Shown: piece after piece, positions 1 through 64,000 of the stretch | Layout of the letters: every line of letters begins with the position of its first letter | How positions within the stretch are numbered: position 1 is the first letter of the stretch | Notes under the pieces: model-generated | Told to the model about the DNA's origin: nothing | What the model saw: the letters and a program-made list of their open reading frames with translations, nothing else | Databases searched by the model: none | Made by a program: the position numbers and the translations under genes | Origin: Corynebacterium urinipleomorphum | Lineage (GTDB): Bacteria; Actinomycetota; Actinomycetes; Mycobacteriales; Mycobacteriaceae | DNA: 64,000 nt | Direction of reading: 5' to 3' | NCBI RefSeq assembly: GCF_900155535.1 | Contig: NZ_LT706963.1 | Location: 465,234 to 529,233, forward strand

Positions 1-59
1 AGCGCGAGCGCCGTAGCGGCGAGCAGGGCGGAGACACGGACAGTGGTGCGGGTGGTCAT
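1..59 (-). CDS. N-terminus of a putative secreted protein (cut by window edge)
   Basis: Reading the minus strand from the ATG at 57-59 gives about 19 residues: M-T-T-R-T-T-V-R-V followed by an Ala/Leu-rich stretch (SALLAATALA). This is the n- and h-region pattern of a Sec signal peptide. The rest lies outside the window, so the product is unknown. No strong ribosome binding site is visible upstream, so this is a tentative call. Confidence 0.4.
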   Translation of the reverse strand, partial: MTTRTTVRVSALLAATALA

Positions 60-170
60 GCCGGATGAGATTAGGCCCACGGGCTCACCGCTACCACGTT
101 CCCGCACGACTTCCGGCCAGTCGGGAGACGAATATCGCCTGTTCGGCGGGGAGTTCTCCGGTGGGAAATC

Positions 171-1055
171 TCAGCGCGACATGCGCAGTTCATCGACGAG
201 TAACCGGGCGATGCGGCCGATCGCGGCGTCCGCGGCCGCGAGGTTCGGGCCGCTGCGGGCTGAACGGGTGATCACGGCGACGACGATGGGTGCCTCCTCG
301 TCGACGGCCACCACGGAAACCTCGCCACGCACGGGGCCGATCGTCCCGGTCTTGCCGTGGAAGCGCACGCCCCCGGCGGGGAAGCCGGAGGGGATCCGGT
401 GGCCCCACACCTGCTGCCCGAGCACGGTCCGGGCGAAGGCACGGGAGACCCCGGTGAGATCCGGGCCCGTCCAGATCCAGTCCAGCAGGCGGCACAGCTG
501 GCGTGGGGTGCTCACCGAGCGGTAGGTGGCCGGATCCTGGTGGACCCGGGGGTAGGAGACCAGCAGCCGGATCGCCTCGCTGGCCGCGGAGCCGTCCTCT
601 GGAAGGGCCGGGAGTTCGGACTCGGTGGTGCCCGGGGCGACGATCGTGGTGTCCTCGAGATTCGCCAGGGAGACGACCTCCCCGACCAGGCCCGGTGGGA
701 GACGCCGCTGCAGCACCCGGGCGGCGATGCTGTCGGAGAGCACCACCATCTGACGCACCAGATCCCGCAGGCTCATCGTCACGGGATCGGCGAACAGCCC
801 CACTCCCGGGGTCCCGACCGGGCCGTCATCCGTGCTGAGCGTCACCGCGTCGAGCGGATTCAGCAGCCCGCGGTCCACGGCTAGGCAGAAGGCGGCCAGG
901 AGGTGGACCTTGTACATCGACGAGATGCTGGTCTGACTGTCGGCGCCGACCCCGACGCCGGCCGCCTCCTCGCCGACCGGGTGCGCCCAGCACCAACCGT
1001 CACAGCCCGCGGCGACCAATTCGGTGCCGATCCGGGCCCGCAGGCTCCTGGTCAT
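171..1055 (-). CDS. class A beta-lactamase-like serine hydrolase
   Basis: 294 residues. The penicillin-recognising fold is marked by S-M-Y-K at residues 46-49 (SxxK nucleophile), S-D-S near 107 (second motif) and K-T-G at 235-237 (FHGKTGTIG). A clear ExxLN omega-loop motif is not visible, so true beta-lactamase activity is uncertain. Another penicillin-binding or esterase-like activity is possible. No signal peptide follows the chosen ATG. A longer upstream reading would run antisense-like through the regulator gene and is unlikely. The ATG overlaps the stop of the LysR gene (ATGA), so the two are translationally coupled. The regulator may control this gene, which is an inference from gene order. 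Confidence 0.75.
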   Translation of the reverse strand: MTRSLRARIGTELVAAGCDGWCWAHPVGEEAAGVGVGADSQTSISSMYKVHLLAAFCLAVDRGLLNPLDAVTLSTDDGPVGTPGVGLFADPVTMSLRDLVRQMVVLSDSIAARVLQRRLPPGLVGEVVSLANLEDTTIVAPGTTESELPALPEDGSAASEAIRLLVSYPRVHQDPATYRSVSTPRQLCRLLDWIWTGPDLTGVSRAFARTVLGQQVWGHRIPSGFPAGGVRFHGKTGTIGPVRGEVSVVAVDEEAPIVVAVITRSARSGPNLAAADAAIGRIARLLVDELRMSR

Positions 1056-1933
1056 CCGGTCTCTCCCAGACGCCCGAGGGAGCGCCGCAGGGCACGGTCC
1101 ACGACGTCGCGCAGATCCCGCTTTCCGTCGGCCCCGCCCCGTTGCGGCGGCACCACACACCGCAGCCGCAGGTGGAAGGCCGTCGGCATCGGGAACGCGG
1201 GCAGGCCCCCGAGTTGATCGGGGGTGAGCAGCACCATCGCGCCTCCGGCACCGAGCCGCGCGGCCAGGGCCGTCCGGTCCGGCCACAGCTCGGTCTCCGG
1301 GTGCAAGCCGATGGTGAAGAAGGCGTCGGCCAGGCGTCCGGCGGCCGCCGGGCTGACGGCGGCGGTGTTGTCCAGCAGGGTGTGTCCCCGCAACGCCGCC
1401 CAGGTCGCGGGCTTTTCGGCGGGCCCCGCGAGCAGCCGGGGAACCTCGTGCAGCTGCCCGCGAGACAACTCACCCGTCGGCGCCGGGTCCTCGATGACGG
1501 CACAGTCCAGACGGCCCTCGCCCACCCGGGTGACCAGCTGCGACACCTCGGCCGTGTGCACACTGACCCGGCCGACGTCCCGCAACGCGGAGGTGAGGTC
1601 GAAGGCGATGCCCGGCGGCACCGAGGGGGCCAGCCCCACGCGTACCTCGGCCCCGGCGTCGGTGATGGCGTGGGCCATGCTCTGCAGTTCCGTGGCGTCC
1701 CGGACCAGAATCCGGGCCTGCGGGAGCAGGGACCGGCCGGCCTCGGTGAGGGTGGCACCGGTGGCGGAGCGGCGGATCAGGTCGAGGCCGAGATTCGACT
1801 CCAGACGTTTCAGCCCCTGGGACACGGGGGACTGGGTCAGCCTCAGCCGCTCCGCGGCACCGGTGACGCTGCCCTCCTCGGCCACGGCGACGAAGTACTC
1901 CCAGTGCCGGAGGGAATCCGGTCGAGTTGTCAT
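1052..1933 (-). CDS. LysR-family transcriptional regulator
   Basis: 293 residues. The N-terminus (about residues 8-65, containing VTGAAERLRLTQSPVSQGLK) is a typical LysR winged helix-turn-helix. A weaker periplasmic-binding-like effector domain follows. It lies first in a two-gene unit with the downstream serine hydrolase, overlapping by ATGA. LysR regulators usually sit divergent from their targets, but here the obvious partner is co-directional, which suggests joint transcription. The effector is unknown. Confidence 0.85.
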   Translation of the reverse strand: MTTRPDSLRHWEYFVAVAEEGSVTGAAERLRLTQSPVSQGLKRLESNLGLDLIRRSATGATLTEAGRSLLPQARILVRDATELQSMAHAITDAGAEVRVGLAPSVPPGIAFDLTSALRDVGRVSVHTAEVSQLVTRVGEGRLDCAVIEDPAPTGELSRGQLHEVPRLLAGPAEKPATWAALRGHTLLDNTAAVSPAAAGRLADAFFTIGLHPETELWPDRTALAARLGAGGAMVLLTPDQLGGLPAFPMPTAFHLRLRCVVPPQRGGADGKRDLRDVVDRALRRSLGRLGETG

Positions 1934-2455
1934 GTGCCCCGAGCCTAGTGGAGGGGACTCTGACGAGCTGAGCGAGGTACGGGGAACAAGGGCTCACCGG
2001 GCCTGTCGTGCAGCGGATTGCCGTGGTGGGTCCAATTCAGGCGAAGATGCGTATGACAGCCGAACCGGCACCGTCCCGGGCCAGGGGAGAGACCCCTTTT
2101 CCCACGGCACCAGAACTGATCTGTGCGAGGGGGAATCGGCGAACTTCAGCTACCTGACCGCCACCCTGGATGCGTCCATCCGTGGAGCGGGACCCGCGGT
2201 CGGGGAGTGGCCGGGCAGAATCCACCGGGTGGAACCCCGGTCCCCTTCGAGGACGACCCCGACCTGACGGACAAGCGGTTTACGGGCAGTGGAGGAGATC
2301 CTCGACTGAGAGCCGCACGCCCGAGGTGGTCCGGGAGATGCGGGGCAATCCGGAAGAACTCGAACGGCTCGGCATTGAGGCGAGCAACGAACGACAACGC
2401 GGCGGGAAACCACAGGTTTCTCGCCGCGTTCGGCCTGGTTCAGACCAACTACCGG
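1934..2455. other. gene-poor stretch, no recognised gene
   Basis: About 520 bases between the LysR start and the 3' end of the FMN reductase. Several short overlapping open frames exist on both strands, but none has a credible ribosome binding site or a family I recognise. It presumably holds the promoter of the LysR unit on the minus strand. It may contain degraded coding sequence. Confidence 0.4.
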
Positions 2456-3014
2456 TCAGCCGCGCAGCGTCTTGAGCGCCTCCGACCAGGCGGTGACCTG
2501 GTTGAACACATCGGTGAGAGCGCCGGTGGCGCCTTCGGTCGGGGTGAACTTCGACATGTCCTCGAAGTCGGAGCTGAAGGGCAGGAACACCTGGGCGCGG
2601 ACGTCGGCCATCTGCAGTTCCGCGGCGATCAGCCGCCACGCCTCCACGGAGCGGGTGCCGCCGGCGCTGCCGTAGCTGACGAAGCCGATGGCCTTGTTGT
2701 TCCACTCCGCGTACAGGAGGTCCACGGCGTTCTTCAGTGCGGCGGGCACGGAGTGGTTGTACTCCGGGGTGACGAAGACGAAGCCGTCGTAGGAGGCGAT
2801 CTTCTCGGCCCAGGCCTTGGTGTGATCCTTCGAGTACTGGCCCATGGCCGGGGGCATGGGCTCATCCAGCAGGGGCAGGTTCTGGTCGGGCGATGTCCAC
2901 GAGCTCGAACTCGGCGCCGCCGTGCTGCTGCGCGTGCTCGTGCACCCATTCGGCGACCTGGGGTGCCAGGCGGTTGGGGCGGGTGCTGCCGACGATGATG
3001 GCGATGCGGGTCAT
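2456..3014 (-). pseudogene. NAD(P)H-dependent FMN reductase, single frameshift
   Basis: The start (MTRIAIIVGSTRPNR) has a strong Shine-Dalgarno (GGAGGT) and the flavodoxin-like phosphate-loop motif GSTRPNR. The frame fails after about 41 codons at a G/C run near 2887-2891. Removing one base restores D-Q-N-L-P-L-L-D-E-P and joins it to a 133-codon frame with the family motif TPEYNHSVPAALKNAVD. The corrected protein would be about 185 residues, normal for flavin reductases of the NADPH_dep_FMN_red family. It may be a true pseudogene or a base-calling error in a homopolymer. The IS481 remnant lies immediately upstream on the same strand. Confidence 0.75.
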
Positions 3015-3061
3015 GGTTTTACCTCCGAATAGTGGTGGTGGTGACATTCCCGTCTCCCACG

Positions 3062-3600
3062 CTAGCTGTACTTCCCCGTGACGTTGTGAACGCGTTGCAG
3101 GGGGAGTTAACCCTCCGATAGCAGTGTGAGCCCGGTTGCAATTGTAATCGTGGATGAACCCCGCATACGCTGCCTGCCGGGCCTTCTCACTGTCATAAGC
3201 CCTCACATAGGCCCACTCCTGCATCAACGTGCGATTAAACCTCTCGACCTTGCCATTGGTTTGCGGACGATACGGCCTGGTGAACTTATGGCCGATACCG
3301 TCACCAAGCGCGTCAGCAAACACATGCGAACGGTAGCAACCCCCGTTATCCGTCATCACCTGTTTGACGGTGAACCCGCCTCCAGCGAAAAAGGCCCTCG
3401 CCCGCGTCCAGAACCCGGCAGCAGTATCTTTCCGCTCGTCTCCCAGGATCTCCGAGTACACCAACCGTGAATGGTCATCGACGGCATGATGCAGGTAGGA
3501 ATATCCCCGCCCGGGTTTCGCCCCGGCCTTGTACAGCGCGTCTCGTCGACGCCCGGCCGCCCGGTCCTGGGCAGAACCGCGCTGATGAACGCGCTGGTTC
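3062..3600 (-). pseudogene. IS481-family transposase, C-terminal fragment
   Basis: About 170 residues of a DDE (rve) integrase core: YLHHAVDDHSRLVYSE, VMTDNGGCYRS (second catalytic Asp), YRPQTNGKVERFNRTL (catalytic Glu region) and the family ending AIGGLTPPATR. The N-terminal HTH half is missing; the frame runs into IS3-like sequence near 3600. A one-base shift around 3088-3095 breaks the last codons. In the other frame the expected tail V-H-N-V-T-G-K-Y-S and a stop at 3062-3064 appear. It is therefore non-functional as read. The DTR or TIR ends are not recognisable. Confidence 0.8.
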
Positions 3601-3647
3601 GCCCCGGGTTTAATGGAGGGTAAGAAATTGGAAAAGGAAACCTTCAC

Positions 3648-4088
3648 ATGCCCGTCAGGTACACCCCGGAGCTCAAGCAGCGTGCTGTAGAACTCGTGCT
3701 CCACGCCCAGGCCGACCCGGCAACCGCCCACGGCGCGGTGACCCGCATCGCCAATGAGCTCGGCCTCAGCAAAGAATCCCTCCGTGTCTGGGTCCGCAAC
3801 CACAATACGGCGCCGACAGCCCCGCTGAATCCCTCGATCTGGAAGCAGAAAACCGCAGACTACGAGTCGAACTCGCGGAAGTAAAACGTGCCAACGACAT
3901 CCTCAAGAAGGCCTCGGCTTTTTCGCGGCGGAGCTCGACCGCCTCCAGAAATAGTCGTCCGGTTCATCGATACCTACCGCGACGAGTTCGGGGTCGAGCC
4001 CATCATCCGCGTCCTGGCCACCACCAGCGCGAAGATTGCCCTGAGCACCTACTACGCCTACAAATCCCGCCCCCCAGCAGCTGCGTAA
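3648..4088 (+). pseudogene. IS3-family transposase remnant (orfA plus start of orfB)
   Basis: It begins as an IS3 OrfA HTH protein (MPVRYTPELKQRAVELVLHA, then ELGLSKESLRVWVRNH). The frame is lost at a CCCC run near 3820-3823. In a second frame the OrfA leucine-zipper part continues (LEAENRRLRVELAEVKRAND, then ILKKASAF). A second loss at TTTTT (3919-3923) precedes the normal end FFAAELDRLQK. An OrfB start (VVRFIDTYRDEFGVEPIIRV) stops after about 45 residues near 4080, where non-IS sequence begins. The element is truncated and dead. It lies head to head with the IS481 fragment, which it may have interrupted. Confidence 0.8.
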
Positions 4089-4276
4089 TCGTCTCTGAAA
4101 GACATGGTTTGTTCTCCTTGATTGAGTGAATCTTTTGTTTGGGCTCGGGGCACGGCGGTGGAGCTCGCGTGTGTAGTAGCACGACCATCACCCATCAGCT
4201 CTCGCACTCAGTTCAAGACCCAGCCTGGCTAGCTGAGTTAAGCGGCGGGGTCTCGTCGTAGGTGGGTTTGTCTGCA
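4089..4276. other. spacer without recognised gene
   Basis: About 190 bases between the truncated IS3 orfB and the HTH gene. No coding frame, tRNA or clear terminal repeat was found. The base content is lower in GC than the neighbouring core genes. Confidence 0.3.
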
Positions 4277-4537
4277 CTAGTGCTTCGCACCACCCAGCAC
4301 CGTGACGAGTTGCTGACGCTGCTCATCTGTCAGTTGGGGCGCTGCATCCACGACGGCATCGACGAAGCCGTCGAATAGCTGCGGGGCAGGGCGGCGTGCG
4401 GCCGCGAGGTAGGCGTCGAGATCGTCTTGGCGAATGCGATAGGCGGTGCCGAAACGGTGGAATGAAAGACGGCCCTCTTTAATGGCTTTTAGCGACGTGG
4501 ACTCGGAGCCGACGCCGAGATCGGCGAGTTCCTGCAT
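4277..4537 (-). CDS. small excisionase-like helix-turn-helix protein
   Basis: 86 residues from the ATG. The N-terminus (MQELADLGVGSESTSLKAI, then RFGTAYRIRQDDLDAYLAA) fits a MerR/excisionase-type winged HTH, the kind used by phage and plasmid excisionases. Its first residues look clipped: in frame upstream lies TTAVAPRFYT preceded by AAAGGA, with ACG (near 4568-4570) where a start codon would be expected. Either ACG is used or the start was lost by a point change. It is probably a mobile-element relic or a recombination-directionality factor without its integrase. Confidence 0.55.
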   Translation of the reverse strand: MQELADLGVGSESTSLKAIKEGRLSFHRFGTAYRIRQDDLDAYLAAARRPAPQLFDGFVDAVVDAAPQLTDEQRQQLVTVLGGAKH

Positions 4538-4788
4538 CGTGTAAAAGCGTGGCGCGACGGCGGTAGTCGTGTCCTTTCAGGACATAGAAAAACGCTCCTG
4601 GGTAGATTGATCTGTCCCGGAGCGGGGTGCTTTACCGGCTTGCTATTCAGGCGGCTTGGAGTGCCGTGCTCGACTCGCTAGAACGGTGGTCTGCCGTCCC
4701 ATCGCTTTACGGGAGCGCTTACTCCCTACCTGACCGCCTTTGTGGTTGGCAATGCCGTTGCTAACCGGTCTATCTCGTCGGAGGAACC
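4538..4788. other. breakpoint region upstream of the EccC remnant
   Basis: This stretch separates accessory genes from the ESX-4 remnant. The frame of the EccC stump is closed by TAA at 4762-4764, so the remaining ATPase domains are absent here. No EccC-like sequence was recognised in other frames. A GGAGG at 4780-4784 precedes the GTG used below. Confidence 0.4.
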
Positions 4789-5352
4789 GTGCCTATCACG
4801 GTCGAGAGGCTATCTCTTCCGCGTCGCACCCATCTGCGGCACGCGGATCACCCGATGGTCGCGGTCTACGGCGGGTCGACCGATGCCGCGAAGGCCGCGC
4901 TCGCGGATACCGCGACGACCCTGACTGGGCGTCTGCCCGGCCCCGAAATCACTGCCGAACAGCTCGCCGCGCGCAACTGGTGGACGGGACCGGATATTTA
5001 CGTGGTCGTCGACGATCTCGAACTCGTTGGTGAAGAGAATCTCCGCCCGTTGCTGCCGCTCATCCCGCATGCGCACGACATTGGCCTGCACATCATCGCC
5101 GCCCGCAAATTCGGCGGCACGGGCCGTGCTCTGCTCGCACCGTTCCTCAGCGCTCTCAAGGACCAACTGCCCGACGTCGTGCTCTTCTCCGGCACCAAAG
5201 ACGAAGGCGCTCTCTTCGGCGTCCGCCCGCTGCCGTTGCGCTCCGGCCGCGGCATCTTCGTCCGCGATAACGAGCAGATCGGCCCGATCCACATCGCAGA
5301 AAACACGCTTATCGACGTCCCATCCGCACCCCAATCCGAGGAGACCCCATGA
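4789..5352 (+). pseudogene. type VII secretion ATPase EccC, C-terminal remnant
   Basis: 187 residues from GTG. Residues about 45-175 match the end of the third FtsK/SpoIIIE-like ATPase domain of EccC: NWWTGPDIYVVVDDLELVG (Walker B-like hhhhDD), LRPLLPLIPHAHDIGLHIIA, ARKFGGTGRALLAPFLSALK and the late LFSGTKDEGALFG segment. Full EccC proteins exceed 1000 residues and have membrane segments plus three ATPase domains. None of that is present upstream. GGAGG four bases before the GTG means the stump could still be translated. The next gene overlaps its stop by ATGA, so the original operon order is kept. Confidence 0.75.
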
Positions 5353-6386
5353 CCACCGCCCACGTCACCGGCGGCCGCTCATCCGTTGCCGCCGACACGT
5401 CACCAGAACCGGGAGCTAACGCCCTTCTCACCGTCACCGTCGATGATGAATGCACTGTCTTTTCCGGCCTGGCCAATGTGCACCGTTACGACAAGCCGTC
5501 CGCCGGCGAGATCGTCAGTTATGTCCGCAGTGTGCTCGGCGAACACCCGAAGTGGACACCCGTGCATCTCGTCGCGACTGATGCGACACTCAAGCAGCTC
5601 ATCTGCGCATTTGGCGATTACGAAGTCGAGCTGACCTGCGAGTCGCTGGACGATGCCGATGACACTGACACCCACCCTTCGACTGACGAGTGGGAGGAGA
5701 TCCGGGAGATCCCCATCCGTCGTCCAGCGCTGGAACCGCGTCGGCAGGAACGCTTCGGCCGATCCGGCTATGCGCTTGTCGGCGCGGTCGGTCTGGTTGC
5801 CGCGGTCTGCGCCGTAGCGATCTGGTTCGTCGCCGGACGGGGAAGCGATGAGGAAAGAGATGAGAATAGTGGGACAGACATCGCAGTCTCCGGTGATTCG
5901 GCAGGTGTGGCGTCGCCGACGGACAGCGTCGGTGATGATCCCGGTGAGGTGCCCGCGTCTGATCCGGATCGTGCTGAACCGAAAGTAGAAAAGGTCGTCC
6001 TCGAACAAGACGGTTTGAGCGTGGAATTGCCCGTCGGCTTCCGTCTCGAGCCCGACGGCGACATGTGGCGCGCGACCGGACCTGACCCGGATTTCCGCCT
6101 GCAGCTCGCGGTGGACCCGCTCTACGGCGTCCCGCCCGAAGACATCATGCGGCAGGTGAAAAAGGACATTGAGGAGGATCCGGAACTGCGCCAGACCGAA
6201 AGCGACGAGGTCAGCGTCCGCTACGAGCATGCGCTCCCGGACGGATCCCACGCATTGTGGTCCACCTGGACCGACTGTGATGTGCAGATTTCCATTGGCT
6301 GCCACACACGTACCGCGCCCACCACTGTCCAATTAGCCACGTGCACTATGGCCAACGAATCCGCTCGCTTCACCCCGCCCGGCTGA
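5349..6386 (+). CDS. type VII secretion-associated membrane protein (Rv3446c-like)
   Basis: 345 residues. The N-terminal third is a predicted soluble domain, followed by one membrane segment (about residues 137-160, YALVGAVGLVAAVCAVAIWF), an acidic Ser/Asp-rich linker and a C-terminal domain with VVLEQDGLSVELPVGFRLEP. This layout and position, directly after eccC and before two WXG100 genes and rplM, match the Rv3446c-type T7SS-associated family of ESX-4 loci. The frame ends in a Pro-Gly tail shortly before an ECF-like promoter. Its role is unknown; with EccC broken it may be non-functional or serve another EccC. Confidence 0.7.
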   Translation: MTTAHVTGGRSSVAADTSPEPGANALLTVTVDDECTVFSGLANVHRYDKPSAGEIVSYVRSVLGEHPKWTPVHLVATDATLKQLICAFGDYEVELTCESLDDADDTDTHPSTDEWEEIREIPIRRPALEPRRQERFGRSGYALVGAVGLVAAVCAVAIWFVAGRGSDEERDENSGTDIAVSGDSAGVASPTDSVGDDPGEVPASDPDRAEPKVEKVVLEQDGLSVELPVGFRLEPDGDMWRATGPDPDFRLQLAVDPLYGVPPEDIMRQVKKDIEEDPELRQTESDEVSVRYEHALPDGSHALWSTWTDCDVQISIGCHTRTAPTTVQLATCTMANESARFTPPG

Positions 6387-6397
6387 GGCGCGAAAAA

Positions 6398-6442
6398 AGT
6401 TCCGGTCCGCAGGGAACCGAAACAGGGTGAAGAACAGTCCAA
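6398..6442 (+). promoter_or_regulatory. ECF sigma (SigM-like) promoter for the WXG100 genes
   Basis: A -35-like GGGAACC at 6412-6418, an 18-base spacer and GTCCAA at 6437-6442. TTCCGGTCCG lies just upstream. The same arrangement, with the same 18-base spacer, recurs at 10181-10211. GGAAC with GTC is the general ECF sigma pattern. In M. tuberculosis, SigM is reported to drive ESX-4 esx genes, so a SigM-type factor is the best guess. Confidence 0.6.
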
Positions 6443-6526
6443 TAAGGGTGGAAAGGTCACAAACGGCCTCAGCGCCGCAGACCACGTCCACAATCCATTG
6501 CACACAACAATATCGGGGGAGGAAAT

Positions 6527-6850
6527 ATGAGCACCGCTCAGTTCCGTACAGAAGCCGACGTCATGCGCAACGCGGCGAACAACGTAGACGACACCAACGA
6601 CTCGGTCAACGCCGAGCTCAACCGCCTGCAGGATGTCGCGCAGTCCACGCGCGATTACTGGTCCGGCAGCGCGCAGGCCAGCTTCGACGATTTGATGGTC
6701 CGCTTCGATGACGCGGAGCGCCGTCTTGGCGAAGCACTCGGCGACATCGCGTCGAATATCCGCGACAACGCCAGCAACTTCGAAGACGTCGACGCAACGA
6801 ATTCCGATGCCTTCGCAAATATCGCACCAGCCGGCGGCCTTGCGCTGTAG
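6527..6850 (+). CDS. WXG100 (ESAT-6-like) protein, first of pair
   Basis: 107 residues. It is a helical hairpin with the W-x-G turn at YWSGSAQASFDDL. Family length is about 100 residues. The start is supported by GGGGAGG shortly upstream. In ESX-4 loci this position holds an EsxU/EsxT-type pair. WXG100 proteins form dimers and leave the cell through the EccC-driven type VII apparatus. The C-terminal tail (ANIAPAGGLAL) lacks an obvious YxxxD/E export signal. Without an intact EccC next door, export would depend on another copy. Confidence 0.85.
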   Translation: MSTAQFRTEADVMRNAANNVDDTNDSVNAELNRLQDVAQSTRDYWSGSAQASFDDLMVRFDDAERRLGEALGDIASNIRDNASNFEDVDATNSDAFANIAPAGGLAL

Positions 6851-6952
6851 CGCGCGAAACAACGCCACAGGCAGAAACACGCCACAGGTATCGGACCACA
6901 CACCGCAACACGCACATACCACCACATAGATCTGAATCAGGGAGAACACACA

Positions 6953-7240
6953 GTGACAGTGATCAAGTACGGCTTCGGTTCACTCGCCGACGCTGCATCC
7001 GACATCGAGACCTCGTCCCGCAATATCGGCAGCCAGCTGGAGGACCTTAAAGACCAGCTCAAGCCGATGGTTTCCTCTTGGGAAGGCGAAGCAGCTGACC
7101 GCTACCAGGAGCACCAGAACAAGTGGGACACCGCGGCGCAGGACCTCAACGACATCCTTTCGGCCATCGGCCGCGCCGTCGAGGACGGCAACGACCGCAT
7201 GCAGTCCGTCAACACCGCCGCCGCGAATAGCTGGGGGTAA
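6953..7240 (+). CDS. WXG100 (ESAT-6-like) protein, second of pair
   Basis: 95 residues with the W-x-G turn at SSWEGEAADRYQEHQNKWD. A YQEHQ stretch lies in the second helix. The start codon is GTG preceded by CAGGGAGAA. It lies about 100 bases after the first WXG100 gene and probably shares its promoter, forming the usual heterodimer pair. It ends in N-S-W-G. It is most likely the EsxT/EsxU equivalent of an ESX-4 system. Confidence 0.85.
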   Translation: MTVIKYGFGSLADAASDIETSSRNIGSQLEDLKDQLKPMVSSWEGEAADRYQEHQNKWDTAAQDLNDILSAIGRAVEDGNDRMQSVNTAAANSWG

Positions 7241-7673
7241 AACTGCGAACGAACACAAACCCAAATGCTGAACCGCTCATCTACCAAGCGGGCCAATTTT
7301 TGATCTGACCCCAGCATCCCTTAGGGGCAGACGCGGCGAACGGCCCGCACCACTGAAGAGCGTTTCTATTTCAGTGCGTGCGCACCACCATGGGCAGGTG
7401 GGGCGCACGCATTTGTCGTGCCGTCCCCACAGCACGCACCAGGGCAGAAGCGAAAGCCGCGTTTTGGAGTCTGAGTAGGGCGTGCTCTAAGGTTTAAGGC
7501 CTGTGTGTTTTACCCACCGTGGATGAACCATGCCTACCGCACCTGTGGCGCGTAGATAGACGTTCATTCCCGGGCCACCCCACCGGGTCTCCACCGGCCG
7601 CCGGAACAGGGGAGGGGAAGGTCAAGCGCGCCATGGCCGGCAGCCTCTAGATAAAGACTTCAAGGAGTCATAC
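7241..7673. other. intergenic region with hairpin and rplM leader
   Basis: About 430 bases. It holds a strong GC hairpin (7376-7410) that may end the WXG100 transcript, and the promoter and leader of the rplM-rpsI operon. GAGGGGAAGG lies near 7610-7620, and AAGGAG directly precedes the rplM start. No coding sequence was recognised. Confidence 0.5.
7376..7410. terminator. GC-rich hairpin after the WXG100 pair
   Basis: GCGTGCGCACCACC pairs with GGTGGGGCGCACGC across a seven-base loop, with one mismatch in a 14-base stem. The trailing sequence (ATTTGTC) is only weakly T-rich, so intrinsic termination is plausible but not certain. A leader structure for rplM is the alternative. Confidence 0.5.
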
Positions 7674-8117
7674 ATGTCTACCTACCACCCGAAGAGCGGT
7701 GACATTACCCGCAAGTGGTACGTCGTCGACGCTACCGACGTGGTGCTGGGCAAGCTTGCTTCCACCGTCGCAGACCTGCTGCGCGGTAAGCACAAGCCGC
7801 AGTACGCGCCGAACGCCGATACCGGCGACCACGTCATTGTCATCAACGCTGACAAGGTCCACATTTCGTCCAACAAGCGCGATCGCGAGATGCGCTACCG
7901 CCACTCCGGTTACCCGGGTGGTCTGAAGTCCATCACCCTCGGCCGCGCTCTCGACGAGCGTCCGGACCGCGTGATCGAAGAGGCTGTGAAGGGCATGATG
8001 CCGCACAACCGCCTCTCCCGTCAGTCCATTAAGAAGCTTCACGTTTACACCGGCTCCGAGCACCCGCACGAGTCGCAGAAGCCCGAGAACTTCGAGTTTA
8101 AGCAGGTGGCGCAGTAA
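7674..8117 (+). CDS. rplM: 50S ribosomal protein L13
   Basis: 147 residues, normal for L13. Characteristic stretches are [38 protein letters not shown] and [19 protein letters not shown]. The ATG follows AAGGAG. The stop TAA shares its last base with the ATG of rpsI (TAATG), the conserved L13-S9 operon. The protein is an early assembly protein of the large subunit. Confidence 0.97.
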
Positions 8118-8692
8118 TGACCGAGCCGAACAACTTCTCCGAAGAGACCACGAACGCAGCTGACATGACCGAGGGCGTCGAGGCTACCCAGACCGACATC
8201 GACGCTGCTACGGCGGCTACCGAAGAGTTCAACTACACCATCGGTTACGCTGTCGCGATCGAGGACGAGGCTGGCGACGATGCAGGTGAGGCTCCCGTTT
8301 ACCACGAGGGCCCGATCCAGACTGTCGGCCGCCGTAAGCGCGCTGTCGCTCGCGTGACCGTTGTCGAGGGCGAGGGCAAGATCACCGTCAACGGCCGCGA
8401 GTTCGAGGACTACTTCCCAAACAAGCTGCACCAGCAGGACATCCTTTCCCCGCTGGCGCTGCTCGAGCGCGAAGGCCAGTTCGACATCAAGGCGAACATC
8501 GGCGGCGGTGGCCCGACTGGCCAGGCTGGTGCACTGCGCCTGGCTATCGCCCGCGCGCTGAACGTCTACAACCCGGCTGAGCGTCCGACCTTGAAGAAGG
8601 CTGGCTACCTCACCCGTGACGCACGTGCCGTGGAGCGCAAGAAGGCTGGTCTGCACAAGGCCCGTCGCGCACCGCAGTACTCCAAGCGTTAA
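8117..8692 (+). CDS. rpsI: 30S ribosomal protein S9
   Basis: 191 residues. The C-terminal 130 are canonical S9: [38 protein letters not shown] and the basic tail ending in YSKR that reaches the P-site tRNA. The first 60 residues are an acidic Thr/Glu/Ala-rich extension ([18 protein letters not shown]). Long S9 extensions are known in actinobacteria. It is coupled to rplM by TAATG. Confidence 0.96.
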
Positions 8693-8820
8693 GAAATCGC
8701 TTGCGCGATATGGTTTCGCCGCTGCTCCCCGTTGTTTGGGGGCGGCGGCGTTCCGCATTTTCGGGCAGGTTGTGAACCCGCCCCGAGGCGGCATGGTCAG
8801 CTACGGCATAATTGTCTTTC

Positions 8821-10164
8821 ATGACTCGACTGTTTGGAACTGATGGTGTCCGCGGACTGGCCAATGACGCTCTGACTGCTCCCTTGGCCATGAAATTAGG
8901 TCAGGCAGCTGCGATTGTGCTGACGCAGAACAAACGTTCAGAACAGCGGCGGACCACCGCGATCATCGGGCGGGATCCGCGTGTGTCGGGCGAGATGCTC
9001 GCTGCGGCGATGGCGGCCGGCATGGCGTCGAAGGGCGTGGACGTGCTGCGCGTGGGTGTCATTCCCACCCCCGGCCTGGCGTTCCTCACCGACGATTACG
9101 GTGCCGACATCGGTGTGATGATCTCCGCGTCGCACAACCCGATGCCCGACAACGGCATCAAGTTCTTCAGCGCCGGAGGCAAGAAGCTTGCCGACGCTGT
9201 GGAGGACGAGATTGAACAAGCCATGGCCGACCTGGAAGAAGGTGGCCCGGCCGGCACTGGCATCGGCCGGATTATCGAGGAATCGCCAGACGCTCATGTC
9301 CGCTATCTCGAGCACCTCGCGGAGTCTGTGACCACGCCCCTGGACGGCATCAAGGTCGTGGTGGATTGCGCGAACGGTGCGGCGTCGAAAATTGCTCCCG
9401 CCGCCTACGCCGCCGCTGGCGCAGAGGTCATCCCGATCTTCAATGCGCCGAATGCGTACAACATCAACGACAACTGCGGTTCCACGCACATTGAGCAGAT
9501 CCAGAAGGCCGTCGTGGAGCACGGAGCAGATCTGGGTCTGGCTCACGACGGCGATGCCGATCGGTGCCTAGCCGTTGATGCTGAGGGCAATATCGTCGAC
9601 GGTGATCAGATCATGGCGGTGTTGGCGTTGGGGATGAAAGAGAAGGCGTCGTTACGCGAAAATACTCTGGTGGCGACTGTGATGAGCAACTTGGGCTTGA
9701 AGCTGGCCATGCAACGCGAAGGCATCACGGTCCGCGAGACGAAGGTCGGCGACCGCTACGTGCTTGAGGAGCTTAACGCGGGGGAATTCTCCCTCGGCGG
9801 GGAGCAATCGGGCCACATCGTTGTGCCCTCGCGTGCGACGACGGGGGACGGAACGTTATCCGGCCTGCTCATCATGGAACGCATGGCTGAGACAGGAAAG
9901 ACACTGCAGGAGCTCGCCTCCGTGATGACGGTGCTCCCGCAGGTGCTCATCAACGTGCCAGTATCGGATAAATCCCTGATTCTGGAAAGCGCCGAAGTGA
10001 AGAATGCTATCGCTGAGGCGGAAGAAGAACTCGGTGAGGACGGGCGTGTGCTGCTGCGCCCGTCCGGAACCGAAGAACTGTTTCGTGTCATGGTGGAGGC
10101 GGCGGAGAAGGAGCATGCCCGCAAGGTTGCGGGGCGTCTCGCTGCGGTAGTCGCCGCGGCGTAG
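8821..10164 (+). CDS. glmM: phosphoglucosamine mutase
   Basis: 447 residues. It interconverts glucosamine-6-phosphate and glucosamine-1-phosphate for UDP-GlcNAc and peptidoglycan. The phosphoserine loop is [18 protein letters not shown], the metal loop is AHDGDADRC, and the C-terminal phosphate loop is [17 protein letters not shown] chose the ATG giving [12 protein letters not shown], as in other GlmM proteins, over an upstream TTG. glmS, which makes its substrate, lies about 3.4 kb downstream. Confidence 0.96.
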
Positions 10165-10167
10165 AAA

Positions 10168-10211
10168 TTCCGGTCCGTGAGGGAACCGGACGGGGGTAAG
10201 CGGCAGTCTAA
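10168..10211 (+). promoter_or_regulatory. ECF sigma (SigM-like) promoter for the EspC-like/Cys-Pro cassette
   Basis: GGGAACC at 10181-10187, an 18-base spacer and GTCTAA at 10206-10211. TTCCGGTCCG lies three bases before the -35. It matches the promoter at 6412-6442 in both boxes, in spacer length and in the upstream element. It starts immediately after glmM, so part of it could also fold as a hairpin (TCCGGT with ACCGGA). Confidence 0.6.
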
Positions 10212-10273
10212 GTCTGTGGAAGATGAAGGCTGCCGCTTTTTGCGGCTTTAACCACTCGGGGGAAGTGATCATT

Positions 10274-10576
10274 TTGGCCGACCAGTTGCATGTTGATCCG
10301 GGGGAACTCAGGGCACTTGTGAGTACGCGAATCACCAGTTACAACGAGGCGATCGAGAGGCTCCAGGAGGCCCAACCTGAAATCGACCACGCTGCTTTCG
10401 GGGAGGGATTCGCCGATCACGGTGCGGACATCGCGGCGGCGGTGAGCCGTGTCCATGAACAGACTCGCGACAGGCTGCACGCGCGTGTGGGACAGTTCGA
10501 GGAAATCCTGCGGCTTATCGCGGATGTGGATACCGCCGACCACGAGACTGCTGCGGGGTTGAGCCGTCATGTCTAA
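10274..10576 (+). CDS. EspC-like helical protein, possible T7SS substrate
   Basis: 100 residues from TTG. GGGGGAA lies nine bases upstream; an in-frame GTG nearer to it is too close, and an ATG 51 bases upstream would give a longer version. The sequence (VDPGELRALVSTRITSYNEA, later FADHGADIAAAVSRVHEQ) is two amphipathic helices with the spacing of EspC / WXG100-like secretion targets, but has no W-x-G. Its stop overlaps the next start by eight bases. It is the first gene of a three-gene unit sharing a promoter type with the WXG100 pair. The function is inferred. Confidence 0.6.
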   Translation: MADQLHVDPGELRALVSTRITSYNEAIERLQEAQPEIDHAAFGEGFADHGADIAAAVSRVHEQTRDRLHARVGQFEEILRLIADVDTADHETAAGLSRHV

Positions 10577-12266
10577 CACGAAACTGAAAGAGGGCCTCGG
10601 GGAGATCGCCCGTGAAGTTGCAGTGTTGCCGGGTGTGACCTCGGCGGATGCCTCATTTGTGGGGGAGAAGGTTCTGACTATCTCCGCGAAGATCGACAAA
10701 ACGAATGGGTTGGATCCCTCGGGGTTGCCGCAGCAGGTGGCTACCGTCAACCCCACTGTGAACCCCACGATGAGCCCAGTCGTGGGCAAACTCGGACGGG
10801 GCGTGGGGCCAGGCGGAATTCTCGGACTTCTGTCGGCGGTGCCGTTCGTGGCCGAGTTGGCCTCGGGTGTTGCGGATTGGTTAGGAAACATCGGCATCGC
10901 CGACCACGAGCAAAAGCTCGATGAAGAGCAGAGCAACCATTCCGACACATTGGATAACCTGCAGGAGCAATCTTCCGGCTGCGCCGACTCCGTCAAGGAG
11001 ATCGATGAGACAGCAGACCGCGGGATGCAGGAAATCGTCGATGTTCTGCTCGGACTCATCGCGTCTTTGAAAAACTGCTCTCTCGTGCAGCTCGGATCAG
11101 CCGCCCTCAGCTCCATTTGTGAAGGCTTGTCCTCCATCGAGAGCACTGTTGACGACCGAAACAAGTCCATCGGCGAATGCTTCGACGGTTTGAAAAAGCT
11201 GTGCGAGGTTGCCGGCGGCAATCAGCCTCCTGCGCCGAAGCAGTACTGTCCACCGAGCGAGACTTCCACCCCGCACCCAGAGTGCCCACCTGAACCGGCA
11301 ACGCCATCAGCGACACCGCCGCCGGCGCCAGCACCGACGCCGTCCCCAGCTCCAACTCCGAGTCCGGCACCTGCTCCCGCGCCCGAGGCATGCCCGACAA
11401 CACCTGCCCAAGCGCCTCAATCTCAGCCGCAACCACCCGCTCCAGCGCCTACACCAGCGCCCTCGCCTGGGGCAGTACCTCAACCTGTTACTGAGTGCCC
11501 GCCCACGCCCACGCCGGCGCCAGCATCTAGCCCGCTGCCTTCGGCGGAGCTCACTCCTGCCAAGACTCCGTCCACGCCACAGGCGACGGTTCCCGCGACG
11601 ACAGGTTCCGGGCTGAACATCAACATAGCTATCGACGCGAATCTGGAGTGCCCGCCGCCGGCGGTGACCGAGATCCCGGCCACGCCGACGACTCCTGCGA
11701 ACTGCCCTGAACCGGCCGTCCCCGCCCCGCCGGCGGTTCCGCCTGTTGGGCCTGCGGGTGAATGCATAGTCCAGCAAATGGTTGCAGGTATCGAGGCCTT
11801 CGGCCAGTCTGTCGCCGAATGCCTGTCGCAGATCGAGTGCCCAGTTGAGCCGGTTGCGGATTGTCCACCGCCTGCACCCGCTCCGGAGCCTGAACCAATA
11901 CCGGTCTCTGAACCCGAGTGCCCGGAGCCGCAGCCTGAACCGGCTCCTAAACCCGAACCCGAGTGCCCGGAGGAGGCCCCTGCTTCGAAGCCGGAACCTG
12001 AGCCTGTTGCTAAGCCGGAGTGCCCGGATGGCACGATCGCTCCGCCTCCTGAATTAGCTGAGGTGAAGGAGCCGCCGCCACCACCGAAGAAGGGGCTAGT
12101 GGCGCCAATGGCCGCTGACGGAATGGTGGCGCCACCGGAAGCAGCTCCGGCACCAGAGCCAGCCCCGGCACCGGCGGGCGAGGGCGCGCCTGCGGATGCG
12201 CCGGCAGAGAAGCAACCCGATAACCACGACGACCAGCAGCGGGCACGCAAGACAGGGGGATGGTAA
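10569..12266 (+). CDS. Cys-rich, Pro/Ala-rich repeat protein of unknown function
   Basis: 565 residues, not a family I recognise. Residues 1-60 are a mixed alpha/beta start, and about 70-110 hold a Gly-rich hydrophobic stretch (GGILGLLSAVPFVAELASG). A helical part with spaced cysteines reaches about residue 215. The rest is a Pro/Ala/Glu-rich tail with repeated ECP, CPP and CPE units (about a dozen Cys in all there). A short Cys-containing helical island (GECIVQQMVAGIEAFGQS) interrupts it. No signal peptide is seen. Abundant evenly spaced cysteines suggest disulfides outside the cytoplasm, so type VII export is a reasonable inference from the neighbouring EspC-like gene. Confidence 0.7.
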   Translation: MSNTKLKEGLGEIAREVAVLPGVTSADASFVGEKVLTISAKIDKTNGLDPSGLPQQVATVNPTVNPTMSPVVGKLGRGVGPGGILGLLSAVPFVAELASGVADWLGNIGIADHEQKLDEEQSNHSDTLDNLQEQSSGCADSVKEIDETADRGMQEIVDVLLGLIASLKNCSLVQLGSAALSSICEGLSSIESTVDDRNKSIGECFDGLKKLCEVAGGNQPPAPKQYCPPSETSTPHPECPPEPATPSATPPPAPAPTPSPAPTPSPAPAPAPEACPTTPAQAPQSQPQPPAPAPTPAPSPGAVPQPVTECPPTPTPAPASSPLPSAELTPAKTPSTPQATVPATTGSGLNINIAIDANLECPPPAVTEIPATPTTPANCPEPAVPAPPAVPPVGPAGECIVQQMVAGIEAFGQSVAECLSQIECPVEPVADCPPPAPAPEPEPIPVSEPECPEPQPEPAPKPEPECPEEAPASKPEPEPVAKPECPDGTIAPPPELAEVKEPPPPPKKGLVAPMAADGMVAPPEAAPAPEPAPAPAGEGAPADAPAEKQPDNHDDQQRARKTGGW

Positions 12267-12514
12267 TGGATTTCCAGCAGTTCGCTGAACAATTCAAGGA
12301 ACGCACCGCACGGCGGATGACCGAGTTCGAAAGAGTGCTGCAAGAAAGCCAAAGGCAGATGGAGCAGGCGGCGCGCCAGCAAGCGCTGGCGAAGGAAATG
12401 AATATACAGAAACCGCCCGCGCAGACACCTCGCGGAACATACCGCGGTGTCAGGCACGGGCGGGTGCAGGGGGTTCTCCGGAGGGAAGGGCCCACCGGGC
12501 AGCAGCGAAGTTAG
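12266..12514 (+). CDS. small charged helical protein
   Basis: 82 residues from the ATG that overlaps the previous stop (TAATG); another ATG lies two codons upstream. The first 50 residues form a long charged amphipathic helix (FQQFAEQFKERTARRMTEFE, then QQALAKEMN), and the tail is basic and Gly/Arg-rich. No known domain. It is the third gene of the cassette, and tight coupling implies it acts with the Cys/Pro-rich protein, perhaps as a chaperone-like partner (inference). Confidence 0.6.
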   Translation: MDFQQFAEQFKERTARRMTEFERVLQESQRQMEQAARQQALAKEMNIQKPPAQTPRGTYRGVRHGRVQGVLRREGPTGQQRS

Positions 12515-12520
12515 CCTGAG

Positions 12521-13372
12521 CTAGAAGATGCTCTTCACGTCCGAGCGGGCGAAGTCCGCCCGGTCGGCGAGCTCTTTGCCGAAGACGGATTCGACGCCTT
12601 TGCCCTGCGCATCCATCTCGGAGTACGCCGAGTACGACTTGTCGCCGTCCAGCTGGTGCAGCAAGAACCCGGTGAGCAGGCCACGGACCGTCTCTTGGAC
12701 GCTGGCTTTCGAGCGGCCCTGACCAAGCAGGATCTTCTTGAGGTTATCCTCGCTGAACGCCTTCTGGTTTCCGTCTTTCACCGTGCGGTACGCGACGGGA
12801 CCGGACCAGTTGTATGCGAGCCGCGCCGGGTTGCCCGGGTCGAAGATCGCGTCCGCGTCCGCATCAGGGCCGATCACCAGTCCAGGAAGGAACAGGGTGC
12901 GTGCGGCGTTGTCAGCTGACGGAGCCACAGCAGCGGGATAGATCGTTGCAACGGCTTTGACTTTCTCATTGTTCACACTGGTGAGAACTGCGCATCCACC
13001 GCCCATGCCGTGGCCGACCACTCCCAGTTTGCCGGGGGCGACGGTGGTGTTGCCGTTTCCTAGCTTCACACCGGAGAGGATCTGCAGGGCTGTCTCCAGA
13101 TCGGCGGCGAAGCCCGAGTGGTTCGGGTTGAAACCGCGCTCAGTATCGGGAGCAGCGACAGCGATGCCCCAGCTGGCCAGGTGACGCAACGTCTTCTTGT
13201 AATCCTCGGCGCTCTTCATCCAGTCATGCCCGAACGCGACTCCGGGAACAGCTTTCCCGTCGGCCGGAACGTACACCTTGCCGGGGAGGCCGGTGTACCC
13301 GAGGTCTCCCTCCATGACGCGGTGCGGGCCACGCTTGGACAAATCGCTGAGCTTCTTCAACTTCGCAGACAC
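12521..13372 (-). CDS. alpha/beta hydrolase fold protein (dienelactone hydrolase/lipase-like)
   Basis: 283 residues from GTG (VSAKLKKLSDLSKRGPHRV). The fold is supported by GKVYVPADGKAVPGVAFGHDW (oxyanion region), an APDTERGFNPNHSGFAADLE segment and the nucleophile-elbow-like stretch VVGHGMGGGCAVL. The elbow normally reads G-x-S-x-G, but here the serine position is glycine, so classical esterase activity is doubtful. No signal peptide from this start. It lies convergent to the preceding cassette and alone on its strand. Confidence 0.7.
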   Translation of the reverse strand: MSAKLKKLSDLSKRGPHRVMEGDLGYTGLPGKVYVPADGKAVPGVAFGHDWMKSAEDYKKTLRHLASWGIAVAAPDTERGFNPNHSGFAADLETALQILSGVKLGNGNTTVAPGKLGVVGHGMGGGCAVLTSVNNEKVKAVATIYPAAVAPSADNAARTLFLPGLVIGPDADADAIFDPGNPARLAYNWSGPVAYRTVKDGNQKAFSEDNLKKILLGQGRSKASVQETVRGLLTGFLLHQLDGDKSYSAYSEMDAQGKGVESVFGKELADRADFARSDVKSIF

Positions 13373-13562
13373 GTGGATCAGGATACTGCATGGACATAGC
13401 GGGGCGTGGCAGATCACAGGTCATGCGCCCCTAAGGGAGGCCTTCGGCGTTCGTCTCCGCTAGTTCCGGAGCCTGGGAAAGCCATGCGGTTCGCTCGGTC
13501 GAATCGTGTGCGGGGCAAGTTGGCGCGGGGGAGGATTTGGCCTATGCATTATCCTTATCCGC

Positions 13563-15434
13563 ATGTGTGGAATCGTGGGATACGTAGGCGTGCAGCAGGG
13601 GCTGCCGATCGCGCTGGAGGCTTTGCGCCGGATGGAGTACCGCGGGTACGACTCCGCAGGCATCGCAGTGGCGGGCGGTGGAGAGCTCAACGTAGCTAAG
13701 CGTGCCGGCAAACTGCAGAACCTCGAAGACAAGATCGCAGAGCTGGGTGCGGATACTCTGAGCGGAACCACTGCTATCGGCCACACGCGCTGGGCAACTC
13801 ACGGCCGCCCGACGGATGAGAACGCGCACCCGCACGTGTCCTATGACGGTCGTGCGGCCATCGTGCACAACGGCATCATCGAGAATTTCGCGCCGCTGCG
13901 CGAGGAACTTGAGCGCGATGGCATCCAGATGTCCTCCGACACGGATTCCGAGGTCGCGGCGCATCTCATTGCGCGTGCGTACAACGGCGACGACGACGGT
14001 TCCACCTGCGGCGATTTTGAAGCATCAGCCCTCAAGGTGTTGAACCGCCTGGAAGGTGCGTTCACCGTCTTGTTCACCCATGCTGACCACCCCGACACGA
14101 TCATCGCGGCCCGCCGCTCCACTCCGCTTATGGTGGGCGTGGGTGAGGGCGAGATGTTCCTCGGCTCTGATGTCGCTGCGTTCATCGAGTACACAAAGGA
14201 CGCGGTAGAGCTCGAGTCTGATTCCGTGGTCGTGATCACCGCGAATGACTACAAGATCCTTAACTTCGATGGCACTCCGGGCACAGGTAAGCCGTTCACC
14301 ATCGACTGGGACCTGGAAGCAGCAGAGAAGGGCGGCTTCGACTCCTTCATGATGAAGGAGATCTATGAGCAGCCCGCCGCGGTCCGAGACACCCTCGCCG
14401 GCCACTGGGACGGGCAGCGCATCGTGTTGGACGAGAACTCTATCTCCGAAGACGAGCTGAAGTCCTTCGACCAGGTCTTCGTGGTCGCCTGTGGTTCCGC
14501 CTACCACTCGGGTTTGGCGGCGAAGTACGCCATCGAGCACTGGGTGCGCATTCCGGTGCAGATTGAGGTGGCTTCCGAATTCCGGTACCGCGACCCGGTG
14601 CTGGACGAGCGCACGCTGGTGCTGGCGATCTCCCAGTCGGGTGAAACGGCGGACACACTCGAAGCGGTCCGCCACGCCAAGACGCAGGGTGCAAAGGTGC
14701 TCGCCGTCTGCAACACCAACGGTTCCCAGATTCCGCGTGAATCCGACGCCGTCCTCTACACCCACGCTGGCCCGGAGATCGGCGTCGCGTCGACAAAGGC
14801 GTTCCTGGCCCAAGTGGCGGCGAACTACATCGTCGGGCTGGCTCTCGCGCAGGCGAAGGGAACCAAGTACCCGGATGAAATTCGCGCGATCTGGGACGAG
14901 CTTGAAGCCATCCCGGAGAAGGTGGAGGCGACTCTGACGAACCATGAGGAGTGCCAGCACATCGCAGCGACTCTCGGCGCGGTGCAGACCATGCTCTTCC
15001 TCGGCCGCGGTGTCGGATACCCGATCGCGCTTGAGGGTGCCCTCAAACTCAAGGAGCTCGCTTACATTCACGCGGAGGGCTTCGCCGCGGGTGAGCTGAA
15101 GCACGGCCCGATCGCTCTGATCGAGGACGACCTTCCGGTCGTTGTCATTGTGCCCAGTCCGCGTGGTCTGTCCCAGTTGCACTCCAAGATCGTTTCCAAC
15201 ATCCAGGAGATCCGTGCTCGCGGTGCGAAGACCATCGTCATCGCGGAGGAAGGCGACACCGCTGTCGAGCCGTACGCGAACTGGCTGCTGCGCATCCCGC
15301 CGTCACCGACGATCATGCAGCCGTTGTTGGCTACAGTGCCGCTGCAGTTCCTGGCGGCGTTCATCGCGGAGCAGTGCGGTAACCAGGACATCGACAAACC
15401 TCGTAACCTGGCTAAATCCGTCACTGTCGAGTAG
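13563..15434 (+). CDS. glmS: glutamine-fructose-6-phosphate aminotransferase (isomerizing)
   Basis: 623 residues. It makes glucosamine-6-phosphate from fructose-6-phosphate and glutamine. The start MCGIVGYVG exposes Cys2, the glutaminase nucleophile, so the upstream in-frame ATG is rejected. The Ntn-hydrolase half has GHTRWATHGRPTDENAHPH. Two SIS sugar isomerase domains follow (ACGSAYHSGLAAKYAIE, SQSGETADTLEA, GVASTKAFLAQVA), and it ends in KPRNLAKSVTVE as usual. Confidence 0.97.
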   Translation: MCGIVGYVGVQQGLPIALEALRRMEYRGYDSAGIAVAGGGELNVAKRAGKLQNLEDKIAELGADTLSGTTAIGHTRWATHGRPTDENAHPHVSYDGRAAIVHNGIIENFAPLREELERDGIQMSSDTDSEVAAHLIARAYNGDDDGSTCGDFEASALKVLNRLEGAFTVLFTHADHPDTIIAARRSTPLMVGVGEGEMFLGSDVAAFIEYTKDAVELESDSVVVITANDYKILNFDGTPGTGKPFTIDWDLEAAEKGGFDSFMMKEIYEQPAAVRDTLAGHWDGQRIVLDENSISEDELKSFDQVFVVACGSAYHSGLAAKYAIEHWVRIPVQIEVASEFRYRDPVLDERTLVLAISQSGETADTLEAVRHAKTQGAKVLAVCNTNGSQIPRESDAVLYTHAGPEIGVASTKAFLAQVAANYIVGLALAQAKGTKYPDEIRAIWDELEAIPEKVEATLTNHEECQHIAATLGAVQTMLFLGRGVGYPIALEGALKLKELAYIHAEGFAAGELKHGPIALIEDDLPVVVIVPSPRGLSQLHSKIVSNIQEIRARGAKTIVIAEEGDTAVEPYANWLLRIPPSPTIMQPLLATVPLQFLAAFIAEQCGNQDIDKPRNLAKSVTVE

Positions 15435-15497
15435 AGGTTGTTGTCCTTTCAAGGCCCGCACGAATAAGGAAAGCTAAGAAACCAGGTAGAAACCCGG

Positions 15498-16157
15498 ATG
15501 CTTCACGCCGTTCAGTTTGCGTTCGTCGACTCGATCAACCTGTTGTTGATCGGTGTCATTGTCGCCGTCGGTGTGATGCTCCCACGGGGCGGCGGCAGGT
15601 ACGCGAAAACGGCTGCATTGCTCATCGCGGGCGACTGGTGCGGTGTCGCAGCATTAGCGTTTCTCATGCTCGTTGTCTTCGATGGGCTGGGCGATGTGGT
15701 GCAGAGCTTTGTTGAAGGCCCCATCTTCGGCATCCTCCTGATCGCCACAGGCGTTGTGACGGGACTGCTCGCTCTGCGCGGGGGCGACAACTCGGGTTTG
15801 GTCAACCGGATTTTGGAGCCGTTGAAAACCCCGTCGGCGACCACGGTGCTCGTCGGGTTCGCACTCGGCATTATCCAGTCAGCCACATCGGTGCCGTTCT
15901 ACGGGGGCCTTGCTGTGCTGTCCACGGCGGGTGTGGATGTCGCGGTGCGTTACGCCTTTCTCGTGCTTTACGCCACCGTCGCCCTGAGCCTTCCCGCATT
16001 ATGCGCGTTCGCGGTGGGGTGGGTGCGTCGTGCACCGGATAGCCCGGCGGGACGGGTGTTCGACGTGGCGCGCGAGAATTCCGGGAAGGTCTCGCTCGGC
16101 GCGACGTGGGCGGTCGCACTCTTACTCATCGCGCTTGGAACCGTGCACATGATGTAG
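15498..16157 (+). CDS. six-helix membrane protein (GAP/LysE-like family)
   Basis: 219 residues with about six hydrophobic segments: residues 5-28, 40-62, 70-92, 118-138, 145-172 and 198-216. The arrangement of three helices, a loop with RGGDNSGLVNRILEPLKTPS, then three more, resembles GAP (Sap) / LysE-superfamily exporters of actinobacteria. The substrate is unknown. It lies between glmS and alr and may share their transcript; the start ATG is preceded by CAGGTAGAAA. Confidence 0.6.
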   Translation: MLHAVQFAFVDSINLLLIGVIVAVGVMLPRGGGRYAKTAALLIAGDWCGVAALAFLMLVVFDGLGDVVQSFVEGPIFGILLIATGVVTGLLALRGGDNSGLVNRILEPLKTPSATTVLVGFALGIIQSATSVPFYGGLAVLSTAGVDVAVRYAFLVLYATVALSLPALCAFAVGWVRRAPDSPAGRVFDVARENSGKVSLGATWAVALLLIALGTVHMM

Positions 16158-16262
16158 CTCCCCACTGGGACAGTATTCGCGCGCCGCGTGAAAAGCATCC
16201 GCGTGAATGAGCCTCCGCGTGAATGAACAGCCACGTGAATGAGCAGTGGCACAATAGCCCCC

Positions 16263-17390
16263 ATGAGTTCTTCTGTACTGCGCATTGACTTAGGAGCGAT
16301 AGCCCGCAACACGCGGTTGTTGAAGGAGAACTTGGGCTCCGCGCGGCTGGTGTGTGTGGTCAAAGCTGACGCGTACAACCACGGAGCCGAGCGCGTCGTG
16401 CCGGTGATGGATGACGCCGGTGCGGATGCTTTCGGGGTGGCCACATTCAGCGAGGCAAATCAGGTCCGCGCGCTGACGGAGAAGCCGGTGCTCGCGTGGT
16501 TGTGGGAGCCAGGTGAGGACATTCCCGTGGGAGTGGAGCTGGGCGTTCCGGGGCTGGAGCACCTCGAGTGGCTCATCGAGCATGACGTGCAGGTGCCGTT
16601 GCACATCGTTGTGGACACCGGCATGAACCGCTCAGGAATTGATGAAGAGGACTGGGGGACCGCATTCGCATTGGCGCGGAACGCGGGCCTCAACGTTGTG
16701 GGCGTCATGTCGCACCTCGCGTGCGCGGACGAGCCAGACCACCCACACAACGCTGAACAGAGGGCGGCGTTCATCCGGGCGGTTGACCAGGCTAAAAAGG
16801 CTGGACTCGACATCACGCAAAGCCACCTTGCCAATTCGCCTGGGTCGATCACCAGCACCGGGGTCGTATTCGACCAGGTGCGCGCAGGAATTTCGTTGTA
16901 CGGCCTCCACCCTGTCGCACAGCGGCACGAGAGTTCGTCACTCATCCGGGCTGCCTCGCTGACGCCGGCCATGACTTGGGCAGCCCGGTTGACCGCGGTG
17001 AAGCGCATCAAAGAGGGGGAAGGCGCCAGCTATGGTCTGACGTGGACGGCGCCGGCGGATGGGTGGACCGCTGTCGTCCCGGTGGGGTACGCCGACGGGT
17101 TGCACCGCTCGTGGCAGGGTGCGCTCGACATCACCATCGGCGGCGTGCGGTACCCGCAGGTGGGCCGCGTGTGCATGGACCAGATCATCGTTTGGCTTGG
17201 CGGCAATGAAGAACACGTCGCAGTGGGGGATGAAGCAGTGATCTTTGGCCAGGGCGGAATGAGCGCCGCGGAACTGGCGGAGCGCGCCGGGACGATTCAT
17301 TATGAGGTCGTCTGCGCCCCACACGGAAGGGTGCGCAGGGAATATGGGGAAACAGGGGACGTCGATAAGCGGAAGGGTGAGACGCGATGA
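16263..17390 (+). CDS. alr: alanine racemase
   Basis: 375 residues. PLP enzyme making D-alanine for peptidoglycan. The lysine that holds PLP is in VCVVKADAYNHGAERVV, and the second-domain catalytic tyrosine lies in GEGASYGLTW. GRVCMDQIIV is also conserved. I chose ATG (MSSSVLRIDLGAIARN) over the in-frame ATG 24 bases upstream, since family members start here. Its stop overlaps the tsaE start by ATGA. Confidence 0.95.
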   Translation: MSSSVLRIDLGAIARNTRLLKENLGSARLVCVVKADAYNHGAERVVPVMDDAGADAFGVATFSEANQVRALTEKPVLAWLWEPGEDIPVGVELGVPGLEHLEWLIEHDVQVPLHIVVDTGMNRSGIDEEDWGTAFALARNAGLNVVGVMSHLACADEPDHPHNAEQRAAFIRAVDQAKKAGLDITQSHLANSPGSITSTGVVFDQVRAGISLYGLHPVAQRHESSSLIRAASLTPAMTWAARLTAVKRIKEGEGASYGLTWTAPADGWTAVVPVGYADGLHRSWQGALDITIGGVRYPQVGRVCMDQIIVWLGGNEEHVAVGDEAVIFGQGGMSAAELAERAGTIHYEVVCAPHGRVRREYGETGDVDKRKGETR

Positions 17391-17887
17391 AACCGCCGTT
17401 CTTGGAAAAAGGAACCGTCGAGTGCGAGACCGCGGAGGAGACACGCGAGTTCGGGGAACGCCTGGGTGCCGCGTTGGAGCCGGGCGACGTGGTGATTCTC
17501 GACGGCCCGCTCGGCGCGGGAAAAACGACGTTGACGCAGGGCATTGCGAAAGGCATGGGGGTCAAGGGCAGGGTGACCAGCCCGACGTTCATCATCGCGC
17601 GGGAACATAAACCTCAGGTCAAAGGCCATCCGGCGCTTGTCCACGTGGACGCATACCGGCTCCTCGATAGCGTCGGTGGGACCGGGGCGGTGGATCCTTT
17701 GGGCGAGCTTGACGCGTTGGACCTCGACTCTGAACTTGAAGACTCAGTCGTTGTCGCCGAGTGGGGCGGCGGCCTCGTCGAGCAGATCGCCGCGAGTTAT
17801 TTGCTTGTTCAGCTTGACCGAGAAACTCGCGTGCTCGAAGACCCGGATTCCCAGGGGCGGATCATTTCTTGGACTCCGTCGGGGTAG
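17387..17887 (+). CDS. tsaE: tRNA t6A synthesis ATPase TsaE
   Basis: 166 residues. The P-loop GPLGAGKTTLTQG, switch TSPTFIIAREH and HVDAYRL are the hallmarks of TsaE. It binds ATP and cycles the TsaB-TsaD complex that puts threonylcarbamoyl on A37 of ANN-decoding tRNAs. tsaB and tsaD follow within 2 kb. It is coupled to alr by ATGA. Confidence 0.95.
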   Translation: MKPPFLEKGTVECETAEETREFGERLGAALEPGDVVILDGPLGAGKTTLTQGIAKGMGVKGRVTSPTFIIAREHKPQVKGHPALVHVDAYRLLDSVGGTGAVDPLGELDALDLDSELEDSVVVAEWGGGLVEQIAASYLLVQLDRETRVLEDPDSQGRIISWTPSG

Positions 17888-17897
17888 TGTGGTGGCC

Positions 17898-18425
17898 ATG
17901 CAAAAGCTCACTGGTGCCCAAAAAGGCTGGTTCGGAATTGTCATTGCACTGTGGATCATCGCTCTCGCCGCGATGGTCTTCTTGCTGCCGAAGATGAGTT
18001 CCAACGCGTCCGGCGTGACCCCCGTCAGCAGCGCGCAGGCATCCGGCTCCCTCGTTGAAACCTTGAACGGCATGGAGCCCTCCAACAGCGATGCCGTCGC
18101 GGGCGAGATGATCGACCTGCGCTACGTCTACGGTGACGACGTGCAGGCGTTCGTTCCGGTGTGCTCTGAGGAGCCGCAGGAGCTTATCGACGCCAAGTTG
18201 CAGGCCGCCGGCGACGTCGCCGACCAGATTGACCTTGAAAGCGGCGACAACTACATCCTCCTCTCGAAGGACCCGCAGGCCGGTGTCGATTCTGTGGACG
18301 TGGTTCCGTCCGACGTGATGGACCTGTGCAACGGCAACTACTTCGACCAGTTCTTCAGCACTGAACAGGGCTTCCCGGTGTTCTGGGACGGCGACATCTG
18401 GCGCTTTGGCGTCCGCACCCAGTGA
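17898..18425 (+). CDS. conserved membrane-anchored hypothetical protein
   Basis: 175 residues. One N-terminal membrane segment (GWFGIVIALWIIALAAMVFLL, about residues 10-30), then an extracytoplasmic domain with VPVCSEEPQELIDAKLQAAG and a late Cys (DLCNGNYFDQFF). A Ser-rich linker lies between them. No family name is known to me. The stop overlaps the tsaB GTG, placing it inside the t6A operon, although its topology argues against a direct role in tRNA modification. Confidence 0.75.
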   Translation: MQKLTGAQKGWFGIVIALWIIALAAMVFLLPKMSSNASGVTPVSSAQASGSLVETLNGMEPSNSDAVAGEMIDLRYVYGDDVQAFVPVCSEEPQELIDAKLQAAGDVADQIDLESGDNYILLSKDPQAGVDSVDVVPSDVMDLCNGNYFDQFFSTEQGFPVFWDGDIWRFGVRTQ

Positions 18426-19135
18426 TCGTTCTAGCCATTGATACCGCCACCACCGACTTGGTGGCGGGGCTGGTGGAGGTGCGTGACGGGGATGAGCTGA
18501 CCGCCCGCGCCGAACGTGTAGTGCCAACAAGGTCCCACAACGAGCTGCTAGTTCCCACTGTGCTGGGTCTCCTCGCGGATGCGGGACTTGAGTTCTCCGA
18601 CCTTGGTGCCGTGGTCGTCGGCTGCGGCCCCGGACCGTTCACCGGCTTGCGCGTGGGCATGGCAACAGCTTCCGCGTTCGGCCAAGCCCTCGGAATTCCC
18701 GTGCATGGGGTGTGCACTCACGACGCTGTAGCATCATTGATCGACGCTGAGACCGAGACGGATTCCGCCTTAGTCGTCACCGATGCCCGCCGCCGCGAGG
18801 TGTATTGGGCGCAGTACCGCGGCGGCGAACGTGTCGCAGGCCCGGACGTTGTGGCGCCGGCCGCCCTGAGGTTGTCCGAGGGTGATACTTCAGTGGAGGT
18901 GCTCAGCGTGCCTGAGAATCTCCGCGACCAGCTCTCCGTTGAGGCGGACACCGTCACGTATGTCGCTCCGCGCCCAGTTGGTCTTGTGGCGGTGGCGGAC
19001 TTGGCCGCCACGCCGGAGCCATTGGTGCCGCTGTACTTGCGTCGCCCCGATGCCAAGGAACCGGCACCGAAGCCGAAATCACCGGCGATCCCGGATATCG
19101 CGGGAATCGCGGTTGACGGCACGAAAGGGGAGTAG
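18422..19135 (+). CDS. tsaB: t6A synthesis protein TsaB
   Basis: 237 residues from GTG. ASKHA-type fold with the N-terminal phosphate motif LAIDTATTDLVAG and the conserved GCGPGPFTGLRVGMATA. TsaB is the dimerisation scaffold for TsaD. It ends one base before rimI starts. The C-terminal extension (DAKEPAPKPKSPAIPDIAG) is low-complexity. Confidence 0.93.
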   Translation: MIVLAIDTATTDLVAGLVEVRDGDELTARAERVVPTRSHNELLVPTVLGLLADAGLEFSDLGAVVVGCGPGPFTGLRVGMATASAFGQALGIPVHGVCTHDAVASLIDAETETDSALVVTDARRREVYWAQYRGGERVAGPDVVAPAALRLSEGDTSVEVLSVPENLRDQLSVEADTVTYVAPRPVGLVAVADLAATPEPLVPLYLRRPDAKEPAPKPKSPAIPDIAGIAVDGTKGE

Positions 19136-19651
19136 ATGGAGCTGCGCGAGCTGACTGCTGCAGACGCGGCAGCTACCGCCGCGATCGAAGCGGATGTGTT
19201 CGCGGGGGAGACTCCTTGGTCGCGCGATGTGTTCTTGGTGGAGTTCGCGCACCCGTACACCTTCTATGTCGGCGCGTTCGACGACGGTGAGCTCGTCGGA
19301 TATGCGGGACTAGCCAAACTCGGGCCGGCGGATGATCCGGAATTCGAGGTCCACACCATCGCCGTTGCCCGCGGGCACCAACGCCGCGGGATCGGGCGCG
19401 TGCTCATGGACCAGCTGGTGCACGCAGCTGACATGCACGACGGGCAGATGTTCTTGGAAGTGCGCACCGATAACACCGCGGCGCTCGCTCTCTACGTTAG
19501 TTACGGTTTCATCGAGATCGGCGTGCGCAAGGGTTACTATCAGCCGACTGGAGCAGACGCGTACACCATGATGCGGGCCAGTCTCAGCGAGCGCGCAGAG
19601 CGGGAGCACGTCGACGGAAGCGATGCAGCGCAAGAAGGGAGAGGCGCATGA
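19136..19651 (+). CDS. rimI: ribosomal protein S18-alanine N-acetyltransferase (GNAT)
   Basis: 171 residues. GNAT fold with the acetyl-CoA pyrophosphate loop in [17 protein letters not shown] and the [17 protein letters not shown] segment typical of RimI. Conserved position between tsaB and tsaD. The last 20 residues are an unconserved tail. The stop overlaps the tsaD ATG. Confidence 0.9.
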
Positions 19652-20712
19652 TTGTTCTGGGAATCGAGTCCTCGTGCGACGAGACGGGAGTGGGCATCAT
19701 CGAGCTGTCCCCCGACGGGCAGATGGAGATCCTCGCCGACGTTGTCGCGTCTTCGATGGAGCAGCACGCACGTTTCGGCGGAGTCGTCCCCGAGATCGCG
19801 TCGCGAGCCCACCTCGAGGCTATGCCCCAGGTAATGGAGAGGGCGCTGGCTGAGGCAGGCGTCGATAAGCCGGATGCTGTCGCGGCAACCGTCGGGCCGG
19901 GCCTAGCGGGTGCGTTGCTCGTGGGGGCTTCTGCCGCGAAAGCATACGCGGCGGCGTGGGGCGTGCCTTTTTACGGCGTCAACCATCTCGGCGGGCATGT
20001 TGCCGTAGCCAATCTCGACGGGGGAGAGGAGCTCCCGCATTCGATCGCGCTCCTCGTTTCCGGCGGGCACACCCAGATCCTCGAGGTGGATGCCGTGGGT
20101 AAACCCATGAAGGAATTGGGCAGCACGCTTGACGACGCCGCCGGCGAAGCCTACGACAAAGTCTCCCGCCTCCTGGGCCTCGGGTACCCCGGGGGACCGG
20201 TGATTGACGCGCTGGCGAAGAACGGCGACGCGGAGGCGATCCGTTTTCCCCGTGGCCTGTCCCGGGCCGAAGACCTGCGCGGGGAGCACCGTTACGACTT
20301 CTCCTTCTCTGGCCTGAAGACTGCTGTCGCCCGCTACGTTGAAGCTGCTGAGCGCAAAGGTGAGGTCATTTCCGTCGAAGATGTTTGCGCGTCGTTCCAG
20401 GAGGCCGTGGTGGATGTCCTCACCGCGAAAGCAGTTATGGCCTGCGAGGACACTGGCGCGCGCACGCTTTTGCTTGGCGGTGGTGTCGCGGCGAATTCAC
20501 GGTTGCGGGAACTGGCAGCCGAACGTTGCTCTGAAAAAGGCATTGAATTGCGTGTTCCGCGGTTCAAGCTGTGCACCGACAACGGAGTCATGATCGCGGC
20601 GCTCGCCTCCCAGCTCATTCATGAGGGTGCGCAACCGTCCGGCTTGGGCACTGCGACCGACACCTCTCTGGACGTGGAGACTCCGATCGTCGCGGCTAGC
20701 GCGGGCGCGTAA
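19648..20712 (+). CDS. tsaD: tRNA N6-threonylcarbamoyladenosine synthase TsaD
   Basis: 354 residues. It starts with the phosphate loop [14 protein letters not shown]. The metal-binding HxxxH is in [12 protein letters not shown], and the nucleotide motifs are [11 protein letters not shown] and [15 protein letters not shown]. Catalyses transfer of threonylcarbamoyl to A37 of tRNA together with TsaB and TsaE, all encoded here. A copy of the GCTTATCGACG word lies at 19861-19870 in reverse. Confidence 0.96.
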
Positions 20713-20821
20713 AGCGGGCTCTGGCAGCGCCTGCTGTGCTCGCCGAGCTAACCGCGCAGATACAACGTACTGTTGAGGGCGTTGCCTTTCCCCACCGCAT
20801 TTTCGATTGAAGGATGAGAGC

Positions 20822-21271
20822 ATGGCGATCCACAGCGACCACGAGAAATTCGGGCTGCTTGTCAACCCGGACTTGACCTTCCACCGCATTGTTTTCGACC
20901 TTGACGATGCGAACCAGTTCCTCGGTCCTGTCGTTGAAGAAGGTGTGCAGGTCGCCTTCGAGCAGGACGGGACGCTCCATGAGGCGTATTACTCGCCAGA
21001 GGCAAAGGAACGGGGAGCTGAGCCGAATCCGGTTGCGTCCATGGCCCGCAATACCGCTGCCACAGACAACCCGAGCTTCCTCCAAGACCCTGCCACCGCC
21101 ATTTCCGGTCCGGTGATTTTCACCGGCCGCGGCGGGAAAAGCATCGACGACGACGTTGTCGAAGGCATCAAGAACACAATCCGGGCTGTTCGCCACTACC
21201 GTGAGGACAACGAAGAGGAGTACCAGCTCTGGCGTAACGCAGTTCTGAACATGGGCACTCCGCAGGTGTAA
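20822..21271 (+). CDS. conserved hypothetical protein between tsaD and groES
   Basis: 149 residues. The ATG (MAIHSDHEKFGLLV) follows GAAGGATGAGA, so an ATG five codons upstream is rejected. It is soluble, acidic and without membrane segments or recognised motifs. Stretches such as FDLDDANQFLGPVVEEGVQV and VEGIKNTIRAVRHYREDN suggest a compact alpha/beta protein. I do not recognise the family. Confidence 0.75.
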   Translation: MAIHSDHEKFGLLVNPDLTFHRIVFDLDDANQFLGPVVEEGVQVAFEQDGTLHEAYYSPEAKERGAEPNPVASMARNTAATDNPSFLQDPATAISGPVIFTGRGGKSIDDDVVEGIKNTIRAVRHYREDNEEEYQLWRNAVLNMGTPQV

Positions 21272-21380
21272 ACGCTGCTTCTGCTTCCGGTCTCCGGGCC
21301 GGATGAGTGGAGTGTGCGGTTCGCATTCCGCATCAATGGCGAGACGAGGCTGGGCACTAGGTGCCCGGCCTTGTTGTCGT

Positions 21381-21407
21381 TTAGCACTCACGTAGGTAGA
21401 GTGCTAA
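21381..21407 (+). promoter_or_regulatory. CIRCE operator (HrcA site) of groES-groEL
   Basis: TTAGCACTC, nine bases, GAGTGCTAA: a perfect CIRCE element. It lies 131 bases before the groES start, so a long leader separates operator and gene. HrcA repressor binding at CIRCE gives heat induction of groE operons. Confidence 0.95.
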
Positions 21408-21537
21408 CCAGGTTTTGGGCACAGTTTGTTCACCCGCGACGACGGCTGCGCATCGCGAAACCTCGGCAGCGCCCGCGTCTGACGCGGCACCGCCGGAGAA
21501 AGCTCATTAAGAACAACTTTCAAGAAAGGTTTTCACT

Positions 21538-21840
21538 GTGGCAAACGTCAACATCAAGCCGCTCGAGGACAAGATCCTCGTCCAGATCGTCGAGGCTGAG
21601 ACCACCACCGCTTCCGGCCTGGTCATTCCGGATTCCGCTCAGGAGAAGCCGCAGGAAGCAACCGTCATCGCTGTCGGCCCGGGTCGCTGGGACGACGAGG
21701 GCGAGCACCGCATTCCGGTCGACGTGAAGGAAGGCGACACCGTCATCTTCTCCAAGTACGGCGGCACCGAGCTCAAGTACGGCGACGAGGAGTACCTGCT
21801 CCTGTCTGCACGTGACCTGCTGGCCGTCGTCGAAAAATAA
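21538..21840 (+). CDS. groES: co-chaperonin GroES
   Basis: 100 residues from GTG, preceded by AAGAAAGG. Typical start [13 protein letters not shown], a mobile loop ([18 protein letters not shown]) and the [20 protein letters not shown] dome region. It caps the GroEL ring. groEL begins 20 bases downstream. Confidence 0.97.
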
Positions 21841-21854
21841 GAAGGGGGACCTGA

Positions 21855-23468
<1,614 letters not shown>

Positions 23469-23485
23469 CTCCCTGCGCACGGCGA

Positions 23486-23540
23486 CCGCCCCGTCTCACG
23501 GGCCCGAGAAAGGGTCTGCGGAACGGGGCGGTTTTCGTTT
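23486..23540 (+). terminator. intrinsic terminator of groES-groEL
   Basis: CCGCCCCGT pairs with ACGGGGCGG and is followed by TTTTCGTTT. It also faces the convergent whiB3 gene and may serve both. Confidence 0.8.
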
Positions 23541-23578
23541 AGGCGACGGTGGTGTTTGGCACCGTGCCGTGCTGGCGG

Positions 23579-23899
23579 TTAGACCGCAGCGACCTTCGTC
23601 TTCGCCCGACGATTGGCGGTGCCACGGAGTGCTGCATGACGCTCCGACTCGCTCATGCCGCCCCAGATGCCGTATGGCTCAGCGACGGCGAGAGCATGCG
23701 CGCGGCACTGCTCCAAAACGGGGCAACCGAAGCAGATCGCCTTAGCGCGGTTTTCCCGGTTGGTGCGGGCACGGCCACGCTCTCCGTCCGGGTGGTAGAA
23801 AACGTCGGAGGCCTCGCCGCGGCAGGCTCCGTGGAGCTGCCAATCCCAGAAATCGGCGTTCGGTCCCGGCAGCTGCTGCGGCATGGACATCGTGGGCAT
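23579..23899 (-). CDS. whiB3: WhiB3-like iron-sulfur transcriptional regulator
   Basis: 106 residues. Four cluster-binding cysteines (C26, C56, C59, C65; GACRGEA, ICFGCPVLEQC) and the GIWGG turn (YGIWGGMSESER) followed by a basic DNA-binding tail. The position between groEL1 and divergent sigD matches mycobacterial whiB3, whose product senses redox state and binds SigA. An internal ATG (MSMPQQ) three codons in is an alternative start. Confidence 0.88.
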   Translation of the reverse strand: MPTMSMPQQLPGPNADFWDWQLHGACRGEASDVFYHPDGERGRARTNRENRAKAICFGCPVLEQCRAHALAVAEPYGIWGGMSESERHAALRGTANRRAKTKVAAV

Positions 23900-24427
23900 T
23901 GAGTGTGAATCTCCTCGACTGGGGAACTACGAGCTTCCGCTTCCCTGCTCAACTCGGTGACTGAGACGTCTCCGAACCGCGGCGGTGAAGCAACGAGAAA
24001 GCAGTGTGCAATGTGCGGGTAAACAGTTGGTTTCTGACAGGTGTCGCACAGTTTGAACCAAGGTTTTATGGGGGCCCGACACGTCCGTGAACAGTGTGAA
24101 CCGGCGGAGGTTAAAGGTCGGTGAATAATGGGTGTCTACCGGCGAGTTGCCACATGCGCCATCTTGAGTCACACGTGTAACGCCGGGGTGTGCCCTGGGA
24201 TGGTCCCGGAGATGTGCCTTTCCCGGCGTGTTGGATAAGGCATCCTCGCGAGGTAAGGGCCCCGTTAGGCTCTACGTCCTCATGGCTGGGGCGTAGGATG
24301 GGAACGCTTGAAAAACCGCCGAGAAGATGCCGAACAGATCCGGGCCGATAAGGTCTGGCGTAACCTGCGGTAGATCTGCCACAGATGTGCCGTGGTTCCA
24401 ACACTCGATGATCAGCGAAGGAGACAC
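23900..24427. other. long divergent intergenic region between whiB3 and sigD
   Basis: About 530 bases. It must carry the promoters of whiB3 (minus) and sigD (plus). GAAGGAG ends just before the sigD GTG. GTAAC near 24359-24363 followed by GATG at about 24384 resembles a SigD-type promoter with a slightly long spacer, but I would not insist on it. No coding frame is convincing. Confidence 0.45.
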
Positions 24428-25018
24428 GTGGCCGCTTCCGATGCCGACGATCGCCTTGCGGTCCTCGTCCCCCTGGCGCAAGAAGGCGACCAACGGGCCC
24501 TCAAAGAGATCATTCAGATTGTCCACCCCATCGTTCTCCGGTACGCCAGGGCGCGTATCAGCGGCGGCCGTCCGCCGACAGCGGAAGATGTCGCCCAGGA
24601 AATCTGCCTCGCCGTGGCCACATCCGTGGGGAAGTTTCAGGACGAGGGAAAACCTTTCATGGCCTTCGTCTACGGCATCGCCTTCAATAAGGTCACTGAT
24701 GCCCACCGCGTTCTCTCCCGCGATAAATCCAGTCCGATTGATGAGATCCCGGACCAGGAGTATCTCGGGGATACCCCCGAAGACGCCGCAATGGTGGTGG
24801 CGGGCAGTAACAGAGTTCGCGAGTTACTCGATCTGCTAAGTGAGAGGGCCAAAGAAATCGTTGTGCTGCGCGTTTTCGTCGGCCTGTCCGCCGAGCAAAC
24901 AGCAGAGATCGTAGGCAGCACTGCGGGCGCAGTCCGCGTCGCCCAGCACCGCGCGCTAGCCACGATGCGGAAAGCTATTGAGAATGAGCGGGAAGGCCTC
25001 AGTGAGGACTGGGGCTGA
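24428..25018 (+). CDS. sigD: ECF RNA polymerase sigma factor SigD
   Basis: 196 residues from GTG with GAAGGAG five bases upstream; an in-frame GTG 36 bases earlier has no such site. Sigma region 2 spans ALKEIIQIVHPIVLRYARAR to GKPFMAFVYGIAFNKVTDAH, and region 4 includes VLRVFVGLSAEQTAEIVGST. A membrane anti-sigma factor gene follows by 27 bases. In C. glutamicum SigD controls genes of mycolate and envelope synthesis; the same is inferred here. Confidence 0.92.
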   Translation: MAASDADDRLAVLVPLAQEGDQRALKEIIQIVHPIVLRYARARISGGRPPTAEDVAQEICLAVATSVGKFQDEGKPFMAFVYGIAFNKVTDAHRVLSRDKSSPIDEIPDQEYLGDTPEDAAMVVAGSNRVRELLDLLSERAKEIVVLRVFVGLSAEQTAEIVGSTAGAVRVAQHRALATMRKAIENEREGLSEDWG

Positions 25019-25045
25019 CACGAGCCGAGATTAAGGAGGGGAGCC

Positions 25046-25981
25046 ATGGAACCGAAATTCACCGGCGGAGGCGGTCATCACCGCGGGAACGACGCTGACA
25101 TTCCTGCGAACATGGATGACCTGCAGGCCAGCGATGCCTTTCTGACGGCGCTGTCGCACGGCGTTGATCCGTCCAACGGTTCCGACGAATTGGCTGCCCT
25201 GCTTCTCGGGCTCCGGGACGAGGTAGAAGCGCCCATGCCCGCGGCCCCGAATGTGTCGGGATATGTACCGGTGCGGGACGGCGCAGCTACCAATGGCACG
25301 GCCACCGAAGAGGCTCCGGCCGTCTCTTCTTTGGATCAGCGTCGTATTCTCCGCGGACGCCACTCCGCCGAAGGCGGTAAGGGCAGTCGTCACTTCCGCA
25401 CCAACCCGTGGGCTGCCGGTCTTGTCGGTGCTGCCGCCGCGACTGTGCTTGTTGCCGGCACCGGTGCCGCCCTGTACAACGCCACTCCGGGTTCCGCGCT
25501 GTGGGGGCCGTCTGAAGCGGTGTTCGGGGAACGCACGAATACTGTCGAGTTCGCCAGCGCCCTGGATGAGATTGAAAGTAAGACCGAGTCTGGGGATATT
25601 GCCGGTGCCCGCGTTCTCATCGAACAGTTGCGTGAGTCGATGAAGCATGACCGCTCGTCCGAACGCGCCAAGCGCCCGGACCGCGGCGGTGCAGCGCCAG
25701 CCACATCGACCCTTGCTTCGATTGTCACGGTCTCGCCGTCGAGCCCGAAGCCTGCGGACCAGCCGGCAGCACCGGAAAGCCCAGCTACGGTCACAGTCAC
25801 TCCGGAACCTGTCACCGAAACGGTCACGGTCACCGAAACGGCGCAGGCACAGAATGGGAGGGGCGGTGAGCCGTCGCAAAGCGTGAATGCGCCGATGGAA
25901 GCACCGACGATCCCCACGACGACGAGGGTGCTGGGAAGCCCGCAGCCGACGCAACAACCGGCCGCGCAGTCCTCGGAGTAG
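25046..25981 (+). CDS. rsdA: anti-sigma-D factor RsdA
   Basis: 311 residues. The cytoplasmic N-terminus includes DDLQASDAFLTALSHGVDP, the segment with which RsdA binds SigD. One membrane helix lies at about residues 121-144 (WAAGLVGAAAATVLVAGTGA). The outside part is Pro/Thr/Val-rich (VTVTPEPVTETVTVTETAQ). Start ATG follows AAGGAGGGGAG. Regulated proteolysis of RsdA is known to release SigD in mycobacteria. Confidence 0.88.
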   Translation: MEPKFTGGGGHHRGNDADIPANMDDLQASDAFLTALSHGVDPSNGSDELAALLLGLRDEVEAPMPAAPNVSGYVPVRDGAATNGTATEEAPAVSSLDQRRILRGRHSAEGGKGSRHFRTNPWAAGLVGAAAATVLVAGTGAALYNATPGSALWGPSEAVFGERTNTVEFASALDEIESKTESGDIAGARVLIEQLRESMKHDRSSERAKRPDRGGAAPATSTLASIVTVSPSSPKPADQPAAPESPATVTVTPEPVTETVTVTETAQAQNGRGGEPSQSVNAPMEAPTIPTTTRVLGSPQPTQQPAAQSSE

Positions 25982-25988
25982 GTGCGAC

Positions 25989-26360
25989 TTAGCGCGCGTC
26001 GAGTCCGTCGAGGTAGCCCAACGCGTAATCCCACGGCACATACGCGTTCGGGTTCGGCTCGGCGCTGGGTTCATGCACAGGCGGCAACTCGCCCTGCAGG
26101 CTGGCAATCATGTTGGTGATCATGATGTCCCAGTCGTAGTAGTGGATTTCCTCGCAGTCCTCGCACAGGAAATGGATGCCCAAAATTCCGCGTGGCTCCA
26201 GCACGTGCTTGAACTCGCGGGTCTGGGCCAAATCGCGCATGACCGCCTGTCGTTCTTCCGGGCTGAGCGGCTCCACGACCTCATCGTCTTCAATGAAGGA
26301 TGCGGGATCATTGGGATCGTCTGCGAACGGGTCGCGCGGCATCATGGAGTCAAAATTCAC
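25989..26360 (-). CDS. DUF5319 family protein
   Basis: 123 residues from GTG (VNFDSMMPRDPFADDPNDPA); a start seven codons upstream is possible. CEDCEEIHYYDWD is a small CxxC-containing motif typical of this actinobacterial family, and the C-terminus is PWDYALGYLDGLDAR. It is soluble and acidic. Function unknown. It is convergent with rsdA, with only 7 bases between stops. Confidence 0.75.
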   Translation of the reverse strand: MNFDSMMPRDPFADDPNDPASFIEDDEVVEPLSPEERQAVMRDLAQTREFKHVLEPRGILGIHFLCEDCEEIHYYDWDIMITNMIASLQGELPPVHEPSAEPNPNAYVPWDYALGYLDGLDAR

Positions 26361-26451
26361 GGTTCCCAGCCTATTGCTCACCGCCTCCCGAGTTCAATTC
26401 CCTCGGGGTGTGAGCGCCCGTGCGGGCGGCAGCCCCTGACCTGCCGTCTGA

Positions 26452-28068
<1,617 letters not shown>

Positions 28069-28070
28069 AC

Positions 28071-29282
28071 ATGCGCGATTACGTTGAGATCGGCATCGGG
28101 CGCGAAGCCCGCCGCGCGTACGAGCTGAGAGACATCAGCATTGTTCCCTCGCGGCGCACGCGTTCCTCGAAGGACGTGGACTTGAGCTGGCATATCGACG
28201 CCTACACGTTCGATGTCCCTTTCGTCTCCCACCCGACGGACTCCCTGGCCAGCCCGGAATTCGTCATCGAGATGGGCAGGCAAGGCGGCCTCGGCGTGAT
28301 CAACGCCGAAGGATTGTGGGGCCGTCATGCGGATCTCGACGGCGCCATTGCGAAGGTGGTCACTGCACGGCTCGACACAGATCGCGCCAAGGAGGCGTCG
28401 TCTGCCGAAGATAATGCTGTGAAGACGCTCCAGGAGCTCCACGCTGCTCCGCTCGACCACGACCTGCTTTCTGAGCGCATTGCGCAGGTCCGCGATTCCG
28501 GCGTCACCGTGGCGGTGCGCGTGAGCCCGCAGCACGCGCGCGAGCTCGCGCCGGTTGTGATCAACGCCGGCGCCGAAATTTTGTTCATTCAGGGCGAGAT
28601 CATTTCCGCCGAGCACGTCCAGGAAGGCGGGGAGCCCCTCAACCTGAAGGAGTTCATTGGCTCCCTCGACGTTCCCGTCATCGCCGGAGGCGTGGGCGAC
28701 TACTCCACTGCGCTGCACCTGATGCGTTCCGGTGCCGCCGGCATCATCGTCGGCCAGGGCGTGACCACCTCGGATTCCGCACTGGGGATTCGTTCCCACA
28801 TGGCCACTCAAATCGCCGATGCCGCGGCCGCGCGCCGCGAGTACCTCGACGAGACCGAGGGGCGCTACGTGCACATCATCGCCGACGGCGGTGTCAAGAC
28901 CAGCGGCGATATCGCCCGTTCAGTCGCTTGCGGCGCCGACGCGGTGATGCTCGGACCGGCTTTGGCCTCCGCGGCCGAAGCAGCCGGATACGGCTACTAC
29001 TGGCAGTCGCAGACTGCGCATCCGCGCTTCCCGCGTGGTCTCGTCGAGCGTTTCGGCGGCGGCTTCTCCTTCGGCTGGGGCCTCGACGACGCGGATGCGG
29101 CTCATGCTGTGCTGGAGCAGCTCCGGGCCGGCAGCCCCAGCCTGGGAACCATCCTGCACGGCCCCAGCACCAGCACTCGGGGCGGCCACAATCTCGCCGG
29201 CGGCCTACGCCGGGTGATGGCCAAGTGCGGCTATACCGACATCAAGAGCTTCCAGAAGGTGAGCATTACCGTCATGCGTTAA
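28071..29282 (+). CDS. guaB3: GuaB3 family IMP dehydrogenase-related protein
   Basis: 403 residues without CBS domains. It shares the barrel with GuaB (ISIVPSRRTRSSKDVDLSWH, PVIAGGVGDYSTALHLMRSG, IIADGGVKTSGDIARSVACG) but the usual GxGSxC catalytic loop is replaced by GQGVTTSD, so IMPDH activity is doubtful. Actinobacteria carry this paralogue directly after guaB; its reaction may be in purine salvage. A strong terminator follows. Confidence 0.9.
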   Translation: MRDYVEIGIGREARRAYELRDISIVPSRRTRSSKDVDLSWHIDAYTFDVPFVSHPTDSLASPEFVIEMGRQGGLGVINAEGLWGRHADLDGAIAKVVTARLDTDRAKEASSAEDNAVKTLQELHAAPLDHDLLSERIAQVRDSGVTVAVRVSPQHARELAPVVINAGAEILFIQGEIISAEHVQEGGEPLNLKEFIGSLDVPVIAGGVGDYSTALHLMRSGAAGIIVGQGVTTSDSALGIRSHMATQIADAAAARREYLDETEGRYVHIIADGGVKTSGDIARSVACGADAVMLGPALASAAEAAGYGYYWQSQTAHPRFPRGLVERFGGGFSFGWGLDDADAAHAVLEQLRAGSPSLGTILHGPSTSTRGGHNLAGGLRRVMAKCGYTDIKSFQKVSITVMR

Positions 29283-29323
29283 GCCACGCGTGGAGTCAAC
29301 CCATCAAATCAAGGCCTGCCTTT

Positions 29324-29364
29324 CCGCCCAGCACTGCTCGTTTCGGTGCTGGGCGGTTTTTATT
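29324..29364 (+). terminator. intrinsic terminator of guaB-guaB3
   Basis: CCGCCCAGCAC pairs perfectly with GTGCTGGGCGG across an eleven-base loop, followed by TTTTTATT. Eleven-base stem, classic rho-independent form. Confidence 0.93.
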
Positions 29365-29438
29365 GTGCGTACCCCTGAAACGGTGATGTGAAAATCACAT
29401 TTCTACACAGCGTATTGTTAATCTTCGGCACGACGAAC

Positions 29439-29457
29439 TATGGTTAGCCTAACGTCA
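29439..29457 (+). promoter_or_regulatory. DtxR-type metal-repressor box
   Basis: TATGGTTAGCCTAACGTCA matches the 19-base DtxR consensus at 15 positions, including the central twelve bases in full. It lies 25 bases before the start of the metal-binding lipoprotein, overlapping the likely promoter. The regulator could be the iron repressor DtxR or the DtxR-family gene at the end of this cluster. Confidence 0.75.
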
Positions 29458-29481
29458 ATATAAGATCCGAAAGGAAGAATC

Positions 29482-30399
29482 ATGGCACGGCTTACGCGTA
29501 TCTCCATACGGGCGGCTACGTTGGGTCTCTCCGCATTGCTGGCAGCTTGCTCCACCACAGACACTGGCGCCACCGACGAAAAACCGGTTGTACTGACAAC
29601 CTTCACTGTCATTCAGGACATTGCCCAGAATGTCGCGGGGGACCATCTCACCGTCGAGTCGCTGACTAAGCCCGGTGCGGAGATCCACGGGTATGAACCA
29701 ACGCCTGGCGACATCCAGCGCGCCTCAGACGCCGACCTCATCCTCGACAACGGACTGAATCTTGAAAGCTGGTTCGATCAGTTCGTTCAGGATGTCGATG
29801 CCCCGCATGCGACTGTCTCCGACGGTGTCGACCCGATCGACATCACCGAGGACGAAGCAGCTGGCAAGCCCAATCCGCATGCGTGGATGAGTCCGGTAGT
29901 GGTGAAGACCTACGTGGACAATATGGTCAAAGCCTTCAGCGACCTCGATCCGGATCATGCCGAAGACTTCAAGGCCAACGGCGAGGCCTACAAGGAGGAG
30001 CTGGACAAGGTGCAGAACGGCATGGTCGAAGAGCTCTCCGACCTGCCAGAACAGCACCGGGCGCTGGTGACCTGTGAAGGGGCTTTCTCCTACATGGCCC
30101 GCGACGCGGGCCTGGAGGAGCGCTTCATCTGGGCGGTCAACTCCGAGAACCAGGCAACACCGCAGCAGATATCGCGGGCCATCGAATTCGTCAAAGAGAA
30201 CGAAGTGCCCGCAGTGTTCTGCGAGTCCACCGTGAGCAAGAACCCGATGATGCAGGTTGTCGACGCCACTGACGCACGGTTCGGCGGCATTCTCTACGTC
30301 GACTCCCTGTCTGAACACGATGGGCCGGTGCCGACCTACCTCGAGCTGATTGAGCACGACGCGGACGTGATCACGAACGCCCTGACCGGGAGGAAATAA
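29482..30399 (+). CDS. metal ABC transporter substrate-binding lipoprotein (Mn/Zn/Fe cluster A-I)
   Basis: 305 residues. Signal peptide with lipobox LLAAC (Cys23). Predicted metal ligands are His69 (EIHGYEPTP), His133 (NPHAWMSP), Glu199 (CEGAFSYMARD) and Asp274 (YVDSLS), the His-His-Glu-Asp set seen in Mn-binding PsaA-type proteins. No His-rich zinc loop. Start ATG follows GAAAGGAAG. It forms an operon with the ATPase (TAATG overlap) and permease. Confidence 0.9.
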   Translation: MARLTRISIRAATLGLSALLAACSTTDTGATDEKPVVLTTFTVIQDIAQNVAGDHLTVESLTKPGAEIHGYEPTPGDIQRASDADLILDNGLNLESWFDQFVQDVDAPHATVSDGVDPIDITEDEAAGKPNPHAWMSPVVVKTYVDNMVKAFSDLDPDHAEDFKANGEAYKEELDKVQNGMVEELSDLPEQHRALVTCEGAFSYMARDAGLEERFIWAVNSENQATPQQISRAIEFVKENEVPAVFCESTVSKNPMMQVVDATDARFGGILYVDSLSEHDGPVPTYLELIEHDADVITNALTGRK

Positions 30400-31127
30400 T
30401 GCAGCCCGCCATTTCAGTGCACAACGTCACCGTGCGGTACGGTGACGTGCTCGCCCTCGACGACGCATCGCTTGAGCTGTACGCAGGGCGCGTTTGCGGG
30501 CTCGTGGGCATGAACGGCTCCGGCAAATCAACGCTGTTCAAAGTCATCATGGGCCAAATCCGCCCAGATTCTGGCACCGTGCGCGTCGAAGGAGACGATC
30601 CGTCGGTCGCACGTATTGACGGCGCGCTCGGGTATGTCCCACAACGCGAAGCGATCGACTTCGACTTCCCTGTCACGGTTGGGGAAGTGGTCATGATGGG
30701 CCGGTACGGAAAAATGGGGTGGACGCGGCGGCCAAGCACCGCCGACCACGACGCTGTCGCCCACGCGCTCGAACGCGTTGAGCTCACGGAGTACGCGCAC
30801 CGCCAGATTGGCCAACTCTCGGGAGGACAGCGCAAGCGGGCCTTCGTCGCCAGGGCAATCGCGCAAGAAGCGCGGATCATGCTTCTCGACGAGCCGTTCG
30901 CGGGCGTCGATAAGCGAACTGAGGCAACGATCACCCGGTTGCTCCGAGAACTCGCTGATGCCGGGACCACCGTCTTCGTTTCTACCCACGACCTGCAGGC
31001 TCTGCCGGGGCTCGCCGATGAAGCAATGCTGCTCATGCGGTCCGTGCTCATGCATGGAGACCCCCACGAGGTGCTGCAACCGAATAACCTCGCGAAAGCT
31101 TTTGGAATGGATGTGATGAACCGATGA
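30399..31127 (+). CDS. metal ABC transporter ATP-binding protein
   Basis: 242 residues. Walker A GMNGSGKSTLF, signature LSGGQRKRAFVARA, Walker B IMLLDEPFAGVD and the His switch FVSTHDL are intact. It drives import with the lipoprotein and permease; its start overlaps the lipoprotein stop and its stop overlaps the permease start (ATGA). One copy of the GCTTATCGACG word lies across the Walker B codons (30906-30915). Confidence 0.95.
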   Translation: MQPAISVHNVTVRYGDVLALDDASLELYAGRVCGLVGMNGSGKSTLFKVIMGQIRPDSGTVRVEGDDPSVARIDGALGYVPQREAIDFDFPVTVGEVVMMGRYGKMGWTRRPSTADHDAVAHALERVELTEYAHRQIGQLSGGQRKRAFVARAIAQEARIMLLDEPFAGVDKRTEATITRLLRELADAGTTVFVSTHDLQALPGLADEAMLLMRSVLMHGDPHEVLQPNNLAKAFGMDVMNR

Positions 31128-32026
31128 TTTCTTGGCTGACTGATCCGTTCGCCTACGACTTCATGGTCCGTGCGCTGGCGACGACGCTGATTTCTTCGAT
31201 CGTGTGCGCGCTGCTGTCGTGCTGGCTCGTGCTCGTGGGCTGGTCTCTCATGGGCGATGCCGTCTCGCACGCGGTGTTTCCTGGCGTTGTGCTCGCCTAC
31301 ATCGCGGGAGTGCCGTTCGCCGTGGGTGCCGTCATCTTTGGCTTCATTGCGGTCGGGCTGATCGGGCTTGTGCGTGACACATCAAGGGTGAAAGAAGACG
31401 CGGCGATCGGCATCGTCTTCACCACATTATTTGCCATTGGGCTGGTGCTTGTCTCCGTCACGCCGTCGCAGACTGACCTGAACCACATCATTTTCGGCAA
31501 CCTGCTCGGGGTATCCAAGGCAGAGCTATTGCAGATTGTGGTTCTCGGTGTGCTGGTATTCGCCGTGCTCGTGCTCAAGCGCAAAGATTTTGTCCTCTTC
31601 GCCTTCGACCCGGTCCACGCGCACGCCATCGGGATGAACCCGAAGCTCATTGGGGCGGGGCTGCTTGCGTTGCTCGCTCTCACGTGCGTGGTGGGGTTGC
31701 AGGCTGTCGGCGTGATTTTGGTGGTGGCGATGCTGATCATCCCCGGTGCCACCGCGTACCTGCTGACCAATCGCTTCTGGCACATGCTCATCATCGCCCC
31801 GTCGATCGCGGCGCTGTGCGCAGTCGTCGGACTCTATGCCAGCTACTACCTCGACGCCTCCCCGGGCGGGTTGGTAGTCGTGGCGCAAGGGACGGTGTTC
31901 ATGCTCGTTTACCTGTTCAGCCCGTTGGAGGGCATCGTGGCTACTCGCTGGAGGTCGGCGCAGCGTCGGCAGGAGACACAAACAGAGCGTCCGTCGCAGA
32001 CCGGCCCAGCGATACAGGTTGGGTAG
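31124..32026 (+). CDS. metal ABC transporter permease
   Basis: 300 residues with about eight to nine membrane helices. Characteristic of the ZnuB/MntC class are CWLVLVGWSLMGDAVSHAV near the N-terminus and HAHAIGMNPK before a late helix pair. The last 28 codons overlap the convergent DtxR-family gene by 86 bases. The C-terminal tail ([20 protein letters not shown]) is unlikely to be structurally important. Confidence 0.93.
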   Translation: MISWLTDPFAYDFMVRALATTLISSIVCALLSCWLVLVGWSLMGDAVSHAVFPGVVLAYIAGVPFAVGAVIFGFIAVGLIGLVRDTSRVKEDAAIGIVFTTLFAIGLVLVSVTPSQTDLNHIIFGNLLGVSKAELLQIVVLGVLVFAVLVLKRKDFVLFAFDPVHAHAIGMNPKLIGAGLLALLALTCVVGLQAVGVILVVAMLIIPGATAYLLTNRFWHMLIIAPSIAALCAVVGLYASYYLDASPGGLVVVAQGTVFMLVYLFSPLEGIVATRWRSAQRRQETQTERPSQTGPAIQVG

Positions 32027-32651
32027 CGCCTACGAGGCGGATATCCAGCGCTTCGGAGAATGGCGCGCCCTCCGCAACATCGAGCGAGGCACCAACGACG
32101 AGTCCGTTTTTGTCGAAGTACTTCAGCAACTCGGGGTCCGAGTCAGAGATTCGTTCAATGACCACGCGGTGCCCAGCGCCGACCTCGGTGAGGGATCGCG
32201 CGTCCAAATTGCGCACCGCACCGTCAGCTGAAGGAATTGGGTCACCGTGCGGGTCGCGGGTGGGGTAGCCAAGGAACTCGTCGAGGCGTTCAACCATGAA
32301 GTCAGAGACGGCGTGCTCTAGGTGCTCCGCCTCGTCGTGCACCTGATCCCACCTGTAGCCAAGGCTTTCTACCAGGAACGTCTCGATGAGGCGGTGGCGT
32401 CTGATCATCTCGATGGCAAAGACTCGACCCTGCTTTGTCAGCTCTACCGAGCCGTACGGAGCGTGGGTGAGCAGACCCTGGGACGCCAACTTGCGCACCG
32501 CGTCTGAAACGGAGGACATGCGCAGGCCGGTCACCTTTGCCACAGACGAGGCCGTCACCGGGTCAGCTGACCACTCCGTCAGGCTCCAGATCGCCTTCAG
32601 GTAATTCTGCGTGGAGGTAGACAGATCATCGACGGATTGGGGCTCTGACAT
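31941..32651 (-). CDS. DtxR/MntR-family metal-dependent repressor
   Basis: 236 residues. N-terminal winged HTH ([36 protein letters not shown]), a dimerisation and metal-binding domain ([20 protein letters not shown], then [20 protein letters not shown]) and a C-terminal SH3/FeoA-like domain. Metal ligand positions HDEAEHLEH fit the family. The convergent position beside the metal importer suggests it senses Mn or Fe and controls it. Whether it is MntR or the DtxR orthologue cannot be settled from the window. Confidence 0.88.
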
Positions 32652-32784
32652 GAACCTGAGCCTATCGTCTTCTGCAGCGAATTACACGGAGCGTCAAACG
32701 GTAGGACTTCACGCGCCTGCCCACGCGGCGCAAAGCCCGAGCGCGAGCTCCGGCTCCCAAGGCCATGAGATAAACTCTGTAGGC

Positions 32785-34395
32785 GTGACAGAGTCGACAT
32801 CACTTGCAAACCCGGCAAATTCCGCCCCCGCGAACGCGCACCCCCGACCCGTCTTGGTCGTAGACTTCGGTGCGCAATACGCGCAGCTCATCGCACGTCG
32901 TGTGCGTGAGGCACGCATCTATTCAGAGGTCGTGCCCCACACCATCACGGCGGCAGAACTCAAGGAGAAGGACCCGGTGGCGCTGGTTCTCTCCGGCGGT
33001 CCGTCCTCCGTTTACGAGGACGGCGCACCCCAGCTCGACCCGGAGATCTTCAAACTGGGGCTACCGACCTTCGGCATTTGCTACGGCTTCCAGGTGATGA
33101 CGCAGGCGCTCGGTGGCACCGTGGCCAAGACCGGCTCCCGCGAGTACGGCCGCACCAACATGAATGTCCGCGGCGGCGTGCTCCACAACGGTCTGCAGGC
33201 CAACCACCCGGTGTGGATGAGCCACGGCGATTCCGTGACTGAGGCCCCGGAGGGCTTCGAGGTCACGGCATCGTCGGAGGGCGCGCCGGTCGCCGCCTTC
33301 GAGAACACCGGGAAGTGCATGGCGGGCGTCCAGTACCACCCGGAGGTCATGCACTCGCCGCACGGCCAGGAGGTGCTCACGCGCTTCCTCACCGAGATCG
33401 CCGGCCTCGAGCAGACCTGGACCGCATCCAATATTGCGGACCAGCTTATCGACGCAATCGCGGAGCAGGTCGGCCCCGATGGCCGCGCAATTTGCGGTCT
33501 GTCCGGCGGCGTGGACTCCGCTGTCGCCGCAGCCCTCGTGCAGCGCGCGATCGGCGACCGCCTCACTTGCGTCTTTGTCGACCACGGTCTGCTGCGCCAA
33601 GGCGAGCGCGAGCAGGTGGAGACTGATTTCGTCGCCGCCACCGGCGCCAAGCTGGTCACCGTCGACGAGCGTGAAGCCTTCCTGGGCAAGCTTGCCGGGG
33701 TGACCGAGCCGGAGGCGAAACGCAAGGCGATCGGTGCTGAGTTCATCCGCTCTTTCGAGCGCGCAGTCGCCGGTGTCCTCAGCGAGTCCGGTGACGATGC
33801 CCCCGTCGACTTCCTGGTGCAGGGCACCTTGTACCCGGATGTGGTGGAATCCGGCGGAGGCTCCGGCACCGCCAACATTAAGAGCCACCACAACGTCGGC
33901 GGCCTGCCCGACGACGTGGAGTTCGAGCTCGTTGAACCGCTGCGCCTGCTGTTCAAGGACGAGGTGCGCGCGGTGGGCCGGGAGCTCGGCCTGCCCGAGG
34001 TGATTGTCAACCGTCAGCCTTTCCCGGGTCCCGGCCTGGGCATCCGCATCATTGGCGAGGTCACCGAGGAGCGTCTGGAAACCCTGCGCGCCGCCGACGC
34101 GATCGCGCGCGAGGAGCTGACCAAGGCCGGTCTCGACGACCAGATCTGGCAGTGCCCGGTCGTCCTGCTCGCCGACGTTCGCTCCGTCGGCGTCCAGGGC
34201 GACGGCCGCACCTACGGTCATCCGATCGTCCTGCGCCCGGTCGCCTCCGAGGATGCCATGACCGCTGACTGGGTCCGCATCCCCTACGAGGTGCTGGAGA
34301 CCATTTCCACCCGCATCACCAACGAGGTCGAGGACGTCAACCGCGTCGTGCTGGACATCACGTCAAAGCCGCCGGCCACCATAGAGTGGGAGTAG
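32785..34395 (+). CDS. guaA: GMP synthase (glutamine-hydrolysing)
   Basis: 536 residues from GTG. Class I glutamine amidotransferase domain ([19 protein letters not shown], nucleophile GICYGFQ, GVQYHPE), PP-loop ATP pyrophosphatase ([19 protein letters not shown]) and the C-terminal dimerisation domain ending in KPPATIEWE. The amidotransferase loop normally reads GICYGMQ; Phe replaces Met here. The upstream in-frame ATG adds an unconserved 58 residues and is rejected. Confidence 0.95.
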
Positions 34396-34442
34396 GCCGG
34401 GAACGGCACGGGACCGGAACGGACCGTTTGAATGGCGTGCCC

Positions 34443-34531
34443 GTGGATCTCGATGACATCGCGGAGCCTGATACCAATTTTCACCTGGTCTTTTATCTGG
34501 TGACGGTGCGGGAGCCGTAATCGAGATCCAC
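34443..34531. repeat. 89-base structure bounded by a 12-base perfect inverted repeat
   Basis: GTGGATCTCGAT at 34443-34454 and ATCGAGATCCAC at 34520-34531. An inner TCACC / GGTGA pair sits within it. It fills the convergent gap between guaA and the PspC gene and may be a bidirectional terminator, although no T run follows either arm. Confidence 0.65.
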
Positions 34532-34536
34532 CGGCT

Positions 34537-35664
34537 CTACTCGAATTTCCCGGCCACGCGGATCGAGCCGATGTTCTGGTGAAGGTTCAGTGTCAACAAC
34601 TCACCCGCACCGCCACCACTGCTGTCCAAGCGCTCGTCCGGGCAGGCGATGTCGCCCACGTTGACGGTGCAGTTCACTTTGATCGGGCCGTGATTCTTGG
34701 GCAGCAAGACCTCGATCGATCCTGCGGTGCCGGTCACGTCGAGCGTCGCGGGCTCCTCAAGCACTTCCAGGTCCGTCAGGTCGACGGTGAGGTTGCCGAA
34801 GGTCTTGTCGATCGGGTGGAGGGAAGTGGCGCTTTCGATTCCCACATCTGCCTGTCCGAACCGGCTCCAATCGCCGTGGCGGATCTCGCTGGCGAACATT
34901 CCGGCAGTGAACACCACCGCGGACAGCACTAATGCAATGGGCAGCCACAGCCACAGCGGGCGATTCCGTTTCGGTGCAGAGGCGGAGTACCCGAAGCCGG
35001 GCGCGCTGTAGCTGTAGCCGTAGCCGTAACCGGGTTGAGACGAATAGCTGTTGTACTGCGAGTACCCGCTGTAGTCCGTGTCGCCGGAAAAGTTCGTGGG
35101 CTCCGGTGCTGGATGCGTTGAGCTGAAGAATTCTGGATCAGGGCTGCCGGCCAGCGAGCTCGGTTGCGCAGAATCGGCGCGCATCGCGTCGTAGTGCGCC
35201 CGCAGCGCCGGCGGGGGTTCCGGGGTGCGCTGGTGGAGTGCCCACCACCCGGCGAACGCGGCGAATGTGCCGATTAGCGGCGCCAAGGTCGTGCGCGCAT
35301 CGGTGCTAAACGTGATGGACGGGAAGAAGAACAGCAAGCCGATGAGCAGAAGATAACCGGTGCTGCGGTCGTCCAGTTCGGTCTTGTTCAGCCTTTCCTT
35401 GGGGGTGAAGATCGCGTCAGCTGGCGAGGTCTGCGTGCTCAGCCGCGGCATGGTGAACCAGCACAGTAGGTACATGAAGATCCCGCCGCCGAGGATAAAT
35501 GCCAGCACGGCGAACGAGACGCGGACAAGGGTCGCGTCGACCTCGTAACGCGCGCCGATCCCCTCGCAGACGCCTGCGATTGGGGGATTCGCGCCTTCTT
35601 GCTTCGTGATTCGCGGAGGTCGCGTCTCCCACATGCTCCGTGACGTGCTTGGGGTGGTGTTCAT
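34537..35664 (-). CDS. PspC-domain envelope stress membrane protein
   Basis: 375 residues; the start five codons inside the longest frame (MNTTPSTSRSMWETRPPR) is preferred. PspC domain near residues 18-80 (IAGVCEGIGARYEVDATLVR, FMYLLCWFTMPR), further membrane helices, a long Ser/Tyr-rich linker with repeated GYGYSYS-like units, one helix and a C-terminal beta-rich domain resembling LiaF-like ends (LPKNHGPIKVNCTVNVGDIA). Such proteins act in envelope stress sensing. The gene stands alone. Confidence 0.82.
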   Translation of the reverse strand: MNTTPSTSRSMWETRPPRITKQEGANPPIAGVCEGIGARYEVDATLVRVSFAVLAFILGGGIFMYLLCWFTMPRLSTQTSPADAIFTPKERLNKTELDDRSTGYLLLIGLLFFFPSITFSTDARTTLAPLIGTFAAFAGWWALHQRTPEPPPALRAHYDAMRADSAQPSSLAGSPDPEFFSSTHPAPEPTNFSGDTDYSGYSQYNSYSSQPGYGYGYSYSAPGFGYSASAPKRNRPLWLWLPIALVLSAVVFTAGMFASEIRHGDWSRFGQADVGIESATSLHPIDKTFGNLTVDLTDLEVLEEPATLDVTGTAGSIEVLLPKNHGPIKVNCTVNVGDIACPDERLDSSGGGAGELLTLNLHQNIGSIRVAGKFE

Positions 35665-35976
35665 GCCTCCAGTATGCATTCTGCGGGCAAAGCTAGTCGG
35701 CTGGATGGACCGGCCGTGGGGTCGGGTCCGTGGAGCCTCGCATGAAACCTGAACTCGTCCGCATAGGTGATGCCGCCAGATTTCTGAACTTCCTGGTCGG
35801 GGAGGTGTCGGTGCTCCCGCTGCTTCTCTTTGTCTCCGGTTTGCCCTGGTTAAGTTCAGGTTTCTTTCTCAAACCTGAACTCCTTGCCTAATATGCACGT
35901 AAGGGCGCACATAAAGCCCCGGTTCTCCTTATTCGAGACCTGTGGATTCAGGTTTCATGCAACACAGCGCGAGCTG
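35665..35976. other. intergenic region upstream of the PspC gene
   Basis: About 310 bases, mostly occupied by the nested inverted-repeat structure at 35740-35960. It also contains the PspC promoter. Nothing in it looks protein-coding. Confidence 0.5.
35740..35960. repeat. 221-base element with nested perfect inverted repeats
   Basis: Ends: GCATGAAACCTGAA (35740-35753) and TTCAGGTTTCATGC (35947-35960), a perfect 14-base inverted repeat. Inside, AGTTCAGGTTT (35853-35863) and AAACCTGAACT (35871-35881) form an 11-base hairpin with a 7-base loop. All four arms share the core AAACCTGAA. It may be a small non-autonomous element, a multi-site operator or a structured RNA. No clear target-site duplication flanks it. 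Confidence 0.75.
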
Positions 35977-36387
35977 CTACTCCGCGTATGCGAGGCGGCG
36001 CGAGCCGTCGACATGCGGGTATAGCACCCACGCTGCAGCCGCGACAAGAACGCCCACCAGCACCGCGCCCCACACAGGCCACTGCGCGAGCGGGGCGAGC
36101 ATGAGGGCCAGCCACCAGAGCATCAAGGGCGCAAGCATGCTTATCGACGGCACCATGCTCACCTTCTTCTCCTCCGCGAACGCCCGCATCTGCCCGCGGT
36201 AGGGGTGGAGCATGGTGACTGCGACGGCGAACGCGACGCAGCCGAGTGCGGCGAGCACTTTCGGGCCGATGGGCAGTTGGGAGACCATGACCGCGATTGA
36301 GCCGGCGACACCAGCGCTACCTGCGGTTCGCACGATCAACGGAGTGGGGATCGGGGTGACGCGAGTGCGGACGTCGTAGGCGTACAT
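35977..36387 (-). CDS. small four-helix membrane protein
   Basis: 136 residues from ATG (MYAYDVRTRVTPIPTPLIV). Hydrophobic segments at about 20-40, 43-62, 80-100 and 105-125. No family recognised. It is divergent from imuA', with the LexA-box candidate in the 91-base gap, so it could share SOS control. Longer frames upstream read through the imuA' gene and are shadows. Confidence 0.65.
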   Translation of the reverse strand: MYAYDVRTRVTPIPTPLIVRTAGSAGVAGSIAVMVSQLPIGPKVLAALGCVAFAVAVTMLHPYRGQMRAFAEEKKVSMVPSISMLAPLMLWWLALMLAPLAQWPVWGAVLVGVLVAAAAWVLYPHVDGSRRLAYAE

Positions 36388-36416
36388 GGGTGTGGACGCT
36401 ACCACATGACCTGCTA

Positions 36417-36432
36417 TAGAAAATATGTTCGA
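36417..36432. promoter_or_regulatory. LexA/SOS box
   Basis: TAGAAAATATGTTCGA differs at one position from the corynebacterial LexA consensus TCGAAAANNTGTTCGA. It sits in the divergent gap 47 bases before the imuA' GTG, as expected for an SOS-controlled mutasome. Confidence 0.8.
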
Positions 36433-36478
36433 TATTTTCGATTGACCTTGGTTCACCCACGGAGCATAATCAACCACC

Positions 36479-37270
36479 GTGGGTGGAACAAGTGTTCGTA
36501 AGGCGGTCCCGGAAGTGGACCTGGCGGCAATGCCGGCGGGCCCTGCGGTGTCCGTCGGCTCTGTCGGCATCACGCGCGCCGAACAGATCGCTGAACTCCG
36601 CTCAAAAATGGCGCAGATCGGTGGTGCTGTCTCCGGGGGCGGTGGGGATTCCGCCGGTTTTTCGGGAGAGATCGTCGCCGGGGAGGATGTTCTTGGTCTC
36701 GGAGAACAATTCCGTTTCCTCCTCCCCGGGGGAGGCCTGCCGCGGTGTGCAGTCACACACATGAGCGATACTCCGGCACTGGTCGCGGAAATGCTCCTTC
36801 ACGTTGTGCAGGCAGGCGGCTACGCCGGTGTGGTGGGGTGGCCGGAGTTGTCCTACGCCGGGATAGACAAGCGGCACCTGAACCGTATTATCGCTGTTCC
36901 GGATCCGGGTGTGGACCCGTTGGGGATCACCGCGGTGCTCACGGAGGGGCTGGATCTCGTCGTGTACCGCTCGCCGGTGGAGTTAACCCTCTCCCCGGTG
37001 CGGTGCCGTCCGCTGCTGGGCAAACTCCGCAAAGGCCGGGCTGCGCTCATGATGGTCGGTGCCACTGTGCCGTCGCCGGCGCTCACCGTTACCGGGGATG
37101 TGGAGGCGTTTCACGGGATCGGCCGGGGCACAGGGCGCATCACCGGCGTGGATATCCGTGTGCGGGCGCAGTCCAAAAGCGCTCACCCCGCGTCGGCGAC
37201 TGTCACGGTGGGGCGAGCAGCGGAAACAACTGCGTCAGTCGGGGCTCCAGCGCTGAAGGTGGTGCGGTAA
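36479..37270 (+). CDS. imuA': ImuA'-type RecA-like mutasome protein
   Basis: 263 residues from GTG. RecA-fold remnants without a Walker A: AEMLLHVVQAGGYAGVVGWP, RHLNRIIAVPDPGVDPLGI, and a region with LDLVVYRSPVELTLSPV. The position directly before imuB (no gap: stop TAA then GTG) identifies it. In mycobacteria ImuA' and ImuB recruit DnaE2 for translesion synthesis and induced mutagenesis. Preceded by an SOS box. No clear Shine-Dalgarno, so a short-leader or leaderless mRNA is possible. Confidence 0.8.
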   Translation: MGGTSVRKAVPEVDLAAMPAGPAVSVGSVGITRAEQIAELRSKMAQIGGAVSGGGGDSAGFSGEIVAGEDVLGLGEQFRFLLPGGGLPRCAVTHMSDTPALVAEMLLHVVQAGGYAGVVGWPELSYAGIDKRHLNRIIAVPDPGVDPLGITAVLTEGLDLVVYRSPVELTLSPVRCRPLLGKLRKGRAALMMVGATVPSPALTVTGDVEAFHGIGRGTGRITGVDIRVRAQSKSAHPASATVTVGRAAETTASVGAPALKVVR

Positions 37271-38848
37271 GTGCGCGTCGCGGCAGTGTGGTTCCCGGAT
37301 TGGCCGGTGCAGGCCGCGCGGCTCGAGGCGGACGACCAATTGGAGGAGCCTCTGGCTATCGGCGCGCAGCACCGCATCAAGGTGGTCTCGCACCGCGCCC
37401 GCGCGCTGGGGGTGCACCGCGGGATGAAAGTCCGCCATGCCCAGTCGGTGTGCCCGGAGCTCACGGTTGTCGACGATAACCCGGACCGTGACGGCCGCAT
37501 GTTCACCGCGCTTGCAGCGGGCTTCGACGATGTCGCAGCGTCAGTGGAGGTGCTCCGGCCGGGGCTCGTCATCGTGGATGCCGCCGCCGCTGGGTCGTTC
37601 CACGGCAGCGAGGAAAAAGCGACGGAGATGCTCATCGATGCCGCAGCGCGCCGGGGCATTGATGCCTTCGCCGGCGTGGCCGATGAGATCGCCACAGCGC
37701 TCATCGCCGCTCGGTCCTCCGCAATCGTTCCGGCGGGGACATCGGCGGATTTCCTCGCCCGGCAACCGTTGAATGTGCTGTTGGCGGAGACCAGCTTGGG
37801 TGCGGACACGGAGACGGTGAAGGCGCTGGGGCAGTTGGGTGTGGCGACGCTGGGGGAGCTCGCCCAGCTGCCGTCGACGGCGGTGTCCACACGGTTCGGG
37901 AACGCGGGCATGGCCTGCCACCGCATCGCCCGTGCCGCGCCGGACCGCCGTGTCGCGCCGGAGCTTCCTGCCGCGGACCTCAGCGTGGCGGTCACGCCGG
38001 AGGACCCGATCGACAGAGTCGATTCCGCCGCGTTCGCCGCCCGCGCGCTGGCCGCCAGCCTGCACGAGCGCCTGGCGGAGGCGGGCCAGAATTGTCTCCG
38101 GCTGAAGGTGAAGGCGGAGCTGTCGGACGGCACTGTTGTCGAGCGCACCTGGCGCACCCGTGAAGCGCTCACGGAGGAAGCGACGGCCGACCGCGTGCGG
38201 TGGCAGCTGGACGGCTGGTTGACCAGCGGGGGAGCGGGCACGATCACCTCGCTGATCCTCGAGCCGCTGGAGCTCGCCCAGCCGGACCCGGTGGGGCAGT
38301 TGTGGGGCACAGGCGGCGGAAGCAATAACAGCAATAACGGGGAAGCCCGCCGGGTGGCGGAACGTGTGCAGTCTGCGCTGGGGATCGACGCGGTGCTGCA
38401 GCCGCGGTTCGTGGGAGGGCGCGGGGTCGCCGAACGCATCGCGCTCATCCCGTTCGGGGAGCGTGACCCAGAGTCCGCCGACGGGAAAGATCCGGCTGGC
38501 GCGTCGTGGCCCGGGGCGATTCCGCCGCCGCTGCCGGCGCGGATCGGCGGTGGTGTGGACCACCCGGCGTCCCGGATCGTCATGATCGATGACGCGGCGC
38601 GCCCCGTCGGTGTCACTGCTGAAGCACTGCTCAGCACCACCCCGTATGCGTTGAGCTGGGGCGGGAACCACTATCTGGTCACCGGGTGGGCGGGGCCGTG
38701 GCCGGTCGACGAGGGCTGGTGGGGCGAGAATCCCCAGAAGGTGGCGCGGCTCCAAGTCGTGGGCACACGGGAAGAAGGCGGTAGCCCGCTGGCGTGGCTG
38801 CTGCTGTGGACGAAGCAGACGTGGAGGGTGGAAGCGATGTACAGCTGA
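37271..38848 (+). CDS. imuB: ImuB, catalytically inactive Y-family polymerase
   Basis: 525 residues from GTG. Y-family fold (VWFPDWPVQAARLEADDQLE; SHRARALGVHRGMKVRHAQ), but the catalytic acids are gone: the DE pair of active polymerases is replaced in LVIVDAAAAGSFHG. QLWG at about residue 343 is the likely beta-clamp-binding motif. The rest is a C-terminal domain for partner binding. It adapts DnaE2 to the clamp. Co-transcribed with imuA'. Confidence 0.9.
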   Translation: MRVAAVWFPDWPVQAARLEADDQLEEPLAIGAQHRIKVVSHRARALGVHRGMKVRHAQSVCPELTVVDDNPDRDGRMFTALAAGFDDVAASVEVLRPGLVIVDAAAAGSFHGSEEKATEMLIDAAARRGIDAFAGVADEIATALIAARSSAIVPAGTSADFLARQPLNVLLAETSLGADTETVKALGQLGVATLGELAQLPSTAVSTRFGNAGMACHRIARAAPDRRVAPELPAADLSVAVTPEDPIDRVDSAAFAARALAASLHERLAEAGQNCLRLKVKAELSDGTVVERTWRTREALTEEATADRVRWQLDGWLTSGGAGTITSLILEPLELAQPDPVGQLWGTGGGSNNSNNGEARRVAERVQSALGIDAVLQPRFVGGRGVAERIALIPFGERDPESADGKDPAGASWPGAIPPPLPARIGGGVDHPASRIVMIDDAARPVGVTAEALLSTTPYALSWGGNHYLVTGWAGPWPVDEGWWGENPQKVARLQVVGTREEGGSPLAWLLLWTKQTWRVEAMYS

Positions 38849-38928
38849 TGTGTGGGCTGGTGAGGGGAGGGAGGGACGTCGATAAGCGTCATTGGGGCGT
38901 TTTTGAAAGATAGGCTACCCTTAGAAAC

Positions 38929-39837
38929 ATGTCTGTCGACCGCCGAACATTGTGCTCCGATGTGGAAGTGGAGCCCCTGCCCGGCACTGCGAAGCAAGCC
39001 GGCGTCTACGTGCTCTTCGAGTACCCGGGCCCGTGGAGCCACGACATTCTCGACGGCGAGACCTTTGGCGAAGAGCTGACCGCGAAGCTGAAGGCCCACA
39101 TGAAGAAGACCGGCGCTGCGCTGCAGCTGATCCGCCACCCCACGCGCGAGGGCCGAGAGATCAACGACCACCACCTTTACCTTGTCTTCTCCGACATCGG
39201 GGTCACGGAGGTCCTGCACGTCGACGGGCCGGAAGCGATTCTGGACCTCGATCTGTCGGGTCCCGGCCGCAACGGCGGGCAGACGCGCATCGCGCCGCTG
39301 CTTCTCGTGTGCACGCACGCGAAGCGCGACCGTTGCTGCGCGGTGAAAGGACGTCCGCTGGTCAACGAGCTGGAGCGCCGCTACCCGTTCAAGAAAACGG
39401 GGGATGTCGTATGGGAGACCTCGCACGTCAAAGGCCACCGTTTCGCTCCTGCGCTGTTGCTCATGCCGTGGGGTTACAGCTTCGGGCGCATGAACCTTGA
39501 AGCCACCGAGGCGATGCTCGCTGCCGCGATGCGCGCGCAGTATTTCGTGCCCGGTAACCGCGGCCGCGGCACACTCACCCCGCCCGAGCAGGCGGCGGAG
39601 ATCGCAGTCGCGGCGCACCTGCAGCGCGAAGGCCGCGACGTCGCCTACGGGCAGCTCACCGTGAGCGCGTCCGAGGTCGGGGAGGAAACAGCGAGCATTT
39701 CGCTTATCGACGCCGCCACTGCCCGCACCTTCACCGCCTCCCTGAGCAAGAAAGAAGCCGCAGGAGTGGTGTCCTCCTGCGGCGATGAGCCGAAGACCGG
39801 TGCGTACTGGTCGGTCGACTCCGTTAGCGGCGCATGA
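38929..39837 (+). CDS. sucrase/ferredoxin-like protein (thioredoxin-fold [2Fe-2S])
   Basis: 302 residues. Central thioredoxin-like domain with LLVCTHAKRDRCCAVKGRPL and WETSHVKGHRFAPALLLMP, the His/Cys motifs of the sucrase/ferredoxin-like family. The ATG is almost directly preceded by TAGGCTACCCTTAG, which is promoter-like and weakly DtxR-box-like, so the mRNA may be leaderless. Its stop overlaps convergent metI by 14 bases. Function unknown; electron transfer or iron metabolism is plausible. Confidence 0.82.
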   Translation: MSVDRRTLCSDVEVEPLPGTAKQAGVYVLFEYPGPWSHDILDGETFGEELTAKLKAHMKKTGAALQLIRHPTREGREINDHHLYLVFSDIGVTEVLHVDGPEAILDLDLSGPGRNGGQTRIAPLLLVCTHAKRDRCCAVKGRPLVNELERRYPFKKTGDVVWETSHVKGHRFAPALLLMPWGYSFGRMNLEATEAMLAAAMRAQYFVPGNRGRGTLTPPEQAAEIAVAAHLQREGRDVAYGQLTVSASEVGEETASISLIDAATARTFTASLSKKEAAGVVSSCGDEPKTGAYWSVDSVSGA

Positions 39838-40519
39838 CCTTGCGGGACAGATAGTTGCCTAAGAGCTGCGCCAGCTGGACGATGACCACGATGGTGATCA
39901 CGGCCAGCCAGGTGACCTCCGGCTGGTAGGCGCGGTAGCCGTAGACGATAGCGAAGTCACCCAGACCGCCGCCGCCGATGTAGCCCGCCATGGCGGACAT
40001 GTCGATCACGGCGATGAAGATGAAGGTGAAGCCCAGGATCAGCGGGCCGAGTGCCTCGGGGATGATCACGGTGCGGATGATGCGCCACGGGCCCGCACCC
40101 ATTGCGCGGGCTGCCTCGATCACGCCCGGGTCGATGGCCACGAGGTTCTGTTCCACGATGCGCGCCACAGTGAATGTGGCGGTGACGCACATGACGAAGG
40201 TGGCGGCTTCGCGGCCGATGGTGGTGCCCACCACCGCCAGAGTCACGGCGTAGAGCATGGCGATCATGATGATGAACGGGATCGGCCTGAAGAAGTTCAC
40301 CAGGATGTTCAGCACCCAGTAGACCGCCTTGTTCTGCAGCACGCCGCCCTGGCGGGTGGTGTACAGGAACAGGCCGATGATCAGGCCGAAGAACCCACCC
40401 ACGATCATGGTGATGACCACCATGAACAGGGTGTCGCCAATCGCGTCGAGGTAGGTGGGGCCGAGACGGTCCCAGTCGACGCCGCCGGCGGCGAGAATCA
40501 AGTCATTCGTCGCGTGCAT
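39824..40519 (-). CDS. metI: methionine ABC transporter permease
   Basis: 231 residues with five to six membrane helices. The EAA loop is VIEAARAMGAGPWRIIRTVI, typical of MetI. Third gene of metQ-metN-metI; its start abuts the metN stop by one shared base (TAATG). Imports L- and D-methionine with its partners. Confidence 0.93.
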   Translation of the reverse strand: MHATNDLILAAGGVDWDRLGPTYLDAIGDTLFMVVITMIVGGFFGLIIGLFLYTTRQGGVLQNKAVYWVLNILVNFFRPIPFIIMIAMLYAVTLAVVGTTIGREAATFVMCVTATFTVARIVEQNLVAIDPGVIEAARAMGAGPWRIIRTVIIPEALGPLILGFTFIFIAVIDMSAMAGYIGGGGLGDFAIVYGYRAYQPEVTWLAVITIVVIVQLAQLLGNYLSRKVMRR

Positions 40520-41592
40520 TAATTAGCCTCCCCAGTGCTGGTGCTGCGGCTACCACGGCCGCCGGTGATCTCGTCAATCGTGGTGGTTCGACGCAGGGTG
40601 GAGTAGAACTCCTCGATGGCCTCCTGGTTGCCGGTCAGGCGCACCGTCATTTTGCCGAAGGAGTGGTCCTGCAGCGTGGTCACGCTGCCGTGGACAACAT
40701 CCAGGTCCACGCCGCGCTCCTGGAGCTTGGCTGCGGCGGAGAAGAACCCGGACTCAGCAGTCAGGTCGACGGTGAACAGACGCCCGTCTCTGTGCATGAG
40801 CTCGCGTTCTTCAGCTGGGGACGGGGTGTTGCGCAGGCTGGTGGACACGAAACGCTGCGCTACCTGCGTCTGCGGGTTAGAGAAGACCTCGTAGACCGAG
40901 CCGTGCTCGACAACGCGGCCGTTTTCCATCACAGCCACCTTGTCGGCGATTGCGCGGATGACATCCATCTCGTGGGTGATCACCACAATGGTGATGCCGG
41001 TGCGCTCATTGACCTCCTTGAGCAGAGCCAGGACTTCCTGGGTGGTCTCGGGGTCGAGGGCGGAGGTGGCTTCGTCGGCAAGCAGCAGCGAAGGGCTTGT
41101 GGCGAGCGCGCGTGCGATGCCGACCCTCTGCTTCTGGCCTCCGGAAAGCTGCTCCGGGTAGTTCGTGCCGCGCTCGGCGAGGCCGACGAAGTCGAGCAAC
41201 TCTGCCACGCGGGCCTTGCGGTCCGCGGAGCTCATCTCGGTCATCTTCAGCGGGTACTCAACGTTGCCCGCCGCGTTCAGCGACGAGAACAGGTTGAACT
41301 GCTGGAAGATCATGCCGATGTTGCGGCGCACCTCGCGCAGCTGCTTGGCCGGCATGCCGACGATGTCGGTGCCGTCCAGCAAGATCTGGCCCGAGGTGGG
41401 GGTGTCCAGCCCGTTGATCATGCGCACGAGCGTGGACTTGCCGGCACCCGAGTATCCGATCACGCCCAGGATCTCGCCCGGTTCGACGGTGAGATTGACG
41501 TTGTCCAACGCGACGACGTCGGCGCCTTTCTTCCCGGACCGGAACACCTTGTTCACGTCCCGGAATTCGACCCGGGTGCCGGTTGCGGCCAT
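40519..41592 (-). CDS. metN: methionine ABC transporter ATP-binding protein
   Basis: 357 residues. Walker A GYSGAGKSTLVR, signature LSGGQKQRVGIARAL, Walker B LLLADEATSALDPE. The C-terminal NIL domain (about residues 275-345) lets methionine inside the cell inhibit the transporter. Start overlaps the metQ stop by one base. Confidence 0.96.
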   Translation of the reverse strand: MAATGTRVEFRDVNKVFRSGKKGADVVALDNVNLTVEPGEILGVIGYSGAGKSTLVRMINGLDTPTSGQILLDGTDIVGMPAKQLREVRRNIGMIFQQFNLFSSLNAAGNVEYPLKMTEMSSADRKARVAELLDFVGLAERGTNYPEQLSGGQKQRVGIARALATSPSLLLADEATSALDPETTQEVLALLKEVNERTGITIVVITHEMDVIRAIADKVAVMENGRVVEHGSVYEVFSNPQTQVAQRFVSTSLRNTPSPAEERELMHRDGRLFTVDLTAESGFFSAAAKLQERGVDLDVVHGSVTTLQDHSFGKMTVRLTGNQEAIEEFYSTLRRTTTIDEITGGRGSRSTSTGEAN

Positions 41593-42482
41593 TACTTCGA
41601 TTCCTCCACGAGGCGGTCGAGGATCTTGTTCAGGTCCTCCTTGGACTTCTGGACCTGGACGGCGGTGCCGTTGGAGTCCTCGTTCAAGGCCTCGGTGACC
41701 TCGGGGGTCTGCCAGATCTCAACGAGCTTCTCGTACGTCGGGTTGTCGATGTCCTCGGCGCGGACGGCGAAGATGTTGATGTACGGCTCAGCCAGCTCGG
41801 AGTTCGGGTCGTCGGAAGCGACAGCAGTGGATGCGTCGATGCCGGCGCGGGAGAGCCAGTTGTTGTTGATGATTGCCGGGTCGCCCTGGTTGTACGCCGT
41901 CGGGGTCTGGGAAGCATCGACCGGGGTGACCTCGACCTTGGAGCCTTCCTTGTCGATGTCGGCCGGGGTCGGGTTCAGCTTGTCAGCGCCGTCCTTGACC
42001 TTGACCAGACCAGCCTGGACGAGCACGTTGATGGCGCGGCCCTGGTTGGACGGGTCGTTCGGGATGGCGACCTTCTGGCCCTCGATGCCGTCGAGGCTGT
42101 CGTGGTCCTTCCAGAACAGGCCGAGGGTGTTGATCTCGGCGGAGCCGACGATGCGCAGGTCCTCGCCAGAGGAGGCCTCGTACTGGGCCAGGTAGAGGAT
42201 GTGCTGGAACTTGTTCACGTCGATCTGGTTCTCAGCCAGTGCCGGGTTCACCGGGGTGTACTCGGTGAAGGGGACGAGCTCGAGATCGATGCCCTCTTCC
42301 TTCGCCTTGTCCACAAAGACAGACCAAGCCTTCTGGTCGGAGTCGGTGGTGCCGATGCGGACGACCTGGTCGTCGCCGTTGTCGCCTGCGGCGTTGTCTG
42401 CGGAATCAGAGGAGCACGCAACCAGGCCGGTGGCAGCCAGGACGGAGGCTGCGGCGGTTGCGATTACACGGTTGAGGCGCAT
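41592..42482 (-). CDS. metQ: methionine-binding lipoprotein
   Basis: 296 residues. Signal peptide with lipobox GLVAC (Cys23) followed by SSDSADN. NLPA family: VRIGTTDSDQKAWSVFVDKA, LELVPFTEYTPVNPALAENQ. First gene of the operon. Upstream at 42545-42560, TGTAC-N6-GTCTA loosely resembles the McbR site TAGAC-N6-GTCTA. Confidence 0.93.
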   Translation of the reverse strand: MRLNRVIATAAASVLAATGLVACSSDSADNAAGDNGDDQVVRIGTTDSDQKAWSVFVDKAKEEGIDLELVPFTEYTPVNPALAENQIDVNKFQHILYLAQYEASSGEDLRIVGSAEINTLGLFWKDHDSLDGIEGQKVAIPNDPSNQGRAINVLVQAGLVKVKDGADKLNPTPADIDKEGSKVEVTPVDASQTPTAYNQGDPAIINNNWLSRAGIDASTAVASDDPNSELAEPYINIFAVRAEDIDNPTYEKLVEIWQTPEVTEALNEDSNGTAVQVQKSKEDLNKILDRLVEESK

Positions 42483-42589
42483 GTCGCTTCCTGCTCTTTC
42501 TTAGTCTTCGGGGGAAATGAACGTGAGAAGAATGTAACACCGTGTGTACCGCTTAGTCTAGTTTGGGTACGCGCCAAGTAATCCGTGAT

Positions 42590-42605
42590 TAGAACGCAGT
42601 TTCGA
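42590..42605. promoter_or_regulatory. degenerate LexA-box candidate before dnaE2
   Basis: TAGAACGCAGTTTCGA compared with TCGAACANNTGTTCGA: both half-sites are recognisable, with four mismatches at fixed positions. It lies 13 bases before the dnaE2 GTG, consistent with SOS control of DnaE2. Confidence 0.5.
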
Positions 42606-42618
42606 TAATGGGTAGTCT

Positions 42619-45600
42619 GTGGATGTGGATTTTCGTGGTGGGGAAGGCTTGTCCTGGTCGCGGCTGGAGCGTGTTCTGTCCGGCCGCCCCGGTCCCACGC
42701 CTATCCCCGCGGACCATGCCCGCGAGCCCGCGCGCGACCGGATTCCGCTGGGGGAGCCGGCAGTGCCGTTTGCGGAGCTGCATGCCGTGTCCACCTACAG
42801 TTTCCTCTCGGACACTGGCGGCGCGAGCGAGCCGGAAGAGCTTGTCGCCCGTGCGCGCGAGCTCGGGCTATCCGCACTCGGATTGCTGGACAGGGATGGT
42901 TTCTACGGCGCAGTGAAATTCGCTGAAGCCGCGGCGGAAGCCGACGTGTCCACGGTATTCGGGGCGGAGCTCTCGCTTATCGACGGCCCTCCGCTCCCCC
43001 TCATCGCCCGCGGCCCCGAAGGGTACCGCCGCCTGTCCCACCTCATGGCCCGTGCGCACATGACGGGAGGGGGGAAGGGCGTTGTGTATTACCCGCCCCT
43101 GCCCGACATCGCCGCGGAACTGGACGGCGCGTGCATCGCCTTGGCGGGCTGGCGGTGGGCCGGCCGTATCGACGATCTGATCGAATCATTCGGACTAGAC
43201 CGAGTGGTCAGGGAATTCGAAGTGTCCATGCTGCCCGAGGACGCTGACAGGCATGCGGCGCTGCGGGTGTATCCGCAGGTCCCTGCCATTGTCACTGCTG
43301 CCCCCGGTGCGGCCACCCGGGAGCGGGCGAGGTTGGCGGGGGCGAAGAGGGCACTGGGGCGCAGAGAAGCGATTGTGTCTGCATACCGCGACGTGCACCC
43401 GATGGGCGCGAACTGGCTGCGCTCGGGCGAACAATTGCTGGCGATGGCACCTGATTGCGCCGACGCCGTCGCGTTCACCGTCGAGCTGGCCCGGCAATGC
43501 GCGTTCACCTTGGACCTCGTCGTGCCGCAACTGCCGCGCTTTCCCACTCCCGACGGGCACGACGAGATGAGCTGGCTGCGGCAGCTTGTGGCGGAGCGCG
43601 GGCGCGAACGCTACGCCGCACGCCCCGACGACGTGCGTGAGCGTGCCCGCGCGCAGATCGAGCATGAGCTGAACGTCATTGAGCAGCTCGGCTTCCCCGG
43701 GTATTTCCTCATCGTCGACGACCTCGTCTCCTTTTGCCGCGACGCCGACATTCTCTGCCAAGGGCGCGGGTCCGCCGCGAATTCCGCGGTGTGCTTCGCA
43801 CTGGGGATCACGAATGTCGAGCCGACCTCCGCCGGCCTGCTTTTTGAGCGCTTCCTGTCCCCGGACCGCGACGGCCCGCCCGACATCGACATCGACATTG
43901 AATCCGGCCGCCGCGAAGAAGTCATCCAGTACACCTACGCCACCTACGGCCGCGAAAATGCCGCGCAGGTGGCCAACGTGATCACGTACCGCACGAAAGG
44001 CGCGGTGCGCGACGCCGCCCGCGCACTCGGGTACCCGCAGGGCGCCGCCGACGCGTGGTCGAAGGGCATTGCTGAACCGCCTCCGCGCGTGGAGGCCCTC
44101 GCCGCACAGCTGAAAGGTCAACCGCGCCACCTGGGCATCCACTCCGGCGGCATGGTGATCTGCGACCGGCCCATCGCCGACGTGGTGCCCACCGAATGGG
44201 CGCGCATGGAGGGCCGCTCCGTGGTGCAGTGGGACAAAGACGACTGCGCCGCCGCCGGCCTGGTCAAATTCGACCTGCTCGGGTTGGGCATGCTCGAGGC
44301 GCTGCACCACATGATCGACCTTGTGCGGGAGACCACCGGCCGCGAGGTGAAGCTGTGGGAGCTCGACCTCGCCGACCCCAGTGTCTACGAGATGCTCTGC
44401 CGCGCCGATGCCGTCGGCGTGTTCCAGGTGGAATCCCGCGCGCAGATGAACACCCTGCCGCGGCTGAAGCCGCGCCGATTCTTCGACCTGGTGGTGGAGG
44501 TAGCTCTGATCAGGCCCGGCCCGATCCAGGGCGGGTCCGTGCACCCGTACCTGCGCCGGCGCGACGGGCTTGAGCCTGTTGACTATGAGCATCCCGTGCT
44601 CGAGCGCTCCCTGGGCAAGACCTTGGGCATTCCGCTGTTCCAGGAGCAGCTCATGCAGATCGCCGTCGACGCCGCCGGTTTCTCCGGCGCTGAGGCCGAT
44701 TCGCTGCGCCGCGCCATGGGATCCAAACGCTCGCCCGCCAAGATGGCTGCCCTGCGTCAGCGATTTTTCGACGGCTGCTGGGACACGAACCGCATCGACG
44801 ACGCCACGGCCGACCGTCTGTGGCAGAAGATTGTCGCCTTTGCCGCCTACGGCTTCCCCGAATCCCACTCCCAGTCGTTCGCGTCCCTGGTGTATTTCTC
44901 CGCCTGGTTCAAGCGCTACTACCCGGCGGAATTCTGCGTGGGCTTGCTGCGTGCCCAGCCCATGGGGTTCTATTCCCCGCAGTCGCTCATCCAGGATGCC
45001 CGGCGTCACGGCATCACCGTCCTGCCTGTCAGCGTCAACGCCTCCGGTGTGGAGGCCCGCTGCATCGACTCCGGCACCATCCGTGTCGGCATGAACCTGA
45101 TCAAAGGGTTGGGCACGAAAGCCGCCGAGCGGATCGAAGCAGCCCAGGCTTCAAGTCCTTTCACCGGGATCCCCGACCTGTCTCGGCGCGCCGATCTCAC
45201 CGTCGAGCATGTCGAGGCTCTCGCCCGGGCCAGCGCTCTCGACTGCTTCGGCGTGGACCGCCGCCAAGCCCTCTGGCAAGCCGGCGTCGCCGCCACCGAA
45301 CGCGAGGGCATGCTGCCCGGCCTCTCGGCTATCGACGCCCCCTCACTCCCCGGCATGAACTCCTTCGAGCTCATGGCCGCCGACATCGCTTCCACCGGGG
45401 TCACCCCGGGGCTCATGCCGATGGACATGCTCCGCGATGCTCTCCGCGCCGACAATATCTTGACTGCGGTGGACCTGAAACGTGTCCCCGACGGCACCCG
45501 CATCCGCGTCGCCGGTGTAGTCACCCACCGTCAAGCCCCACGCACCGCCGGTGGCGTCACCTTCCTGGGTATGGAGGATGAGACCGGCTTGACCAACATC

Positions 45601-45774
45601 ATCATTCCGAAAGGCTTGTGGAACCGGCAGAAGATTCTCGCCCGCACCGCCAAAGCCCTGATCATCCGCGGCATCGTCGAGAACGCCTCCGGCGCTGTCA
45701 GCGTGCTCGCCGACAAGCTCGAGCCTTTGGAGATGGGGGAGTGGCTCACCCGCGGGTCCCGCGATTTCCGGTAG
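42619..45774 (+). CDS. dnaE2: error-prone DNA polymerase III alpha subunit DnaE2
   Basis: 1051 residues from GTG (a second GTG two codons on is an alternative). PHP domain at the N-terminus (ELHAVSTYSFLSDTGGASE), C-family palm with the catalytic PDIDIDIESGRREEV, fingers (FDLLGLGMLEALHHMIDLV) and an OB fold late in the protein (GVVTHRQAPRTAGGVTFLGM). It is shorter than replicative DnaE1 and lacks its C-terminal tau-binding part. It works with ImuA'/ImuB encoded 4-6 kb upstream. Confidence 0.95.
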   Translation: MDVDFRGGEGLSWSRLERVLSGRPGPTPIPADHAREPARDRIPLGEPAVPFAELHAVSTYSFLSDTGGASEPEELVARARELGLSALGLLDRDGFYGAVKFAEAAAEADVSTVFGAELSLIDGPPLPLIARGPEGYRRLSHLMARAHMTGGGKGVVYYPPLPDIAAELDGACIALAGWRWAGRIDDLIESFGLDRVVREFEVSMLPEDADRHAALRVYPQVPAIVTAAPGAATRERARLAGAKRALGRREAIVSAYRDVHPMGANWLRSGEQLLAMAPDCADAVAFTVELARQCAFTLDLVVPQLPRFPTPDGHDEMSWLRQLVAERGRERYAARPDDVRERARAQIEHELNVIEQLGFPGYFLIVDDLVSFCRDADILCQGRGSAANSAVCFALGITNVEPTSAGLLFERFLSPDRDGPPDIDIDIESGRREEVIQYTYATYGRENAAQVANVITYRTKGAVRDAARALGYPQGAADAWSKGIAEPPPRVEALAAQLKGQPRHLGIHSGGMVICDRPIADVVPTEWARMEGRSVVQWDKDDCAAAGLVKFDLLGLGMLEALHHMIDLVRETTGREVKLWELDLADPSVYEMLCRADAVGVFQVESRAQMNTLPRLKPRRFFDLVVEVALIRPGPIQGGSVHPYLRRRDGLEPVDYEHPVLERSLGKTLGIPLFQEQLMQIAVDAAGFSGAEADSLRRAMGSKRSPAKMAALRQRFFDGCWDTNRIDDATADRLWQKIVAFAAYGFPESHSQSFASLVYFSAWFKRYYPAEFCVGLLRAQPMGFYSPQSLIQDARRHGITVLPVSVNASGVEARCIDSGTIRVGMNLIKGLGTKAAERIEAAQASSPFTGIPDLSRRADLTVEHVEALARASALDCFGVDRRQALWQAGVAATEREGMLPGLSAIDAPSLPGMNSFELMAADIASTGVTPGLMPMDMLRDALRADNILTAVDLKRVPDGTRIRVAGVVTHRQAPRTAGGVTFLGMEDETGLTNIIIPKGLWNRQKILARTAKALIIRGIVENASGAVSVLADKLEPLEMGEWLTRGSRDFR

Positions 45775-46223
45775 ATGCCTTATTTCCCCCGGACCGTGCA
45801 TCGAAGACCTGAATATCCTGAATCGGAATCGCTCGTGTGCTTGGGACCGTAAGTGTTTGTGGGGGCGGTGAACGATTCGCAGGCACCAATATCCCCGAGA
45901 ACGCATAAGTGCAGGTAGACTGGCTATGCGTTTCCCCTTTATCTTGTCTGACGGACAAATCGTTCATTCGTTGGTCTTCACCAACGAGTGAATCTGTTTA
46001 CAACGCCTTGCGCCATCGTTTTCATAAGGCTAGGTCAGAGCCATCAGAACATCCCGGCGGGTTGCGGCGATGCAAACAGATTCACCCGCTGCACCAGGCA
46101 GGATGCAGTTGAAAGGGCGACCGCAAGGTCAAAGGTTCCTCACCGGACGCAGCCGAATATAAAGCATCGACTGAACCCGTTTCGATTCCACCCAGCTGAC
46201 CGGCTTGGATAACCTAAGCAGCG
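45775..46223. other. 449-base intergenic region with structured DNA
   Basis: It separates dnaE2 from the cytochrome b-like gene. It contains the inverted-repeat structure at 45965-46085 and otherwise no coding frame, tRNA or recognised riboswitch. Promoters for the next gene must lie here. Confidence 0.45.
45965..46085. repeat. 121-base structure with overlapping inverted repeats
   Basis: CATTCGTTGGT-CTTC-ACCAACGAGTG (45965-45990) forms an 11-base hairpin with one mismatch. Starting inside its right arm, GTGAATCTGTTT (45988-45999) pairs perfectly with AAACAGATTCAC (46074-46085). Because GTG (45988-45990) is shared, both stems cannot fully form at once, which is the arrangement of an RNA switch or attenuator. 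Confidence 0.65.
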
Positions 46224-47669
46224 ATGACTAGCAACAACATTCCTAAGGCCTCATCGCCCAACGATGTTCCGGTCGCGCCGAAACCTCCCGCGGCACTCCA
46301 GAAGCAAGAGAGTTCTGCACCGAATGCTTCGGCGACACCGGCTGCTCCGGCGGCCCCCAAGCCGCCCGCTGCCCCGGCAACGTCTGGTGCACCGAAACCG
46401 CCTGCTGCTCTCGCGGCACCAGGTGATAGTGCCCCCAAGCTTCCGGCGGCACCCGCGGCCCCAGCCGCGCCGGGTGCCGCAGCACCGAAGCCCCCAGCTG
46501 TGCCAGGGAACGCTGCACCGAAACCTCCTTCTGTTCCCCCAACACCAGGCGCTAGCGCCCCCAAGCCTCCGGCGGCGCCCGCGGCACCGGCTGCACCGGG
46601 AGGGGCCGCCCCGAAGCCTCCTGCTGCTCCTGCGGCGCCAGGGAACGCGGCACCGAAACCTCCGGCGGCACCCGGAAGTGCAAAACCTGCAGAACACACA
46701 AAGCCCGCGGCTGCCGACAAGCCGGCGGCGGCCGAGAAAGCGGCACTGGGGGAGAAGGAGGCGTCGGCAAGCGGTTGGCGTCGTGTAGCTGCGCTCGGCG
46801 TGCTTGGCCTGGCTGTGCTGTTGGCGCTGGTTGTGTTCGCGTCGAGGGCGTTTCTGAATAGCGGTGCGGGGCAGGACTTCCTGGCGCGCTACCCGGGGGA
46901 GAACCCGCTGCCGGATAACGCGCCGGTGGGGCTGCCGGGGTGGCTGGGCTGGTCGCACTTTTTCAACATGTTCTTGATGGCGCTGATTGTGAAGACGGGG
47001 CTGCAGGTGCGTACGCAGCGGAAACCGGATGCGTACTGGCGGCCGCGCAACGGCGGGAAAAAGATCAGTCTGACGTTGTGGATCCACTTGGCGCTGGATG
47101 TGCTGTGGATTGTCAACGGCGTGATCTTCGTGGTGCTGCTGTTCGCGACAGGACAGTGGATGCGCATCGTGCCCACGAGCTGGGAGGTGTTCCCGAACGC
47201 GCTGTCGGCGGGTCTGCAGTACCTCAGCCTGGATTGGCCGACGGAGAACGCGTGGGTGAATTACAACGCGCTGCAGCAGTTGGCGTACTTCGTCACTGTG
47301 TTCATCGCGGCGCCGCTGGCGATCGCGTCGGGCGTGCGCATGAGCTACTGGTGGAAGAACGAGTGGCAGACCGCGAACAAGATCTTCCCGGCGGCCGCGG
47401 CGCGGAAAATCCACTTCCCGGTGATGGTGTACTTCCTGGTGTTCGTGGTCGTTCACGTGGCTTTGGTGCTGGGCACCGGTGTGCTGCGCAACCTGAACAA
47501 CATGTACGCCGCGCGCGGGGACGTGAACCCGGATGTGTACGCGGACAACTGGCTGGGGTTCGTGATCTTCCTGGTGTCGCTCGCGGTGATCGCGGGCGCG
47601 TGGGTGGCCACGAAGCCGGCGGTGCTCGCGCCGCTCGCGCGCCGGTTCGGTGAGGTGACGGCGCGGTAG
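46224..47669 (+). CDS. cytochrome b/b6-domain membrane protein with Pro/Ala-rich N-terminus
   Basis: 481 residues. The first 185 are low-complexity Pro/Ala with repeated APKPPAAP units, ending in a Lys/Glu/Ala stretch. Then come about five membrane helices (WRRVAALGVLGLAVLLALVV, LTLWIHLALDVLWIVNGVIF, IHFPVMVYFLVFVVVHVALV) with His residues in helix positions fit for heme (WSHFFNMF, WIHLALD, VVVHVAL). Family: cytochrome b561/formate dehydrogenase gamma-like. No partner oxidoreductase lies beside it. Confidence 0.75.
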   Translation: MTSNNIPKASSPNDVPVAPKPPAALQKQESSAPNASATPAAPAAPKPPAAPATSGAPKPPAALAAPGDSAPKLPAAPAAPAAPGAAAPKPPAVPGNAAPKPPSVPPTPGASAPKPPAAPAAPAAPGGAAPKPPAAPAAPGNAAPKPPAAPGSAKPAEHTKPAAADKPAAAEKAALGEKEASASGWRRVAALGVLGLAVLLALVVFASRAFLNSGAGQDFLARYPGENPLPDNAPVGLPGWLGWSHFFNMFLMALIVKTGLQVRTQRKPDAYWRPRNGGKKISLTLWIHLALDVLWIVNGVIFVVLLFATGQWMRIVPTSWEVFPNALSAGLQYLSLDWPTENAWVNYNALQQLAYFVTVFIAAPLAIASGVRMSYWWKNEWQTANKIFPAAAARKIHFPVMVYFLVFVVVHVALVLGTGVLRNLNNMYAARGDVNPDVYADNWLGFVIFLVSLAVIAGAWVATKPAVLAPLARRFGEVTAR

Positions 47670-47679
47670 GGTAGCGCTC

Positions 47680-48219
47680 ATGGAGCGACCCCCAGAGACC
47701 GGAAACACACGCGGGAGGCACGCGCGCGCGGACGAACCCGCGCCCCAGCTCCCCACGTCCGCTAAAGAAATGAACCCGGTCTCGCGGAAGCTCATTATCG
47801 CGCGCTACATATCGCAGACGATCTGGGCGCTTCTCATCGCGGGGAGTTTTCTCGCGGCGCAGCTCTCGCTCGGCGGCTGGTGGTGGGTCGGCGCGGCGGT
47901 CACAGGCGCGTGGTTCGTGTTCCAGGCCATCATGATCCCGCTGCGCGTACAGAATACGGGGTGGCTGGAAACGGACAATGAGCTGCTCATTTCCAAGGGC
48001 AAGATCAACCAGACGTTCACGGTCGTGCCGTACGGGCGCATCCAGTTCGTGGACGTCACCACGGGGCCGTTCACGCGTCCGCTGGGCCTGAAAAGCGTGA
48101 GTCTCCACACAGCATCCGCATCGACGGACGCGACGATTCCCGGACTCGCGGCAGCAGACGCCGACGCGTTGCGCGAGCGTCTCGCCGTCGGCGCACGTGA
48201 GCGGATGAGCGGCCTGTGA
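47680..48219 (+). CDS. bacterial PH-domain membrane protein (YdbS-like)
   Basis: 179 residues. A basic cytoplasmic N-terminus, two membrane helices (about residues 48-90) and a bPH2 domain with RVQNTGWLETDNELLISKG and RIQFVDVTTGPFTRPLGLKS. Its stop overlaps the next gene, and pairs of PH-domain membrane proteins like YdbS/YdbT are common. Function unknown; linked to envelope stress in Bacillus. Confidence 0.82.
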   Translation: MERPPETGNTRGRHARADEPAPQLPTSAKEMNPVSRKLIIARYISQTIWALLIAGSFLAAQLSLGGWWWVGAAVTGAWFVFQAIMIPLRVQNTGWLETDNELLISKGKINQTFTVVPYGRIQFVDVTTGPFTRPLGLKSVSLHTASASTDATIPGLAAADADALRERLAVGARERMSGL

Positions 48220-49598
48220 CGTCCACCAACGCATTCGCTTATCGACGCGTCCACCGCCTCACCCCCCTCCTCCGCGCCTGGGCGTTCGTCGCCGCGCTGC
48301 TCACCATCGTGGTGTTCAATTTCACCACTGCACTGGTGGAGGGTGTGGAAGATTTTCAGGGCGACGAGACGTGGTCGTGGACCGACATCGCCCAGATCGG
48401 GGGCGGGATCGCGGTCGCTGTCCTCGTGGCATTCGCACTGTCGCAGCTGTGGTGGTCGCGTATCGGCTTCCGCCTCGGAGAGGACGACGTGGAGCTGCGC
48501 AGCGGATTGATCTCCACGAAGGTCCGCGCCGCGCGGTACGAGAGGATCCAGGCGGTCGACGTCGTCGAGCCGTTCGCGCCCCGCCTGTTCCACCTCGCCG
48601 CAGTGCGCGTGGAGGCCGCCGGCGGGTCAGATTCCGCCATCGAGATCGGCTACGTTCCCCGTGCCGAAGCAGATGAACTGCGCCGCGAGCTGCTCCGTCG
48701 CGTCGCCGCCCAGGGCCCCGACGCGGAGATGTCCGCGGAGGAAGCCAGCGCCGCGCTTGAAGGTGGAAGCCCGGACCCGCACGGCCAGCCCGCCCTCATC
48801 CCGCCGATCCCCCTGGGGCGCTCGCTGACGGGTGCTGCCCTGCGCCTGTCCACGATTGTCACCGTCGTGCTGTCTTTGCTCCCGGTATTGACGGAGGTGA
48901 CCTTCGCGGTGGTCGTCCCCGCCCTGGTCGGCTTCATCCCGCAGATCTGGCGGCAGATCGACCAGTCGTGGCGCTACACGTCCACCCTGGACGGAGATGT
49001 GCTCAACCTGTCGTACGGGCTGGCCAACCGCCGTAGCCAGGCAGTGCCGCGCGACCGGATTCACGCGATCGGGCTATCGCAACCCATGCTCTGGCGACCG
49101 TTCGGCTGGTGGACCGTCACAGTCAACGTCGCCGGTTATGGCCGTGAATCCAATAAGCAGTCCGGCACATCGCGGCTCCTGCCCGTCGGCTCTTACGAGC
49201 AGGCGGTGGGGCTCATCACCGCGATCAGCCCGCTCACTTCGCACGCAGTCACCGCGCCCGCGTGGGATGTACGCTCACCGAAGCGTGCACGTATCCCGTC
49301 GCCTATCGACGCCTCCAGCCAAGCCCTTTCCCTCCACAGCACCCCCGACCAGCAGATCTGGGCCACCACCAGCCATGGTTTGCTCAGCCGCCGGTTCGAG
49401 TTCATTGACATCTCTCATATCCAGGAGATGACCTACCGGCAGGGGCCGGTGCAGCGCATGATGAACCTGGCGCACGTCCGTTTCGATCTCGTGCCGGGGC
49501 CGGTGAAAATGACTGCGCGAGACCTCGACACTGCAGACGCCTGGGCGGTGGTCGCAGAACTGAGTGCCCGCGAGCTCCCGCCGCTCGCAGAGCCCTAA
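48216..49598 (+). CDS. bacterial PH-domain membrane protein (YdbT-like)
   Basis: 460 residues from GTG (the GTGA overlaps the previous stop). Two N-terminal membrane helices, a first bPH2 domain (WWSRIGFRLGEDDVELRSGL, RYERIQAVDVVEPFAPRLFH), a second helix pair near residues 205-245 and further PH-like repeats (YGLANRRSQAVPRDRIHAI; LLSRRFEFIDISHIQEMTYR). The repeated design is typical of YdbT. Confidence 0.82.
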   Translation: MTSTNAFAYRRVHRLTPLLRAWAFVAALLTIVVFNFTTALVEGVEDFQGDETWSWTDIAQIGGGIAVAVLVAFALSQLWWSRIGFRLGEDDVELRSGLISTKVRAARYERIQAVDVVEPFAPRLFHLAAVRVEAAGGSDSAIEIGYVPRAEADELRRELLRRVAAQGPDAEMSAEEASAALEGGSPDPHGQPALIPPIPLGRSLTGAALRLSTIVTVVLSLLPVLTEVTFAVVVPALVGFIPQIWRQIDQSWRYTSTLDGDVLNLSYGLANRRSQAVPRDRIHAIGLSQPMLWRPFGWWTVTVNVAGYGRESNKQSGTSRLLPVGSYEQAVGLITAISPLTSHAVTAPAWDVRSPKRARIPSPIDASSQALSLHSTPDQQIWATTSHGLLSRRFEFIDISHIQEMTYRQGPVQRMMNLAHVRFDLVPGPVKMTARDLDTADAWAVVAELSARELPPLAEP

Positions 49599-49617
49599 AG
49601 CGCCCTAACGGATGCCT

Positions 49618-50088
49618 TCACACTCCGCTAGGGAAGCCGAGCTGGCGCCAGGCCTCGTAGGTGGCCACGGCAGCGGAATTGGAGAGGTTCATGGAGCGGC
49701 GTCCGGGCAGCATCGGGATGCGGAGCTGGTCGGTCACCCGCTCGTGGTGGGAGTGCTCGCGGGGCAGACCGGTCGGCTCTGTCCCGAACAGAAGAGCGGT
49801 GCCCGGCTGGTACTCCACATCCGTGTAGTGACGGGTGGCGGAGGTGGTGAAGGCGTAGATGGGGACGTCGACAAGCGATGCGAAGCATGCGTCGATGTCG
49901 TCGTGGACCTCGACGTGCGCGAGGTCGTGGTAGTCGAGCCCCGAGCGGCGCAAATGCTTGTCGTCGAGGGAAAAGCCCAGCGGGCGCACGAGGTGGAGGG
50001 TCGCGCCGGTGCCCGCGCACATGCGGATCGCGTTGCCGGTGTTCGGCGGGATGACGGGGTTGTCGAAGATGACGTGCAGCGGCGGCAT
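49618..50088 (-). CDS. trmL: tRNA (cytidine(34)-2'-O)-methyltransferase
   Basis: 156 residues, the short SpoU-family length of TrmL. Knot motifs: NPVIPPNTGNAIRMCAGTG, LFGTEPTGLPREH and RIPMLPGRRSMNLSNSAAVA (SAM-binding knot). Methylates the wobble position of certain leucine tRNAs. It ends 19 bases after the convergent PH-domain gene. Confidence 0.92.
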   Translation of the reverse strand: MPPLHVIFDNPVIPPNTGNAIRMCAGTGATLHLVRPLGFSLDDKHLRRSGLDYHDLAHVEVHDDIDACFASLVDVPIYAFTTSATRHYTDVEYQPGTALLFGTEPTGLPREHSHHERVTDQLRIPMLPGRRSMNLSNSAAVATYEAWRQLGFPSGV

Positions 50089-50106
50089 GCCTCTAGCTTA
50101 GGAGCG

Positions 50107-51444
50107 CTACTGGGCGTCTCCTCCATCAGAGTCGTCGAGCGAGCCGAGCAGATGGTCCACGGCGACGTGCGCGTGGAGGCGCACTCCGTACGTGAGCGCA
50201 TCGTCGTTGACGTAGAACTGCGGGCTGTGGTTGGCAGCGAAACCGCGGGTGTCGCCGTTCGTCGGCTCGATGCCGCCGTCCTCGGTGAACGCGATGTTCT
50301 GGCCGCCGAGCAAGCCGTACACCCCGCCGAACCGTGACGTGAATTCAGACATGTCGTCGTAGCCCATGGCGGGCGGGACCTCGATGACGGGGTTGTCCCC
50401 GGCAATGCGGCGGTAGATGGGCAGGATCGCGTCGATCCAGCCCGGGGTGTGTTCGACGGCCGGGATCTCGTCGAGGAACTCGGCCGACCCGGTGCACCCG
50501 TGAGCTGCGGCTGTGTGAGTGACGTAACGCTCGATCCGTTCGTTGATGTCCGACATCACCTCGGGGCGCAGCGCGCGTACCGTGCCCCAGATCTCCACCT
50601 TGTTGCCCACGATGTTGAATCGGCCTTCGTCCACGATGTGCCCGAGCGAGATGGAGAAACGTTCCTCCACGTCCACCTGGCGGTAGATCTGGCTGATATT
50701 GCTCAGGATGTCGCCTACAGCGGGCATCGGATCTACGCCCAGCCACGGCGTGGATCCGTGGACCTGCTTGCCGGTGATGGTGATCTTGACGGTCTCCGAC
50801 GCCGCGTGCTGGATTCCTCGCGCGTACCCGATCGCACCTACCGGCATGGGGGTGATGTGCATGCCGAAGGCCATGGTTGGCGCAGGTTCGAAGAGCCCGC
50901 TCTGCTCCATTTCTTCCACCATCAGCGACGCGCCGCCGTCCTCGCCGGGAGGTGGGCCTTCTTCAGCCGGCTGGAAGACGAGCAGGATCTCGCCATTCAA
51001 GTCCTCGCGCATCTCATGAAGAATCTTCGCTGCGCCCAGCAGCATCGCGGTGTGCGTGTCGTGGCCGCAGGCGTGCGCCACCGGGAACGGGCCGCCCGGG
51101 TAGTTCTGGTCCACCTTCTCCGAAGCGAACTCCTCGCCTGAGTCCTCCTTGACCGGCAGCGCGTCGATGTCCGCGCGCAGGAGCACGCAGCGGCCCTGTC
51201 CCTCGGCATCCCCGCGGCCGCCCGAGATCCGCGCCGCGACACCGTGCCCCGCGATGCCCCGGGTGATGTCGGTGATGCCGATCCCCTCGAGGGTGTCCAC
51301 GATGAACTGCTCCGTCTCCACCTCGCGGTTGGGCAACTCGGGGTTCCGGTGCAGGTGGTGGCGCCATTCGGTGACATCCCCGGCGATTGATTCAGCTGCT
51401 TCATCGATCCGGTTGTACAGCGTTTCCAGTGCAGATTCAGTCAC
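50107..51444 (-). CDS. M20 family metallopeptidase/amidohydrolase
   Basis: 445 residues. AmiA/HipO-like: metal ligands in HACGHDTHTAMLLGAAKIL and the catalytic LVFQPAEEGPPPGEDGG; the dimerisation domain holds ITGKQVHGSTPWLGVDPM. The enzyme would hydrolyse N-acyl amino acids or amidated peptides; substrate not determinable. Starts MTESALETLYNRIDEAA after GAGGAGACCAGG. Confidence 0.9.
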   Translation of the reverse strand: MTESALETLYNRIDEAAESIAGDVTEWRHHLHRNPELPNREVETEQFIVDTLEGIGITDITRGIAGHGVAARISGGRGDAEGQGRCVLLRADIDALPVKEDSGEEFASEKVDQNYPGGPFPVAHACGHDTHTAMLLGAAKILHEMREDLNGEILLVFQPAEEGPPPGEDGGASLMVEEMEQSGLFEPAPTMAFGMHITPMPVGAIGYARGIQHAASETVKITITGKQVHGSTPWLGVDPMPAVGDILSNISQIYRQVDVEERFSISLGHIVDEGRFNIVGNKVEIWGTVRALRPEVMSDINERIERYVTHTAAAHGCTGSAEFLDEIPAVEHTPGWIDAILPIYRRIAGDNPVIEVPPAMGYDDMSEFTSRFGGVYGLLGGQNIAFTEDGGIEPTNGDTRGFAANHSPQFYVNDDALTYGVRLHAHVAVDHLLGSLDDSDGGDAQ

Positions 51445-51562
51445 GTTCCTGGTCTCCTCGTGTTGGTGGTGAGGTTCCGTGGCCCGATGCTAGTCTCCAC
51501 CGCATCAGCGTGGCCGTGCCTGAACAGAGCCCGTGGTCACGGAGCCGTTTAAGATGGTGCCC

Positions 51563-52420
51563 GTGACTGCGATCAAATTGGACGGAAAACTCTACCGCGA
51601 GGAGATTTTCGCGGACCTCACTGAGCGCGTGGCTCGCCTCAAAGAGCAGGGAATCACGCCGGGCCTGGCCACAGTGCTCGTCGGAGAGGACCCCGCCAGC
51701 CAGAACTATGTGCGCATGAAGCACAAGGACTGCGAGCAGCTGGGCATCGCCTCCATCATGAAGGAGCTGCCGGGCGACTGCACGCAGGAAGAGCTCGATT
51801 CGCTTATCGACGAACTGAATAACGACCCCGCCGTCACCGGCTACATCGTTCAGCTGCCCCTGCCGAAGCACTTGGACGAGAACCGCGTGCTAGGTCTTAT
51901 CGACCCCGACAAGGACGCCGACGGCCTCCACCCGGTCAACCTCGGCCGCCTTGTCCTCAACGAGCCCGCGCCGTTGCCGTGCACCCCGAACGGTTCGCTC
52001 GCATTGCTCGAGCGCTTCGGCGTGGACCTGAACGGCGCGATCGTGTGCGTCATCGGCCGCGGCGTGACCGTCGGCCGCCCGATCTCCCTCATGCTGACCA
52101 AGCGCGACGTCAACGCCACCGCAGTTCTGTGCCACACCGGTACCAAGGACCTCGCCGCGGAGACCCGCCGAGCCGACGTGATCATCGCCGCCGCCGGCAA
52201 GCCCCACATGATCACCGCCGACATGATCAAGGAAGGCTCGGCTGTGCTCGACGTGGGCGTTTCGCGTGTCGACGGCAAGACCACCGGCGACGTCCACCCC
52301 GACGTCTGGGAGAAAGCCGGCTGGGTCTCCCCGAACCCGGGCGGTGTCGGCCCCATGACCCGCACCTTCCTCGTCCGCAATATTGTCGAGAGGGCAGAGC
52401 GGCTTGCCGCAGCTGAGTAA
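51563..52420 (+). CDS. folD: bifunctional methylene-THF dehydrogenase/methenyl-THF cyclohydrolase
   Basis: 285 residues from GTG ([19 protein letters not shown]); upstream in-frame starts would add unconserved residues. Conserved [14 protein letters not shown] (catalytic Lys), [33 protein letters not shown] and the dinucleotide site [16 protein letters not shown]. Supplies one-carbon units for purines and methionine. A GCTTATCGACG copy lies at 51802-51812. Confidence 0.95.
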
Positions 52421-52430
52421 CGCCAGCGTG

Positions 52431-52793
52431 CCTGGCACCGCGCGTTCTGGTTCCCCAGTCTTCAAAGGACCCGTGCCACCGAGCCTGGACAACCCGCACG
52501 ACATCGGCAACCCTCCGTCCCGGCTGCCGCTGCGCGCGCAGCAAGTAATGGTGGGGCTCTTCGTCCTCGGCTTCGTGGTGGCCACCCTCTTTTCAGTGAC
52601 GGAGCACTGGCGCCGGGCCACCTTCACCCTGGGTGCGGCGATGCTGTGGCTCACCGCTTGCCGCCTCACCTGCGACTCGCAGGTGATGGGTCTGCTTGCC
52701 GTTCGCTCTCGGCGCTTCGACGCCGCGTTCACCACCGCTGCTGGTGCGGCTCTCGTGTGGCTCGCGGTGTCCGTTGATTCGCTGGGGAGCTAG
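52431..52793 (+). CDS. DUF3017 family membrane protein
   Basis: About 120 residues. Three membrane segments (VMVGLFVLGFVVATLFSV, FTLGAAMLWLTACRL, FDAAFTTAAGAALVWLAVSV) after a Pro-rich N-terminus. Its neighbour folD is the usual neighbour of DUF3017 in actinobacteria. The exact start is unclear: GTG at 52431 is used here, but TTG codons at 52404 or 52383, inside folD, are also in frame. Function unknown. Confidence 0.75.
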   Translation, partial: PGTARSGSPVFKGPVPPSLDNPHDIGNPPSRLPLRAQQVMVGLFVLGFVVATLFSVTEHWRRATFTLGAAMLWLTACRLTCDSQVMGLLAVRSRRFDAAFTTAAGAALVWLAVSVDSLGS

Positions 52794-52868
52794 CGTGCAC
52801 CGCTGTAGGCGTAGCGCATTTCCAGTAGCGAGCGGCCGCATGTGGCTAGAATCTTTGCCCAGCTAAGA

Positions 52869-52897
52869 ATGGGAACCAAATGGTAGCCTGTTCCCAT
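52869..52897. promoter_or_regulatory. inverted-repeat operator over the vapB start
   Basis: ATGGGAAC (52869-52876) and GTTCCCAT (52890-52897), a perfect 8-base inverted repeat separated by 13 bases. The right arm overlaps the vapB ATG at 52896. AbrB-like antitoxins typically repress their own operon from such palindromes. Confidence 0.7.
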
Positions 52898-53135
52898 GGA
52901 AGCGACGATTGACTCCGGAGGACGGATTCTTCTGCCGAAGGCCCTGCGCGACTCCCTCGGCCTCACGCCTGGTTCAACCGTTGATGTATCAGCATATGGG
53001 GGAGGAATCAGCATCATCCCCGGTGGCCGGACGGCCGAAATCGTCGAGACCGAGAATGGGCGTTTGGTCGGGCGTGGCTCGAGCCCAGTCACCGACGAGG
53101 ACATCCTGGCGCTCATCGATGCGGGACGCATGTAG
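52896..53135 (+). CDS. vapB: AbrB-type antitoxin (VapB)
   Basis: 79 residues. SpoVT/AbrB swapped-hairpin domain: MEATIDSGGRILLPKALRDS, LGLTPGSTVDVSAYGGGISI. The C-terminal tail (VTDEDILALIDAGRM) would wrap the toxin. Its stop shares its last base with the vapC GTG. No Shine-Dalgarno is evident; the operator covers the start, so a leaderless or very short leader is likely. Confidence 0.9.
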   Translation: MEATIDSGGRILLPKALRDSLGLTPGSTVDVSAYGGGISIIPGGRTAEIVETENGRLVGRGSSPVTDEDILALIDAGRM

Positions 53136-53545
53136 TGGGCGTCGTCGCTCTCGATACAAGTGCGGCAGTTCCGCTGCTTTTGCAAAATCACAGCAGTCAT
53201 GAGCGGTTACAGCGCTGGGCGAGGGGGAAGAACCTCGCCCTATGCTCGCATTCGCTTGCGGAGACATATTCGGTACTGACCAGGCTGCCCGGCGATAGCC
53301 GTTTCACAGAAGCCGATGCCGTAAGGGTCATAGACGGGACATTTGAACGTGTTCTCAGTTTGCCGGAGGCCGCTTCACGGGACGTTCATCACCGTTTAGC
53401 GGATGCCGGAATCAAGGGCGGTGCGGTGTACGACGGTCTTATAGCGCTTACGGCTCTCGAGAATGAAGCGTCTTTAGCCAGCATGGACAAGCGTGCGTAC
53501 GCCAATTATTTCGCTCTCGGAGCGATGCTTGAACTCATTCCGTAG
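53135..53545 (+). CDS. vapC: PIN-domain ribonuclease toxin (VapC)
   Basis: 136 residues from GTG. PIN fold with the first acid in VVALDTSAAVPLLLQ, the second in SLAETYSVLTRLPGD and the late Asp of VYDGLIALTALE. VapC toxins cut tRNA or rRNA when the antitoxin is lost. Forms a complete TA pair with the gene before it and lies just 3 bases from the convergent metX. Confidence 0.9.
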   Translation: MGVVALDTSAAVPLLLQNHSSHERLQRWARGKNLALCSHSLAETYSVLTRLPGDSRFTEADAVRVIDGTFERVLSLPEAASRDVHHRLADAGIKGGAVYDGLIALTALENEASLASMDKRAYANYFALGAMLELIP

Positions 53546-53548
53546 CAG

Positions 53549-54691
53549 CTAGATCTCGTAGTTTCCGCGCTGTTTAGCCAGGTCCGTCGCCGACGGAGTC
53601 TGGTCCGCCAGGGCGATGAAATTGCGCAGAATATGGCCCATTTGGCGAGTCTCCACCAGGAATGCGTCGTGGCCGACGGGGGAGACGATCTTGTTCATGG
53701 CCAGCAGGTTTCCGATGTTGCGGGAGAGGTGCTCCTGCTGGTGGAACGGGTAGAGGATGTCGGTGTCCACGCCGACGACCATCGTGGGCACGCTGATCTG
53801 CGCCAGTGCGCGGTTGAGGCCACCGCGTCCCCGGCCGATGTCGTGGCGGGAGAGGGATTCGGTGATGGTGACGTAGGAGCCGGCGTCGAAACGCTTGACC
53901 AGCTGCTCGCCCTGGTGGTCGAGGTAGCTCTGCACGGCGAAGCGTTGGTGCTCGTCGCGGTAGGCGCCCAGGGGGTTCTCGCCGGGCTGGGACATGGTGC
54001 CGAAGCGCTCGTCGATTTCCTGCTCGCCGCGGTACGTCAGGTGGGCGATTCGGCGGGCAGCTGCGAGGCCCGCATCGGGGGCGCGACCGGTGCCGTAGTA
54101 GTCGCCGCCCTGCCAGTCCGGATCGCGCACGATCGAGGTGATCTGCGCAGTCTGAATGCCGATTTGCCAGGCGGAAGCACGTGCGGACATCGCGATCACG
54201 CAGGCGTAATTCGCCCAATCCGGGTACATGATCGTCCACTCAAGGGCACGCGCGCCGCCCATGGAGCCGCCGACGATAGCGTGCATGCTGTTGATACCCA
54301 GGCTCTCCAGGAACTGCGCCTCCGCGCGCACCTGGTCGCGGATGGAGATGGCGGGGAAGCGTGAGCCCCACGCCCCGCCGTCGGGGTGCTCGCTCGACGG
54401 GCCTGTGGACCCGGAACAGCCTCCAAGAACGTTCGTGCAGATGATGCAGAACCGGTCGGTGTCCAGCGGCGCGCCGGGACCGATGAGGCCCTCCCACCAG
54501 CCGGCGGCGTTCGAGTCGCCGGTCAGCGCGTGCTCCACCAGGATGAGGTTGTTGCGGCCGTGGGGGTCGCCGGTGAAGGCGCCCCAACGTCGATAAGCGA
54601 TGTGCACGTCGCTGATGGTGGCGCCGGCTTCCGTCTGGACATCGCCGATCGGCTGGTGGGCCAGCTCGCCTTCGGGCGGGAGGTTGATCAT
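53549..54691 (-). CDS. metX: homoserine O-acetyltransferase
   Basis: 380 residues from ATG (MINLPPEGELAHQPIGDVQ); longer frames run through metY and are rejected. Alpha/beta-hydrolase fold with the nucleophile elbow IVGGSMGGARALEWTI, and late Asp and His in GVDTDILYPFHQQEHL and PVGHDAFLVE. First committed step of methionine synthesis by direct sulfhydrylation. Coupled to metY by ATGA. Confidence 0.95.
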   Translation of the reverse strand: MINLPPEGELAHQPIGDVQTEAGATISDVHIAYRRWGAFTGDPHGRNNLILVEHALTGDSNAAGWWEGLIGPGAPLDTDRFCIICTNVLGGCSGSTGPSSEHPDGGAWGSRFPAISIRDQVRAEAQFLESLGINSMHAIVGGSMGGARALEWTIMYPDWANYACVIAMSARASAWQIGIQTAQITSIVRDPDWQGGDYYGTGRAPDAGLAAARRIAHLTYRGEQEIDERFGTMSQPGENPLGAYRDEHQRFAVQSYLDHQGEQLVKRFDAGSYVTITESLSRHDIGRGRGGLNRALAQISVPTMVVGVDTDILYPFHQQEHLSRNIGNLLAMNKIVSPVGHDAFLVETRQMGHILRNFIALADQTPSATDLAKQRGNYEI

Positions 54692-56013
54692 GCGATGGCC
54701 TCGAAGCCGCGGTCGAGGTCGGCCAGGATGTCGTCGATGTCCTCGATGCCGACAGACAGGCGGATCGTCGCCTGCGTGATGCCCGCGCGTTTGAGGCCGG
54801 CCTCGTTGGACTGCGAGTGCGTCGTGGTCGCCGGGTGCACGACGAGCGAGCGGACATCGCCGATATTGGCCAGGTTGGAGTGCAGCTTCAGCGCGTCGAT
54901 GAACGCCCACGCCCGCGTCTTGTCGCCCGCGTCGCCCGCGAGGTCGAAGGACAGCACGGAACCGGTGTACTTCAGGCCGAGCTTCTCCTTCGTCGCGTAG
55001 TGCGGCGAATCCGGCAGGCCCGCGAAGTTCACGTGCTCGACCTCGTCCTTGCCCGCGAGGTATTCAGCGACCTTCAATGCATTCGCATTGTGCTTATCGA
55101 CGCGCAGGCCCAGCGTATCCATCCCCTGCAGCGCGACCCAGGCGTTGAACGGTGAAATGGCGGCACCTGTGTCGCGGAGAATGCCGGCGCGTGCCTTGAC
55201 CGCGAAAGCCGGGGCGCCCAGATCCGCGTAGACGAGGCCGTGGTAGGCGGGGTCGGGGTTGACGAAGTAGGGGAAGACCGGTTCGCCGTCGCGGGTGACG
55301 GTCCAGTCGAAGGAGCCGCCGTCGATAATCGCGCCGCCGAGGGCCGCACCGTTGCCGGTGTAGAACTTCGTGGTGGACACGACCACGATGTCCGCGCCGA
55401 GCTCCAACGGACGGGCGATTGCCGCAGTAGCCATGGTGTTATCCACGATCAACGGCACCTGGTTGCTGTGCGCGACCTCCGCCACCGCCGGGATGTCCAG
55501 CACGTCCGCGATCGGGTTGCCGAACGTCTCGCCGTAGAACGCCTTCGTGTTCGGTTTGACCGCGGCCTGCCAGCTCTCCGGATCATCCGGGTTATCCACG
55601 AAGCTGACTTCGATGCCTAGACGTGGCAGTGTGACCTCGAAGAGCGTTTCCGTTCCGCCGTACAAGCGCGGTGAGGTGATGATGTGGTCGCCCGCGCTCG
55701 CCAGGTTGGTGATCGTGGCGGTCTCAGCAGCCATGCCGGAGGAGAACGCCACTGCCGCGACACCGCCTTCGAGCGAGGCGAGGCGGTTCTCCAGTGCCTC
55801 CTGCGTCGGGTTGGTGATGCGGGTGTAAATCGGGCCGGGATCCGCTAGCGCGAAACGGTCCTGAGCGTGTTGGGTGTCGTTGAACACGTAGGATGTCGTC
55901 ATGTAGATCGGCTGGTTACGGGCACCGACCTCCGAGTCGACGTTCTGGCCCGCGTGGATCGCGCGGGTGTTGAAAGACCAGTCGTTCGCTGCGCTGTTGT
56001 CGTAGTGAGCCAT
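54688..56013 (-). CDS. metY: O-acetylhomoserine sulfhydrylase
   Basis: 441 residues. Cys/Met metabolism PLP enzyme; PLP lysine in VVVSTTKFYTGNGAALGG, cofactor tyrosine region in IYTRITNPTQEALENRLASL, FSSGMAAETATI. Makes homocysteine from O-acetylhomoserine and sulfide. First gene of metY-metX, with an McbR-like box 77 bases upstream. Confidence 0.95.
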   Translation of the reverse strand: MAHYDNSAANDWSFNTRAIHAGQNVDSEVGARNQPIYMTTSYVFNDTQHAQDRFALADPGPIYTRITNPTQEALENRLASLEGGVAAVAFSSGMAAETATITNLASAGDHIITSPRLYGGTETLFEVTLPRLGIEVSFVDNPDDPESWQAAVKPNTKAFYGETFGNPIADVLDIPAVAEVAHSNQVPLIVDNTMATAAIARPLELGADIVVVSTTKFYTGNGAALGGAIIDGGSFDWTVTRDGEPVFPYFVNPDPAYHGLVYADLGAPAFAVKARAGILRDTGAAISPFNAWVALQGMDTLGLRVDKHNANALKVAEYLAGKDEVEHVNFAGLPDSPHYATKEKLGLKYTGSVLSFDLAGDAGDKTRAWAFIDALKLHSNLANIGDVRSLVVHPATTTHSQSNEAGLKRAGITQATIRLSVGIEDIDDILADLDRGFEAIA

Positions 56014-56281
56014 GGCACCAAGCTAGGACTCGCTTTCGGGCGCTGCAAACACGTTCTACTGGCTGCGGCCGCGGGGAAATCAGAAAAAGCGGACCAAGCT
56101 GTCTATTTGCGTCGTGGTCTGGAGCTTCCGCGTTGAATCTAAATCGTTCGGAACCCGTCAGACACGTGGGCCGAGCTCGTCTACCACGAACGCCGATGGC
56201 TGCGCGTCGAGGCTGCCGCGATAACCAGCACTGGGGCTGTGCTGACCGGCAGGTCCGCTGCCCGCAAACCTCCACACGCTA
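56014..56281. other. metY upstream region, no gene
   Basis: About 270 bases between metY and the icd terminator. It holds the metY promoter with the McbR-like box at 56090-56105. No coding frame with a credible start was found. Confidence 0.5.
56090..56105 (-). promoter_or_regulatory. McbR-like operator upstream of metY
   Basis: On the minus strand: TAGAC-N6-GTCCG. The corynebacterial McbR site is TAGAC-N6-GTCTA; the first half-site is perfect and the second matches three of five. McbR represses methionine synthesis genes, including metY, in C. glutamicum. Confidence 0.6.
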
Positions 56282-56326
56282 AAAACCCAGCCTGGCCGGG
56301 TGGACCCCGGAACCGGGCTGGGTTTT
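56282..56326 (-). terminator. intrinsic terminator of icd
   Basis: AAAACCCAGCC and GGCTGGGTTTT are perfectly complementary, enclosing a loop with a second CCGG pair. The T run lies at the end on either strand, so it can work in both directions; the minus-strand icd stop is 24 bases away. Confidence 0.9.
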
Positions 56327-56349
56327 CTCAGCTGGATGTAGCGTAGCGG

Positions 56350-58563
56350 CTAGCTTTCCAGCTCGTCGACGATGCGGTTGAAGGTCTCGGAGGGGCGCAT
56401 GACCTTGGTGGTCTTCTCGTCATCCAGCCAGTAGTAACCGCCGAGATCCGTCGGCTCGCCCTGGACTGCGAGAAGCTCCTTCAGGATCTGCTCCTCGTTA
56501 TCGCGCAGTTCGGCGGCGATCTTCTTAAAACCGGAGGCCAGCTCGGCATCGGCTTCCTGCGAAGCGAGCTCCTCGGCCCAGTAGCGGGCGATGAAGTAGT
56601 GGGAGCCGCGGTCGTCGATCTCACCGGCCTTGCGGGACGGGGAACGGCCTTCGTCGAGGAAGGTCTCGATGGCGTTATCCAAGGTGTCGCCGAGGACACC
56701 GGCGCGGGCGTTGTCGTTCTTCTCCTGCTCGTGGCGGAAGGACTCGGTCAGGGCGAGGTACTCGCCGAGGGAGTCCCAGCGCAGGTGGTTTTCTTCCTGG
56801 ACCTGCTGGACGTGCTTCGGGGCGGAGCCGCCTGCACCGGTCTCGAAGAGGCCGCCACCGGCCATGAGCGGGACCACGGAGAGCATCTTGGCGGAGGTGC
56901 CCAGTTCGAGGATGGGGAACAAGTCGGTGTTGTAGTCGCGCAGCACGTTGCCGGTGACGGAGATGGTGTCTTCGCCGCGGCGGATCCGGTCGACGGTGAT
57001 CTGGGTGGCTTCCTCCGGGGAGGCAAAGGAGATGTCCAGGCCGTCGGTGCCCAGGTCAGCGAGCTGCTCCTCGGCGATCTTCTGGACGTTGGTGTCGTGG
57101 GCGCGCTTCGGGTCGAGCCAGAAGATGGTCTTCATGCCGGACTTGCGGGCGCGGTCCACAGCGAGCTTGATCCAGTCGGCGATGGCGGGGCCGCCGGTGT
57201 AGCAAGCGCGCCAGATATCGCCCTTCTCCACGGAGTGCTCCAGCAAGACGGTGCCGTCGGAGGAGAGGACCTGCATGGTGCCGTCGAAAGGCATCTTGAA
57301 GGTCTTGTCGTGGGAGCCGTACTCCTCGGCCTTCTGCGCCATGAGGCCGACGTTGGGGGAGGTGCCCATGGTGGTGGGGTCGTAGGCGCCGTTGGCGCGG
57401 CAGTCGTCGATGACGGTCTGGTAGACGCCGGCGTAGGAGGAGTCCGGGATGACGGCCAGGGTGTCTTCTTCTTGGTCGTCGGCGTTCCACATGTGGCCGG
57501 AGGTGCGGATCATGGCCGGCATGGAGGCATCGACGATGACGTCGGACGGGACGTGGAGGTTGGTGATGCCCTTGTGGGAGTTCACCTGGGCGAGAGCCGG
57601 GCCCTCAGCCATCGCCTTGTCGAAGGCGGCGCGGATCTCCTCGCCGTTCTCCAGGTCGGACAGTCCGCTGTAGATGGCGCCGAGGCCGCTCTCGCCGTCG
57701 AGACCTGCTTCGAGCAGCTCCTCGCCGTACTTGTCGTAGACGTCCTTGAAAAAGGCGCGAACGACGTGACCGAAGATGATGGGGTCGGAGACCTTCATCA
57801 TGGTGGCCTTGAGGTGGACGGAGAAGAGAACATCCTCCTTCTTGGCGCGCTCGATGGCCTCGAGCAGGAATGCGTCGAGGGCCGCCACGGACATATAGGT
57901 CGCGTCGACGACATCGCCGGCGGAAACCTTGACGTCGTCGCGGAAGACGCGCTCCTTATCGTCACCGACGAGCTTCATGGTCAGCGTGTCGTCGGAAGAG
58001 ATGATGACGGACTTCTCGTTGTGGCGGAAGTCGCCTTCAGTCATGGTGGCCACGTTGGTCTTGGAGTCGGAGGACCATTCGCCCATGGAGTGCGGGTGCT
58101 TCCGGGCAAAGTTCTTCACCGAGCGCGGTGCGCGGCGGTCGGAGTTGCCCTGGCGGAGGACGGGGTTGACGGCGGAGCCCTTGACGGCGTCGTAACGCTT
58201 GCGGATGTCCTCTTCCGTCTCGCTGGTCGGGTTTGCCGGGTAGTCGGGGATGTCGAATCCGGCGTCCTGCAGTTCCTTAATGGCCTTGCGCAGCTGCACC
58301 AGGGAAGCGGAGATGTTGGGCAACTTCACAATATTGGCTTCGGGCGTGCCCGCGAGCTCTCCGAGCTTAGCCAGGTAATCGGGGACCTTCTGGTCCTCGC
58401 CCAGATAGTCGGGGAACTGGGCGAGGATGCGGCCAGCGAGGGAAATATCGTAAGTCTCCACGTCCACGCCAGCGTTGGAGGCGAACGCTTCGACGATGGG
58501 TTTGAGGGAGTACGTCGCTAGAAGCGGGGCTTCGTCCGTTTTGGTCCAGATGATTTTGGCCAT
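56350..58563 (-). CDS. icd: isocitrate dehydrogenase, monomeric NADP-dependent type
   Basis: 737 residues, the size of the monomeric class (about 740). Start [20 protein letters not shown], then [20 protein letters not shown] and [20 protein letters not shown] typical of this class, and [17 protein letters not shown]-like C-terminus ending in RIVDELES. Converts isocitrate to 2-oxoglutarate in the TCA cycle. Stands alone with its own terminator. Confidence 0.97.
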
Positions 58564-58680
58564 GGGTCACCTCAAATAATCAGAATGTTCTATTTCTCAA
58601 TGTGTCAGCCCACCAGCGTACCCACTAACCTTTTGGTCCGCCGACTAGGCTCCGTGCACCGCAGGGTAAGGTGGGCCCGC

Positions 58681-59586
58681 ATGAGCCTCACTATCGCATC
58701 CGTCAACGTCAACGGCATCCGCGCGGCCGCGAAGGTGCGCAACGAGAACAATCCGGGCATGCTCGCCTGGCTCGAGGAGACATCGGCGGACGTGGTGCTG
58801 ATGCAGGAGGTCCGCGCGACGGAGGAGCAGGCGGAAAAGGCGCTCGCCCCCGCGATCGAGCAGGGCTGGCACGTCTATTTCGCGCCCGCCGCGGCGAAGG
58901 GCCGCGCGGGAGTCGGCATCGCGTCGCGCACACCGCTTTCTAACGTCCGCATCGGCATCCCCGAATTCGAGGATTCCGGCCGCTTCATCGCGGGCACGCT
59001 TGACGACGGCACCGTGGTCTCCTCCCTCTACCTCCCCTCCGGAAGCACCGGCACGGAGAAGCAGGACGAGAAGTGGCGCTTCCTCGACCAGTTTGAGCCG
59101 CTGCTGGCCCAGTGGGCAGAAGAGAGTAAGGACATGGTGATCGGCGGCGACTGGAATATCTGCCACCGCCGCGAGGACCTGAAAAACTGGAAGGGCAACC
59201 AGAAGTCCTCCGGCTTCCTGCCCGGTGAGCGCGCCTTCATGGACTCCGTCTTCGGCTGCTACCCGGACGATGAGGCTCAGGATATCGACGCCAAGGATGA
59301 GGCCGGCTTCTTCGGTGCCGTCGACTACGACAGCGACGTGCGCCGCTCCGCCTGCTCCGAGCCGCGCTGGTTCGACGTTGCCCGCCGCCTCCAGCCCGAC
59401 GACGCCCCCTACACCTGGTGGACCTACCGCGGCCAGGCGTTCAACAACGACGCCGGCTGGCGCATCGACTACCAGGCCGTCACCGCGAACATGCTCGAGC
59501 GTGCCCAGCGCACCTGGGTGGAAAAGGCCGCGACGGTGGAGGAGCGCTGGTCGGATCACTCGCCGCTGCTCGTCGAGTACCGGTAG
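58681..59586 (+). CDS. xth: exodeoxyribonuclease III
   Basis: 301 residues from ATG (MSLTIASVNVNGIRAAAKV). EEP nuclease fold: VLMQEVRATEEQ, VVSSLYLPSG, IGGDWNICHRREDLKNW and the C-terminal DHSPLLVEY with catalytic Asp-His. Repairs abasic sites. Two codons of the upstream in-frame region are not conserved. Confidence 0.94.
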   Translation: MSLTIASVNVNGIRAAAKVRNENNPGMLAWLEETSADVVLMQEVRATEEQAEKALAPAIEQGWHVYFAPAAAKGRAGVGIASRTPLSNVRIGIPEFEDSGRFIAGTLDDGTVVSSLYLPSGSTGTEKQDEKWRFLDQFEPLLAQWAEESKDMVIGGDWNICHRREDLKNWKGNQKSSGFLPGERAFMDSVFGCYPDDEAQDIDAKDEAGFFGAVDYDSDVRRSACSEPRWFDVARRLQPDDAPYTWWTYRGQAFNNDAGWRIDYQAVTANMLERAQRTWVEKAATVEERWSDHSPLLVEYR

Positions 59587-59607
59587 ACCGTAGAGTCATA
59601 CCTTCCG

Positions 59608-60009
59608 CTACGCCGGTTTCATCCCCGGCGAAATCACCTCGAGACCGCTGTTCTCCGCGGCCTGAGCCATTCGGCGGTCGTATGTCACCAGGGTGGTGCA
59701 GCCTCCAAGTAGCGCAGCTGCGACGTGAATAGCGTCGAGTGAACGCAGATGCTCACCGGGGAGCATCCCTGCAATCCGGAATACGTTGCGGTCGATGTCG
59801 AAGATGGAGATCGACGCCAGGAACGATTCCAACTCTTTCAAGCTCAACTCCGGATAGTGGTTTCGTGCCCGCCGAAGCTCGGTTTCGAGCAGACAGCACG
59901 AGAACAACGTTGGGTCGTGTTCGAGGATCGTTTCGTCGAGTGCAGCCGTTTCTGCTTCTTCAACGAGGAGTTTGAAGGCGGCTGAGGTATCCAGGTACCA
60001 GGACTTCAT
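59608..60009 (-). CDS. PIN-domain toxin (VapC-like)
   Basis: 133 residues. PIN fold: WYLDTSAAFKLLVEEAETA (first Asp), CLLETELRRARNHY (Glu), RSLDAIHVAAALLGGCTTLV (third Asp) and VTYDRRMAQAAEN (fourth). Forms an operon with the Phd/YefM-like gene, four bases upstream on the same strand. Likely a ribonuclease; target unknown. Confidence 0.88.
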   Translation of the reverse strand: MKSWYLDTSAAFKLLVEEAETAALDETILEHDPTLFSCCLLETELRRARNHYPELSLKELESFLASISIFDIDRNVFRIAGMLPGEHLRSLDAIHVAAALLGGCTTLVTYDRRMAQAAENSGLEVISPGMKPA

Positions 60010-60013
60010 CCGG

Positions 60014-60337
60014 TTACAGCCTTTCTTCCCTCAACTCGTCGAGGATCTTTCCTGTGCTTACGGGCAGACGAACTCGTTCAATTGCTTGAAGGTTGAGCGG
60101 CTTGGATGGTGGGGTGAACGAGAGGCCGGAGTGGTGCACGTCAACGAGGCCAGTCAAACGGGCGACTGGTCGGCCGCGGTTGGTGATGATGAATTCGGCC
60201 CCCTCCTCCACTTCCCGCAGGATGCGGCTGCTGTCGTTGCGTAGTTCACGTTGCGGAATATGGCGCGGCTCAGCGCCTGCGCGTTCCGTTGAAGGGCGAG
60301 AATTGCTGGAGGACTTCTGTATGGGTGCGGCAGACAT
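60014..60337 (-). CDS. Phd/YefM-family antitoxin
   Basis: 107 residues from the second ATG in frame (MSAAPIQKSS). Typical Phd/YefM core: PQRELRNDSSRILREVEEG, EFIITNRGRPVARLTGLVD. A 25-residue Ser/Glu-rich extension precedes the core. The C-terminal tail (STGKILDELREERL) binds the toxin. Its partner follows within four bases. Confidence 0.85.
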   Translation of the reverse strand: MSAAPIQKSSSNSRPSTERAGAEPRHIPQRELRNDSSRILREVEEGAEFIITNRGRPVARLTGLVDVHHSGLSFTPPSKPLNLQAIERVRLPVSTGKILDELREERL

Positions 60338-60362
60338 GCTACAAGCGTAGCAACTGGGGTGA

Positions 60363-61508
<1,146 letters not shown>

Positions 61509-61534
61509 GCACTCGCTTATCGACGTCGGGTGTG

Positions 61535-61590
61535 CACCGGCCGGCACCTCCCGCGCCCCATTGCGGGGCAGGTGTCCGGCCGGTGTTTTA
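61535..61590 (+). terminator. intrinsic terminator of trpS
   Basis: CACCGGCCGG pairs with CCGGCCGGTG (10 bases), an inner ACCT pairs with AGGT, and TTTTA follows. A GCTTATCGACG copy lies just before it at 61515-61525. Confidence 0.85.
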
Positions 61591-61630
61591 CCATGTATGA
61601 GCGATAACTCACGAAAGGACCGATTCACCT

Positions 61631-62716
61631 ATGGCAACTGCCACGTCGCCCCGCGAGGGCTTCACGGATGAGCAAGGCATTGAACGCGCCCACCCGACCC
61701 AGCAGGACAGCGGGGCAATGGCGAAGGTGGAGGAGAAAGCTCCGCCGGTCGCGCACCTGATGCGTATGAACGACCGCTTCGCGTCTGAGGGCGGCAACCA
61801 GTTCGCCGCCGGCATCACGTACTTCTCGGTCCTGTCGCTTTTCCCGTTGGCGATGCTGCTGTTCGCGGCGCTCGGTTTCGTGTTGGCGGCACGACCGGAC
61901 CTGATGCAGCAAATCCAGGACCAGATCGCCAACTCGCTCGAAGGCGAGACAGGCGAGGCGGTGAACAAGGTCGTGGAGTCGGCGATTGATCAGCGCGGCG
62001 CTGTGGCCGGTGTCGGTTTGCTGACCACGCTGTGGTCCGGTTTGAGCTGGATGAACCACCTGCGCTCCGGCATCAGCGCGATGTGGACGATCGACCCGAA
62101 CGAGGGCGGCAACTTCGTGTCCAAGAAGCTGTGGGACCTGGTGGCGCTCATCGGTCTGATCGTGCTGCTGATCGTGGCGTTCGGTGTCACCGCTGTCGGC
62201 TCGTCGAGTCTGACCACCACGGCGATGGAGCACTTCGGCATCGGCGACTTCCCGGGTGCGCGAGCAGTGGTCTGGGTCGCTGGTTTGGTCGCCGGTATCC
62301 TGGCGAACTTCCTGGTGTTCTGGTGGTTCATCGTCTTCATGCCGCGCACCAAGGTGCCACTGAAGTCGGGCTTCAAGGGCGCGTTGCTCGGTGCTGTGAT
62401 CTTCGAGCTGATCAAGCAGTTCTCCACCGTCATTATCGGCTCTGCCACCGGCAACCCGGCTGGTGCCCTGTTCGGCCCGATCATCTCGCTGATGGTCGTG
62501 CTCTACTTGGTGTGGCGCGTGGTCCTGTACGTCTCCGCGTGGACGGCCACGACGAAGGAATCCCTGGCGCAGGAGGAGCCGGCGGTTCCGGAGCCTGCCG
62601 TGATCAACATCCGCGCCGGCATCAACGAGAAGGACAACACCGGCCGCAACCTGGGTATCGGTGCAGCGCTCGGCGCTATCGGCGTTGCCGCCGTTTCTTT
62701 GCTGACGCGAGACTAA
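61631..62716 (+). CDS. YihY/BrkB family inner membrane protein
   Basis: 361 residues. Long cytoplasmic N-terminus, then six membrane helices. Family motifs: QFAAGITYFSVLSLFPLAM and the GLSWMNHLRSGISAMW segment. A later KVPLKSGFKGALLGAVIFEL segment is also typical of UPF0761. Function unknown; the RNase BN name sometimes used for the family is wrong. Its stop overlaps the convergent carboxypeptidase gene by 41 bases. Confidence 0.88.
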   Translation: MATATSPREGFTDEQGIERAHPTQQDSGAMAKVEEKAPPVAHLMRMNDRFASEGGNQFAAGITYFSVLSLFPLAMLLFAALGFVLAARPDLMQQIQDQIANSLEGETGEAVNKVVESAIDQRGAVAGVGLLTTLWSGLSWMNHLRSGISAMWTIDPNEGGNFVSKKLWDLVALIGLIVLLIVAFGVTAVGSSSLTTTAMEHFGIGDFPGARAVVWVAGLVAGILANFLVFWWFIVFMPRTKVPLKSGFKGALLGAVIFELIKQFSTVIIGSATGNPAGALFGPIISLMVVLYLVWRVVLYVSAWTATTKESLAQEEPAVPEPAVINIRAGINEKDNTGRNLGIGAALGAIGVAAVSLLTRD

Positions 62717-64000
62717 GCCACGTCCCTAGACCAGCCAGGGCGAGCACGCCCACGAAGACGGCGATCCCTTCCCATGGGAGGGTGCCGTCTTCACTTTTTT
62801 CGCGGTCTGCGCCGGGGGAGTCTGCGCCGGGGGAGTCGGTGACGGGGGTGCCGGTGTTGGAGGGGTTGGCGGTGGCGTCGACAAGCGATGCGACAGCATC
62901 TTTCGAGGTGAACCTGTACCCCTCGTGAATGAGGTCCTGCGATTGCTCCCACGCGCGACCGCGGTCGACGGTGGTGTCCAGCACAACAGCCATGAGGCGG
63001 CGGCCGCCGCGGTCAAGTGCGCCGACGAACGTGTGCTTCGCGTCATCCGTGTAGCCGGTCTTTCCGCCAATGCCGTCGGGGTCGTTGAGGTAGAGCTTGT
63101 TGTCGTTGTAGACATCGAATCCCGGCATCTCCTCGCCGTTGATACCCGTGTATCCGGGGAAGGGGTACATCTCGGTGGAGACGATCTGAGCGAAGACCGG
63201 GTTCTGGTACGCGTGCGTGTACGCAATGCCCATGTCCCACGCGGACGTGGACATGCCCGGGGCGTCGAGTCCGGAATAGCTCGCCGCGCGGGTGTCGTTC
63301 ATGCCCAGTTCAGCGGCTTTCTCATTGACTTTGCGCAATGCCACTTCGTCCCCGCCGAGCACCTGCGCCAGCGCGTGTGCGGCATCGTTGCCGGAAACCA
63401 TGAGCAGACCGTGCAGCAAGTCGTCGATCGAGTACTGGCCGCCCGCTCCCAAACCCACGGCCGACCCCTCTTGGCCCGCGGACTCTTCGCTGACTGTGAC
63501 CACCTTGTCCAACGGCAGCTCGTCGATGACCACGAGTGCCAGCAACACCTTGATGATCGAGGCGGGCCGGTACCGCCCATGCGGGTCCTTCATGGCGATG
63601 ACGTCGCCGGTGTCGATGTCCGCGACCAGCCACGACGTAGCTAGCACCTTGTCGCTGACCGTGAACCCGTCCGGGGCGATGACTCCGCATGGGCCGTCGT
63701 ACTCCACCGGGAGTGGCGCTGGGCTGGTCGCGCCGGGCGCGATGCGTTCGGAGGTGCTCACGGCCTCCGGGGGGACCGTCGCATTCGGGCACTTATCCGT
63801 GTTCGGGGCCTCCTCGCGCGGGTCCGGGTAGTGAGGCTCGTCCTCGCCGGTCGCCTCAGCCTGGGCATCGGCTCCGGTGCCGTACGCGGCGCCGACTCCG
63901 GCGTCAGGGGCGGACGTGACAGAGATCGCGTCGTCCGGGGTCTGTGCCATGGCGAGTGGTGCAACGGGCACGGGCAGCGCAGCGGGCAGGAGGGCGGCGG
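62676..64000 (-). CDS. D-alanyl-D-alanine carboxypeptidase (PBP4*/DacA-type), 5' end outside window
   Basis: At least 431 residues. An upstream in-frame Ala/Leu/Pro stretch (AALLPAALPVPVAPLAMAQ) is the end of a signal peptide that starts beyond the edge. Serine peptidase S11 motifs: SxxK in RPASIIKVLLALV, SGN in LMVSGNDAAHALAQ, KTG in GIGGKTGYTDDAKH. A C-terminal membrane anchor (GIAVFVGVLALAGLGTWLSL) and basic tail (KKRRQRR) fit. Trims D-Ala from peptidoglycan stems. Confidence 0.92.
   Translation of the reverse strand, partial: AALLPAALPVPVAPLAMAQTPDDAISVTSAPDAGVGAAYGTGADAQAEATGEDEPHYPDPREEAPNTDKCPNATVPPEAVSTSERIAPGATSPAPLPVEYDGPCGVIAPDGFTVSDKVLATSWLVADIDTGDVIAMKDPHGRYRPASIIKVLLALVVIDELPLDKVVTVSEESAGQEGSAVGLGAGGQYSIDDLLHGLLMVSGNDAAHALAQVLGGDEVALRKVNEKAAELGMNDTRAASYSGLDAPGMSTSAWDMGIAYTHAYQNPVFAQIVSTEMYPFPGYTGINGEEMPGFDVYNDNKLYLNDPDGIGGKTGYTDDAKHTFVGALDRGGRRLMAVVLDTTVDRGRAWEQSQDLIHEGYRFTSKDAVASLVDATANPSNTGTPVTDSPGADSPGADREKSEDGTLPWEGIAVFVGVLALAGLGTWLSLASAKKRRQRR

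What the first reader, a model, noticed from the sequence alone, without database searches (positions are those of the whole stretch)
10274..12514. Three-gene cassette with an unusually Cys-rich, Pro-rich protein and an EspC-like leader gene
The three genes overlap start to stop (8 bases, then TAATG). The middle protein has about a dozen spaced ECP/CPP/CPE units in a Pro/Ala/Glu tail plus cysteines in its helical front, unlike cytoplasmic actinobacterial proteins. There is no signal peptide. The first gene looks like an EspC-type T7SS target. Together this reads as a possible secreted or surface disulfide-rich machine exported by type VII secretion with a small helical helper.
Basis: inference. 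Interest (0 to 1): 0.65.

Follow-up and report, generated by a model that had tools for sequence, protein, structure and literature searches.

The report
ESX-4-linked three-gene envelope-export cassette
Behind the cell-wall gene glmM in nearly all corynebacteria examined, and in most related genera examined, sits an unannotated three-gene unit that looks like an exported protein pair with a small helper of the type VII (ESX-4) secretion system; the corynebacterial version is unusually rich in cysteine, and in this genome the secretion machine itself is broken.

Summary
Three overlapping genes (O1 10274-10576, O2 10569-12266, O3 12260-12514) lie behind glmM. O2 has 18 cysteines in 565 residues, mostly as ECP/CP in a Pro/Ala/Glu tail. 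None passes a Pfam or NCBIfam cut-off. The unit is an old part of the ESX-4/glmM neighbourhood: found in 39 of 40 Corynebacterium loci fetched by glmM position, and as an O2-like gene in 25 of 29 other genera. O1 is a helical hairpin of EspC/WXG100 type; O2 relatives in other genera are WXG100-like. The genes are under purifying selection, and O2 ends in a conserved C-terminus (KxGxW). The M. tuberculosis gene at that place, Rv3439c (Ppr2), was reported to bind the PDZ domain of site-2 protease Rip1. Best reading: O1-O2 is an ESX-4-type export pair acting in the envelope, O3 its partner. Cys-richness is a Corynebacterium trait. Against a strict link: three genomes with a broken or lost secretion ATPase (this one included) keep the unit, and some relatives keep ESX-4 without it. 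Secretion, disulfides and PDZ binding are not shown here. New variant of a known kind.

The parts
10274..10576 (+). O1, about 100 aa, EspC/WXG100-like helical hairpin (alternative start ATG 10223)
10526..10540 (+). O1 end motif V-x3-D at the place of the type VII YxxxD/E signal; acid in 85 of 89 homologues, Tyr mostly replaced by V/I
10569..12266 (+). O2, 565 aa, Cys/Pro-rich
10569..11216 (+). O2 helical N domain (motifs TxGLD, DRNxxIxxC)
   Evidence: AF2 confidence low (pLDDT 56.6)
11217..12029 (+). O2 Pro/Ala/Glu tail with 13 Cys, mostly ECP/CP
12030..12092 (+). O2 conserved block GTIAPPPELAEVKEPPPPPKK
   Evidence: relaxed motif in 34 of 89 homologues
12246..12263 (+). O2 conserved C-terminus RKTGGW
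   Evidence: 29 of 30 loci found by N-domain similarity end in W
12260..12514 (+). O3, 82-84 aa, predicted helix (by eye) plus basic end; most conserved of the three
8812..10164 (+). glmM, upstream neighbour
12521..13417 (-). dienelactone/PETase-like hydrolase, downstream neighbour
6527..6850 (+). EsxU (WXG100)
6953..7240 (+). EsxT (WXG100)
5349..6386 (+). Rv3446c-like T7SS-associated protein
   Evidence: TIGR03931, over cut-off
4789..5352 (+). eccC remnant, C-terminal piece only
   Evidence: TIGR03925, positions 401-562 of 564

Best explanation
The cassette encodes an ESX-4-type substrate pair and its small partner. Inferred sequence of events: O1 (EspC-like hairpin) and the helical N domain of O2 pair in the cytoplasm, as PE/PPE or EsxU/EsxT pairs do; the O1 end ([V/I]xxx[D/E]) serves as the export signal for ESX-4; O3, the slowest-evolving and probably cytosolic member, binds or stabilises the pair. 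Outside the membrane the Pro-rich tail of O2 spans the envelope and its conserved free C-terminus docks on a partner. The best candidate partner is the PDZ domain of the Rip1-like site-2 protease, because Rv3439c (same locus in M. tuberculosis) was reported as Ppr2, a Rip1-PDZ binder. In Corynebacterium the tail gained cysteines, plausibly for crosslinking or metal/redox sensing. Shown here: conservation, layout, O1 fold class and family relation, selection, the C-terminal motif, a PDZ-bearing site-2 protease in this genome. Inferred: pairing, export, O3's role, docking.
For: Layout: O1-O2 pair behind glmM in 96 of 99 Corynebacterium loci examined, 39 of 40 among those fetched by glmM position; profiles trained without those 40 support all 39 (O1 in 34, O2 in 22, O3 in 14, two or more in 24). 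Of the three misses, L134 was recovered by profile, L115's genome has O2-O3 displaced (L183), L180 ends at a contig edge. O2-like gene between glmM and the hydrolase region in 25 of 29 other genera. O1: AF2 hairpin pLDDT 85.9; best Foldseek row a WXG100 protein, though E only 0.31; Corynebacterium against other-genera O1, hhalign 96.3%, E 2e-9; over 10,107 ORFs the O1 profile's non-cassette hits at E<=1 are 32 EsxU plus 18 others, none from three shuffled profiles. O2 of other genera resembles EsxU/EsxT (74% and 66%); O2 N domains match across genera at 51.7%, E 1.5e-4. Locus tags: esxT rv3444c, esxU rv3445c, eccC4 rv3447c (PMC2763215 passages), glmM Rv3441c (PMC3414508 passages), Rv3439c = Ppr2 (PMC6963305 passage). 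Site-2 protease with PDZ in this genome. T7SS-dependent secretion of a WXG100 protein is reported in C. glutamicum (PMC12607788 section 7).
Against: No secretion data. G000, G184 and G068 lack an intact EccC but keep the unit, with no sign of relaxed selection in G000. G243, G293 and G298 have ESX genes elsewhere and no unit behind glmM; G242 has eccC next to glmM and no unit recognised. In G246, G258 and G265 the unit stays with glmM although EccC is on another contig. Window O1 fails Pfam's EspC cut-off; canonical YxxxD/E occurs in 2 of 89 Corynebacterium O1 and 5 of 16 others. EsxU/EsxT profiles do not find Corynebacterium O1 or O2, only four other-genera genes. Corynebacterium O2 shows no WXG100 likeness in hhalign (3% or less). 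The last residue of O2 is hydrophobic in only 13 of 27 other-genera proteins. Rv3439c itself was not aligned to O2.
Confidence: 0.5

Rival explanations
1. A T7SS-independent envelope or cytoplasmic complex tied to the glmM cell-wall locus; the EspC-like hairpin is only an old fold reused as a scaffold.
For: Unit intact in G000, G184 and G068 with a broken or absent ATPase; stays with glmM in G246, G258, G265 while EccC lies on another contig; 26 of 86 O2 tails have a membrane-grade hydrophobic segment (19-mer >1.6) against 2.1 expected from shuffles, so some could insert without ESX-4.
Against: The O1 profile finds EsxU while shuffled profiles find nothing; other-genera O2 are WXG100-like; the eccC pieces left in G000 and G184 are still 86-89% identical to the intact gene of G009, which fits recent loss.
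Confidence: 0.27
2. An accessory part of the ESX-4 machine or conduit (as EspB/EspK are for ESX-1, recalled) rather than a cargo.
For: Widespread in the family and not polymorphic in layout; O3 slow-evolving.
Against: Several genomes have ESX genes without it; O1/O2 evolve about 4-11 times faster in dN than glmM.
Confidence: 0.13
3. A T7SS-delivered antibacterial effector (Gly-rich hydrophobic segment) with O3 as immunity protein.
For: Gly-rich hydrophobic tail segments in a minority of O2; small partner gene.
Against: Near-universal and not polymorphic; segment not membrane-grade in the window protein's tail (0.92); O3 has no membrane segment by eye.
Confidence: 0.05

Closest known systems
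Rv3440c-Rv3439c (Ppr2) of M. tuberculosis
   Same: Same place by locus tag: next to glmM (Rv3441c) beside ESX-4 (esxT rv3444c); Ala/Pro-rich character of Rv3439c is recalled
   Different: Sequence not compared here; Cys-rich tail and KxGxW end are the Corynebacterium form; Ppr2-Rip1 binding known to me only from a review passage
EsxU-EsxT (ESX-4 WXG100 pair)
   Same: Small helical pair at the same locus; O1 profile hits EsxU
   Different: O1 lacks WxG (GxGF instead); O2 is about 5 times longer with a Pro/Cys tail; the reverse profile search does not find O1
EspC / EspC-type targets (PF10824)
   Same: Length, hairpin, register 1-75 against profile 1-76
   Different: Window O1 under the gathering score; Tyr of YxxxD/E mostly V/I
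PE/PPE pairs
   Same: Works like: short hairpin plus longer helical protein with variable tail (chains of PE25-PPE41 entries among the fold rows)
   Different: No PE or PPE family hit
ExsI (Cgl0579) of C. glutamicum
   Same: Reported substrate of the T7SS of that species (PMC12607788)
   Different: A WXG100 protein without cysteine

Membership tests
EspC-type T7SS target (PF10824) | Pfam gathering score | tested here: not met
   Window O1 15.3 of 23.5 bits; 2 of 29 Corynebacterium O1 match at E<=1; 1 of 8 other-genera O1 over the cut-off, 24.7. Not filed as a member
EspC-type T7SS target (PF10824) | helical hairpin of about 100 aa | tested here: met
   AF2 pLDDT 85.9, helices 9-32 and 47-99
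EspC-type T7SS target (PF10824) | C-terminal YxxxD/E export motif | tested here: inconclusive
   Canonical in 2 of 89 and 5 of 16; acid kept in 85 of 89, Tyr position V/I in 59 of 89
WXG100 (PF06013) | WxG turn and family score | tested here: not met
   No hit for O1/O2/O3. W-x-G somewhere in 20 of 25 other-genera O2 (position not filtered)
ESX-4 substrate | gene linkage to ESX-4 | tested here: met
   G009 locus complete; exceptions G243, G293, G298, G242, G246, G258, G265
ESX-4 substrate | EccC-dependent secretion | not testable with these tools
   needs fractionation of an eccC mutant
Rv3439c/Ppr2 orthologue | sequence homology | not tested
   A named M. tuberculosis sequence was not at hand; position by locus tags only
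PDZ ligand | conserved hydrophobic free C-terminus | tested here: inconclusive
   W last in 85 of 89 Corynebacterium O2 (my picker asked for W/F near the end) and in 29 of 30 chosen without that rule, but hydrophobic last residue in only 13 of 27 other-genera O2
YbaB/EspL-like (O3) | profile similarity to YbaB | tested here: inconclusive
   hhalign 0.7% against 13 YbaB-like ORFs picked by motif, at least one of them spurious

The most novel reading that the evidence does not exclude
ESX-4 feeds regulated intramembrane proteolysis: O1-O2 is exported by ESX-4 so that the free C-terminus of O2 (KxGxW) occupies the PDZ domain of the Rip1-like site-2 protease, making O2 an envelope adaptor that gates cleavage of its substrates. 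In Corynebacterium the ECP-rich tail turns it into a redox or metal sensor, which would link ESX-4, Fur-controlled in C. glutamicum (PMC12607788 abstract), to envelope stress signalling.
Probability: 0.12. Interest if true: 0.85.

Novelty: new variant of a known kind. Interest (0 to 1): 0.58.

Why it matters
[quoted passage not shown] This cassette is a widely conserved candidate for which no Pfam or NCBIfam model passed its cut-off. It can be tested directly in the laboratory species C. glutamicum. If the C-terminus of O2 docks on a site-2 protease, two envelope pathways studied apart would be joined.

Tried and rejected
Known-family searches of O1-O3 gave nothing above cut-off. O2 N-domain model: low confidence, and its PDB matches are generic helical rows, not used; no PPE, EspB or LXG row was seen among the 50 shown, which proves nothing. 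O1's VIA rows are led by ESCRT-III Snf7, Z 9.2, within the helical-bundle background. YbaB/EspL idea for O3: no support (only 13 ORFs passed my motif picker and one printed row, L189, is plainly spurious). O3 of Corynebacterium and of other genera are not demonstrably homologous (hhalign 2%): same place only. Cys parity as a disulfide test: 48 of 89 even, chance. Paper searches for the genes showed no description of the cassette in the rows listed; most listings were capped; one search listed human methylation probe names only. PMC10202637 and PMC10166564 held none of the terms I looked for; PMC7771538 only lists Rv3440c as a conserved hypothetical.

Limits of counts. Of the 99 Corynebacterium loci, L004-L033 (30) were chosen by O2 similarity, L123-L142 (20) by an O3 match, L114 and L115 are G011 and G195, L116-L122 (7) are second copies of genomes already in the set, and L143-L182 (40) were fetched by glmM position in genomes whose EccC match was weak: 48 such genomes, 46 with a glmM match, of which G068 was already in hand and G045, G058, G082, G101 and G169 were left out. 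The picker rewarded offsets of -8, -4 and -1 and required W or F near the O2 end, so offset and C-terminal counts are partly selected; the unselected C-terminal figure is 29 of 30. Other-genera units were first read by eye; the profiles were trained on 16 O1 and 20 O2 of them, so only L089, L103, L107, L108, L113 (O2 of the 25) and L215, L221 are independent. The list of 20 C-termini was hand-picked: over the 27 O2, Gly is third from the end in 18 of 27 and the last residue is hydrophobic in 13 of 27. The 239 of 242 scored only two candidates per genome; one search scored all candidates for ten genomes. EccC-less genomes with the unit (3) were met while inspecting, not enumerated.

Full report
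What is there. Three genes run behind glmM (8812-10164): O1 (10274 or 10223 to 10576), O2 (10569-12266) and O3 (12260 or 12266 to 12514), followed by a hydrolase gene on the other strand and glmS. O2 has 18 Cys in 565 residues, with 11 CP and 9 EC pairs in its tail, beyond shuffled tails. No Pfam or NCBIfam model passes its cut-off for any of the three.

How far it reaches. A search with the O2 N domain found relatives in 78 of 242 Corynebacterium genomes (E<=0.01); an O3 profile matched 165 of 242 (E<=0.001). Reading the glmM locus itself goes further. Of 99 loci examined (92 genomes, 7 of them twice), 96 have an O1-O2 pair by my picker. L134 was then found by profile, the genome of L115 (G195) has O2 and O3 several kb further on (L183), and L180 ends at a contig edge with an O1-like ORF. 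Of the 40 loci fetched by glmM position (L143-L182), 39 have it; profiles trained without these 40 support every one of the 39 (O1 in 34, O2 in 22, O3 in 14, two or more in 24). Starts mostly overlap the preceding stop (-8, -4 or -1 for O1/O2 in 84 of 96; -7, -4 or -1 for O2/O3 in 91 of 96, a picker that favours such offsets). In 29 other genera of the family, one genome each, 25 have an O2-like gene behind glmM, 22 of them with an O1 match better than 1e-3 (profiles partly trained on these). L096 is doubtful, L085 and L086 have none, and L097's genome carries the pair next to rplM instead (L215).

What the proteins are. O1 folds as a confident hairpin (pLDDT 85.9, three-sequence alignment). 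Its best Foldseek row is a WXG100 protein but at E 0.31, and hairpins are common, so sequence evidence matters more. The Corynebacterium O1 profile aligns with other-genera O1 at 96.3% probability; five column-shuffled controls give 0.1% or less. Across 10,107 ORFs its non-cassette hits at E<=1 are 32 of the 64 EsxU and 18 others; among the twelve printed, three of the others are other-genera O1 genes and one (in L160) is unidentified; three shuffled profiles gave none. The reverse search is weaker: EsxU and EsxT profiles hit four other-genera cassette genes and no Corynebacterium O1 or O2. One of eight other-genera O1 passes Pfam's EspC cut-off, the window's does not. At the place of the YxxxD/E export signal O1 has a conserved acid (85 of 89) with V or I for the Tyr in 59 of 89; EsxU of the same loci has aromatic-xxx-acid in 50 of 50, EsxT in 1 of 55. 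O2 of other genera resembles EsxU and EsxT (74%, 66%), while Corynebacterium O2 does not; the two O2 sets match at 51.7%. The O2 N-domain model is helical but poor (pLDDT 56.6).

The tail. Corynebacterium O2 has a median 2.8% Cys (89 proteins), other genera 0.72% (20 proteins): the cysteines are a Corynebacterium trait. Tails often contain a hydrophobic segment (26 of 86 above 1.6, 2.1 expected), weak in the window protein's tail (0.92). The last residues are conserved: 29 of 30 O2 loci found by N-domain similarity end in Trp, commonest pattern [KR]-[AST]-G-x-W. In other genera many end AEAGPL or LxxGD; Gly is third from the end in 18 of 27.

Selection. In the six comparisons among five close genomes (G183/G184 counted once), dN/dS is 0.24-0.35 for O1, 0.11-0.25 for the two halves of O2 and 0.06-0.16 for O3. 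O1 and O2 have about 4 to 11 times the dN of glmM, O3 about 1.3 to 3.4 times (several dS values are near saturation).

Link to ESX-4, both ways. In G009 the order is eccB, mycP, eccD, eccC, Rv3446c-like, esxU, esxT, rplM, rpsI, glmM, O1-O2-O3. In M. tuberculosis the tags give the same order: eccB4 rv3450c, eccC4 rv3447c, esxU rv3445c, esxT rv3444c (PMC2763215 passages) and glmM Rv3441c (PMC3414508 passages). But the genome of this window keeps only a mycP piece beside eccB (L083:15717-15929) and an eccC piece (window 4819-5331); the only other TIGR03924 match is an FtsK-like protein that intact genomes have too. G184 has lost the front of eccC next to transposase-like ORFs, and G068 the whole core, while both keep the unit; five genomes searched alongside (G009, G183, G172, G053, G017) score over the cut-off. 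Conversely G243, G293 and G298 have ESX genes elsewhere and nothing behind glmM, G273 has neither EccC nor the unit, G242 has adjacent eccC and no recognised unit, and G246, G258 and G265 have the unit by glmM with EccC on another contig. The eccC pieces in G000 and G184 are still 86-89% identical to the gene of G009, which suggests recent loss; G068 may be older. So the link is real as a neighbourhood and a protein-family relation, but not obligate.

A lead from print. A review passage (PMC6963305) says a two-hybrid screen with the PDZ domain of the site-2 protease Rip1 found Ppr1 (Rv3333c) and Ppr2 (Rv3439c). The original (Schneider 2013) is not held and was not read. An eLife passage repeats that Ppr1 bridges Rip1 to one substrate (PMC9042235). 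Rv3439c is, by tag number, the O2 position. A PDZ domain typically binds a free C-terminus (general knowledge), and O2's C-terminus is its best-conserved tail feature in Corynebacterium. This genome has one M50 protease, and it has a PDZ domain; the other 19 genomes searched also have one M50 match each (PDZ not checked in those). I have not shown that Rv3439c is homologous to O2 by sequence, nor that any O2 binds a PDZ.

Verdict. An overlooked, widespread ESX-4-linked cassette, most likely an export pair plus partner, with a Cys-rich Corynebacterium variant.

Noticed in passing
window 4789-5352; L083:15717-15929: ESX-4 is broken in this genome: only an eccC C-terminal piece and a mycP piece remain, eccD was not found there, and about 8 kb of other genes lie between eccB and the eccC piece. 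An assembly error is not excluded.
   Followed up: yes
window 2862-3803 and 3915-4043: IS481-like transposase ORF (below NCBIfam's cut-off) and an Rfam ALIL pseudoknot just before the eccC piece.
   Followed up: partly
L119:12574-16256 (G184): eccC of G184 lacks its front 430 or so residues; transposase-like ORFs (by eye) follow, and eccB/eccD/mycP are absent from the rest of the fetched stretch.
   Followed up: partly
L140:5898-13556 (G068): Between eccB and rplM the T7SS core is replaced by unrelated ORFs, one McrC-like by eye (10835-12061, untested).
   Followed up: no
G172:C27:138672-140729 and G183:C5:9548-11605: Two close relatives hold a second EccC elsewhere (over the TIGR03924 cut-off), so a second T7SS; not seen in G000, G184 or G009 in that search.
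   Followed up: no
L115, L183 (G195): The cassette is displaced from glmM by several kb of genes that look like a mevalonate pathway (by eye).
   Followed up: partly
O3 of Corynebacterium loci: O3 comes in two main forms, ending VxSVLRR-like (43 of 86) or xIFD-like (20 of 86); the forms seem to go with two T7SS locus types, possibly just clades.
   Followed up: partly
L215 (G255) 1541-3741: In this genome the O1-O2 pair has moved to the other side of rplM, towards the esx genes.
   Followed up: yes
G065: A genome rated 100% complete gave no EccC and no glmM match; reason unknown.
   Followed up: no
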